NCBI GenBank assembly: GCA_949298535.1
Contig: CASFXA010000130.1
Span: 1-36,955, forward strand
DNA length: 36,955 nucleotides
Direction of reading: 5' to 3'
Source: an uncultured Oscillospiraceae bacterium
Lineage (GTDB): Bacteria; Bacillota; Clostridia; Oscillospirales; Ruminococcaceae
Shown here piece after piece: positions 1-36,955 of the stretch. The number at the start of each line of letters is the position of its first letter. Positions within the stretch are counted from its first letter, which is position 1. The notes beneath the pieces are model-generated. The model was given only the letters and a program-made list of their open reading frames with translations, did no database searches and was not told the origin of the DNA. Position numbers and translations under genes: made by a program.

Positions 1-226
1 TTTCGCCCTGGGGACCTGCGGGACCTTGGGGGCCGGTTTCACCCTGAGGACCTGCGGGGCCGTGGGGGCCGGTTTCGCCCTGGGGACCTGCGGGGCCTTG
101 GGGGCCGGTTTCGCCCTGGGGACCTGCGGGGCCCTGGGGGCCGGTTTCACCCTGAGGACCTGCGGGACCCTGGGGACCGGTTTCACCCTGAGGTCCAGCG
201 GGGCCCTGGGGACCGGTTTCGCCGAT
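1..226 (-). repeat. 36-bp tandem repeat encoding [12 protein letters not shown]
   Basis: On the plus strand the marker TTTCRCCCTG recurs at 1, 37, 73, 109, 145 and 181, and a diverged copy starts at 217. The period is exactly 36 bases, or 12 codons. Copies differ at only a few, mostly synonymous positions, which suggests recent expansion by slippage or recombination. The array continues beyond the left edge, so its copy number is unknown. Confidence 0.9.
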
Positions 227-334
227 TGGCCCCTGGGGACCCATCGGACCACAAGGACCCGGTCTGCCCTGTGGGCCCATCGGGCCTTGGGGACCCGGGC
301 AGCAACAACAACGATTACGATAGGAATCGATCAT
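1..334 (-). CDS. Collagen-like Gly-X-Y repeat protein (3' end outside window)
   Basis: Read on the minus strand, an ATG at 334-332 follows a very strong ribosome binding site (AGGAGGTGAT, about 345-354). The protein begins [20 protein letters not shown] and then continues without interruption as collagen triplets, mostly the 12-residue unit [12 protein letters not shown], to the window edge. The four-cysteine cluster at residues 9-12 could cross-link chains. No signal peptide is seen. Short polar N-termini followed by collagen triplets are known from exosporium and spore-surface filament proteins of Bacillus and Clostridia, so a spore-surface role is plausible but is inference; the C-terminal domain that would decide it lies off the window. 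The upstream 335-584 is AT-rich and noncoding, and I could not identify a convincing promoter there. Only a weak CATAACAT, reminiscent of a mother-cell sigma -10, is visible near 369-377. Confidence 0.85.
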
Positions 335-584
335 GTTTTCAATCACCTCCTGAGGTTGGTGCAATACCATGTTATGCCGCAGGAGAGAAAACGGAGACGC
401 AGGCAAAAAATTCCCCCTGTCATAGCCGTGGAAAAGAGCGCATTTGGGTCATCTATCCCCTTTCTTTTCTTCTTTTTGTGTTTGCAGGAAAGGAAAAAAA
501 TTTTTTCTCCCCATGCCCTTTTCCCCGGATTATTACTATATTTAATTTTTTATCATAAATATACTGATAGTATTATTTAGGCGT

Positions 585-613
585 AAAAAAGCGGGAGCCC
601 TTAGCAGGCTCCC
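585..613 (-). terminator. Intrinsic terminator of the sigma-54-like gene
   Basis: A 7-bp stem (593-599 with 607-613, GGGAGCC/GGCTCCC) with a 7-base loop is followed on the minus strand by a run of six T (585-590). It starts 15 bases after the stop codon of the sigma-54-like gene, so the short C-terminus of that protein is followed at once by transcription termination. Confidence 0.85.
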
Positions 614-628
614 ACAAAAATCGCTTCT

Positions 629-1666
629 TTATTTTTCTTCCGGGGAGGAAAGAAAGAGAGACCCCAGGGAAACGGAACCCTTGGAGTATTGCAGATATTT
701 TCCACTCACCGCCAACCGGATCGTTTCCTCTTCCAATCCCAGCGCCCTGGCCGCATCCTTGGGCGTCAGCGGCCTCAATGGCTGGCCATGGAACAAAAAT
801 TCCTGCTGCTGTGCCACCATCCACTGCGCCACCTGGGTCAAAAGTTCCCGGCGCTGCTGGAGCAGTCCGATCAATTGCCGTCCCGCTGCAATCTCCCGCT
901 CCAAATATTCCCGGGTGAGCTGATCCACCAGTTCCAAGCGCTCCAGATAATAATGATTGATTGCCAGGCGCGGACCTGCCACCACCGATACCTTGAGGCT
1001 GCCTTCCCATAACCCCGCTTTAACATCCGGGAGAACGGCAGGCTGGGGGCTGGAATAGTTGCTGCCTGGCTTGGGGTTGAGGGAGCGAATCTCCTCCAGG
1101 GCCTGACGAACCTGCTCCACCGAGCTGCCTGTATCCTCCCCGATCCATTCCAGCTCTCCCCGGGCCAGCGGCTCCAAAAAGCGCTCCACAATGGTGATGG
1201 ACAGGGGCATACAGCTTTCTTTCCGCCGCAGCTGAATCAGCAGACACTCCTGGAGATTCCGGGCGCAGACCCCAGGGGGATCAAAGCTCTGTAAAACCTC
1301 TATTGTCTGCTCCACCTGCGCCTGGGAAAGGCCGGTTTCCTCCGCCAGTTCCCCGGTGGAACGTTTGAGGTAGCCCTTGCGATCCAAACAACCGATGATA
1401 TATTCCGCTACCGGCAGCAGCACCTTTTTTTCCGTCGTCATCAACTGGAACATCAGCACATCCCGCAGGGTGGGGTTGGCTGCAATATTTCTTCCATAAG
1501 GGGACAGCGGGCGATCCCCAGGAATGGGATCCTCCTCCTTGGGCGCAAAATGTTCATCCGCTTCCAGTACAGGATTGTTCTCCAACGCCTGGGCTACATA
1601 TTCCTCCAACTGGAAGGAGGTCATAGGCAGCAATTTTTTCATCGATTCGTTTTCCAGATGGGACAT
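629..1666 (-). CDS. rpoN: Sigma-54 (RpoN)-like protein lacking the RpoN box
   Basis: This 345-residue protein is clearly homologous to RNA polymerase sigma-54. Residues 3-36 match the end of region I (LLPMTSFQLEEYVAQALENN, then PVLE). Residues 66-240 carry the core-binding domain, with SFDPPGVCARNLQECLLIQL at 127-146 and LNPKPGSNY at 196-204. Residues 270-340 carry the helix-turn-helix block (LTPKDAARALGLEEETI, then SGKYLQ). It then stops at residue 345. Family members usually run to about 430-480 residues and end in the RpoN box (consensus ARRTVAKYRE), which reads the -24 element; that part is absent, and neither other frame downstream encodes it. I chose the ATG at 1666 because GGAGG lies 7 bases upstream; an upstream ATG at 1735 in the same frame has a poor site and would leave a leader of about 13 bases. 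It may be a shortened lineage-specific sigma factor, a regulator, or a decaying gene. No sigma-54 activator (AAA+) is in the window. Confidence 0.8.
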   Translation of the reverse strand: MSHLENESMKKLLPMTSFQLEEYVAQALENNPVLEADEHFAPKEEDPIPGDRPLSPYGRNIAANPTLRDVLMFQLMTTEKKVLLPVAEYIIGCLDRKGYLKRSTGELAEETGLSQAQVEQTIEVLQSFDPPGVCARNLQECLLIQLRRKESCMPLSITIVERFLEPLARGELEWIGEDTGSSVEQVRQALEEIRSLNPKPGSNYSSPQPAVLPDVKAGLWEGSLKVSVVAGPRLAINHYYLERLELVDQLTREYLEREIAAGRQLIGLLQQRRELLTQVAQWMVAQQQEFLFHGQPLRPLTPKDAARALGLEEETIRLAVSGKYLQYSKGSVSLGSLFLSSPEEK

Positions 1667-1754
1667 CAGACTTCCTCCGTATCGTTGCAGAATCAGAAAT
1701 TTAACCATCAGATAAAATCCACAAAAACATTTCACATCTCTGTCCTATAAATGT

Positions 1755-1783
1755 ATTATAGTATAAATTTCCTTGCTGCACAA
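1755..1783 (-). promoter_or_regulatory. Sigma-A promoter for the sigma-54-like gene
   Basis: On the minus strand TTGTGC (1783-1778), a 17-base spacer and a perfect TATAAT (1760-1755) lie about 90 bases ahead of the chosen ATG. The start of transcription would be near 1748, giving a leader of about 80 bases. Confidence 0.65.
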
Positions 1784-1816
1784 CCCCTTTTCCCCTCTGA
1801 TGGGAAGAAATGGATT

Positions 1817-3073
1817 TTACTCCTCCGGCCCCTCCTCCAGCAGCTCCCGGGCAGCTTCAAGCTCCAGGGCGGTCACCTGCTGAAGTTTTTTCTGGATAAC
1901 CCTGGTGCGCACTCCCACCAGACGATCCAGCTCCTGCTCCGCCTGCTCCAACCGGCTTCGGGTATTTTGCAGCACCGCCCCAAACCGGTCAAACTCCGTC
2001 TTCACCGCCCCCAGTACCTGCCATACTTCCCCGCTGCGCTGCTGGATAGCAAAGGTGCGGAAGCCCATCTGCAAGGCGTTGAGAAGAGCGGCCATGGTGC
2101 TTGGACCCGCTACATTTACCCGATAGTCCCGCTGCAGCTGCTCCACCATCCCACGGCCCACCACCTCTGCGTACAGCCCTTCAAAGGGAAGGAACATGAT
2201 GGCAAAGTCGGTGGTATAGGGAGGATCAATATACTTGTCCCTGATGTCCTTGGCAAAGGCGCGGATCCGGCTTTGCAGCACCGACGCCGCCTGCTGCACC
2301 GCCTCCGGGGATCCGCTCTCCGCAGCATCCCGTAAATCGTGGTAAGCATCAGCGGGAAATTTTGAATCAATGGGCAGCCAGACAGGATCCCCATCCTGTA
2401 CCGGCAGACGAACGGCGAACTCCACCACCGCCCTGCTTCCCCGCTTTGTGGCCACATTGGTTCCATACTGCTCCGGCGCCAGAATTTCGGAGAGAATCGC
2501 CCCCAGCTGAACCTCTCCCAGGATCCCCCGGGTTTTCACATTGGACAGAACCTTCTTCAGATCCCCCACTCCCACAGCCAAAGTGCGCATCTCCCCCAAG
2601 CCGCTGTAAACCTGTTCCAGCCGCTCATTTACCAGCTGGAAGGACTGGGTCATGCGGTCATCCAGGGTCTTTTGCAGCTTTTGTTCCACAATGGCCCGGA
2701 TCTCCTCCAGCTGCTGGGTATTATCCTGGCGGATGAGCTGGAGCCGCTTTTCCACCGTCAGGCGAATATTTTCCAGCTTTTGCTCATTTTCCATGGCGTA
2801 GCTCTGGAAACGTCGTTCCAGCTGGGCCATCTGCACCGCGGATTGACGGCTAACCGCATCCATCGCCCCCCTGGTGGCCTCGCTCAGCTCCTGGCGCTGG
2901 CCCCGCTGCCCTTCTGTCAGCTCCCGGCGCAATTCCTCGCATTTATTCAGCACATCCCGATTGCTCAGAGCGCTGACGCGGCTGCTTAACATCACCACCA
3001 GCGCCAGCAACGCCAACGTCAGCAGCACCAAAATTCCTACTGCAATCAGCAGAATTTGTTCCATCATTTCCAT
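1817..3073 (-). CDS. rmuC: DNA recombination protein RmuC
   Basis: The protein has 418 residues. Residues 5-30 form one N-terminal membrane helix (ILLIAVGILVLLTLALLALV), residues 40-140 are a long charged coiled coil, and residues 150-400 are the RmuC domain. Its hallmarks are present: SNVKTRGILGEVQLGAILSE, LPIDSKFP, YIDPPYTTDFAIMFLPFEGL, and the AGPSTMAALLNALQMGFRTF block. RmuC proteins limit inversions between short inverted repeats, and the nuclease-like fold is inferred from family knowledge. The frame is open far upstream (to 3859), but that part overlaps the divergent CDF gene and has no coding character; the ATG at 3073, after the sequence GGGTGG, begins the membrane helix. The gene is single in its transcript and is divergent from the CDF exporter. 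Confidence 0.9.
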   Translation of the reverse strand: MEMMEQILLIAVGILVLLTLALLALVVMLSSRVSALSNRDVLNKCEELRRELTEGQRGQRQELSEATRGAMDAVSRQSAVQMAQLERRFQSYAMENEQKLENIRLTVEKRLQLIRQDNTQQLEEIRAIVEQKLQKTLDDRMTQSFQLVNERLEQVYSGLGEMRTLAVGVGDLKKVLSNVKTRGILGEVQLGAILSEILAPEQYGTNVATKRGSRAVVEFAVRLPVQDGDPVWLPIDSKFPADAYHDLRDAAESGSPEAVQQAASVLQSRIRAFAKDIRDKYIDPPYTTDFAIMFLPFEGLYAEVVGRGMVEQLQRDYRVNVAGPSTMAALLNALQMGFRTFAIQQRSGEVWQVLGAVKTEFDRFGAVLQNTRSRLEQAEQELDRLVGVRTRVIQKKLQQVTALELEAARELLEEGPEE

Positions 3074-3133
3074 TGCTATCCACCCTTTTCGTTTCCTTTT
3101 CCCGGCGCAGAAAAGACGGTTTTTATCCAGGAC

Positions 3134-3163
3134 AGTATAGCACATTTGTTCTTGATCCCGCAA
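3134..3163 (-). promoter_or_regulatory. Promoter of rmuC
   Basis: On the minus strand TTGCGG (3163-3158), an 18-base spacer and TATACT (3139-3134) precede rmuC by about 60 bases. Confidence 0.55.
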
Positions 3164-3323
3164 CCAACCCCCCGGAAAAAAACGCGCCCTCCTCTTTTTC
3201 AGCCTTTCCGGGAGCCGGACTTCTTCCCGATTCCCAGAGAAAAAACCAATTCCCCATGAGGTTTTGGGGACAGGCAAAATGGCCAGCAGGACACATTCGC
3301 TGACGGATCTTTTCAAGAAAACA

Positions 3324-3352
3324 TTGCAAGGAACCGGTAAAAAAGCTATAAT
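3324..3352 (+). promoter_or_regulatory. Promoter of the CDF exporter gene
   Basis: TTGCAA (3324-3329), a 17-base spacer and TATAAT (3347-3352) form a good sigma-A promoter. Transcription would begin near 3359, leaving a leader of about 130 bases before the ATG at 3488. Confidence 0.7.
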
Positions 3353-3358
3353 ATATAG

Positions 3359-3487
3359 AATTGCTGAAAGGGATGTTTCAGGGCGGGCAAGCGCGAAGGA
3401 AATCCCGGTGAAAAGGATGAACCGTACCATAATCACGGCTGAAGCCTTGTTTTCACCATGGCCCTGGACTCCAGGAGGGATCGACAG
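3359..3487 (+). promoter_or_regulatory. Long structured leader of the CDF gene
   Basis: The leader holds a hairpin at 3364-3381 (CTGAAA/TTTCAG) and a short hairpin at 3463-3475 (CCTGG, loop ACT, CCAGG). The 3' arm of the second overlaps the ribosome binding site AGGAGGG (3473-3479). This could hide the site, but the stem is only five base pairs. I could not match the leader to the yybP-ykoY, NiCo or other metal riboswitch consensus by eye, so a regulatory role is speculative. Confidence 0.3.
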
Positions 3488-4684
3488 ATGACAGATTTTT
3501 TGGTGCGGACGTTTGTCCGGGATCACGATCAGGTTACCAACACCAGCGTTCGGGAACGATATGGCAGGCTGGGCAGCACAGTGGGGATTTTGGTCAATCT
3601 TCTGCTGTTTGCCGGAAAATTTATCACCGGCACCATCTTCGGGAGTGTGTCCATCACCGCCGACGGCGTCAACAATCTCTCCGACGCCGGCTCCTCCGTT
3701 ATCTCTCTGCTCAGCTTTCGTCTGGCTTCCAGGCCGGCGGACCGGGAGCATCCTTTCGGCCACGCCAGAATTGAGTATATCTCCTCTCTGGTGGTGGCGC
3801 TGCTGATTTTGATGCTGGGTTTTGAACTGGGCAAATCGTCGGTGGAAAAAATTCTCCATCCGGAGATGGTGGAATTTAACCTGCTGATGGCAGTGGTGCT
3901 GGTCTGTTCCATTCTGCTGAAGCTGTGGTTATATTTGTTCAACCGCAATCTGGGACGACGGATCAATTCCTCCATGATGGCCGCCACCGCTGCCGACAGC
4001 CTCTCCGACGTGATGGCAACCTCGGCGGTGCTGCTGTCTGTGATTCTCAGCCCCCTCATCGGCTATCCCCTGGACGGTTGGATGGGCCTTGTGGTGGCGG
4101 TATTTATCCTCCGCTCCGGCTATGGCATCATCCGGGAAGCCCTGGATAAGCTGCTGGGGGACGCTCCCACCGAGCAGCTGGTGGATGATATTGAATCCTT
4201 CGTTTCCAATCACCAGGGCGTCCTGGGGGTCCACGATCTGATGGTCCACAGCTACGGCCCCAACCGCTGCTTTGCCTCGGTTCATGCGGAGGTTTCGGCC
4301 AATGAGGATATTCTCAAAAGCCACGACATGATTGACAACATCGAACGGGAAATCCAGGAGGAGATGGGGGTCCATCTGGTGATCCACCTGGATCCTGTGG
4401 TCACTGACGATCCGGAGGTCAATGGGCTTCGCCAGCAGGTAGCCCAATTGGTTCAAACCATCGATTCCAGCCTAACCATTCATGACTTCCGCCTGGTAAA
4501 GGGGGAAACCCACAGCAATCTGATTTTTGACATCACCGTTCCCTTTGATTGCCCCATCTCCAACTCCCAGCTGCTGGATCAGGTGGAGGCCGGCATCAAG
4601 GCCATGTCTCCCCATTATTACGCCGTGGTTACCCTGGATCGCTCCTACACCTCCGCTACTGCCGGAAAGGCGAAAATGGATTGA
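3488..4684 (+). CDS. Cation diffusion facilitator family metal exporter, manganese-type motifs
   Basis: The protein has 398 residues with six predicted membrane helices in the first 210. Helix 2 contains ADGVNNLSDAG, giving an N62-xxx-D66 pair, and is followed by HPFGHARIEY. Helix 5 contains AADSLSDVM, giving D172-xxx-D176. Zinc and iron/zinc members usually carry histidine in helix 5, while Asn-Asp/Asp-Asp sites are associated with manganese exporters such as streptococcal MntE, so manganese is the likeliest substrate (inference). After the usual cytoplasmic domain (about 210-300) there is a second region of similar size (about 305-390), making it about 100 residues longer than FieF. The ATG at 3488 is chosen over 3458 because AGGAGGG lies 8 bases upstream. 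The gene is alone in its transcript, which ends at the hairpin at 4807. Confidence 0.9.
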   Translation: MTDFLVRTFVRDHDQVTNTSVRERYGRLGSTVGILVNLLLFAGKFITGTIFGSVSITADGVNNLSDAGSSVISLLSFRLASRPADREHPFGHARIEYISSLVVALLILMLGFELGKSSVEKILHPEMVEFNLLMAVVLVCSILLKLWLYLFNRNLGRRINSSMMAATAADSLSDVMATSAVLLSVILSPLIGYPLDGWMGLVVAVFILRSGYGIIREALDKLLGDAPTEQLVDDIESFVSNHQGVLGVHDLMVHSYGPNRCFASVHAEVSANEDILKSHDMIDNIEREIQEEMGVHLVIHLDPVVTDDPEVNGLRQQVAQLVQTIDSSLTIHDFRLVKGETHSNLIFDITVPFDCPISNSQLLDQVEAGIKAMSPHYYAVVTLDRSYTSATAGKAKMD

Positions 4685-4806
4685 GTCCGAAAGCCAGCGG
4701 GGCGGGCAAAAGGGAAAAACAGAGATTGCCACAAATGAAAACATCGGCAGCAGCTGTTTTCCCCCTCCGGCGCCTGGATTCCTTGTCCATCGGAAAAACA
4801 ATACAC

Positions 4807-4861
4807 AAAACCGGTTCCTTTTTGCCGCAATTTCAGCGGAAAAAGAACCGGTTTCTTTTTT
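4807..4861 (+). terminator. Terminator of the CDF gene
   Basis: A long hairpin pairs AAACCGGTTC with GAACCGGTTT and adds inner A/T and CCGC/GCGG pairs (4808-4854), followed by CTTTTTT. The opposite gene ends at 4960, so it could also slow transcription from that side, although the T run lies on the plus strand. Confidence 0.85.
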
Positions 4862-4959
4862 GCTATCCTGAATTCAATCTCATGCCCTTCCAGGGAGCAG
4901 CACATCCTCCTCCCCATGGGGAAAGGCTGCGACAGGCTGACCAGGCAGGGTTCCTCCTT

Positions 4960-5640
4960 TTACAGCCCCAACAGCCGAGACAGCTCCTCATAGCTGTGGA
5001 CAACATAGTCTGGCCGGACCTCTCCCGATTCCATTTGACGGGGATTGTACCAGCAGGCCCTGATTCCCACTCCCTGAGCCCCGGCGATGTCCGCTCTCAG
5101 GGAATCCCCCACCATCAGGGATTCTTCCGGCTTTGCTCCGGCGTCCCCCAGCATCCGATGAAAAAAATCCGGATGGGGCTTTTCGCATCCCAGGTCTTCA
5201 GAAACATAGACGTTACGAAATACATTGGCCAGGGGGGAGCGGGAAAGACGTCCCCGCTGTACGGCTGCGATCCCGTTGGTGGCCAGATAAAGGGCATATT
5301 TTTCAGCGGCGGCCCGGCAAAATTCCTCCGCTCCCGGGAACAAAAAGGCCATCTCTCCCAAATAGCGGGTATATCCATCGCTGAGGGCCTCCAGGTCCGC
5401 GGAAAAACCTGTGGCCTCCAGCCAGAGGCGAAACCGCTCCCGGCGCAAAGCCGTCTTGGTGATGCCTCCCTGCTCCAGCAGCGCCCACATCCGGGCATTG
5501 ATGGCGCTGTACAGGCGATACAGCTCCCGGTCATGGGGCAGGGAGAGTTCCAGACAAACAGCGGTGAAGGCGGCCTGTTCCGCCCGTTCAAAATCAAACA
5601 GGGTTTGATCTGCGTCCAAAAACAAATGCTTCAGCTGCAT
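4960..5640 (-). CDS. yjjG: YjjG-type HAD-superfamily nucleotidase
   Basis: The protein has 226 residues. All four HAD motifs are present: DADQT near residue 10 (nucleophile and acid/base aspartates), the LATNG threonine of motif II, the GCEKPHPDFF lysine of motif III, and GDSLRADIAGA of motif IV. The layout, the C1-type helical cap (about residues 18-85) and the match FLDADQTLFDF fit the YjjG branch, which dephosphorylates noncanonical pyrimidine nucleoside monophosphates. The ATG at 5640 is preferred because AAGGAG lies about 10 bases upstream; an ATG 36 bases earlier in frame lacks a site. It is monocistronic and divergent from the gntR operon. A general sugar- or nucleotide-phosphate phosphatase cannot be excluded from sequence. 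Confidence 0.85.
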   Translation of the reverse strand: MQLKHLFLDADQTLFDFERAEQAAFTAVCLELSLPHDRELYRLYSAINARMWALLEQGGITKTALRRERFRLWLEATGFSADLEALSDGYTRYLGEMAFLFPGAEEFCRAAAEKYALYLATNGIAAVQRGRLSRSPLANVFRNVYVSEDLGCEKPHPDFFHRMLGDAGAKPEESLMVGDSLRADIAGAQGVGIRACWYNPRQMESGEVRPDYVVHSYEELSRLLGL

Positions 5641-5875
5641 CTGCTCTTCGCTCCTTTCATCCTCAAGGCGCCACAAAACACTGGAGCCACTTTTTCAATC
5701 ATCCTCAGCTTTTCCCCGGCAGTTCCGGGCTTACAGAGAAAAAATTTTTATTTTCCGAAGGGTCAAGAATTTCCCTTTTCTCTTCGTTATATGTATCAAG
5801 ACTCCGCTGCGCCCTTCCAGTATAACACACTCTCTCCCCTTTTTCCATGGACGGTATTTCAAGGTTTTCAGGGGG

Positions 5876-5926
5876 TTGACAAAACTTTGTCACTGATGTA
5901 TTATTGTATTAGTTTCATAATACAAT
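5876..5926 (+). promoter_or_regulatory. Promoter and palindromic operator of the gntR-ABC operon
   Basis: TTGACA (5876-5881), a 17-base spacer and TATTAT (5899-5904) form a strong promoter. Directly over the -10 and start site lies a perfect palindrome, ATTGTATTA-N6-TAATACAAT (5903-5926, 9-bp arms). Binding there would block RNA polymerase. YtrA-family regulators typically bind such palindromes at their own promoter, so this is the probable autoregulatory operator. Confidence 0.8.
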
Positions 5927-5944
5927 CAGAAAGGAGTTCATGTC

Positions 5945-6319
5945 ATGCGATGGCAGATACAGGGTGACAGACCCATCTATATTCAGTTGCTGGAGCAGAT
6001 CAAACTGGGAATCGTCTCCGGCGCCCTTCCCGCCGGAAGCCGGCTTCCCTCGGTGCGGGATCTGGCGGCGGAGGCCAAGGTCAATCCCAACACCATGCAG
6101 AAAGCCCTGGATGAGCTGGGACGGGAGGGACTGGTTTTTTCCCAGCGCACCAGCGGACGCTTCATTACGGAGGATCAGGCTTTGTTGGAACAGTTGAAAA
6201 AAGAATTGGTCGCCCAACATCTGGAACAATTTCTGGGACAGATGCGTTCTATTGGCCTGACCCGGGACGAGGTTTTGGCTATCATCAAGGACAAATTAAA
6301 CGAGGAGGAACATCCATGA
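5945..6319 (+). CDS. GntR-family transcriptional regulator, YtrA subfamily
   Basis: The protein has 124 residues. The winged helix covers residues 10-75 (DRPIYIQLLEQIK, RLPSVRDLAAEAKVNPNTMQ, GLVFSQRTSGRF). Only a short helical tail follows, with no large effector domain, which defines the YtrA subfamily. AAGGAG at 5931-5936 sits 8 bases before the ATG at 5945. Its stop overlaps the start of the ABC ATPase gene (ATGA), so the two are translationally coupled. YtrA-type regulators usually repress adjacent ABC exporters that respond to cell-wall antibiotics or other stresses; the inducer here is unknown. Confidence 0.92.
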   Translation: MRWQIQGDRPIYIQLLEQIKLGIVSGALPAGSRLPSVRDLAAEAKVNPNTMQKALDELGREGLVFSQRTSGRFITEDQALLEQLKKELVAQHLEQFLGQMRSIGLTRDEVLAIIKDKLNEEEHP

Positions 6320-7029
6320 CCAACGATAACCGGTTTCCCCTGCTGGAGATCCGGAATCTGACCAAGATTTACAGCAATATTCAGGCCCTCAACGACGTTT
6401 CCCTCACCCTGGACCGGGGGCGGATCGTGGGGCTGTTGGGACCCAACGGCAGCGGCAAAACCACCCTCATCAAGCTCATTGCCGGACTGCTCACCCCCAC
6501 CCACGGGGACATCTTCATAAACGGCTATCGCCCCGGCAGAGAGAGCAAAGCGTTGGTTTCCTACCTGCCGGACCGCACCTATCTCAACGACTGGATGCGG
6601 GTGATGGACATCATCGCCTTTTTTGCCGACTTTTACCCCGATTTCAGCTCCGGCAAGGCTTATGATATGCTTTCCCGGCTGCAAATCGACCCTCAGGCCC
6701 GTCTGAAGCATCTCTCCAAGGGCACCAAGGAAAAGGTGCAGCTGATTCTGGTCATGAGCCGCCAGGCTCAGCTGTATCTGCTGGACGAGCCTATCGGCGG
6801 CGTGGATCCCGCAGCCCGGGATTATATTCTCAGCACCATTATCGGCAACTACAATCCTGATGCCACTGTTATCATTTCCACCCACCTCATCAGCGACGTG
6901 GAGCGGGTGCTGGATGATGTGGTGTTCCTTGCCTATGGCAGAGTGGCGATGGTCTCCTCGGTGGACGACATCCGGGAAAAGCAGGGCAAATCGGTGGACG
7001 AACTGTTCCGGGAGGTATACAGATGCTGA
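6316..7029 (+). CDS. ABC transporter ATP-binding protein
   Basis: The protein has 237 residues and is a single nucleotide-binding domain. It has Walker A GPNGSGKTT (42-50), a degenerate signature LSKGT (133-137), Walker B LYLLDE (153-158) and the switch histidine in IISTHL (H190). The signature LSKGTKEK rather than LSGGQ is typical of the YtrB/EcsA-like exporter ATPases found beside YtrA regulators. Its start overlaps gntR and its end overlaps the permease gene by 7 bases, so the three form one unit. The substrate cannot be read from the sequence; export of a peptide or envelope-active compound is the usual guess for this arrangement. Confidence 0.93.
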   Translation: MTNDNRFPLLEIRNLTKIYSNIQALNDVSLTLDRGRIVGLLGPNGSGKTTLIKLIAGLLTPTHGDIFINGYRPGRESKALVSYLPDRTYLNDWMRVMDIIAFFADFYPDFSSGKAYDMLSRLQIDPQARLKHLSKGTKEKVQLILVMSRQAQLYLLDEPIGGVDPAARDYILSTIIGNYNPDATVIISTHLISDVERVLDDVVFLAYGRVAMVSSVDDIREKQGKSVDELFREVYRC

Positions 7030-7847
7030 GTAAACTGATAAAATACGAATTTAAATCCACAGCACGGATTTTTATTCCCCTGTATGTGGTGCTGCTGGTA
7101 TTCTCCCTGGTGGGAAGGCTTTCTTTGAGCAAAATGATGGACGGCGCTCCCATCAATCCCTCCTTCATCGCCTTTTACGACTTGTTGGTGGGCGTGGTGA
7201 TGGTGGGCTATGTGCTGGTCATCTTCAGCGTCATTATCATCGGTCTGGTGGTCATCGTCCAGCGATTTTACAAAAATCTCACTGGTCGGGAAGGTTATCT
7301 GATGCACACCTTGCCAGTGCCCACCCATCACCTTATCCTTTCCAAATTGCTGGTGGCCGCCTCCTGGCAGCTGGTGGGCTGGGTGATGATGTTCCTGTCA
7401 GTCATGCTGGTGGTCTATCAGGGAGAGACCGCCCGCTCCCTTCAGGAGTTCTTTCAGGAGGCGAGCAACCCCATCGTCTTCGTTTTCCGGGAACTGGGAG
7501 TGGATCCCACCGGGTTTTCTCTGATGATGGCGCTTTCCATGGTGATCTCCGCCTTTGACGGACCGCTGATGATCTATGCCGCCATCGCTTTGGGGCAGCT
7601 GTTTAAGAAGCATCGGATTGTGGGAGCTGTTGGCGCTTATATCGCCCTGGCCATGATTGCCAACACCATCTCCAGCGCCCTGACCACCGGTTTCAATCTC
7701 ACCGGAACCAACCTGTCCTCCTCCGAGGAAATGGGATTTTTCCTCAACGGCATCATGCTCCTCTCCCTGGTGCTCCAGCTGCTGATGAGCATCGGCTATT
7801 TCTTCCTGACCAATTACATCCTCTCCAGCCACCTGAACCTGGAATAA
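7023..7847 (+). CDS. ABC transporter permease
   Basis: The protein has 274 residues and about six hydrophobic segments: residues 15-35, 50-80 (DLLVGVVMVGYVLVIFSVII), 105-135, 175-200, 205-230 and 245-268. The second loop contains a polar stretch (YKNLTGREGYLMHTLPVPTH) often seen in ABC-2 type permeases of this group. It overlaps the ATPase gene and is the last gene of the gntR operon. Beyond it, a GC-rich stretch (TGCCC...GGGCA, about 7852-7871) could act as a weak terminator before the valS promoter. It is probably the membrane half of a homodimeric exporter with the upstream ATPase. Confidence 0.88.
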   Translation: MLSKLIKYEFKSTARIFIPLYVVLLVFSLVGRLSLSKMMDGAPINPSFIAFYDLLVGVVMVGYVLVIFSVIIIGLVVIVQRFYKNLTGREGYLMHTLPVPTHHLILSKLLVAASWQLVGWVMMFLSVMLVVYQGETARSLQEFFQEASNPIVFVFRELGVDPTGFSLMMALSMVISAFDGPLMIYAAIALGQLFKKHRIVGAVGAYIALAMIANTISSALTTGFNLTGTNLSSSEEMGFFLNGIMLLSLVLQLLMSIGYFFLTNYILSSHLNLE

Positions 7848-7883
7848 AGTGCCCCGCCCTCCCCGGGCAGCTCCAAGTTTTTC

Positions 7884-7912
7884 TTGACTTTTCCTCCCGG
7901 GCGTGCTATGGT
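7884..7912 (+). promoter_or_regulatory. Promoter of the valS T-box transcript
   Basis: TTGACT (7884-7889), a 17-base spacer and TATGGT (7907-7912) precede the T-box, with transcription expected near 7919. Confidence 0.7.
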
Positions 7913-7918
7913 GTAGGT

Positions 7919-8213
7919 GTAAATTTTCAGGGAAAGACTGTGAAAAGGAGTAGTAAGCAGGCGCACCCATTCCCCAGAGAGCGGCGGGCAGCTGAAAACG
8001 CCGCGTATGGAACCTGCTGAAGTAGCCTTGGAGTCCCGGATCGAAAAAAGCTCTGGCTTTCAGTAGTCCCCGGCGCGGCGGCCCCGCGTTATCAAAGGTC
8101 TGGGAATGATTTTCGTTCCGGCAGAGTGCGTCACCCTTTTGGGCGGCGAACGCAGGTGGTACCGCGTAAAAGAACCTTTTACGTCCTGTCGCGCAAGCGG
8201 CGGGACGTTTTTT
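7919..8213 (+). promoter_or_regulatory. T-box leader (tRNA-Val sensing) with attenuator
   Basis: The leader shows the T-box signs in order. The specifier loop has AGTA on the 5' side (near 7950) and GAA followed by the codon GTA (8022-8024) on the 3' side, inside a stem AGCAGG/CCTGCT. The AGAGA bulge and a GCTGAAA apical loop lie between them. The T-box AACGCAGGTGGTACCGCG (8149-8166) is followed by a terminator hairpin (8181-8208, ACGTCC...GGACGT) and six T. Uncharged tRNA-Val would favour the antiterminator and raise valS expression. GTA, rather than the more common GTC, appears to be the specifier because it directly follows the loop-E GAA. Confidence 0.93.
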
Positions 8214-8270
8214 GTTCCCTGGAAAAACAAAACCACGCGGGCGGAAAGACCCGCTGCAGGAGGTAAAGGA

Positions 8271-10967
8271 ATGGCAAAAGAACTGGCTAAAGTGTATGAT
8301 CCCCAGTCGGTGGAGGATCGTCTCTATGCCTTCTGGCTGGAGAAAAATTATTTCCACGCCGACGTGGACCCCAAAAAGACCCCCTATACCATCGTCATCC
8401 CCCCACCCAACATCACCGGACAGCTGCATATGGGCCACGCTCTGGATGAGACCCTCCAGGACATTCTCATCCGCTGGCGCCGGATGCAGGGCTACTCCGC
8501 CCTGTGGCTCCCCGGTACCGATCACGCCTCCATTGCCACCGAGGCCAAGATCGTCAGCGCCATGAAGGAGGAAGGGCTGACCAAGGAGGACCTGGGACGG
8601 GAAAAATTCCTGGAGCGGGCCTGGGCCTGGAAGGAAAAGTACGGCGGACGCATTGTGGAACAGCTGAAAAAGCTGGGCTCCTCCTGCGACTGGGAACGGG
8701 AGCGGTTCACCCTGGACGAGGGATGCAGCAAGGCGGTCAACGAGGTGTTCTGCCGCCTGTATGAAAAGGGACTGATCTACCGGGGCAACCGAATGGTCAA
8801 CTGGTGTCCCCACTGCAATACCTCCATTTCCGATGCTGAGGTGGAGTATCAGCCCCAGGACGGTCATTTCTGGCATCTGCTCTATCCCGTCAAGGAAACC
8901 GGCGAAATGCTGGAGCTGGCCACCACCCGCCCCGAGACCATGCTGGGCGATACCGCCGTGGCCATCAACGGCGCGGATCCCCGGTACGCTCATCTCCATG
9001 GCTGCCATGTGATCCTGCCGCTGCTGAACAAGGAGATCCCCATTGTCTGCGACGATCACGCCGACATGGAGAAGGGCACCGGCGTGGTGAAGATCACCCC
9101 CGCCCACGACCCCAACGACTATGAAGTGGGCAAACGCCATGATCTGCCCATCGTCCGGGTATTCACCTATGACGGCCATATGACCGGCGCTGCCGACAAG
9201 GCCGCAGCCGACGAGCTGTTTGCCAGTGGCCGTGCCGCCGCCGGAGAGCCGGAGGTGCTGGACTGCGGCAAATACGCCGGCATGACCACCATGGAAGCCC
9301 GGAAGGCCATCCTGGAGGATCTGGAGGCCGGCGGCTTCCTGAAATCCGTGGAGCCCCTCCAGCACGAGGTGGGCACCTGCTACCGCTGCCACAACACCGT
9401 GGAGCCTATGGTTTCCAAGCAGTGGTTCGTGCGGATGGAGCCCCTGGCCGCTCCCGCCATTGAGGCGGTCCGCTCCGGCCAGACCAAATTTGTCCCTGAG
9501 CGCTTTGACAAAACCTACTATCACTGGATGGAGAACATCAAGGACTGGTGCATCAGCCGTCAGCTGTGGTGGGGCCACCGCATCCCCGCCTACTACTGCG
9601 CCGACTGCGGCGAGATGGTGGTCTCCCGGGAGGAGGTTCACACCTGTCCCAAGTGCGGCGGCGTCATGACCCAGGACGAGGATACCCTGGACACCTGGTT
9701 CAGCTCCGCCCTGTGGCCTTTCTCCACCCTGGGCTGGCCGGACAAAACCCCGGAGCTGGATTACTTCTATCCCACCAATACCCTGGTCACCGGCTATGAC
9801 ATCATCTTCTTCTGGGTTGCCCGGATGATCTTCTCCGGCTGCGAGCAGATGGGGCAGACCCCCTTTGACACCGTCCTCATCCACGGACTGGTACGGGACG
9901 CTCAGGGCCGGAAGATGAGCAAATCCCTGGGCAACGGCATCGATCCCCTTCAGATCATCGATCAGTACGGCGCCGACACCCTCCGCTTTACCCTTGCCAC
10001 CGGCAACAGCCCCGGCAACGACATGCGCTTCTCCGACGACAAGGTGAAAGCCAGCCGGAACTTCGCCAACAAGATCTGGAACGCCAGCCGCTTCATTCTG
10101 ATGAACCTCTCCGATGAGATCACCTGCTGCCGTCTGCCGGAAAAGCTGGAGACTGAGGACAAGTGGGTGGTCAGCCTCTACAACACCCTGGTAAAGGAAG
10201 TGACCGACAATCTGGAGAAGTTTGAGCTGGGCATCGCGGTGCAGAAGCTGTATGACTTCATCTGGGATATTCTCTGCGACTGGTATATCGAGCTGACCAA
10301 GTCCCGCCTCCAGGCCGGGGGAGCGACCGCTCTGGCGGCTCAGCAGGTGCTGGTGTATGTCACCGCCAACACCCTCAAGCTGCTCCATCCCTTCATGCCC
10401 TTCATCACCGAGGAGATCTGGCAGAGCCTGCCCCATGAGGGTGAGGGAGAGAGCATCATGGTCTCCCAGTGGCCCACCTACAGCGAGGAGCTGACCTTTG
10501 TCAAGGAGGAAGCGGACTTCCAGAAGGTGATGGACATCATCAAGGCCATCCGCAACCAGCGCGCCGAGATGAACATCCCCCCCAGCAAAAAGGCCAAGGT
10601 GTGCATCGAGACCGCCGAGCCCAAGGTCTTTGAGGATGGCGCTCCCTTCATCATGCGCCTGGCTTCCGCCTCCCAGGTGGAGGTGGGCGGGCCCTTCTCC
10701 CCTGAGGGAGCGGTGCAGATCATCACCTCCGCCGCCCGGGCCTTCATTCCCATGTCCGACCTCATTGACCGGGAGAAGGAGCTGGCCCGGTTGGAAAAGG
10801 AGCGGGCAAAATGCCAGAGCGATATTGATTTTGTCCTGAAAAAGCTGGATAATCCCGGCTTTGTGGCCAAGGCTCCCGCCCAGGTGGTGGAAGCGGAAAA
10901 GACCCGCCTCCAAACCCAGAAGGACCGCCTGGAAAAGATCCTGGAGAGCATCAAAGCCCTGGGCTGA
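8271..10967 (+). CDS. valS: Valyl-tRNA synthetase
   Basis: The protein has 898 residues and is a full-length class I synthetase that charges tRNA-Val. The HIGH motif is HMGH (53-56) after PPPNITG. The KMSKS motif is intact at 548-552 (GRKMSKSLGNGIDPL). The editing domain (about 190-340) contains TTRPETMLGDTAVAIN, and zinc-ribbon-like cysteines occur around 440-465 (YYCADCGE, CPKCGG). The last 70 residues form the usual coiled-coil arm (DREKELARLEKERAKCQ). The ATG at 8271 is fixed by AGGAGGT 6 bases upstream; the frame is open further up, but that part lies inside the T-box. Expression is controlled by the T-box, and the transcript ends at the hairpin at 10996. Confidence 0.97.
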   Translation: MAKELAKVYDPQSVEDRLYAFWLEKNYFHADVDPKKTPYTIVIPPPNITGQLHMGHALDETLQDILIRWRRMQGYSALWLPGTDHASIATEAKIVSAMKEEGLTKEDLGREKFLERAWAWKEKYGGRIVEQLKKLGSSCDWERERFTLDEGCSKAVNEVFCRLYEKGLIYRGNRMVNWCPHCNTSISDAEVEYQPQDGHFWHLLYPVKETGEMLELATTRPETMLGDTAVAINGADPRYAHLHGCHVILPLLNKEIPIVCDDHADMEKGTGVVKITPAHDPNDYEVGKRHDLPIVRVFTYDGHMTGAADKAAADELFASGRAAAGEPEVLDCGKYAGMTTMEARKAILEDLEAGGFLKSVEPLQHEVGTCYRCHNTVEPMVSKQWFVRMEPLAAPAIEAVRSGQTKFVPERFDKTYYHWMENIKDWCISRQLWWGHRIPAYYCADCGEMVVSREEVHTCPKCGGVMTQDEDTLDTWFSSALWPFSTLGWPDKTPELDYFYPTNTLVTGYDIIFFWVARMIFSGCEQMGQTPFDTVLIHGLVRDAQGRKMSKSLGNGIDPLQIIDQYGADTLRFTLATGNSPGNDMRFSDDKVKASRNFANKIWNASRFILMNLSDEITCCRLPEKLETEDKWVVSLYNTLVKEVTDNLEKFELGIAVQKLYDFIWDILCDWYIELTKSRLQAGGATALAAQQVLVYVTANTLKLLHPFMPFITEEIWQSLPHEGEGESIMVSQWPTYSEELTFVKEEADFQKVMDIIKAIRNQRAEMNIPPSKKAKVCIETAEPKVFEDGAPFIMRLASASQVEVGGPFSPEGAVQIITSAARAFIPMSDLIDREKELARLEKERAKCQSDIDFVLKKLDNPGFVAKAPAQVVEAEKTRLQTQKDRLEKILESIKALG

Positions 10968-10995
10968 GAGTGGCTTTCAAAATAAGCGAAAAAAC

Positions 10996-11033
10996 AAAAC
11001 GGAGGAGTATCCAATCGGGTACTCCTCCGTTTT
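10996..11033 (+). terminator. Terminator of valS
   Basis: A 14-bp stem AAAACGGAGGAGTA/TACTCCTCCGTTTT with a 10-base loop follows the valS stop by about 30 bases. The A/T ends allow it to work in both directions. The stretch 11034-11208 up to the idi stop holds nothing I can identify. Confidence 0.85.
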
Positions 11034-11208
11034 AGTCTGTAGAAAAACCTGTTTTCCCAAGCAAACCGGAAAATTCTAAAAATCAGGACATACGCCCGAT
11101 TTTTCTCCCGGCCCGCGTTCAACCAGGTCGGGAATCCCGGGGATCGCCGCTGGTTTCTCCAGGAACCTGCGGTACATCCAGAGAGACCAGGTCCCTTGGA
11201 AGTGGATT

Positions 11209-11766
11209 TCAATCCATTCCCTTTTCTGTTTGCTCCTCACTTCTTCTCTGCTCCCGCCTCAGTGCCAACACCTTGGGAGCGGCGGTGAGAAACCAAACGG
11301 AAAATTGTTCCGGGTGGGTCAAAAGCTCCCGCTCCAGCCAGGAAACAGATACCCACCGCAGCTGAGCCACCTCTGTGGGCTCCGGTCTGAGAGGGCCGTC
11401 ATACTCTCCCACAAAAACATGGTCAAACTCATATTCATACAGCTGCTCATGGAAGCGGTGGTAATAAATGAAGGAAAACACCTCCGTCACGGGACAATCC
11501 GCCCCCACTTCCAGGATGGTTCTCTGTCGTGCCGCCTCCGCCAGCTTTTCCCCCGGTCTGGGATGGGAGCAGCAAGCGTTGGACCACAGGCCGCCGGAGT
11601 GGTATTTTTCCATTGCCCGCTGTTGCAGGAGCATCTCCTCTCCCCGAAACAGAAACACCGAAAAAGCCCGATGAAGCAGCGGCTTCCGATGGGCCTCCGA
11701 TTTGAAGGCATAACCGGTTACTTTGTCATATAAATCCACCAGCAGCAGCTTCTCTTGTCTTTCCAT
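11209..11766 (-). CDS. idi: Isopentenyl-diphosphate delta-isomerase, type I (Nudix)
   Basis: The protein has 185 residues and should interconvert IPP and DMAPP for isoprenoid synthesis. Its signature is SEAHR, LHRAFSVFLF, then LWSNACCSHPRPGE, with the catalytic cysteine probably C66, and YEYEFDHVFVG carrying the glutamates E111 and E113 that act with it. Metal-binding histidines H26 and H32 are in place. The Nudix helix is degenerate (GEKLAEAARQRTILEVGA), as is normal for this subfamily. The C-terminal 20 residues are highly charged. The gene lies after the trkAH terminator, so it should have its own promoter; I could not assign one confidently. No other isoprenoid genes are nearby. Confidence 0.92.
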   Translation of the reverse strand: MERQEKLLLVDLYDKVTGYAFKSEAHRKPLLHRAFSVFLFRGEEMLLQQRAMEKYHSGGLWSNACCSHPRPGEKLAEAARQRTILEVGADCPVTEVFSFIYYHRFHEQLYEYEFDHVFVGEYDGPLRPEPTEVAQLRWVSVSWLERELLTHPEQFSVWFLTAAPKVLALRREQRRSEEQTEKGMD

Positions 11767-11821
11767 CGTCCATCACCCTCTTTTTCTCCGCTTTTCCCCC
11801 ATAAGAGGAAAATCATGGTGC

Positions 11822-11871
11822 AAAAGAAGGACCAGGGAAAGCCTTTCTTTGGGGGATCCGGCTTTTCCTGG
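11822..11871 (-). terminator. Terminator of trkA-trkH
   Basis: On the minus strand CCAGG-A-AAAGCC (11871-11860) pairs with GGCTTT-C-CCTGG (11843-11832) with one mismatch, then CTTCTTTT follows. It lies about 25 bases after the trkH stop. Confidence 0.65.
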
Positions 11872-11895
11872 CCTCATTCCAATAAAAGCATCCAA

Positions 11896-13335
11896 TTAAA
11901 ATTTCTTCCAGGTCTCTTTGGTAAAGAGCAGCAGCAGCGGAAACAGCTCCAGTCTGCCCGCCAACATATCAAAAATCAGCACCAGCTTTGCCCCGTCGGA
12001 AAACAGCGCAAAGTTGCGGATGGGACCCACCAGCTCCAAGCCGGGACCAATATTGTTGAGGGTGGCGGCCACAGCAGTAAAATTGGTAATCAGGTCGTGA
12101 TTATCAAAGCCCACCAGCAGTACCGACATGGAAAACACCACAAAGTAGGTAATCAAAAAAACATTGATGGAGCGAAGCACTTCATGGGGCACCGGATGGC
12201 CGTCCACCACGATCTTTTCCACCCGCTGCGGATGGATAAACTGATGCAGCTCCTTCCGGATGGATTTAAACAAAATCGTGAACCGGGAAACTTTGATGCC
12301 GCCGCCGGTACTGCCGGCGCAGGTGCCAATGAACATCAGCAGCACCAGAATGGTTTTGGACACCTCCGGCCACAGATCGAAATCGGTGGTGGAGAATCCG
12401 GTGGTCGTGATGATGGAGGCTACCTGAAAAGCAGCCTGCTGAAAGGCGTGAAGGGGGCTCTCGTACATTTCCCGGATATTGAGGGTAATCATCAAAATAG
12501 AGGCCCCAATAATCAGCAGATAGGCCCGAACCTCCTCCATGGAGAAAGCCTTTTGGAACCGACGCAGCAGAAGAAGAAAGTAAAAGTTGAAATTGACCCC
12601 GAACAAAATCATGAACACTGTCACAACGTTTTGAAGGTAAGGGGAATATCCTGCCAAGCTGCTGTTTTTAATGCCAAAACCACCGGTACCGGCTGTACCG
12701 AAGGTGGTGGTTACCGCATCAAATGCCGGCATCCCTCCCAACAGCAGCAGAACAATTTCCAGCAGGGTCAGCAAAATATAGATGCCATAAAGAATTTTGG
12801 CCGTGGACTGAACCTTGGGCACCAACTTTTCCACCTGGGGACCGGGGCTCTCCGCACGCATCAGATTGATACGGGAGCCTCCCGTGAGGGGCAGCAGCGT
12901 CAGCAGAAACACCAGCACCCCCATGCCTCCAATCCAGTGGGTGAAGCTGCGCCAGAACAGCAGACTTCTGGGCAAAATCTCCACATCGGTGAGGATACTG
13001 GCGCCGGTGGTGGTGAAGCCGGAGACAGTCTCAAACAAAGCGCAGATGGGATCGGTTACAGCACCAGTGAACAAAAAGGGCAGCGCTCCCATCACGCTGA
13101 TGACAATCCATCCCAGAGCAGTGATAACAAATCCCTCCCGGGTATAAAGCACCCGCTTGCGCGGCTTGCGCCGGACCATGGCCCGCCCCAGCACCATACA
13201 CAAACAGATGGTCAGCAAAAACGCCGGAATCCCACAATCCATATCCCACAGCGCCACCCCCAGGGGCAACACCATCAGCGCCCCTTCGCACATCAGCAGC
13301 CAACCCAGCAGATAAACGACCATATGTAAATTCAT
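11896..13335 (-). CDS. trkH: Potassium uptake protein TrkH/KtrB family
   Basis: The protein has 479 residues and is the membrane pore of a Trk/Ktr potassium system. It is hydrophobic throughout, in the repeated helix-pore-helix layout. Pore-loop glycine segments are visible: SGFTTTGASILTD, FGTAGTGGFGIKN, ITTTGFSTTDFD and TCAGSTGGGIKVSRF. GGAGGA lies 5 bases before the ATG at 13335. It is 12 bases downstream of trkA, so it is co-transcribed and translated with its gating subunit. The length and the order trkA-trkH are standard for Clostridia. Confidence 0.95.
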   Translation of the reverse strand: MNLHMVVYLLGWLLMCEGALMVLPLGVALWDMDCGIPAFLLTICLCMVLGRAMVRRKPRKRVLYTREGFVITALGWIVISVMGALPFLFTGAVTDPICALFETVSGFTTTGASILTDVEILPRSLLFWRSFTHWIGGMGVLVFLLTLLPLTGGSRINLMRAESPGPQVEKLVPKVQSTAKILYGIYILLTLLEIVLLLLGGMPAFDAVTTTFGTAGTGGFGIKNSSLAGYSPYLQNVVTVFMILFGVNFNFYFLLLLRRFQKAFSMEEVRAYLLIIGASILMITLNIREMYESPLHAFQQAAFQVASIITTTGFSTTDFDLWPEVSKTILVLLMFIGTCAGSTGGGIKVSRFTILFKSIRKELHQFIHPQRVEKIVVDGHPVPHEVLRSINVFLITYFVVFSMSVLLVGFDNHDLITNFTAVAATLNNIGPGLELVGPIRNFALFSDGAKLVLIFDMLAGRLELFPLLLLFTKETWKKF

Positions 13336-13347
13336 ACCGGTCCTCCG

Positions 13348-14706
13348 TCAAAACGCAATAATGTCCCGCAGGTCATGAAGGCCTCGCTCCAGAGTGACCA
13401 CGATGACGGAATCTCCCACCTGGATGGAATCTCCGCCTCTGGGAATAATCACCTGATTGCCGCGGGTAATGCAGCACAGCAGCAGATTGGATTTCAGCCT
13501 CAGCTGCTGAAGAGGCACACCGGTGATTTCTGATACCTCCGCTACGGTGAACTCCAACGCTTCCACCCGATCATCCAGAATTCGGTATAAGGTTTTCAGA
13601 TTGCTTCCTGCCTGGTTCTGAAGGGCCCGGACATACTGGATAATAAAATCGCAGGTGATGTATTTGGGATAAACCACACTGCCCAGATCCAATCCATCCA
13701 GAATGTCGTCAAATTCCAGGCGGTTTACCTTGGTAATCAATTTGGCGTGGCTATGCTTTTTCGCAAACAGCGCCAACAGAATATTTTCCTCGTCCATATT
13801 GGTCAGAGAAACAAAGGATTCTGTAATGGGCAGTCCTTCTGCCAGCAGAAGCTGGCGATCTGTGCCGTCTCCGTGGAGGACGGTGGCATCTGGCAACAAT
13901 TCTGCCAGAACATCACATCGCTCCTCATCCCGTTCCACAATCCGCACCCGAATCCCCTTTGCCAACAGGTCTTTCGCCAGATAATAACCAATCGTTCCCC
14001 CTCCAACAATCAGGGTGCTGCGGACCGGGTGAGTTGGCATCTGCAATTTTACAAAAAAGTCCACTGCGTTTTCATGGGTGGCTAAGAAGGAAACCATATC
14101 TCCATTGTGGAGCGCGAAATCGCCCCCGGGAATGATTACTTCACTGCCCCGCTCCACAGCGCACACCAGAATGTCGCACCCCATCTGCCCCGGGATGTCT
14201 TTCAGGCAAGCTCCGTCCAATCCATGGTGCGGCTGAAGCTCAAATTTAATTAAACGCACCCGCCCATCCGCAAAGGTATCAATATTGCTGGCGGCAGGGA
14301 ACCGAAGCAGCCGGGAGATCTCCCGCGCGGCGGCCAGTTCCGGATTGATAATAGTAGAAATTCCCAGCTGCTGTTTGATAAACTCCAGTTCATGGCTGTA
14401 AGCAGGATTGCGCACCCGGGCAATGGCATGGCAATGGCCCGCCTTTTTTGCGAACATACAACACAGCAGGTTCAGCTCATCGGAGCCGGTGACTGAAATC
14501 AGCAGATCCGCGTCCTGCATCCCCGCCTCGGTAAGAACAGCAATGGAGGAACCGTTTCCCACAATTCCCATCACATCACATTCCTCTGTAACCCGCTGAA
14601 TCCGTTCCCGTTTGGTATCCACTACGGTAACGCTGTGTTCCTCTTCGCTCAATTGCCGTGCCAGGGCCATTCCCACTTTTCCACAGCCCACCACAATAAT
14701 TTCCAT
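13348..14706 (-). CDS. trkA: Trk system potassium transporter peripheral subunit TrkA
   Basis: The protein has 452 residues with two RCK units. The first starts at MEIIVVGCGKVGMALARQL (GxGxxG, residues 7-12) and the second near residue 228 (TLIVGGGTIGYYLAKDL). Each has an N-terminal NAD-binding Rossmann domain and a C-terminal TrkA_C domain. It binds nucleotides and gates TrkH on the cytoplasmic face. The ATG at 14706 is chosen because the protein begins exactly at the Rossmann strand and GAGGA lies 7-8 bases upstream; a 26-residue extension in frame has no such site. On the minus strand TATAAT (14811-14806) is a possible -10, with a weak -35. Confidence 0.95.
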   Translation of the reverse strand: MEIIVVGCGKVGMALARQLSEEEHSVTVVDTKRERIQRVTEECDVMGIVGNGSSIAVLTEAGMQDADLLISVTGSDELNLLCCMFAKKAGHCHAIARVRNPAYSHELEFIKQQLGISTIINPELAAAREISRLLRFPAASNIDTFADGRVRLIKFELQPHHGLDGACLKDIPGQMGCDILVCAVERGSEVIIPGGDFALHNGDMVSFLATHENAVDFFVKLQMPTHPVRSTLIVGGGTIGYYLAKDLLAKGIRVRIVERDEERCDVLAELLPDATVLHGDGTDRQLLLAEGLPITESFVSLTNMDEENILLALFAKKHSHAKLITKVNRLEFDDILDGLDLGSVVYPKYITCDFIIQYVRALQNQAGSNLKTLYRILDDRVEALEFTVAEVSEITGVPLQQLRLKSNLLLCCITRGNQVIIPRGGDSIQVGDSVIVVTLERGLHDLRDIIAF

Positions 14707-14880
14707 ACTATGATCCTCGCTTGCTCTCCATTTCATCGTCATTCGCTGGTTCCGTTGTAAAAAGGGGACCCATATAACCCCCAATTTCAGTCAAGAACCT
14801 TTTTTATTATATCAGCTTTGACATAAAAGTGAAAGAAACTAAAAAAATTTTGACAGGTACAGCAGCATCGAAAGAAAACA

Positions 14881-14935
14881 AAAAAGAGAACAAACCTCAT
14901 TCCCCTGCGCTCAAAACACAGGACCATGAGGTTTG
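14881..14935 (-). terminator. Terminator of rex
   Basis: A 10-bp stem ATGAGGTTTG/CAAACCTCAT (14935-14926 with 14900-14891), with a smaller CCTG/CAGG stem in its loop, is followed on the minus strand by TTCTCTTTTT. It lies about 50 bases after the rex stop. Confidence 0.75.
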
Positions 14936-14986
14936 TTTCCAAAGGAATCTGTTTCAGAAAAGCAACAGACGCCCTCTCTCAAAAAC

Positions 14987-15667
14987 TCAGTGTCCGCCTC
15001 TTTCTTTTCCCTGATCTTCCCGCCGGGAAAAATCCTCCCGATGGCTGACCATGTAGGACAAGGTCATCAAGCTGTCCCGAAGATGCACATTGACGGCGGA
15101 AACATTTTCGTGGCTATAGGTGAAATCGTAGGAGGAGAAATTCCAAAATCCAATGATCCCCAGTTCTACCAACCGATCCGCCATTCCCTCTGCCGCCTGT
15201 TTCGGCACACAAATAATAGCGATGCGGGGATGATGAACAGCGCAGAAATCATCCAGCTCCGAAATATCCTGGATGGTCAAATTCGCCAGCTGCTGACCTG
15301 CCGTGCTGCCTGCACGGTCAAACGCTCCGATCAGCTGAAATCCACAGCGGCGCAAATCCACCTGATTGGCGATGGCTTTGCCCAAATTGCCCGCACCGAT
15401 AAGAATGGCCGGAGTGAGGTTGGTCACTCCCAGGATCCCACCAATTTCCCGATGAAGCAGTTCCACATTATAGCCGTATCCCTGCTGACCAAAGCCGCCA
15501 AAGCAGTTGAGATCCTGACGGATCTGAGAGGCGGTAACCTTCATCAGTTGGGAAAGCTCCTTGGACGAGATACGGGTGACGCCTTTATCCAACAGTTCCC
15601 CCAGAAAACGATAATACCGGGGCAACCGATTAATCACCGAGCTGGATACTGTTTTTTCATTTTTCAT
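14987..15667 (-). CDS. rex: Redox-sensing transcriptional repressor Rex
   Basis: The protein has 226 residues. The N-terminal winged helix spans residues 8-75 (RLPRYYRFLGELL, ISSKELSQLMKVTASQIRQD, then FGGFGQQGYGY). The NADH-binding Rossmann domain starts with ILIGAGNLGKAI (89-100). A domain-swap helix ends the protein. Rex senses the NADH/NAD+ ratio and represses fermentation and respiration genes when NADH is low. The ATG at 15667 gives a normal length; the upstream frame (to 15799) includes the promoter and an implausible alanine run. A Rex box lies over its own -35 (separate entry), so autoregulation is likely. Confidence 0.96.
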   Translation of the reverse strand: MKNEKTVSSSVINRLPRYYRFLGELLDKGVTRISSKELSQLMKVTASQIRQDLNCFGGFGQQGYGYNVELLHREIGGILGVTNLTPAILIGAGNLGKAIANQVDLRRCGFQLIGAFDRAGSTAGQQLANLTIQDISELDDFCAVHHPRIAIICVPKQAAEGMADRLVELGIIGFWNFSSYDFTYSHENVSAVNVHLRDSLMTLSYMVSHREDFSRREDQGKERGGH

Positions 15668-15790
15668 TTGCTCTCTCACTCCATTTCCCTTCTCCGCCGC
15701 CGCTGCGGCTGCCGTTGTATCACTCAAAATTCCTGTCTCAGGAAACAGGGGAACAATCCTCTCTATTCTTTGGAAAGCATAACTAAAAAC

Positions 15791-15830
15791 ATAATACAAC
15801 GTAACAACAGTTTTGTCAAATCATTGACAC
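15791..15830 (-). promoter_or_regulatory. rex promoter with overlapping Rex operator
   Basis: On the minus strand TTGACA (15819-15814), a 17-base spacer and TATTAT (15796-15791) form a strong promoter. On the plus strand TTGTCAAATCATTGACAC (15813-15830) matches the Rex consensus TTGTNAANNNNTTNACAA at all fixed positions but the last. The operator covers the -35, so Rex bound there would block the promoter. A divergent -10-like TATAAT (15918-15923) serves the next gene and has only a weak -35. Confidence 0.85.
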
Positions 15831-16012
15831 AGATTTCCAGTTCCTCCCTAAGGGGAGCAATTGCAAACTTTCGGTTAATCTTTCCCCGGAGCCGTTTCTT
15901 TTTCTACAAAACAGGTGTATAATAAAAATAACGGAACGCTCTGGGAAACATTTCCCGAAGGGAAAATTTGTTTGGCGCGCCGCCTCTGAACCAAGTATTT
16001 CAATGGAGGTTG

Positions 16013-16447
16013 ATGGATTTGAAGAACAGGACAGATACAGGGATGATGCTTCAGCCTTTGACGCTGGTACTGGTCACAGATCAGTTTAAATGTGAGCGGC
16101 TTATCCGCGCCGGACGTCAAATGGCTGACCGTGACGGCACTACCCTGGAGGTCATCAATGTGGCCGCTGTCGGCGCGGAGCGCAATCCTGAAGCCATTGA
16201 ATATCTGTACCGGATCTCCAAGGAAAATGATGCTGTCATGATGATCCATTACAGCGACGAGCCCGCTCGTTTTATCACTCAGCTGATCCGGGAGTGCTGC
16301 CCTTCCAACGTGGTTACGGGCTTGCCCCAAAAGAGCAACTCCATGCTTCACAAAATTTGGATGCGTTTTGAACAGATTTCCTTCTTCACCGTGGATCACG
16401 ATGGCATCCTCAATCCTGTTACGCTCCGTGACCGGGTGATTGCATAA
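16013..16447 (+). CDS. Small Usp/KdpD-like alpha/beta protein
   Basis: The protein has 144 residues and I do not recognise it as a named family. A Rossmann-type pattern is visible: strand LTLVLVTDQF, helix KCERLIRAGRQMADR, strand TTLEVINVA, helix, strand DAVMMIHYSD, helix, strand SNVVTG. The run ERLIRAGRQMADRDG resembles the universal-stress (Usp) domain of KdpD sensor kinases (SERLIRAARRLA type), so a nucleotide-binding stress protein is a fair guess. The ATG at 16013 has GGAGG only 3 bases upstream, which is tight; ATG codons at 16043 and 16046 are alternatives with no clear site, and the first strand starts just after them. It lies 31 bases ahead of the hydrolase gene, so the two are probably co-transcribed. 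Confidence 0.65.
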   Translation: MDLKNRTDTGMMLQPLTLVLVTDQFKCERLIRAGRQMADRDGTTLEVINVAAVGAERNPEAIEYLYRISKENDAVMMIHYSDEPARFITQLIRECCPSNVVTGLPQKSNSMLHKIWMRFEQISFFTVDHDGILNPVTLRDRVIA

Positions 16448-16478
16448 GCATGGGAAGGGACTGCAAAGAGGTGCCGTC

Positions 16479-17423
16479 ATGAAAAAAGAAACAATCCTTT
16501 ATCCTTCCTCCAATGGGCGAAGCCGCATTTCCGCCAAGCTGTTTCTTCCCGAAGAAGACGTTCCACTCAAGGGCGTGGTGCAGATCAGCCACGGTATGTG
16601 CGAATATATGGGGCGCTATCTCCCTTTGGCGGAATATCTCTGTGACCGCGGTTATGCCGTCTGCGGCAACGACCATCTGGGCCATAAGAACACCGCTTTG
16701 CTCAACCGGGAGAGGCTGGGATATTTTGGAAACACAGGCAGCTGGTGCTATCTGGTGGAGGATCTGGAGCTGCTGCGGCGGGAGCTTGCCCCCCGCTTTC
16801 CCCGGTTGCCCTGGTATCTGCTGGGCCACAGCATGGGATCCTTTATCGCCCGGATGTACGTTCAGGCTTTCGGCATGAACATCACCGGTTTGATCCTCAG
16901 CGGAACCGCCGGCACGACCCCCGCGGCTCTGGCGGGAAAATCCATGGCGGCCTCTTCCATCGTTCTCCATGGTCCCCGCTATGTCTCGTGCGCAGTATAC
17001 AACGCCGCCAGCAAATCCTTTAACCGCCGTATCTCCCATCCAAAAACCTGGGCAGACTGGATCAGCCGGGATCCGGAAATTTGCGCCGCCTATGTTCAGG
17101 ACCCCTACTGCAATTTCAAGTTCTGCGTAGCAGCTTATTATGACTTATTCCAGATGCTTTTGTTATGTAACCGGAAAGAATGGTATGACGCGGTACGGCG
17201 GACCTTGCCGGTGCTGCTGCTCTCCGGAGAGGAAGATCCTGTGGGCAACTATGGCAAAGGGCCCAGAGAGGTTGCGGAAAAGCTGCAAAAACGGGGCCTG
17301 GACGACGTGACGCTGCTGCTTTATCCCGGGGGCCGTCATGAGATGTTCAATGAAATCAACCGGTTGGAGGTCTATGAGGACCTGTACCAGTGGCTGGAAC
17401 GGGAAACCACCGAAACCATCTGA
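16479..17423 (+). CDS. Alpha/beta hydrolase, monoacylglycerol lipase-like
   Basis: The protein has 314 residues of the Hydrolase_4 / lysophospholipase type. It has an oxyanion segment QISHGMCEYMGRY (36-48), the nucleophile elbow LLGHSMGS (S118), an acidic residue in LLSGEEDPVGNYGKG, and the catalytic histidine in PGGRHEMFNE. There is no signal peptide, so it acts in the cytoplasm or at the inner membrane face. It probably cleaves monoacylglycerols, lysophospholipids or similar esters. AGAGGTG lies about 5 bases before the ATG at 16479, which starts the natural N-terminus. It follows the Usp-like gene and ends at the terminator at 17458. Confidence 0.88.
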   Translation: MKKETILYPSSNGRSRISAKLFLPEEDVPLKGVVQISHGMCEYMGRYLPLAEYLCDRGYAVCGNDHLGHKNTALLNRERLGYFGNTGSWCYLVEDLELLRRELAPRFPRLPWYLLGHSMGSFIARMYVQAFGMNITGLILSGTAGTTPAALAGKSMAASSIVLHGPRYVSCAVYNAASKSFNRRISHPKTWADWISRDPEICAAYVQDPYCNFKFCVAAYYDLFQMLLLCNRKEWYDAVRRTLPVLLLSGEEDPVGNYGKGPREVAEKLQKRGLDDVTLLLYPGGRHEMFNEINRLEVYEDLYQWLERETTETI

Positions 17424-17457
17424 ACTTCCCCCTCCCTCCCGGATAAAAAACGAATCG

Positions 17458-17500
17458 AAAGTCTCCCGCTCTCAGGATTTCTGGGGCCGGGAGACTTTTT
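17458..17500 (+). terminator. Terminator of the hydrolase gene
   Basis: The stem AAAGTCTCCCG (17458-17468) pairs with CGGGAGACTTT (17488-17498) and is followed by further T. It closes the Usp-like/hydrolase transcript. Confidence 0.85.
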
Positions 17501-17503
17501 CTG

Positions 17504-17963
17504 TTTCCCATTTCTTTTCAATCAAAGGGACGAAAAAAGGCGCAGCGTACATCTGATCTCCTGGCAGTGGCCGCGGAATCAGGGGCCTTTTGCCTTTTCT
17601 CCTGACCAGTCCTCCGAAATTTTCCGGATACAGGGCCTATTCCGGCAGAATTGATGATGCGGCCTGCCTTTGGGAAGGACTGGGAGAAAAGCCGGAGCAG
17701 GTCCCTGCCAGGGAAAATGTTGTCCTTTCCCTATGAAAGACCTTGCTTTCAGAATCAATCAAAAATACCCCTCTGCCAAAGCGAGGGGTAACGCGGAGGA
17801 TGGAAAGGTTCTTTCGGTCAGAAAGTTACAGAGAACGCAAAGAAAGGGCATTTCCCGTTTCCACGGGAAATCCGTCCGTCAAAAAACCTGATGGGCTTCC
17901 CCTGTTTTCAGTTGAATCCGGAAACTTTGCCCGCCTCCCGGACCATCGGCCTTCAAAAGGGTG
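17504..17963. other. Intergenic region without a convincing gene
   Basis: Short open frames exist here (for example 17670-17891) but have no ribosome binding site, repeat-like composition and no recognisable domain. A perfect 9-bp hairpin ATTTCCCGT/ACGGGAAAT lies at 17850-17871 and is followed on the minus strand by CCCTTTCTTT, so it may be the terminator of the TRIC gene. A run of six A at 17880-17885 could be another weak minus-strand stop signal. Confidence 0.5.
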
Positions 17964-18632
17964 TTAGCCCGCCATCGTCCCGGGATGTCTTGGAATAGCC
18001 ACCGGAAGATCCCAGCGGTACCGGGCGGCCAGGAACCGGATCAGCACCACTACCCCCGCACCGGGAAACATTGCCAGGGATCCCAATACGCCTGTCAGCA
18101 TCAGATGGACAAGCGCGCCGGCGATGGAGGCAAGGGCATAGACCCTCTTCCGCAGCACCACAGGGGTGGTTCCCGCCAGAACATCCCGAAGGATCCCCCC
18201 TCCCGCGCCGGTGAGCACCGCTACAAACACCAGCAAAAAGCTGTTTTCCCCATATCCCAGTTCCGCCGCGGTGTTCACGCCCACCACGGTGAAGGCGCCC
18301 AGGCCGATGGCGTCCATCAGCTCAATAAACCGCAGGAACTGCTGGCTGCCCTCCTCCTCCAGCAGGTGGTTGTTGCGCCGTATCAGCAAAAAGACCGCCA
18401 AACTGGTGATGGCCGCCACCGTCACATAAACCGGCTTGCGGAACATACTGGGGGGAATATTGCCCAGAATCAGGTCCCGGATCAGGCCCCCTCCCACGGC
18501 GGTGCATCCCCCCAGCACCAATACGCCAAAAATATCCATTCTGCGGCGGATCGCTACTGTAGCCCCGGAAAAGGCAAAAGCGATGGTGCCAATGATCTCG
18601 GTAAAAAATATAATTTGTTGTGAAACGTTCAT
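17964..18632 (-). CDS. Trimeric intracellular cation channel (UPF0126/TRIC, YicG) family protein
   Basis: The protein has 222 residues and seven predicted membrane helices, made of two similar halves. Each half carries the family motif: CTAVGGGLIRDLILG (first) and TGAGGGILRDVLAG (second). Bacterial TRIC members form homotrimeric potassium-permeable channels; the physiological role here is unknown. AAGGAG lies 9 bases before the ATG at 18632. The frame is open 104 codons further upstream, but that part is low-complexity and unlike the family. The nearest strong minus-strand promoter is at 19017-19045, which would leave a leader of about 380 bases. Confidence 0.9.
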   Translation of the reverse strand: MNVSQQIIFFTEIIGTIAFAFSGATVAIRRRMDIFGVLVLGGCTAVGGGLIRDLILGNIPPSMFRKPVYVTVAAITSLAVFLLIRRNNHLLEEEGSQQFLRFIELMDAIGLGAFTVVGVNTAAELGYGENSFLLVFVAVLTGAGGGILRDVLAGTTPVVLRKRVYALASIAGALVHLMLTGVLGSLAMFPGAGVVVLIRFLAARYRWDLPVAIPRHPGTMAG

Positions 18633-19016
18633 AGCCCACAACTCCTTCACACGAAAATAGAACACTGCAGCGGTCAGAAATTTCTTGCAGCCCGGCGTCT
18701 TTTTAGCGCAATCCCCCGGCTGACCATCCGTTTCCGGGGCGCAGGCAGCGCCTTTTCGCTTTTTCCCTGCCCGGCGGCCATGCAAACCCAAAATGAGGCT
18801 GGAAAAGCGCAATTCCTTCGCCTGATCCGGCCAAACAGAGTCAGAACCGAAGGCCCGGGGGACGCCGTTTTTTGCGCTGCAGAACAGCTTTGGTTCTTTA
18901 CGCCGCAAACAGGCCTTGCTCCAATACATCCCATTGGGAGGCAATCAACAGTCTGATTGTAATCCTGTGAAAACCAAAAAGCAACTGTTTTATTTTTGGA
19001 TGAGAAACATTTTCTT
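18633..19016 (-). promoter_or_regulatory. Long leader region ahead of the TRIC gene
   Basis: This 384-base stretch lies between a strong minus-strand promoter and the TRIC start. Its open frame at 18674-19045 (minus) lacks a ribosome binding site and looks noncoding. I see no known riboswitch core. A weaker internal promoter nearer the gene cannot be excluded. Confidence 0.3.
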
Positions 19017-19045
19017 TGTATAGCAGCAAATGAGAAAAATGTCAA
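19017..19045 (-). promoter_or_regulatory. Strong minus-strand promoter towards the TRIC gene
   Basis: On the minus strand TTGACA (19045-19040), a 17-base spacer and TATACA (19022-19017) make a near-consensus promoter. It is back to back with the plus-strand promoter at 19049-19077, only 3 bases away, so the two may compete. Confidence 0.75.
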
Positions 19046-19048
19046 GTC

Positions 19049-19077
19049 TTGCGGCAGGGAAAAAATTGGGCTAGAAT
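19049..19077 (+). promoter_or_regulatory. Promoter of the unknown gene at 19112
   Basis: TTGCGG (19049-19054), a 17-base spacer and TAGAAT (19072-19077) place transcription near 19084. That is 28 bases before the proposed ACG start, which supports a start upstream of the first ATG/GTG. Confidence 0.55.
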
Positions 19078-19111
19078 AACTGTTATTTGAGACAGAAAGA
19101 GGGAATCTTCT

Positions 19112-19537
19112 ACGGATCGGATCAAAGATATTTACACCAGCGAGGCTTACAGCGGATTCCTCCGATATTGCGACCAGCGGGGATGGGTGGATATGGAGGA
19201 CCTCTCCAAATGTTCCTTTGAGGAACTGGGCATCGCCGCAGGATTATCGGTCACTGCAGTCAGCCGTATCCGGGCTGTTTACCGGGCTTACCAGAGACGC
19301 AGCAGCGCTTCCTCCTCTGTTTGCCCTCCCGCTTCCAGAACCTCCGCCTCTTTGGCCGCTTCCGACGGGGACTGCGCTGCGGTGAAGGCTTACTTTCAGG
19401 CAAACGCCCATAAGCTCATTCGTGTGAGCGAAGTGGTTCGGGCCACCGGATTAAAAAAATCCGCCGTATTGGCGATCCTGAACGACGCGCCCTGGTGTCA
19501 GCCGGTGGATGGCTCCACCTTCTTTTTCCGACAATGA
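19112..19537 (+). CDS. Unknown protein with a helix-turn-helix-like C-terminus; no standard start codon
   Basis: I do not recognise this protein. The frame is open from the stop at 19088 and reads TDRIKDIYTSEAYSGFLRYC, DQRGWVDMEDLSKCSFEELG and onward, which looks fully coding well before the first GTG (19187) or ATG (19193). GAGGG (19099-19103) stands 8 bases before ACG at 19112, where an ATG would be expected. Either ACG is used, the ATG was lost by mutation (or a sequencing error), or translation starts late at 19187. From ACG the product is 141 residues: an N-terminal helical region (1-65, with GIAAGLSVTAVSRIRAVYRA), a serine/alanine linker, and a C-terminal domain (90-141, IRVSEVVRATGLKKSAVLAI) resembling a winged or helix-turn-helix domain. 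It is single and lies ahead of the PTS gene. Confidence 0.55.
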   Translation, partial: TDRIKDIYTSEAYSGFLRYCDQRGWVDMEDLSKCSFEELGIAAGLSVTAVSRIRAVYRAYQRRSSASSSVCPPASRTSASLAASDGDCAAVKAYFQANAHKLIRVSEVVRATGLKKSAVLAILNDAPWCQPVDGSTFFFRQ

Positions 19538-19637
19538 TTCTTTGCCCACATGATAAAACTCTTTTGGGGGCAGACGGTTCAAAGATTTTTTCCGCGGGCT
19601 GCCGTCGGATTTTTCTGGCAGGCAGTCTGCGCTTTTT

Positions 19638-19665
19638 TTGAAATCCAGGAAAAGTATCGTATAAA
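19638..19665 (+). promoter_or_regulatory. Promoter of the PTS gene
   Basis: TTGAAA (19638-19643), a 16-base spacer and TATAAA (19660-19665) lie about 65 bases ahead of the TTG start. A run of seven T (19633-19639) just before it may belong to a weak terminator for the upstream gene. Confidence 0.5.
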
Positions 19666-19731
19666 ACAGTACCAAATTTCGGTCTTTTCTGTTACAATGA
19701 AGCCAGAGGAAGGAAAGGGGGTATCATAATC

Positions 19732-21660
19732 TTGCGGATTGTCGATTTATTGCCAGAAGCTCAGATCCGGACAGGGGTGCGGGTGAAAAACAGGGACGAT
19801 GCCCTGGAGCTGGCGGCCTGCTTGTTGGACGACGGAAAGATTCTCTCCAACAGAGAAGAATTCCTGGCCCAGGTCTTCCGCCGGGAAGCGCAGGGTTCCA
19901 CCGGAACCGGCGGCGGTCTGGCAATCCCCCATGGCCGCTGTTCCGCCGTGATGCGCCCTGCCCTGGCGGCGCTGACCATCCAGGGGGGCGTGGATTTTTC
20001 CGCCCCCGATGGGCAGCCGGTCAAACTGCTGTTTCTCATTGCGGCCCCGGATCAGGACGATCGCCTCTATCTGTCAGTTCTCAGCCATCTGGCCAGACTG
20101 CTGATGGAGGAAGAGCTGCGAAAAAAATTGGAAGAAGCGGCAAATCCGGCAGAATTTCGCCGTTTGCTGCTGGATGCGGAGTCCCCTGAGGAGGAGAAAT
20201 CTTCCCCCGATCCTTCGGTTCCTCCCCGCCGTTATCGCCTTCTGGCGGTGACCGCCTGCCCCACCGGCATCGCCCACACCTATATGGCGGCCCAGGCTTT
20301 GGAGAACGCAGCCCGGGACCTGCAGCTGTCTCTGAAGGTGGAAACCCAGGGGGCGGAGGGAGTGCGCAATGAGCTGACTCCTCTGGAGATCTCCCAGGCT
20401 GAATGTATTCTCATCGCCGCGGACAGGAACCTGCCTATGGACCGCTTCCATGGCCGCCCTGTCATTCAGGTGGGAACCGCTGACGCCATCCATCACGGCC
20501 GGGAGCTGCTACTGCAGGCGGTGGATGGGGGCGGAATGTTGCAGGAAGCCCAGCGGCCCCAGACTATCGGACTGCTGAAAAATGTTCCGGATATTCTCCC
20601 GCTCCAGCTGGAAAACCTGCCCCGCCGGTGGTATCGGTATCTGATGAACGGTGTCTCTCATATGCTCCCGTTCGTCATCGGGGGAGGAATCATCATCTCC
20701 CTCTCCTTTTTGGCTGACGCGCTGCTGGCGCCGGGGGACTCCCTGTTTACAATGGGGCAAAACTCCTCACTGGCGGATTTTTTGCAGACTGTGGGGCTGC
20801 ACGCTTTTCGGCTGATGCTCCCGGTTCTTTCCGGTTATATCGCCGTATCCATCGGCGACCGTCCGGCTTTGATGGTGGGCTTTCTGGGAGGCGCTCTGGC
20901 CAGCGCCGGCGGCTCCGGCTTCCTGGGCGCGCTGTTGGCAGGGTACCTGTCCGGCTACCTGGTGCTGCTGCTGCGGCGGTTGCTGGCTCCCCTGCCCCAA
21001 AGCGCGGAGGGGATCCGATCCATGCTCTTTTATCCCCTCCTGGGCGTCCTCTTGATCAGTTTTACCGTCACCCTTGTCATCAATCCGCCTCTGGCTGCTT
21101 TGAACGTGCTGATTACAAACTGGCTGGAGAACATCAGCGCCACCGGGGGAATCCTTCTGGGCGCCGTCTTGGCCGCCCTTATGGCCCTGGATATGGGGGG
21201 ACCCATCAACAAGGCGGTGTATCTTTTTGGCACCGCCTCCCTCCTCAGCCCCTCCGGGGGGCTGCTTCCCTCCGCCATTATGGCCGCCATCATGGCCGGC
21301 GGCATGGTGCCGCCCCTCTCCATCGCCCTGTGTGCCACTGTATTCCCCGGACGTTTCAGCTCCCAGGATCGTCAGTCGGCGCTGGCCAATTATCTGTTGG
21401 GGCTCTCCTTTGTCACTGAAGGCGCTTTGCCCTTTGCCGCGGCGGACCCCTTGCGGGTGCTGCCCAGCTGCACGGCAGGCGCCGCTGTGGCCGGCGCCTG
21501 GACCATGGCCTTTCGCTGCCGCCTTCCCGCGCCCCATGGCGGGATCTTCGTGCTGCCGGTAATGGAAAAACCCCTGATGTTTCTGGCCGCTCTCGCTCTG
21601 GGCTCAGTCACCGGCATGGCGCTGATGGCGGTGCTGAAAAAAAACGTCCATCACTGCTGA
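19732..21660 (+). CDS. fruA: PTS fructose-type transporter, fused IIA-IIB-IIC
   Basis: The protein has 642 residues and carries out phosphotransfer and uptake in one chain. IIA covers 1-150, with phosphorylated histidine H67 in GGGLAIPHGRC. IIB covers 165-270, with phosphocysteine C176 in AVTACPTGIAHTYMAAQAL. IIC covers about 290-640, with NGVSHMLPFVIGGGIIISLS and roughly nine helices. The domain order and motifs fit the fructose/mannitol-like Fru family. The start is TTG at 19732 behind AGGGGGT; no ATG or GTG is suitably placed. No 1-phosphofructokinase or DeoR-type regulator lies beside it, so the gene is an orphan, and fructose is the likely but unproven substrate. Confidence 0.92.
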   Translation: MRIVDLLPEAQIRTGVRVKNRDDALELAACLLDDGKILSNREEFLAQVFRREAQGSTGTGGGLAIPHGRCSAVMRPALAALTIQGGVDFSAPDGQPVKLLFLIAAPDQDDRLYLSVLSHLARLLMEEELRKKLEEAANPAEFRRLLLDAESPEEEKSSPDPSVPPRRYRLLAVTACPTGIAHTYMAAQALENAARDLQLSLKVETQGAEGVRNELTPLEISQAECILIAADRNLPMDRFHGRPVIQVGTADAIHHGRELLLQAVDGGGMLQEAQRPQTIGLLKNVPDILPLQLENLPRRWYRYLMNGVSHMLPFVIGGGIIISLSFLADALLAPGDSLFTMGQNSSLADFLQTVGLHAFRLMLPVLSGYIAVSIGDRPALMVGFLGGALASAGGSGFLGALLAGYLSGYLVLLLRRLLAPLPQSAEGIRSMLFYPLLGVLLISFTVTLVINPPLAALNVLITNWLENISATGGILLGAVLAALMALDMGGPINKAVYLFGTASLLSPSGGLLPSAIMAAIMAGGMVPPLSIALCATVFPGRFSSQDRQSALANYLLGLSFVTEGALPFAAADPLRVLPSCTAGAAVAGAWTMAFRCRLPAPHGGIFVLPVMEKPLMFLAALALGSVTGMALMAVLKKNVHHC

Positions 21661-21793
21661 AAAACCTTCCCTTCCTCAGGCTTTCTGAAACGCCGGGCGC
21701 AATCTTTCTTTGCCCCGGCTTGGATGAAGACCTGGGGATATTTTTCCTCCTCCTTTCCTTTTTCCAAAAGACGGGAGCCGGAAGGCCAAAATC

Positions 21794-21842
21794 TTGACAA
21801 ATGAAGGGGAAAAGTGTATTGTATTAATTGTCTACCAATTAA
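21794..21842 (+). promoter_or_regulatory. Promoter and palindromic operator of sufCB
   Basis: TTGACA (21794-21799), a 17-base spacer and TATTGT (21817-21822) form the promoter. The palindrome TTAATTG-TCTAC-CAATTAA (21824-21842) covers the expected start of transcription. A second overlapping dyad, CCAATT-N8-AATTGG, continues to about 21854. A repressor, perhaps an Rrf2/IscR-like protein encoded elsewhere, may bind here; that identity is a guess. Confidence 0.65.
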
Positions 21843-21883
21843 ATCTACAATTGGAATTCAAAAACACAGGAGGCAGCAGAAAA

Positions 21884-22612
21884 ATGCTGGAACTCAAACA
21901 CATTTCGCTGACGGTGGAGGACGGCGCTGAGCTGCTCAACGACGTCAGCTTTACCGTGGAGGATGGAAAGCTGGTGGTGATTACCGGCCCCAATGGCGGC
22001 GGAAAATCCACTTTGGCCAAGGTGATCGCCGGTATCATCACCCCTTCCTCCGGGCAGATTCTCTTTGACGGAGTGGACATCACCCACAAAAATCTCACTG
22101 AACGGGCCAGAATGGGGGTCAGCTTCGCTTTCCAGCAGCCGGTCCGCTTCAAGGGGCTGACGGTTCGGGAACTGCTGCAGCTGGCTGCCGGCGGTCAGCT
22201 CACCGACGATCAGGCTTCCGCCTATCTGTGCGAAGTAGGGCTGTGCGCCGCCGAATATATTGACCGGGAAGTGAACGCCAGCCTCTCCGGCGGCGAAATC
22301 AAACGCATCGAGATCGCCATGATTATGGCCCGGCGCACCCGGCTGTCCATCTTTGACGAGCCGGAAGCGGGGATCGATCTGTGGAGCTTCAACAATCTCA
22401 TTGATGTCTTCCATAAGCTGCGGCGGGAGCTGCAGGGATCCCTGATTATCATCTCCCACCAGGAGCGGATCCTGGATGTGGCGGACCGCATTATTGTTCT
22501 GGCCGACGGCAAGGTGGCCGCCCAGGGCTCCAAAAATCATGTGCTGCCGGAACTGCTGGGAGGCAAATGTAAATTCTGCTGCGGACAGGAGTGTATCAAC
22601 GACCATGAATGA
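21884..22612 (+). CDS. sufC: Fe-S cluster assembly ATPase SufC (SUF/SMS type)
   Basis: The protein has 242 residues and is an ABC-type ATPase that drives SufB-containing scaffold assembly in the cytoplasm. Walker A is TGPNGGGKST, the signature is SLSGGEIKRIEIA, Walker B is LSIFDEPEAGIDL and the switch histidine is in IIISHQE. After the ATPase domain it ends with KCKFCCGQEC, a cysteine cluster not found in the classical E. coli SufC and possibly a metal or cluster site. AGGAGG lies 10 bases before the ATG at 21884. Its stop overlaps the start of sufB by 8 bases. The short operon contains only sufC and sufB. Confidence 0.9.
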   Translation: MLELKHISLTVEDGAELLNDVSFTVEDGKLVVITGPNGGGKSTLAKVIAGIITPSSGQILFDGVDITHKNLTERARMGVSFAFQQPVRFKGLTVRELLQLAAGGQLTDDQASAYLCEVGLCAAEYIDREVNASLSGGEIKRIEIAMIMARRTRLSIFDEPEAGIDLWSFNNLIDVFHKLRRELQGSLIIISHQERILDVADRIIVLADGKVAAQGSKNHVLPELLGGKCKFCCGQECINDHE

Positions 22613-23522
22613 GATCACCAAAAGCCTGCTGGCGATGATCGCGGACCTGAAGGGGGAGCCGGACGGGGCTTATAATATCCGGGAGGACAGCGGCTGCGCC
22701 GGACGCCAGTCCACCGCCAATGTGGATATTGTTTCCAAAACGGACAAACCGGGCATTGACATCATCGTCAAGCCCGGCACCAAGGGAGAAAAAATTTATA
22801 TTCCCGCCTGTGTCACCCACAGCGGAGTCAACGACCTGGTTTACAACGATTTTATCATCGGGGAAGATGCCGATGTCACCATTATCGCCGGCTGCGGTGT
22901 CCACAGCGAGGGAGAGGAGGACGCCATCCACAACGGAATCCACAGCTTTGCCGTAGGCAAAAACGCCCGGGTCCGGTATGTGGAAAAGCACGTAGGCACC
23001 GGGAAGGGCACCGGCAAGCGGCTCATCAATCCTCAAACCTATCTGGTTCTGGATGAAGGCTCCTATCTGGAGATGGATACCATGCAGATCAAGGGGGTGG
23101 ATTCCACCAAGCGCATCACCAAGGCCACCGTCGCAGCGGGCGCCAAGGTGGTGGTGAAGGAAAAGCTGATGACCCATGGAGAGCAGTATGCCGAAACCGT
23201 TTTTACGGTGGACCTCAACGGGGAGGGCGCCGGAGCGGATCTGGTGTCCCGGTCCGTAGCCCGGGAACATTCCCGCCAGCTGTTCCGCTCCTGCATCAAC
23301 GGCAACGTGGCCTGCACAGGACATTCTGAATGTGACGCCATTATCATGGACCAAGGGGTGGTCAGCGCCATTCCCGAACTGACGGCCAACCATGTGGACG
23401 CCGCCCTTATCCACGAAGCCGCCATCGGAAAGATCGCCGGGGAGCAGCTGATTAAGCTGATGACCCTGGGCCTGACCACCGAAGAGGCGGAGGCCAAAAT
23501 CATTGAGGGATTCCTGAAATAA
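22605..23522 (+). CDS. sufB: Short SufB/SufD-family Fe-S assembly scaffold protein
   Basis: The protein has 305 residues, far shorter than E. coli SufB (about 495) or SufD (about 420). The beta-helix core is present (GEKIYIPACVTHSGVNDLVY, NDFIIGEDADVTIIAGCGVH). So is the end that contacts SufC: AREHSRQLFRSCINGNVACT, GHSECDAIIMD, and ALIHEAAIGKI, which corresponds to SufB HEATTSKI. The combination of one sufC and one short sufB without sufD, sufS or sufU matches the minimal two-gene SUF systems (SMS) described in anaerobes and archaea. A SufB homodimer with two SufC subunits is the expected complex. The start overlaps sufC, so the two are translationally coupled. A cysteine desulfurase must lie elsewhere. 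Confidence 0.88.
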   Translation: MNEITKSLLAMIADLKGEPDGAYNIREDSGCAGRQSTANVDIVSKTDKPGIDIIVKPGTKGEKIYIPACVTHSGVNDLVYNDFIIGEDADVTIIAGCGVHSEGEEDAIHNGIHSFAVGKNARVRYVEKHVGTGKGTGKRLINPQTYLVLDEGSYLEMDTMQIKGVDSTKRITKATVAAGAKVVVKEKLMTHGEQYAETVFTVDLNGEGAGADLVSRSVAREHSRQLFRSCINGNVACTGHSECDAIIMDQGVVSAIPELTANHVDAALIHEAAIGKIAGEQLIKLMTLGLTTEEAEAKIIEGFLK

Positions 23523-23605
23523 AACCCGCCTTTGCCCGTAACAGTCTGTTTTGTTCCTCCTGAGGCGGATTTTTCCCCCGGAAGGGATTTTATCATCAAC
23601 TGATC

Positions 23606-23652
23606 GTCCCCTGCCAGCAGCCGGCCAACTGCTGACAGGGGACTGTTTTTTT
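23606..23652 (+). terminator. Terminator of sufCB
   Basis: GTCCCCTG-C-CAGCAG pairs with CTGCTG-A-CAGGGGAC (23606-23643) with one mismatch, and seven T follow (23646-23652). Confidence 0.9.
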
Positions 23653-23767
23653 CCAATCTTTCCGCCAGGGGCAGCGCCGCCCCCTTTGGCGCAGAAGAAT
23701 CCTCAGTTCCTTCCCCTGCCGCAATCCGCCCCGGCCCCATGTGAAAGGCCCGGAGCGCAAAAGCCTC

Positions 23768-24439
23768 TCACAGCATCCGGCTGCGCAGATATTGCAGCAG
23801 CTTCTTTTCCCTGCGGGAAACCTGCACCTGGGTCATCCCCAGCCGTTTGGCTGTTTCCGTCTGGGTCATGGAGGAAAAATACCGCAGGCGGATCAGCTCC
23901 TGATCCCGGGGCTCCAGTTCGGCCAACAGCTGTTGCAACGTCAGCAAATCTGAAACCCGTTCCTCCGGCGACTCGGTGGGCAGGTCCATCTGGCCGCCTC
24001 CCTCCTCCTGTTCTGTCAGGGAAATGGGCGGGGTGGTGGCCGCGATGGCCTGGGCGATCTCCTCCGGAGACCTGTCCATAGCGCTGGCCACCTGGGAAAG
24101 GGTGGGCTCCTGCCCCATCATTCCGCTCAACCTCTCCTGGCACCGCAGCGCCTTGATTCCCAGTTCCTTCATGCTGCGGCTGACCTTGACGGTCCCTCCG
24201 TCCCGGAACAGACGGCGGATCTCTCCCAGGATCACCGGCACCGCGTAGGTGGAAAACATCACCCCCCGCTGGCAGTCAAAGGCGTCAATCGCCTTCACCA
24301 GCCCGACGCATCCCGCCTGAAACAGGTCGTCATATTCGATTCCCCGTCCCTTGAAACGGTGGGCGCAGGCGTGTACCAGCCCCAGATTCTGCTCCGCCAG
24401 TTCCCGGCGTTCCAATACCGGGGCCGTTTGTGCCGCCAT
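23768..24439 (-). CDS. sigF: Forespore sigma factor SigF (SpoIIAC)
   Basis: The protein has 223 residues and is a sigma-70 family factor of the B/F/G group. Region 2 (about 15-85) reads NLGLVHACAHRFKGRGIEYDDL and onward, and FSTYAVPVILGEIRRLFRDG is the hallmark of SigF/SigG. Region 3 covers about 90-135. Region 4 (about 165-220) includes LRYFSSMTQTETAKRLGMTQ, then VSRREKKLL. The place as third gene after spoIIAA and spoIIAB identifies it as SigF, the first compartment-specific factor of the forespore, held inactive by SpoIIAB. The gap to spoIIAB is 30 bases, with GGGGGGA before the ATG. Confidence 0.95.
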   Translation of the reverse strand: MAAQTAPVLERRELAEQNLGLVHACAHRFKGRGIEYDDLFQAGCVGLVKAIDAFDCQRGVMFSTYAVPVILGEIRRLFRDGGTVKVSRSMKELGIKALRCQERLSGMMGQEPTLSQVASAMDRSPEEIAQAIAATTPPISLTEQEEGGGQMDLPTESPEERVSDLLTLQQLLAELEPRDQELIRLRYFSSMTQTETAKRLGMTQVQVSRREKKLLQYLRSRML

Positions 24440-24469
24440 TGCCTTCCCCCCTTTTCATCCCTTGGCTTA

Positions 24470-24907
24470 TCAGGCGCCCCGAAGAGACAATTTTTTGTCC
24501 AGGGTAACGGTGGTTCCCTTCCCGACGGTGGACCTTACATGGACGCGGTCCATCATCTCCTCCATCACGGCAAACCCCAATCCCGCCCGCTCTCCCGTTT
24601 GGCAGGTGGTATACAGCGGCTCCATCGCTTGTTTGATATTGGGAATACCGCAGCCCTTGTCCTGAACCTTGATCCGCAGCAATCCTCCGGGATAAAGGGA
24701 TACCGTTATGTACACCATTCCCAGCGTGTCCCGGTATCCATGTACAATCGCATTGGTCACCGCCTCTGAAACCGCCATTTTGATGTCGCACAATTCTTCC
24801 ACGGTAGGGTCTACGGTGGAAGCGAAGGACGCCACCACCGAACGGGCAAATCCTTCATTCACCGACCTGCTGGGAAACATCGCTTTGACACTGTTGATCG
24901 CTTTCAT
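24470..24907 (-). CDS. spoIIAB: Anti-sigma-F factor SpoIIAB (serine kinase)
   Basis: The protein has 145 residues and is a GHKL-fold ATPase. The N box is MAVSEAVTNAIVHGY (E48 and N52 for catalysis and Mg), G1 is VQDKGCGIPNIKQA, and G2 is ERAGLGFAVMEEMMD. It binds and inhibits SigF and phosphorylates SpoIIAA. The start overlaps the spoIIAA stop (ATGA), giving coupled synthesis of partners. Confidence 0.96.
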   Translation of the reverse strand: MKAINSVKAMFPSRSVNEGFARSVVASFASTVDPTVEELCDIKMAVSEAVTNAIVHGYRDTLGMVYITVSLYPGGLLRIKVQDKGCGIPNIKQAMEPLYTTCQTGERAGLGFAVMEEMMDRVHVRSTVGKGTTVTLDKKLSLRGA

Positions 24908-25227
24908 TCTTCCTCACCTCCCCGCAGCTGGATGGGCAAACTTTCAATTCCGGCCACCCGCATCACCTTTCGCAGGTGCCGGGGGAGACCTGTGACAATC
25001 AGCTGTCCCCCCAATTCCTCCATCATCCGGTATCTGCCCAGCACCAGGCCGATCCCGGAGGAATCCATAAACTCCACCCGTGAGAAATCCAGCACCAATC
25101 GCCGGGGTCTGCACTGCTGGGTGCGGCTGTCGATCTCCTCCCGCAGCTGCTGCGCTGCGTGATGGTCGATCTCCCCGGAAAGACGCGCTGTCAACTGCTC
25201 GTCCTCTACTGTCATTTTGACTGCCAT
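24904..25227 (-). CDS. spoIIAA: Anti-anti-sigma factor SpoIIAA
   Basis: The protein has 107 residues and is a single STAS domain. The phosphorylation loop is VEFMDSSGIGLVLGRY, with S57 corresponding to B. subtilis S58. When dephosphorylated it displaces SigF from SpoIIAB. The ATG at 25227 follows AAAGGA by about 10 bases and gives the normal N-terminus; the frame further up overlaps a terminator. In B. subtilis this operon is driven by sigma-H. No clear sigma-H promoter (AGGANNT and GAAT) is visible in the 50 bases between the terminator and this start. Confidence 0.93.
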   Translation of the reverse strand: MAVKMTVEDEQLTARLSGEIDHHAAQQLREEIDSRTQQCRPRRLVLDFSRVEFMDSSGIGLVLGRYRMMEELGGQLIVTGLPRHLRKVMRVAGIESLPIQLRGGEEE

Positions 25228-25275
25228 CGCTTCGTCGTCCTTTCTTTGGGCAGGAACTAAACCTGTAAAAATTGC

Positions 25276-25323
25276 AAAAAAGCCGGTCCCCCGTCCCTTT
25301 TTCAAGGATAACGGAGGACCGGC
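25276..25323 (-). terminator. Terminator between the glycosyltransferase gene and spoIIA
   Basis: A 13-bp stem with one mismatch (25323-25311 with 25294-25282, GCCGGTCC.../...GGACCGGC) is followed on the minus strand by TTTTTT. It lies about 135 bases after the glycosyltransferase stop and 50 bases before spoIIAA. Its position so close to spoIIAA also allows it to act as an attenuator for that operon. Confidence 0.8.
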
Positions 25324-25458
25324 AAAAAATTGGTCGAAACAGAGAGAAGGAAACTGAAAAAATTGAATACGCCGGGCGTTCTGAAAATGTGGAAGGATAA
25401 AACTGATCCCCAGGGGCTGAAGACTGCGACTGTTTAACAGAGCCCCGGAAAAGGGAAG

Positions 25459-26781
25459 CTACAGCATCTGACGGATCTGCTTTTGGATTTTTTCGTTGAC
25501 CGCGTCATAGGTTTCCGCTTCCTGCTGCGACAACCCGGAGCGCATCGCCAAACGATATTCCAGCATCACCTCATCCAGGTCCCTCAGCAGCGGATCGGCC
25601 TGGGAAGAAAAGACGATCCGCAGGGGCTTTGGACTTCCTTTTCCGACGGGGCCTGTCTCAGAAGCAACTGTCAGCCAGCCCTTGGATTCCAGCTTTTGCA
25701 GCAGCATCCAACAGCTGCTTCGGGACAGCTGAACGAAATCCGCCAGCTCCTTTCTGGTGATCTCCCCTGCTATCTGCCGCAGATAAAGCATCAGCCGCGC
25801 TTCCGGCAGTGTCAGGCTGTGCTTGAGCGCCACTGTTTCCAGATACCGCTCCAGCAGCTTCCGGCAGCGAAAATCATCAAAGAGAGGCCCTTGTCCCGCC
25901 AGAGTGTTGGCGCTGATCTGTAACCGTTCCGTTCCCAGCCGGACAGAACCGGGTAAAATTCCCGGCGGCACCACACCGTCTCCGGCGGCGTCCACCAAAA
26001 AGCGATAGATCTTCAGCCTGCTTTTTTCATAGGCATCCTCATCCAGCACCGTTCGGTAAAACTGATTGTAGTATTCAAACACCGCCAGCTTCATCCGCAC
26101 GGTTTTGGAGAGGGCAAAGTTCTGGGATACCAAAGAACCCTTGGTTTTGACATAGTAATAAATGGGAACCTGTACGGCAATAAACCGCTGCGCCAGGCGA
26201 ATATATTCCAGATTGAACATAAAGTCTTCACACCAGCTGATGGCCGGATCCATCCGCAGGCCATGCTCCTCCACAATCTGACGCCGGTACAGCTTGTTCC
26301 ACAGCACACCGTAATAATAGTCACCGGGATTTTCCATCATACAGGCTGCAAATTCTTCCCTGGTCATCACGCCGGTCTCATCAATATCCCCTTTATGGGA
26401 GACCCGTTCCCCCACCACACGGTAAAAATCCGCGATCACCAAATCGCACTGGTTCTCCCGGGCCGCCCGCAGCAGGGTGGCGGTTGCGTCAGGGGTGATC
26501 CAGTCGTCGCTGTCCACAAATTGGAGGTATTCCCCCCTGGCCTGGGCCAAAGCCAAATTTCTGGCGGCAGAAACTCCGGAATTCTGCTGGTGAAAGACCC
26601 GGATACGGGGATCCCTCTCCCCATAGCTGTCGCAGAGGGACCCTGACCCATCACTGCTGCCGTCATCCATCAGCAGCAGTTCAAAATCCCGGCAGGTTTG
26701 CTTTAAGATGCTGTCAACACAGCGGGCAATGGTTTTTTCCGCATTGTACACAGGAACAATGATACTCACCAAGGGTTTCAT
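25459..26781 (-). CDS. Family 2 glycosyltransferase fused to a MarR-like winged helix
   Basis: The protein has 440 residues and two unrelated parts. Residues 3-210 are a GT-A glycosyltransferase of family GT2: SIIVPVYNAEKTIARCVDSI, MDDGSSDGS (D39, D40), NSGVSAARNLAL, and the metal-binding FVDSDDW (90-94), then a WCED-type segment. Residues 323-440 match the MarR fold: LTLPEARLMLYLRQIAG, recognition region RKELADFVQLSRSSCWMLLQ, KLESKGWLT, a wing GKGSPKPLRIVFS, and a C-terminal dimerisation helix pair (DPLLRDLDEVMLEYRL, GLSQQEAETYDAVNEKI). No membrane helix is seen. The frame is continuous with one ribosome binding site (GGGAG before the ATG at 26781), so this is not two genes. It lies 60 bases after the MATE gene in the same direction. 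Which sugar it transfers, and whether the C-terminal domain binds DNA, is unknown. Confidence 0.85.
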   Translation of the reverse strand: MKPLVSIIVPVYNAEKTIARCVDSILKQTCRDFELLLMDDGSSDGSGSLCDSYGERDPRIRVFHQQNSGVSAARNLALAQARGEYLQFVDSDDWITPDATATLLRAARENQCDLVIADFYRVVGERVSHKGDIDETGVMTREEFAACMMENPGDYYYGVLWNKLYRRQIVEEHGLRMDPAISWCEDFMFNLEYIRLAQRFIAVQVPIYYYVKTKGSLVSQNFALSKTVRMKLAVFEYYNQFYRTVLDEDAYEKSRLKIYRFLVDAAGDGVVPPGILPGSVRLGTERLQISANTLAGQGPLFDDFRCRKLLERYLETVALKHSLTLPEARLMLYLRQIAGEITRKELADFVQLSRSSCWMLLQKLESKGWLTVASETGPVGKGSPKPLRIVFSSQADPLLRDLDEVMLEYRLAMRSGLSQQEAETYDAVNEKIQKQIRQML

Positions 26782-26841
26782 AGAATCTCTCCCATGAATG
26801 TTTATTTTTTTCACCAACAGTCACATTGGTGATCTCTGTTT

Positions 26842-28215
26842 TCACTCTTGACCCTGCAGCTGTTCCTGACGGGTCAGCTCCCGCCACACCAGATGCAGCA
26901 TGGTAAAGAAGCAGGCGACGCCGCCGATAAAATTGGAAATCGGCTCCGCCAAAAAGACGCCGTTGGTGCCTAAACCGGGAATCATCGGCAGCAACACGGT
27001 GAGGGGAGCCACAATGATGACCTTGCGCAGCATGGAGAAGAAGATCGCCTGACGGGATTTTCCCAGGGCCACAAAGACGCTTTGTCCTATCATTTGCAGA
27101 GCCATCATGAAAAATCCAAAGAAATAGATCCGCATCGCCGGCACCGCCGCCTCCACCAGCTGAGGCTCATGGTTGAACAACTGAATAAAAAACACCGGGA
27201 ACAGGTGAACCGCCGCCCAGGCAGTGACAGTGTACGCGATGGTGGCAAAGGAAAGAAAACGGATCGCTTCCTTGACCCGACCATATTTTTCCGCCCCATA
27301 GTTAAATCCCATCACCGGCTGGGCGCTGTTGGTCAGGCCGGTGATCGGAAGATGGATCACTTCCCGCACCGAGTTGATAATGGTCATAACCCCCACATAC
27401 AGATCCCCGCCGGTGGACTGGAGGGTGGCATTGCAGAGGATCTGCACCAGGCTGTTGGTCACCGACATCATGAAACCAGCGGTGCCCAGGGTGACAATCC
27501 GCCGCACCCGGCTCAGCTTCAGCGCCATGGCGGACAGCCGCAGCCGAAGGATGGCCCGGGGGCCGGTGAGAAAGCACAGAATCCAGATGGTGGAGAGCAT
27601 CTGGGAGAGAACCGTTGCGATAGCCGCCCCCCGAACTCCCATATCCAGCACGAAGATGAAAATGGGGTCCAAAATAATATTGGCTACCGCTCCCACCACC
27701 ACCGTCACCATTCCCACACGGCCAAAGCCCTGGGAATTGACAAAGCTGTTCATCCCCAGGCCAGTCATGACAAACAGCGTCCCCAGCAGGTAAATGGTCA
27801 GATACTCGTTGGCATAGGGATAGGTCACGTCGCTGGCGCCGAAAAGGTAGAGCATTGGCTTTTTAAACAGATAGCAGAAGGCCATCAGACCTCCGCCGGT
27901 GAGCATCATCAGGGCGAAAGAGTTGCCCATAATGGCCTCCGCCTCCTCCAGCGCCCCCTGACCCCGGGCGATGGAACACAGCGGCGCGCCTCCCATTCCA
28001 TACAGGTTGGCAAAGGCGATCACCATGGTGATAATGGGCAAACAAAGCCCCAGACCCGTCAGCGCCAAAGTGGCGTTTTCCGGGATCCGCCCGATGTACA
28101 TTCTGTCCACAACGTTATACAGCACATTGACCAGCTGAGCCAGAGTCATGGGGATCGCCAAACGGACAATATTGGCCACCACGCTGCCCTGGGAAAAATC
28201 GTTCTTTTGTTCCAA
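26842..28215 (-). CDS. MATE family efflux transporter
   Basis: The protein has 457 residues and twelve predicted membrane helices in two halves. The N-terminus IVRLAIPMTLAQLVNVLYNV, then DRMYIGRIPENATLALTGLG, is typical of the NorM/DinF-like MATE family. MATE proteins export drugs or metabolites using sodium or proton gradients. The start is TTG at 28215, with AGAGGA 6 bases upstream and no usable ATG. The following gene, in the same orientation with a 60-base gap, is the GT2-MarR fusion, so they probably share a transcript. The glycosyltransferase neighbour allows a substrate made or modified by that enzyme, but nothing in the sequence proves it. Confidence 0.92.
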   Translation of the reverse strand: MEQKNDFSQGSVVANIVRLAIPMTLAQLVNVLYNVVDRMYIGRIPENATLALTGLGLCLPIITMVIAFANLYGMGGAPLCSIARGQGALEEAEAIMGNSFALMMLTGGGLMAFCYLFKKPMLYLFGASDVTYPYANEYLTIYLLGTLFVMTGLGMNSFVNSQGFGRVGMVTVVVGAVANIILDPIFIFVLDMGVRGAAIATVLSQMLSTIWILCFLTGPRAILRLRLSAMALKLSRVRRIVTLGTAGFMMSVTNSLVQILCNATLQSTGGDLYVGVMTIINSVREVIHLPITGLTNSAQPVMGFNYGAEKYGRVKEAIRFLSFATIAYTVTAWAAVHLFPVFFIQLFNHEPQLVEAAVPAMRIYFFGFFMMALQMIGQSVFVALGKSRQAIFFSMLRKVIIVAPLTVLLPMIPGLGTNGVFLAEPISNFIGGVACFFTMLHLVWRELTRQEQLQGQE

Positions 28216-28372
28216 TTCTTTTCCTCTTTTCCTGCCTTAAAACCGAAATAGATCACCGGACAAAAATATCCTCCGCTCCGTGGAAGCCGGGGCGGAACCG
28301 CTCATTCTGCGGGGCGCCAAAACAGAACAACATTCCAAAAAACTCCACAGCCCCCTTGACGCATCAACTGCG

Positions 28373-28412
28373 CAGCGCCCGGAGCGTGTTTGTCAACGCT
28401 GGCCGGGCGCTG
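28373..28412. other. Large GC-rich hairpin after the lipoprotein operon
   Basis: CAGCGCCCGG (28373-28382) pairs with CCGGGCGCTG (28403-28412), with an inner AGCGT/ACGCT stem. It lies in the 265-base gap between the lipoprotein stop (28481) and the MATE start (28215). No T run adjoins it on either strand; the nearest is TTTTTT on the minus strand about 30 bases beyond. It may be an RNA-stabilising 3' hairpin of the lipoprotein transcript. I found no confident MATE promoter in the rest of the gap. Confidence 0.5.
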
Positions 28413-28480
28413 TCTTGCAGCGAAAATGAACGAAGGGACGCCTCATCAGCGCCGGCGGGATACAGCCGCATCCGTTTCTG

Positions 28481-29788
28481 TCAGGATCCTGTTTTGGAGA
28501 GGGACACCTCCGATCCCTCCCCCGATAAACCTGCGCCGAACAGGATGGTCTGCTGCCCTTCGGTGATCCACAGTCCTCTCCGGCTTCCGGAGCCCTCCGC
28601 TGTATACCAGCAGATGGTATAACCCGGTTGGCTGTCCCGGACAAAAACGTAAATGGCGGGCTGTTCGCCTGCCGCCAGATAAACCAGTTCCCCCGGTTGG
28701 GTCTGGCTCACCCACTGCTCCGCTATTTCCAGATTCACAGTCTCGCCCGTGGTTTCGGTCACATAACCATGGGAACGGGCCTGCGCTTCAAATTCCTCCG
28801 GCTTGGCCAGCAGCGCCTCCGCCTGCTGAGAATCCATCTCCTGGGAAGCCGCGGGGAGAACCGGTTTCCCCTCCTCGTTGGCAGGGACCAATCCCTGTCC
28901 GCCGCCGCCGGTGCCGGTGGTGAGAATCTCATATTGCCCATTTCCCCGAGAGACAATCCGGAATTCCGTGTAGCAATCCTCCCACTGGATCACACCGTTT
29001 TCCAGCTGCTGACTGAAACCATTGGCGCTGAGATGAGCTATACTGTAGCTTTGGTACGCCAAACGGGCAGAGACGCAGAATTCACTGGCGTCCCCCGCCA
29101 CCAGGGTCACCTGGTCCACCTGGCAATCGTCCATCTGATACCAGGTGACCACATCCTCTCCGGTGTAACTTTCCATCCAGTGGCGGATTCCCGCTTCACC
29201 GATCGCCGTCAGCTCCCCTGCCGGGGCATGGAACAAATCCCGGTCCACCGCAAAGCGTTGGGCCGACTGCCTGGCCTCCTCCACCATGCGGCGGAAGTTA
29301 TCAATGTCCTCCAGGGGGAAAAGGCGAAAATCGTCTCCGCCCCAAATATCGCTGACCAGGAAATAGTCCTCCCCCTCCTGCAGCAGCAGAATCTGATAGC
29401 TGAAGCCGTCCATCCGGTCTCCATAGATCCAAACCTCCTGGCTGGCCTGGGCAAGGCGTTCCAACTGCGCCTGGTCCGTGACCTCCTGCCCCAGCACCAA
29501 GGCAGACAGCTCCTCCTGACACTGTTCCAGCTGCCAGATGTCGTAGGTGGCAAAGGAATCCCGCTGGGTGTAAAAGCGAAAATCCGCCGTTTGAAGCAGC
29601 TGATCCTCCGGCAGGGCGTTCGCCGCCACCAGCAGCGGAATCTCCTCCGTCCGCTCCGGGAGATTTTCCTCCAAAGCGAGCGATTCCGCCTCTTTTTCCG
29701 AAGACTCTGACCGGGAACCGCTGCAGCCGACAAAAAGAACCGCCGCCAGGGCAGCGGCGAGCCCCATGAGCAAAATCCTGTTCCTCAT
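28481..29788 (-). CDS. Unknown lipoprotein
   Basis: The protein has 435 residues. A lipoprotein signal peptide is clear: positive MRNR, a hydrophobic stretch LLMGLAAALAAVL, and the lipobox FVGC with C22 as the lipidated cysteine, then a serine/glutamate-rich linker. The mature part is acidic and glutamine-rich, with two segments that look alike in size (about 50-200 and 205-430), but I recognise no domain. It is exported and should be anchored outside the cell membrane. Its start overlaps the folC stop by 4 bases, so it is translationally coupled as the last gene of a five-gene operon, an unusual partner for a folate enzyme. Confidence 0.8.
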   Translation of the reverse strand: MRNRILLMGLAAALAAVLFVGCSGSRSESSEKEAESLALEENLPERTEEIPLLVAANALPEDQLLQTADFRFYTQRDSFATYDIWQLEQCQEELSALVLGQEVTDQAQLERLAQASQEVWIYGDRMDGFSYQILLLQEGEDYFLVSDIWGGDDFRLFPLEDIDNFRRMVEEARQSAQRFAVDRDLFHAPAGELTAIGEAGIRHWMESYTGEDVVTWYQMDDCQVDQVTLVAGDASEFCVSARLAYQSYSIAHLSANGFSQQLENGVIQWEDCYTEFRIVSRGNGQYEILTTGTGGGGQGLVPANEEGKPVLPAASQEMDSQQAEALLAKPEEFEAQARSHGYVTETTGETVNLEIAEQWVSQTQPGELVYLAAGEQPAIYVFVRDSQPGYTICWYTAEGSGSRRGLWITEGQQTILFGAGLSGEGSEVSLSKTGS

Positions 29789-31128
29789 CGCCCATCATCC
29801 TTTCCTCCGTCCCGCAGCTCCAGCAGCATGGGACGCAGCGCAGAAGCAAGATACAACGAACCGAATACCAGCACCGTGTCCTCCGGCCCCGCCAGAGACA
29901 ACGCTCGTTCCAAAGCCTTTCGGCAATCCGGCTCCACCTCCACATGGCCGCAGCACCGCTCCACCAGCATCGCCAGCTGTCGGGGCGCCAGCGCCCGGGG
30001 GTTGTCCGGAGGCGCGGTTACAACGCATCCCTTCAAAAAAGGAGTCAGCTGATCCAGGGCCTGCTGACAATTTTTATCCGCCATCATCCCCACCACGGCG
30101 ATGATGTTGCGCGCCCCCAGCTCCATCAAACTGTCCCGAAGCGCCGCCACGCCGGGGGGATTGTGGGCCCCGTCCAGCAAAATCAGCGGCGCGCAACCCA
30201 TCTGTTCCAATCGGGCCGGCAGAAAAGCGTTTCTGATTCCCGCCGCGATGGCCTGGGGAGAAAGAGGCACCCCCCGCCCCTCCAGACAAAGGGCGGCATC
30301 CACCGCAGCCATAGCGTTATTCACCTGATAAGCTCCCCGCAGCCCCAGGGTCAAATCCATACCGCGATAGCGGATCCGGCTTCCTTCCCGATTGCAGCGC
30401 ACCTGACAGAGATGCGCGGGGGTGGATTCCACCAGGATACTGCCGGTCTCCCGGCATCGCCGGCGAATCACTTCCAATGCCTGGGGGTCCATTCCTGGAC
30501 CCACCACCACGGGGTGTCCCCCTTTGATAACGCCGCTTTTTTCAAAGGCGATCTTCTCCAGGGTATTCCCCAGCAGCTGAGTATGATCCAGGCCAATGGA
30601 GGGGATCACCACCGCCAGCGGAGGGGGAATGATGTTGGTGGCGTCGAAGCGGCCTCCCAGCCCCACTTCCAGCACCACCACATCGCAGGGAACCCTGCTG
30701 TAGTATAGCAGCGCCAAAGCGGTGACAAACTCAAACTCCCGGGGGCTCTCCAGCTCCCGTTCCACCTGATCCCCCGCAGCCCGGACCTCGCTGGCCAGCC
30801 GCGCCAGAGTATCCGGAGGGATCATCTCCCCATCCAGCTGGATCCGTTCCCGGAAGTCCACAATAAAGGGGGAGGTGTACAATCCCACATGATACCCCTG
30901 CTGCCGGAGCATGGCCGCCAGAAAGGCGGAAACCGACCCCTTGCCATTGGTCCCCGCCACATGAATAAACCGGCTTTTTTTCTCCGGATGCCCCAGCCTG
31001 TCCATGAGCATGGACATCCGGGTCAGCTCCGGCTTGCGGCTGAACCGATGGAGGCTGTGGATATAGTCCACCGCTTGCTGGCAGCTGTCAAATCCCCCGG
31101 GGAGGCTGTTTCTCTCCTCCCCCATCAT
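29785..31128 (-). CDS. folC: Folylpolyglutamate synthase / dihydrofolate synthase
   Basis: The protein has 447 residues of the Mur-ligase fold. It has the N-terminal motif RFIHVAGTNGKGSVSAFLAA with the ATP loop GTNGKGS (59-65), TSPFIVDFRERIQLDG, VLEVGLGGRFDATN, FEKSGVIKGGHPVV, and LLDGAHNPPGV of the C-terminal domain. It adds glutamate to dihydropteroate or folates in the cytoplasm. The start (ATG 31128) overlaps the flavodoxin stop by 4 bases and the stop overlaps the lipoprotein start, so it sits in the middle of a coupled operon. No other folate genes are in view. Confidence 0.95.
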   Translation of the reverse strand: MMGEERNSLPGGFDSCQQAVDYIHSLHRFSRKPELTRMSMLMDRLGHPEKKSRFIHVAGTNGKGSVSAFLAAMLRQQGYHVGLYTSPFIVDFRERIQLDGEMIPPDTLARLASEVRAAGDQVERELESPREFEFVTALALLYYSRVPCDVVVLEVGLGGRFDATNIIPPPLAVVIPSIGLDHTQLLGNTLEKIAFEKSGVIKGGHPVVVGPGMDPQALEVIRRRCRETGSILVESTPAHLCQVRCNREGSRIRYRGMDLTLGLRGAYQVNNAMAAVDAALCLEGRGVPLSPQAIAAGIRNAFLPARLEQMGCAPLILLDGAHNPPGVAALRDSLMELGARNIIAVVGMMADKNCQQALDQLTPFLKGCVVTAPPDNPRALAPRQLAMLVERCCGHVEVEPDCRKALERALSLAGPEDTVLVFGSLYLASALRPMLLELRDGGKDDGR

Positions 31129-31616
31129 GCGCCGAACAACTCCTGCGCCTTCCGGGCCATCCGCTGACCATAGATCCGGAACAGCTCCCGACTTTGGTCA
31201 AAATTGTCCCGCAGAGCCACCGGCCCCAGATGGATATAAGGCTGTCCCAGGGAGGCGCCGCTGGAATAGACCACCATTCCCTTCACCAGCATATGTTCCA
31301 GGATGGTTTGCAGCGCGATGTCCGCTCCTCCCTGGGGATAGTTGGCGGTAGCAAAAGCGCCCCCCAGCTTACCCGCCAGGGCGCAGTCCTTGCTGTCCTC
31401 ATCAAAGAATTTCTTCACCTGCCAGGTGGTGCTGGCCACCCAGGTGGGCGTTCCCACCAGGACCGCGGCGCTGTCCCGAACAAATTCCAGGTCCAGCTCC
31501 TCCAGGGCAAAGACTCCCGCCTGGCAGCCAGGCACCTGCTCCACCCCCGCGGCGATTTCCCGGGCCATCTCTGCCGTCTTACCAGTTTTGCTGAAATAAA
31601 GAATGGAAATCTTCAT
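31125..31616 (-). CDS. Flavodoxin-like FMN protein (NAD(P)H:quinone oxidoreductase type)
   Basis: The protein has 163 residues. It opens with the FMN phosphate loop KISILYFSKTGKTAEMAREI (family T/SxTGxT), then VLVGTPTWVASTTWQVKKFF and GGAFATANYPQGGADIALQT, which surround the isoalloxazine ring in WrbA-like flavodoxins. It probably carries electrons or reduces quinones. The ATG at 31616 fits the first strand; eight further codons upstream have no site. It overlaps folC and lies 33 bases after the SUKH gene. Confidence 0.88.
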   Translation of the reverse strand: MKISILYFSKTGKTAEMAREIAAGVEQVPGCQAGVFALEELDLEFVRDSAAVLVGTPTWVASTTWQVKKFFDEDSKDCALAGKLGGAFATANYPQGGADIALQTILEHMLVKGMVVYSSGASLGQPYIHLGPVALRDNFDQSRELFRIYGQRMARKAQELFGA

Positions 31617-31649
31617 CTGAAATCCCGCTCCCTTTCTCAAACGCCGCGG

Positions 31650-32156
31650 TTACTCCGCCAGCTCAATTTCACCGCTCATCAAAAGCGTCAGAAAACCGTC
31701 CAGATCCTCCGCCACCTGTTGAGCCTGCTCAAACCAGGGTTCACAGCCGTACAGCACCGCTCCTGGCCGGTCCCTTGTATCCAAGGCAAAAAAGCCGTAG
31801 CCGCCCCCCACTGAAATGAAAAAGGGCAGCGCCCCATCCCAGAACCGGGTGATCTTCCTGATCCGTTCCCGGTCCCCGTCATCTTCCGCCGCCGCCAGGG
31901 ACATCAGCTCCAGCTCGTTCCAGCGAAACAGCAGCTCCTGCCCTCCGGCGTAATCCTCCCCGCAGAGGAACCAGGCGGTGTCCTGAGGGCTGATGCAGCT
32001 GCGCACCGCCTGCAAAAATTCCAGATAGCTTTCCGGCACCTGATGGCGGTCCGTCACCTTCCGGTCCAGCTTCAGCTCTCCCGTCCGGTTGCGCCGCAGC
32101 TGCCATCCCCGCTCCTTTGCCCACTGCAAAAAGGCTTCCAAATTTTTGTTGACCAT
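31650..32156 (-). CDS. SMI1/KNR4 (SUKH) domain protein
   Basis: The protein has 168 residues and one SUKH-type domain. The typical parts are an entry helix with VPESYLEFLQAV, then ELELMSLAAAEDDGD, a core LPFFISVGGGYGFFALDT, and a final GCEPWFEQAQQVAEDLDGFL helix. Many SUKH proteins are immunity proteins to polymorphic toxins, but no toxin gene is present here, and housekeeping or uncharacterised members also exist. The best ribosome binding site (AGGAGAGG) is about 15 bases from the ATG at 32156, longer than usual. It is the second gene of the operon, after DUF1015. Confidence 0.7.
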   Translation of the reverse strand: MVNKNLEAFLQWAKERGWQLRRNRTGELKLDRKVTDRHQVPESYLEFLQAVRSCISPQDTAWFLCGEDYAGGQELLFRWNELELMSLAAAEDDGDRERIRKITRFWDGALPFFISVGGGYGFFALDTRDRPGAVLYGCEPWFEQAQQVAEDLDGFLTLLMSGEIELAE

Positions 32157-32189
32157 TTTTATCTTCAGCGCCTCTCCTGTTGTTTTTCC

Positions 32190-33479
32190 TCATTCAAGCG
32201 ATGAATGTCCCCGGGACGGCAGAATCCGCCTGCACTCCAGATAGTACCGCTTTTCCTCCGCATGGCCCATGGAAAAGGTTTTGCGGGGCAAAGCGCCATC
32301 CCGGATGACCGCCGGGAACAGACTTTCCTTCTGCATCACCGGCAGCAGCAGCCCCACGGCTCCCTCCCGGGCCAGGCGCTCCACCGTCTGGCGGCCATGG
32401 ATATAATCCACCTGTCCCCCCCAGGCGCCCAGATAATCGTCCAAAAAGCGCTGGAGGCTGCCTACCGTCAGGCTCTGCTCCGGGGCAGAAACCGTTATCT
32501 GCCGCTCCTGACCGTCCATCAGCAAGGTGAAACTTTGAGCCGGAAAGCCCCCGTCGCAGCTGGCGGCCCACCGCTCCAGCTCCGCCTCAAAATGGCGGTG
32601 GTCCACCCCAAACACCACCCGATGAATGGCTTCAAACACCAGGGAACTGTCATGAAGATTGCCCAGCTCCGCCAGCGCGTATCGGGCAGGGTGGTTCTGA
32701 CGTTCCTCCGGAGAAAGGGTTTCTTTCAGCTGCTCCCAACAGGCTTTTGCCGCCCCCAGGGAGTGATTGCCGTCTCCCATGGCATACACCAGTGGCGCAG
32801 CGCCGGAAAGGCCGTATTTTTCTTCAAAAACCCGGGGATTTGCCAGGTGCGCCAACTGCTCCGCCAACCGGTGCTGCTGCTCCCTGTTCATCAGCCAGCC
32901 AGCCACTGAACCGCCCCCCAGCATCAGAGGAGACTGATAGAGCGGCTCCATCTGATCCTTCTCCGCCCCCAGGCCCTCCACAATGGTTCCGGCGGGATCG
33001 TCGATGAGGGTAAGGATATGGGGACATTCCAGCGAGGCCGCACGCCGAATGGCCGCCCTGGGAGGGAGCCGGTCCAGCACCGTTCCCTCGGTGGCCCGGA
33101 TAAGGGAGGCGGAACCGGAATGATAATCGTACTCCTCCAGATCCAGCTTTCCCAGGATTCCATGACGCACCGCTCCGCTGGCGAAGGTGCGCTCCACATA
33201 GATCATCCCCTGAGGCAGCAGACGAAACAAATCCTCCCGCTGATACCGGTCCATCTCCCGGCGGATTTCCCGGAGGGTGGCATCAAAATCCGCCTTCCCC
33301 AGCCGCGCCTCGGGAAAAATAATGTGGGCGGCGGAAGGCACGCCACGGGTCAGCTCCTCCACCTGATTCCAATAACCCGGATCGGAGGTGAACTGATCGC
33401 AGGCCACCACGCTCCACCGTTCCAGCCCCTCCTTGGGGAGCAAAATGTCCGCGGGATAAAAACCGGTATTTTTTCTCAC
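32190..33479 (-). CDS. DUF1015 family protein
   Basis: The protein has 429 residues and matches the DUF1015 family throughout: a GFYPADILLPKEGLERW start, VACDQFTSDPGYWNQV, GMIYVERTF, RATEGTVLDRLPPR, LTLIDDP, PLVYAMGDGNHSLGAAKACW, NLHDSSLVFEAIHRVVFG, and a VDYIHGRQTV block near the end. The HSL/GDGNHS segment is the most conserved. The family is cytoplasmic and of uncertain function, so I do not name one. The start is GTG at 33479, chosen because GGAG lies 7 bases upstream and the sequence MRKNTGFYPADI matches the family start; a 29-codon extension is unlikely. It is the first gene of the five-gene operon. Confidence 0.88.
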   Translation of the reverse strand: MRKNTGFYPADILLPKEGLERWSVVACDQFTSDPGYWNQVEELTRGVPSAAHIIFPEARLGKADFDATLREIRREMDRYQREDLFRLLPQGMIYVERTFASGAVRHGILGKLDLEEYDYHSGSASLIRATEGTVLDRLPPRAAIRRAASLECPHILTLIDDPAGTIVEGLGAEKDQMEPLYQSPLMLGGGSVAGWLMNREQQHRLAEQLAHLANPRVFEEKYGLSGAAPLVYAMGDGNHSLGAAKACWEQLKETLSPEERQNHPARYALAELGNLHDSSLVFEAIHRVVFGVDHRHFEAELERWAASCDGGFPAQSFTLLMDGQERQITVSAPEQSLTVGSLQRFLDDYLGAWGGQVDYIHGRQTVERLAREGAVGLLLPVMQKESLFPAVIRDGALPRKTFSMGHAEEKRYYLECRRILPSRGHSSLE

Positions 33480-33537
33480 AGGCCTTCTCCTTCCTGTTGG
33501 CTGTCTCAAAGTTGGAATGAATTCTGTCGATTCTTTT

Positions 33538-33566
33538 ATGATACCGCAAAACAGGATTTTATACAA
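33538..33566 (-). promoter_or_regulatory. Promoter of the DUF1015-SUKH-flavodoxin-folC-lipoprotein operon
   Basis: On the minus strand TTGTAT (33566-33561), a 17-base spacer and TATCAT (33543-33538) lie about 60 bases before the GTG start at 33479. Confidence 0.6.
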
Positions 33567-33754
33567 GAACCTCCTGTTTCACTTTTCCCACTTCTCCACG
33601 CAAATTCCTCCTGCCTGTTTCCGGTTTTTATCCTCCGGGAGGGAGGAAACATTTTCCCATGGGGAGCTTTCTTTTGGCCGCTGGACTTCGCCGCCCCTCC
33701 GCCGCATAGATATAGAGGGAACACCCATCCCAGACCACGGAAAGGAAGATTGCC

Positions 33755-34495
33755 ATGCCCAGTATTTATCTCAGCCCGTCCACCCAGGAATTTAATCCCT
33801 ACATCTGCGGCGGAAACGAGGAAATGTATATGAACCTCATCGCCGACGAAATGGAGCCCTGGCTCATCTCCAACGGCATCTCTTTTACCCGCAATACCCC
33901 GGACATGACTGCCGCCAGCTCCATCGCCCAGTCCAACGAGGGCAACTATGACCTGCATCTGGCCCTCCATTCCAATGCCGCCCCTCCCGCTTTGGCGGGG
34001 ACCCTTCAGGGAAGCATCGTCTTTTATAACCCTGATCGTCCCCAAAGCAAACGGGCTGCCGAAATTCTGGCGGATTATCTCCGGCAAATCTATCCTCAGC
34101 CGGATCTGGTTTCTGCCCAACCCACCGATTACCTGGGCGAGGTACTGAAGACCAAAGCGCCCGGGGTTCTCATCGAATATGCCTTTCACGACAATTGCCA
34201 GGACGCCACCTGGATCCGTAACAACATCCCCCTCATCGCCAAAACCACGGTGGAGGCGCTGACAGAGTATTTTGGAATCCCCTTTGTCAACGCCCAGCCT
34301 CCCCGTCCCGCTGTGGTACGGGTTTCCTCCGGCTGCCTGAATATCCGCTCCCGCCCCAACACCCAATCTGCCATCCTTCGCTGTGTTCCCAACGGCCATC
34401 GGCTGACTGTAGTGGGTACCCTTCCGGACTGGTATGTGGTGGAGGACGGCGGCCAGCCGGGATACGCCGCTTCCCGTTACATTCGGGTGGAATAG
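33755..34495 (+). CDS. N-acetylmuramoyl-L-alanine amidase (Amidase_3-like) with SH3 domain
   Basis: The protein has 246 residues. Residues 1-175 look like the zinc-dependent Amidase_3 fold: IYLSPSTQEFNPY at the start, an NEGNYDLHLALHSNAAP segment (H72 expected as a metal ligand), and APGVLIEYAFHDN holding the likely catalytic glutamate. Residues 185-246 are a bacterial SH3 domain (CLNIRSRPNTQSAILRCVPN). The classical DPGHGG loop with the first zinc histidine is not visible, so activity is less certain. There is no signal peptide, as in mother-cell or phage-type lysins released by lysis. AAGGAAG is 8 bases before the ATG. A possible mother-cell sigma -10 (CATAGATATA, 33705-33714) lies upstream, but its -35 is weak. 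Confidence 0.82.
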   Translation: MPSIYLSPSTQEFNPYICGGNEEMYMNLIADEMEPWLISNGISFTRNTPDMTAASSIAQSNEGNYDLHLALHSNAAPPALAGTLQGSIVFYNPDRPQSKRAAEILADYLRQIYPQPDLVSAQPTDYLGEVLKTKAPGVLIEYAFHDNCQDATWIRNNIPLIAKTTVEALTEYFGIPFVNAQPPRPAVVRVSSGCLNIRSRPNTQSAILRCVPNGHRLTVVGTLPDWYVVEDGGQPGYAASRYIRVE

Positions 34496-34517
34496 AAGAC
34501 CGACTCCGGAACAGCAG

Positions 34518-34563
34518 AAAAGCAAGGCGTGGTCCGCTGATATGCAGACCGCGCCTTGCTTTT
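34518..34563 (+). terminator. Terminator of the amidase gene
   Basis: A 17-bp stem with one G-T pair joins AAAAGCAAGGCG-T-GGTC to GACC-G-CGCCTTGCTTTT (34518-34563). The A/T ends make it usable from both sides, although the mgtC transcript ends about 160 bases away. Confidence 0.85.
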
Positions 34564-34720
34564 CCATTCCCAGGATGTAAAAGCAAAAGGAAAATCCTCT
34601 GAAAACCTGCCTGGTAGATGTTCCCACAGTCACCAGGAAAAACGCCGTTTACCGGCAACACCTCCGCCATTTTCCGTTCAAAACAGAACGAAATCAGGAA
34701 AAGCTCCCCGCCGGCCCTGA

Positions 34721-35455
34721 TTACGGAATCGGCACACAGGCAGCGTTCTTCACCTGATAGGAATGGGCCTGGATAAAGGTCTCCAAATCCCCCAGATCCA
34801 TATCGTGGGGAGAGCGAAGAAGAATATCATACTGGGCGCTGCCATCCTCCCCCTGGGTCACGGTGCTTTCCACAATATGCAGCTTATGAACGGCTGCGTA
34901 TTCCTCCATCTGCTTGATAAACCCCGTCCCATCCGCAACGCTGAACCGCCAGCGGCTCAGCGCCATGGCGTCCACCCCCACGGTGAACCGGTGCATGATT
35001 ACCTGAAGAACCGCAATGACAATGGTGGTGAAAATACCGATGACAAACAGCCCCGAGCCGATGGCCAAACCAATGCCCGCGGTGGCCCAAAGGCCGGCGG
35101 CAGTGGTCAGGCCCTTGATGGTGTTGCCATTTTTAAAGATGACGCCGGCCCCCAAAAAGCTGACGCCGCTGACCACCTGCGCGGCAATTCGGGCGGGATC
35201 GGCCCCCCTGGTGCCGTTAAAAACGCTGCCCATTGTATCTGTCAGGTCGGCAAAACCATATTTGGAAACAATCATCAACAGCGCCGCCGCGCAGCAGACA
35301 ATGATGTGGGTGCGGATTCCAGCCTCTTTTAACCGTCTGCTCCGCTCAAAGCCGATGCAGGCGCCGCAGACGCAAGCAATGATGATTCGCACAAAAAAAT
35401 CCAGCTCCTGCAAAAAGGAAAACTGGCTGTTGATATATTGGGTCAATGTTGTCAT
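34721..35455 (-). CDS. MgtC/SapB family membrane protein
   Basis: The protein has 244 residues. Four to five membrane helices fill residues 18-155 and carry the MgtC signature: RIIIACVCGACIGFERSRRL, KEAGIRTHIIVC, AAQVVSGVSFLGAGVIFKNG, then IKGLTTAAGLWATAGIGLAI. Residues 165-244 form a cytoplasmic ACT-like domain. MgtC proteins are linked to growth in low magnesium and to control of ATP synthase in pathogens; most homologues elsewhere are uncharacterised. GGAG lies about 10 bases before the ATG at 35455. A 54-codon ORF directly upstream shares its promoter, and a LysR gene is divergent. Confidence 0.9.
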   Translation of the reverse strand: MTTLTQYINSQFSFLQELDFFVRIIIACVCGACIGFERSRRLKEAGIRTHIIVCCAAALLMIVSKYGFADLTDTMGSVFNGTRGADPARIAAQVVSGVSFLGAGVIFKNGNTIKGLTTAAGLWATAGIGLAIGSGLFVIGIFTTIVIAVLQVIMHRFTVGVDAMALSRWRFSVADGTGFIKQMEEYAAVHKLHIVESTVTQGEDGSAQYDILLRSPHDMDLGDLETFIQAHSYQVKNAACVPIP

Positions 35456-35483
35456 GAAACGCTTCTCCTCATTCTGTTTTGAA

Positions 35484-35648
35484 TCATTTTTGCCCGGAAA
35501 CGCCGGTTTTTTCCTGAAGTTCCTCCTGGGAAGGCTGTTTGGGATGAATCACCCAAAGGGTTTCCTCCTGCCGAGGCATATACAGCCGCAGGGCGGACTG
35601 CATCACGGGAGAGCTATAGACGCCATTCCAGCTGCCAGTTTGATACAT
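35484..35648 (-). CDS. 54-residue small protein ahead of mgtC
   Basis: Starting at ATG 35648, with AGGGGG about 8-9 bases upstream, a frame of 54 codons ends at TGA (35484). The product begins MYQTGSWNGVYSSPVMQSAL and continues with RLYMPRQEETLWVIHP and a charged tail (EELQEKTGVSGQK). It has no membrane helix and no family I recognise. The good site, the promoter directly upstream and the 28-base gap to mgtC favour real translation in the mgtC transcript. It might be a small protein partner of MgtC, a regulatory leader peptide, or a nonfunctional ORF. Confidence 0.6.
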   Translation of the reverse strand: MYQTGSWNGVYSSPVMQSALRLYMPRQEETLWVIHPKQPSQEELQEKTGVSGQK

Positions 35649-35696
35649 CTCTCTTTCCCCCTCTTGATTTCAGCTTCTCATTTGGTTATAGTGAGT

Positions 35697-35725
35697 ATTA
35701 TAGCCTTTGATTTCCATTATGTAAA
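35697..35725 (-). promoter_or_regulatory. Promoter of the small ORF-mgtC operon, with a dyad for LysR
   Basis: On the minus strand TTTACA (35725-35720), a 17-base spacer and TATAAT (35702-35697) form a strong promoter. An imperfect dyad GGTTATA-N8-TATAGCC (35684-35705) overlaps the -10. It lies in the 127-base gap shared with the divergent lysR gene, so it is a candidate LysR site. Confidence 0.7.
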
Positions 35726-35775
35726 ATGAAGATTTTGAAACTGTCTATAAAAATTCTTGATAGGGAGGCGTTTTG

Positions 35776-36675
35776 ATGCTGGATCCCAAGCTATACACCC
35801 TGCTGGAGGTTTATAAGTGCAAAAGTTTTGTTGGGGCAGCCAGAAAATTGTCCATCACCCAGCCCGCCGTCAGTCACCACATCAAAGTGCTGGAAGAGGA
35901 ACTGAATGTCTGTATTTTTGAACGAAATAACGGAAAAGTAGTGGTGACGCGGGAAGGAGAGGAGGTTGTCAACTGCGCCAAGAAGATGCTGGGGCTGTAT
36001 AGCAGCCTCCGGCAGGATCTCAGCGACAGCCGCCGCCTGGTTTCCCATCTGACGGTGGGGGTCACCCACACGGCGGAAAGCAACCCCATCGCCGAGGCTT
36101 TGGCCAACTATGGCGCCCAAAATGATCGCGTCATGATTAAAATGATTACAGGGACTATCAATAAACTTTATAGCAAGCTGAAGTCCTATGAAATCGATCT
36201 GGCCATCGTGGAGGGCCGTATCCCGGATCCCCAGATCCGTTATCTGCTGATGGACACCGACTACCTGGTGCTGGCGGTATCCATGCATCATCCCTTCGCC
36301 TCCAGAGCGATGGTCACTCTGGAAGAGCTGAAAAAGGAACGAATGATTCTTCGCCTTCCCAGCTCCGGCACCCGCAATCTTTTCGCCGCCCATCTGGAAA
36401 GCAACAACCAAAGCATCAACGACTTCAACGTCATTCTGGAGCTGGACAGCATCGCCACCATCAAGGATCTGATCCGCAGGGATTTCGGCGTCTCCATTCT
36501 TCCCAAGAGCGTCTGCCTGGGGGAGCTGAAGAAAAAATCCATCGCCGTGCTGCCGGTGGAAAACCTCAGCATGGTGCGGGAAATCAATCTGGCCTATCAG
36601 AGCGACTTCGCGCAGACCGACGTGCTTCATGATCTTGTGGAATCCTATCAGCAAACCCTGCGCCGTTACCAGTAA
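35776..36675 (+). CDS. LysR family transcriptional regulator
   Basis: The protein has 299 residues. The N-terminal helix-turn-helix is at 12-62 (KSFVGAARKLSITQPAVSHH, IKVLEEELNVCIFERNN). The two-lobed effector-binding domain spans 90-290, with LTVGVTHTAESNPIAEALA, DLAIVEGRIPDP and DFGVSILPKS. GGGAGG is 7 bases before the ATG at 35776; a TTG one codon earlier is less likely. It faces away from the small ORF-mgtC operon across a short shared gap, the usual LysR arrangement, so that operon is its probable target. The effector is unknown. Confidence 0.93.
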   Translation: MLDPKLYTLLEVYKCKSFVGAARKLSITQPAVSHHIKVLEEELNVCIFERNNGKVVVTREGEEVVNCAKKMLGLYSSLRQDLSDSRRLVSHLTVGVTHTAESNPIAEALANYGAQNDRVMIKMITGTINKLYSKLKSYEIDLAIVEGRIPDPQIRYLLMDTDYLVLAVSMHHPFASRAMVTLEELKKERMILRLPSSGTRNLFAAHLESNNQSINDFNVILELDSIATIKDLIRRDFGVSILPKSVCLGELKKKSIAVLPVENLSMVREINLAYQSDFAQTDVLHDLVESYQQTLRRYQ

Positions 36676-36760
36676 GGTTTTCAGGCAATCCCCTTATGGA
36701 TGTCCTTTTGATCCGGGGATCCGGGGGGGGGCGGCGGCGCTCTGGGACAAGGGGACAACC

Positions 36761-36804
36761 AAAAAGCGGGAGGTTCCAAGGCTGAACCCTGGAGTCTCCC
36801 GCTT
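36761..36804 (-). terminator. Hairpin with minus-strand T run
   Basis: AAGCGGGAG (36764-36772) pairs with CTCCCGCTT (36796-36804), with a 23-base inner region. On the minus strand it is followed by TTTTT, so it would stop transcripts entering from the right edge. On the plus strand it may still mark the 3' end of lysR. Just before it, 36722-36731 carries a run of nine G. Confidence 0.55.
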
Positions 36805-36809
36805 GAGCG

Positions 36810-36955
36810 TGTGGAAGTCATGACCACCCGTGACAACGGGTGGCATGACCAAGCCCTAAAAGGGCATAATACAGGCTGAGCCTAAAGGCTCATTGAACGA
36901 TTTGCCAACCGCATAGTTTCCACAGGCCGCCGCTAAAGCGGCCTGTTTTTATGCC
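36810..36955 (+). ncRNA. Multi-helix structured element, candidate IS200/IS605-type end or leader RNA
   Basis: A 7-bp outer helix, TGTGGAA (36810-36816) with TTCCACA (36918-36924), encloses three hairpins. They are GTCATG-A-CCACCCGT / ACGGGTGG-CATGAC (36817-36849), GCCC-TAAAA-GGGC (36853-36865) and TGAGCC-TAAA-GGCTCA (36877-36892). Next comes CAGGCCGC/GCGGCCTG (36923-36945) with loop CGCTAAA and five T, a normal terminator whose 5' base overlaps the outer helix by two bases. The three short hairpins repeat a CTAAAG apex. Clusters of such palindromes are familiar at the ends of IS200/IS605 elements, while an outer helix overlapping a terminator is the layout of a riboswitch. The window ends here, so neither can be settled. 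The strand is uncertain. Confidence 0.45.

Follow-up and report, generated by a model that had tools for sequence, protein, structure and literature searches.

The locus raises the question of what a MarR-type fold does at the end of a glycosyltransferase, and whether the exporter gene beside it belongs to the same system. The window, that is, the whole stretch of 36,955 nucleotides analysed here, encodes both genes (Table 1). An earlier sequence-only reading had described a GT2 glycosyltransferase (GT) and a MarR winged helix joined in one frame, and this description held: both parts lie in a single ORF of 440 residues, with GGGAG just 5' of the ATG and no internal stops, and neither a stop nor a frameshift separates them in the assembled sequence. 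A domain search of the whole protein placed PF00535 at the N-terminus and MarR_2 and HTH_24 at the C-terminus. At the level of the assembly, the fusion is confirmed as real.

Table 1. Coordinates of the features discussed in the text (nucleotide positions in the window, or residue numbers where stated).
Feature	Position	Strand	Details
GT2-MarR fusion gene	25459..26781	-	440 aa; ATG start at 26781; full-length homologues
GT2 (GT-A) glycosyltransferase part	25978..26781	-	residues 1-268
Junction	25888..25977	-	residues 269-298
MarR fold	25462..25887	-	residues 299-440
MarR helices	residues α1 299-320, α2 325-336, α3 343-349	-	predicted fold
Recognition helix α4	25684..25722	-	residues 354-366
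Wing	25609..25674	-	residues 370-391; length and sequence vary among fused proteins
MarR wing strands	residues 370-374 and 386-391	-	predicted fold
MarR dimer-side helices	residues α5 393-414, α6 419-439	-	predicted fold
7-bp inverted repeat, 8-nt spacer	26811..26832		between the MATE and GT genes; resembles a terminator on the + strand
MATE exporter gene	26842..28215	-	457 aa; TTG start; PF01554 and TIGR00797 above cut-off

The GT part matches PF00535 over residues 6-173 with 131 bits against a cut-off of 23, and the family was found in all 81 members (E 1e-3). The DD and DSDD motifs had been called intact; D40, D90, D92, and D93 are indeed invariant in the 81 aligned proteins, as are the other catalytic acids, E185 and D186, and the stretch W161-N162-K163. 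The structures at the top of the Foldseek list for this part are GalT1/CgT, TarS, TarP, and RmlT, with sequence identities of 17-28%. Sugar transfer is predicted from the fold and the intact catalytic residues.

MarR_2 matches residues 322-374 with 24.2 bits in the protein search, below its cut-off of 27, and with 27.8 bits, above it, in the genome scan. HTH_24 matches the C-terminal part above its cut-off, and MarR_2 was found in 51 of the 81 members (E 1e-3). A profile of the 81 C-terminal domains searched against the PDB hit SlyA at 3e-9, and all 57 matches listed are, by name or by what is known of them, MarR/SlyA-type or other wHTH regulators. The AlphaFold2 model of the domain alone (pLDDT 90) has the order α1-α2-α3-α4-β-β-α5-α6. 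When this model was submitted to Foldseek, DNA-bound SlyA was the first match listed, and we take all 50 rows listed, by title or by what is known of them, to be MarR-type regulators. The complete MarR winged helix that had been claimed is thus borne out by the full fold in the model and the profile match to SlyA; the wing strands and the putative dimerisation helices α1, α5, and α6 are likewise present in the predicted fold, and the C-terminal domain has a structural match among MarR proteins. The full-length model has a pTM of 0.59, at which the mutual placement of the GT and MarR domains is not reliable. The junction is modelled with low confidence over most of its length (pLDDT <50), yet G283 and E285 are invariant (81/81).

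Both parts are present in all 80 best-scoring loci, which come from Oscillospiraceae and Lachnospiraceae (53-75% identity). Because these loci were selected by score out of 251 relatives from a pattern-seeded scan, full-length coverage is partly a matter of selection. In a tree of 41 of the 81 fused proteins, 14 GT-only proteins, and 17 distant ones with long branches (the partial L017 was omitted), the GT domains of the fused proteins form one clade, and the GT-only L119 is placed outside the sister clade. Judged by this tree, the GT2-MarR family of gut Clostridia would most simply have a single origin. Among 391 genomes sampled evenly across the class, 2, the window's own included, have the full fusion and 4 more have a GT-only relative (E 1e-60); within the genus, 2 of 10 genomes, again including the own and with some of them incomplete, contain the fusion. 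A profile of the C-terminal domain (A2) detected no MarR gene near the GT in six GT-only sister loci, which indicates that the GT can exist without MarR. Descent from a separate GT gene beside a MarR gene was also considered, and none of these six loci provides a case. Two of the six, L126 and L127, which are near-identical, do have an adjoining MATE gene, but a different one. No description of the GT2-MarR architecture was found in the part of the matching literature surveyed; it appears to be an undescribed domain pairing in an enzyme family conserved among gut Clostridia.

The MarR domain was compared with 30 control MarRs (P0003 and 29 relatives taken from 63 matches listed) and with the nearest stand-alone MarRs (18 of 28 stand-alone matches). 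Several of the 81 fused rows are near-identical. A filter at 50% identity retained 18 fused and 15 control sequences, and conservation relative to the whole domain was computed from these. The wing scored 0.56 in the fused proteins, where no element is less conserved, and 1.33 in stand-alone MarRs, where none is more so. The opposite holds for α1 (1.57 versus 0.84) and α3 (1.53 versus 0.94), whereas α4 is mildly lower (1.11 versus 1.29) and α5 and α6 are no higher than in the controls (0.86 and 0.79 versus 0.86 and 0.75). In α1, residues R305, R307, K308, Y313, E315, and K320 are 91-100% conserved. The acid of the wing D-x-R, scored as D or N at an aligned column that is uncertain because wing length varies, was found in 2/78 fused proteins, compared with 30/30 controls and 18/18 nearest stand-alone MarRs. 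When D-x-[RK] was accepted anywhere in the wing, it was found in 28/81, 30/30, and 15/18, respectively. The usual MarR wing, a D-x-R with its minor-groove arginine, is mostly lost in the fused family. K/R at the minor-groove position 385 is kept in 70 of 80 proteins, and R343 (77/81), K344 (72/81), R354 (65/81), K/R363 (80/81), and K/R367 (79/81) are widely retained; these conserved basic wHTH residues could contact DNA phosphates. The mean net charge of residues 338-392 is +5.0 in the fused proteins and +1.6 in the controls, but over the domain as a whole the fused proteins show no excess of basic charge (+0.7 versus +1.5). Position 359 was initially considered a marker of lost DNA reading, with K/R in 0/81 fused proteins and 30/30 controls. 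It is occupied by V, Q, K, T, and others in the 18 nearest stand-alone MarRs; since it is not always Arg there, the marker was dropped and the argument rests on the wing. As far as aligned residues tell, the MarR half is without part of the usual DNA-reading signature.

A MATE gene had been claimed directly upstream, and the PF01554/TIGR00797 ORF indeed lies on the same strand, with its end 60 nt upstream of the GT start; the two genes are plausibly co-transcribed. A MATE gene also abuts the fusion in Angelakisella massiliensis (L035), in the same order and with 91% MATE identity. This is the only adjacent MATE among the 80 relative loci, which confines the pairing to two Angelakisella species, and a MATE ORF anywhere in the flanks was seen in 4/80; 72 of the 80 loci show more than 2 kb upstream, and the few short ones could hide a MATE. 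Because the own genome contains 15 MATE-like matches, an adjacency of 1/80 is near the chance level, roughly estimated by hand as below one. Nine MATE relatives in other genomes (51-69% identity) have no MarR and no fusion within 2.6-5 kb on either side, as searched with a profile built from 8 own-genome MarRs that could miss distant ones. No gene family recurs among the immediate neighbours in more than 9/80 loci, and in the wider flanks none exceeds 11/80 apart from the GT gene itself with its shadow ORFs. Across the loci examined, no gene emerged as a conserved partner of the fusion. Stand-alone relatives of the MarR domain sit next to MATE genes in 5 of the 18 cases examined, including the three with the best scores, and a MATE is present at 9 of 29 control MarR loci, which suggests that the domain may well derive from a MATE-associated MarR.

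For the window gene and each of the 80 loci, the 250 nt 5' of the gene were searched for exact repeats of at least 7 bp. A. massiliensis lacks the sole perfect 7-bp inverted repeat that precedes the GT gene, and no inverted repeat common to the window and its closest relative was found. Across the 81 upstream regions, one recurrence was noted by eye; it is shared by L051 and L060 and falls within the gene upstream. No operator common to the family emerged from these exact repeats.

These data bear on several explanations. The sequence-only reading had proposed a self-regulating unit, in which the MATE exporter and the GT-MarR protein sense, export, and glycosylate a compound. The close spacing on one strand, the order kept in A. 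massiliensis, and the MATE genes beside the three best stand-alone relatives would suit it, but the single adjacency in 80 loci, the nine MATE-relative loci where neither MarR nor fusion was detected, and a lone inverted repeat not shared with A. massiliensis make it very improbable; conservation of the MATE-GT2-MarR pairing was not borne out. A MATE-GT-MarR circuit is rejected as a family feature on the 1/80 adjacency, the nine MATE-relative loci, and the lack of recurrent neighbours, and a check of conservation should precede any reading of neighbouring MarR and MATE genes as an exporter circuit. It is possible, though unlikely, that the protein has two functions, its MarR domain also binding DNA and controlling transcription through an operator that differs between lineages. 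Such a dual function would agree with a complete fold whose model is closest to DNA-bound SlyA and RovA, with the basic positions conserved on α3, α4, and the wing, position 385 among them, with the higher conservation of α3 and the more positive segment 338-392, and with the variability of position 359 even in the nearest stand-alone MarRs; GmaR is a precedent for a GT with a transcriptional role, as far as the consulted part of its description goes (PMC9638930). Wing conservation, however, falls far below that of stand-alone MarRs, the aligned acid is missing in 76/78, and neither a shared inverted repeat, nor a recurrence of exact repeats outside the one intragenic case, nor a conserved target neighbour in the 80 loci points to a DNA target. 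We consider it doubtful that a single chain combines GT and transcription factor such that substrate or dimer state directly sets surface-glycan gene expression through lineage-specific operators.

The MarR pocket might instead bind a small molecule, such as the donor sugar, a lipid precursor, or a toxic compound, and switch the GT on or off with no DNA involved. Helix α1, which is conserved above all other parts of the domain, presumably borders the crevice (ligand pocket) of the MarR fold, but its conservation fits packing on the GT or dimerisation equally well, and we regard such a sensor enzyme as improbable. That the fusion arose by chance or is decaying, with a functionless MarR part, is hardly credible: the MarR part does evolve faster (mean pairwise identity per column 0.44 over residues 299-439, versus 0.70-0.79 in the GT segments), but the fold and many α1 residues persist in both bacterial families, and the 81 aligned proteins include no truncated one, although choosing the 80 relatives by score favours full length.

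The reading that we prefer, with a probability of about 0.5, is an orphan glycosyltransferase in which the MarR fold mainly assembles the enzyme and may hold a polyanionic acceptor. A structural role is favoured by the strong conservation of α1 and of parts of the junction, set against a wing that has drifted. The enzyme would act on its own, either cytosolic or at the membrane, and would transfer a sugar from a nucleotide-sugar to a glycopolymer, a protein, or a lipid-linked acceptor, like TarS, TarP, RmlT, and GalT1. The MarR fold would assemble it into a dimer, the role played by the C-terminal trimerisation domain in TarS, and its basic face may hold a phosphate-rich acceptor or the membrane in place of an operator, with the MATE pump probably a chance or lineage-specific neighbour. 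A GT using the MarR fold for dimerisation had been the second proposal of the earlier reading. The conserved α1 and junction and the drifted wing are in line with it, but the other dimer helices, α5 and α6, are conserved no more than in the controls. A DNA-binding fold may have been reused as the glycopolymer-binding dimer of a cell-surface enzyme. The family offers a clean test of whether such a fold has been reused for enzyme assembly or glycan holding, or whether a surface-glycan enzyme is itself a regulator.

Among known systems, the MarR/SlyA-type regulators SlyA, RovA, and MepR match the C-terminus over the whole fold, by profile and by structure, but in the fusion the MarR domain is tied to an enzyme, its wing is unconserved, and D-x-R is mostly lost. 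MepA-MepR is a MATE-MarR pair, and the own genome has a pair of this kind on contig C90; the window likewise has a MATE beside a MarR-type domain, but the neighbour is a GT-MarR protein and the pairing is seen in two species only. GmaR of Listeria is, in the consulted part of its description, a glycosyltransferase and antirepressor with TPR, linker, and antirepressor domains that acts on MogR (PMC9638930). The dual-function alternative is alike in logic, with the difference that the DNA-binding domain is built into the fusion; the sequence match to GmaR is limited to GT residues 1-106, and the 440 residues have no Pfam match to TPR or antirepressor domains of the GmaR type. RiPP recognition elements (RREs) fused to PF00535 glycosyltransferases also join a winged-helix fold to a GT2 enzyme, and there, according to the consulted portion of the report, the winged helix binds substrate and not DNA (PMC12710340). 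The C-terminal domain itself was rejected as an RRE, whose order is given in the same portion as βββ-ααα, compared with αααα-ββ-αα in the MarR model (PMC12710340). The GT-A fold and the catalytic pattern are common to the GT2-MarR protein and TarS, TarP, RmlT, and GalT1/CgT. To our knowledge, none of these enzymes has a MarR fold. TarS, like the fusion, has a separate C-terminal domain, which is a trimerisation domain there, and, within the sections drawn on here, the trimeric form of TarS exceeds one lacking this domain 18-fold in processivity, whereas TarM activity is unaffected by trimerisation, and an electropositive groove of TarP binds ribitol-phosphate (PMC10672168).

The sequence-only reading had joined a GT2 glycosyltransferase (GT) to a complete MarR-type winged helix in one frame, and a single open reading frame without internal stop indeed encodes both, separated by 60 nt from a MATE exporter gene in an assembly of 180 contigs that is 86% complete. 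A domain search of the protein placed PF00535 and HTH_24 over their cut-offs, with MarR_2 borderline. Modelled alone, the C-terminal domain reached a pLDDT of 90 and showed the MarR order of elements. The top Foldseek match of this model was DNA-bound SlyA, and a profile built from 81 fused C-terminal domains matched SlyA at 3e-9, confirming the winged helix by structure and by profile. We take all of the 50 Foldseek matches listed to be MarR-type, by title or by the known family of the protein. The gene row just downstream of the fusion resembles a spoIIAA-spoIIAB-sigF sporulation operon.

Features of the fusion gene, its product and other genes in the window
Feature	Position	Strand	Details
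GT2-MarR fusion	26781-25459	-	440 residues, ATG start, likely ribosome-binding site, no internal stop
GT2 domain	residues 6-173		PF00535, 131 bits
HTH_24	residues 338-370		score over its cut-off
MarR_2	residues 322-374		just under cut-off in protein search; 27.8 bits, over cut-off, in genome scan
MATE exporter gene	28215-26842	-	upstream of fusion
STAS-domain protein, HATPase_c_2 protein, sigma-70-type factor	23768-25305	-	consecutive genes (Pfam)
1171-residue ORF	7398-10967	-	no Pfam match at 1e-4; runs antisense to a valyl-tRNA-synthetase-type gene (+, 953 residues); probably a shadow ORF
435-residue ORF	28481-29788		lipoprotein-like signal at start (by eye); no Pfam match at 1e-4

A pattern-seeded scan of genome contigs yielded 251 relatives, and the best 80 by score were retained. 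All 80 span both parts, covering the query nearly end to end (start at residue 1-3, end at 438-440) at 53-75% identity, and their hosts, by record title, are Oscillospiraceae, Lachnospiraceae and other Clostridia. The nearest fusion-bearing relative of the window's genome is Angelakisella massiliensis. The full fusion occurs in 2 of 391 genomes sampled evenly across the class and in 2 of 10 genomes of the genus, the window's own counted in both, indicating a patchy distribution. For the GT part, a tree comprising 41 of the 81 fused rows and 14 GT-only rows puts the fused rows in one clade (95/98), which fits a single origin of the fusion; of the GT-only rows (267-333 residues), 13 make up the sister clade and one, L119, lies outside it.

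The residues D40, D90, D92, D93, E185 and D186 are invariant in 81/81 aligned fused proteins, bearing out the intact DD and DSDD motifs read from the sequence. By Foldseek, the folds nearest to the full-length model are GalT1/CgT, TarS, TarP and RmlT. This model is of moderate confidence (pLDDT 80, pTM 0.59) and falls below 50 at residues 266-288, so the placement of the domains relative to each other cannot be read from it. Loci L126 and L127, from the same-genus genomes G001 and G003, look orthologous: in each, a different MATE, sharing about 25% identity with that of the window, is followed directly by a GT-only relative of the fused GT.

The pairing of the fusion with a MATE gene is not conserved. 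By profile search, 4 of the 80 loci (L035, L086, L088, L114) have MATE ORFs in their flanks, adjacent to the fusion in L035 (A. massiliensis) only; 72 loci show more than 2 kb upstream. The 154 immediate neighbours, called by codon score, group into 102 clusters with at most 9 members each; in the wider flanks, once the GT gene with its shadow ORFs is set aside, the largest family occurs in 11 loci. Nine loci with MATE relatives (51-69% identity) contain no fusion, and no MarR by profile, within 2.6-5 kb on each side; L178, one of the nine, matches the full-length profile weakly and the MarR-part profile not at all. The MATE neighbour shared by the window and A. massiliensis looks like a single arrangement that both inherited. 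The self-regulating unit proposed earlier as one reading is not supported. Six loci (L084, L097, L098, L101, L103, L108) carry the fusion 9-26 nt after a gene that looks mutL-like by its sequence, and an ORF of 63-66 aa comes next, overlapping the fusion by 1-4 nt. At L114, a stand-alone MarR-like ORF (5507-6010) overlaps the extreme end of the GT-MarR gene, with the MATE and a second MarR-like ORF about 1.6-3 kb upstream.

Two sets of stand-alone MarRs served as controls: P0003 from the window's own genome with 29 relatives (control 1), and 18 of the nearest relatives of the fused domain (control 2). A MATE gene adjoins 5 of these 18, including the three best-scoring, and is present in 9 of 29 control 1 loci; contig C90 of the window's genome also carries a MATE-MarR pair. 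The ancestor of the fused domain may therefore have been an exporter regulator.

In SCO3205 on DNA, recognition-helix residues Arg72, Ser73 and His77 contact bases and wing Arg98 inserts into the minor groove, held by Asp96 (PMC3737563). Conservation relative to the whole domain, with rows filtered to <50% identity (18 fused, 15 control), was 1.57 (fused) and 0.84 (control) for α1, 1.14 and 0.78 for α2, 1.53 and 0.94 for α3, 1.11 and 1.29 for α4, 0.56 and 1.33 for the wing, 0.86 and 0.86 for α5, and 0.79 and 0.75 for α6; α3 thus exceeds the control, and α5 and α6 do not. D or N occupies the aligned wing acid in 2/78 fused proteins versus 30/30 and 18/18 controls, in a column made uncertain by wings of 12 to 49 residues (control, 17 to 18). 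The motif D-x-[RK] occurs anywhere in the wing in 28/81 fused proteins versus 30/30 and 15/18 controls, and the stricter [DN][RKEG][RK] in 12/81 versus 27/30 of control 1. The basic position 385 is K/R in 70/80 fused proteins. Basic residues of α3 and α4 are conserved (R343 77/81, K344 72/81, R354 65/81, K/R363 80/81, K/R367 79/81). Mean net charge over residues 338-392 is +5.0 in the fused family versus +1.6 in the control (+3 in the window protein), and over the whole domain +0.7 versus +1.5. Position 359 was rejected as a lost base-reading Arg, being also variable in the nearest stand-alone MarRs. Taken together, the conserved basic residues, the local charge and the variable position 359 make it possible that the MarR half binds DNA non-specifically or another polyanion, or recognizes lineage-specific operators.

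We favour, at a probability of about 0.5, a stand-alone GT2 enzyme that the MarR fold would assemble, perhaps also holding the acceptor or the membrane. The analogy is with TarS, whose trimer is 18-fold more processive than the enzyme without its trimerisation domain, and with TarP, which binds ribitol-phosphate in an electropositive groove; the activity of TarM, unlike that of TarS, is independent of trimerisation (PMC10672168). A glycosyltransferase that binds DNA would account for the retained basic α3/α4 residues and their charged surroundings, but sits poorly with the weakly conserved wing and its missing acid, and we regard it as rather unlikely. Gating of the GT by a ligand is more doubtful still. 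A circuit with the MATE exporter, given adjacency in L035 alone of the 80 loci, is very improbable, and a functionless C-terminal tail even more so.

Among the matches listed in our search of open-licence papers, we found no description of a GT2-MarR fusion. GmaR, whose architecture differs, is an earlier case of a GT that also acts in transcription (PMC9638930). RREs fused to PF00535 enzymes differ in architecture from GT2-MarR and likewise join a winged helix to a GT (PMC12710340).
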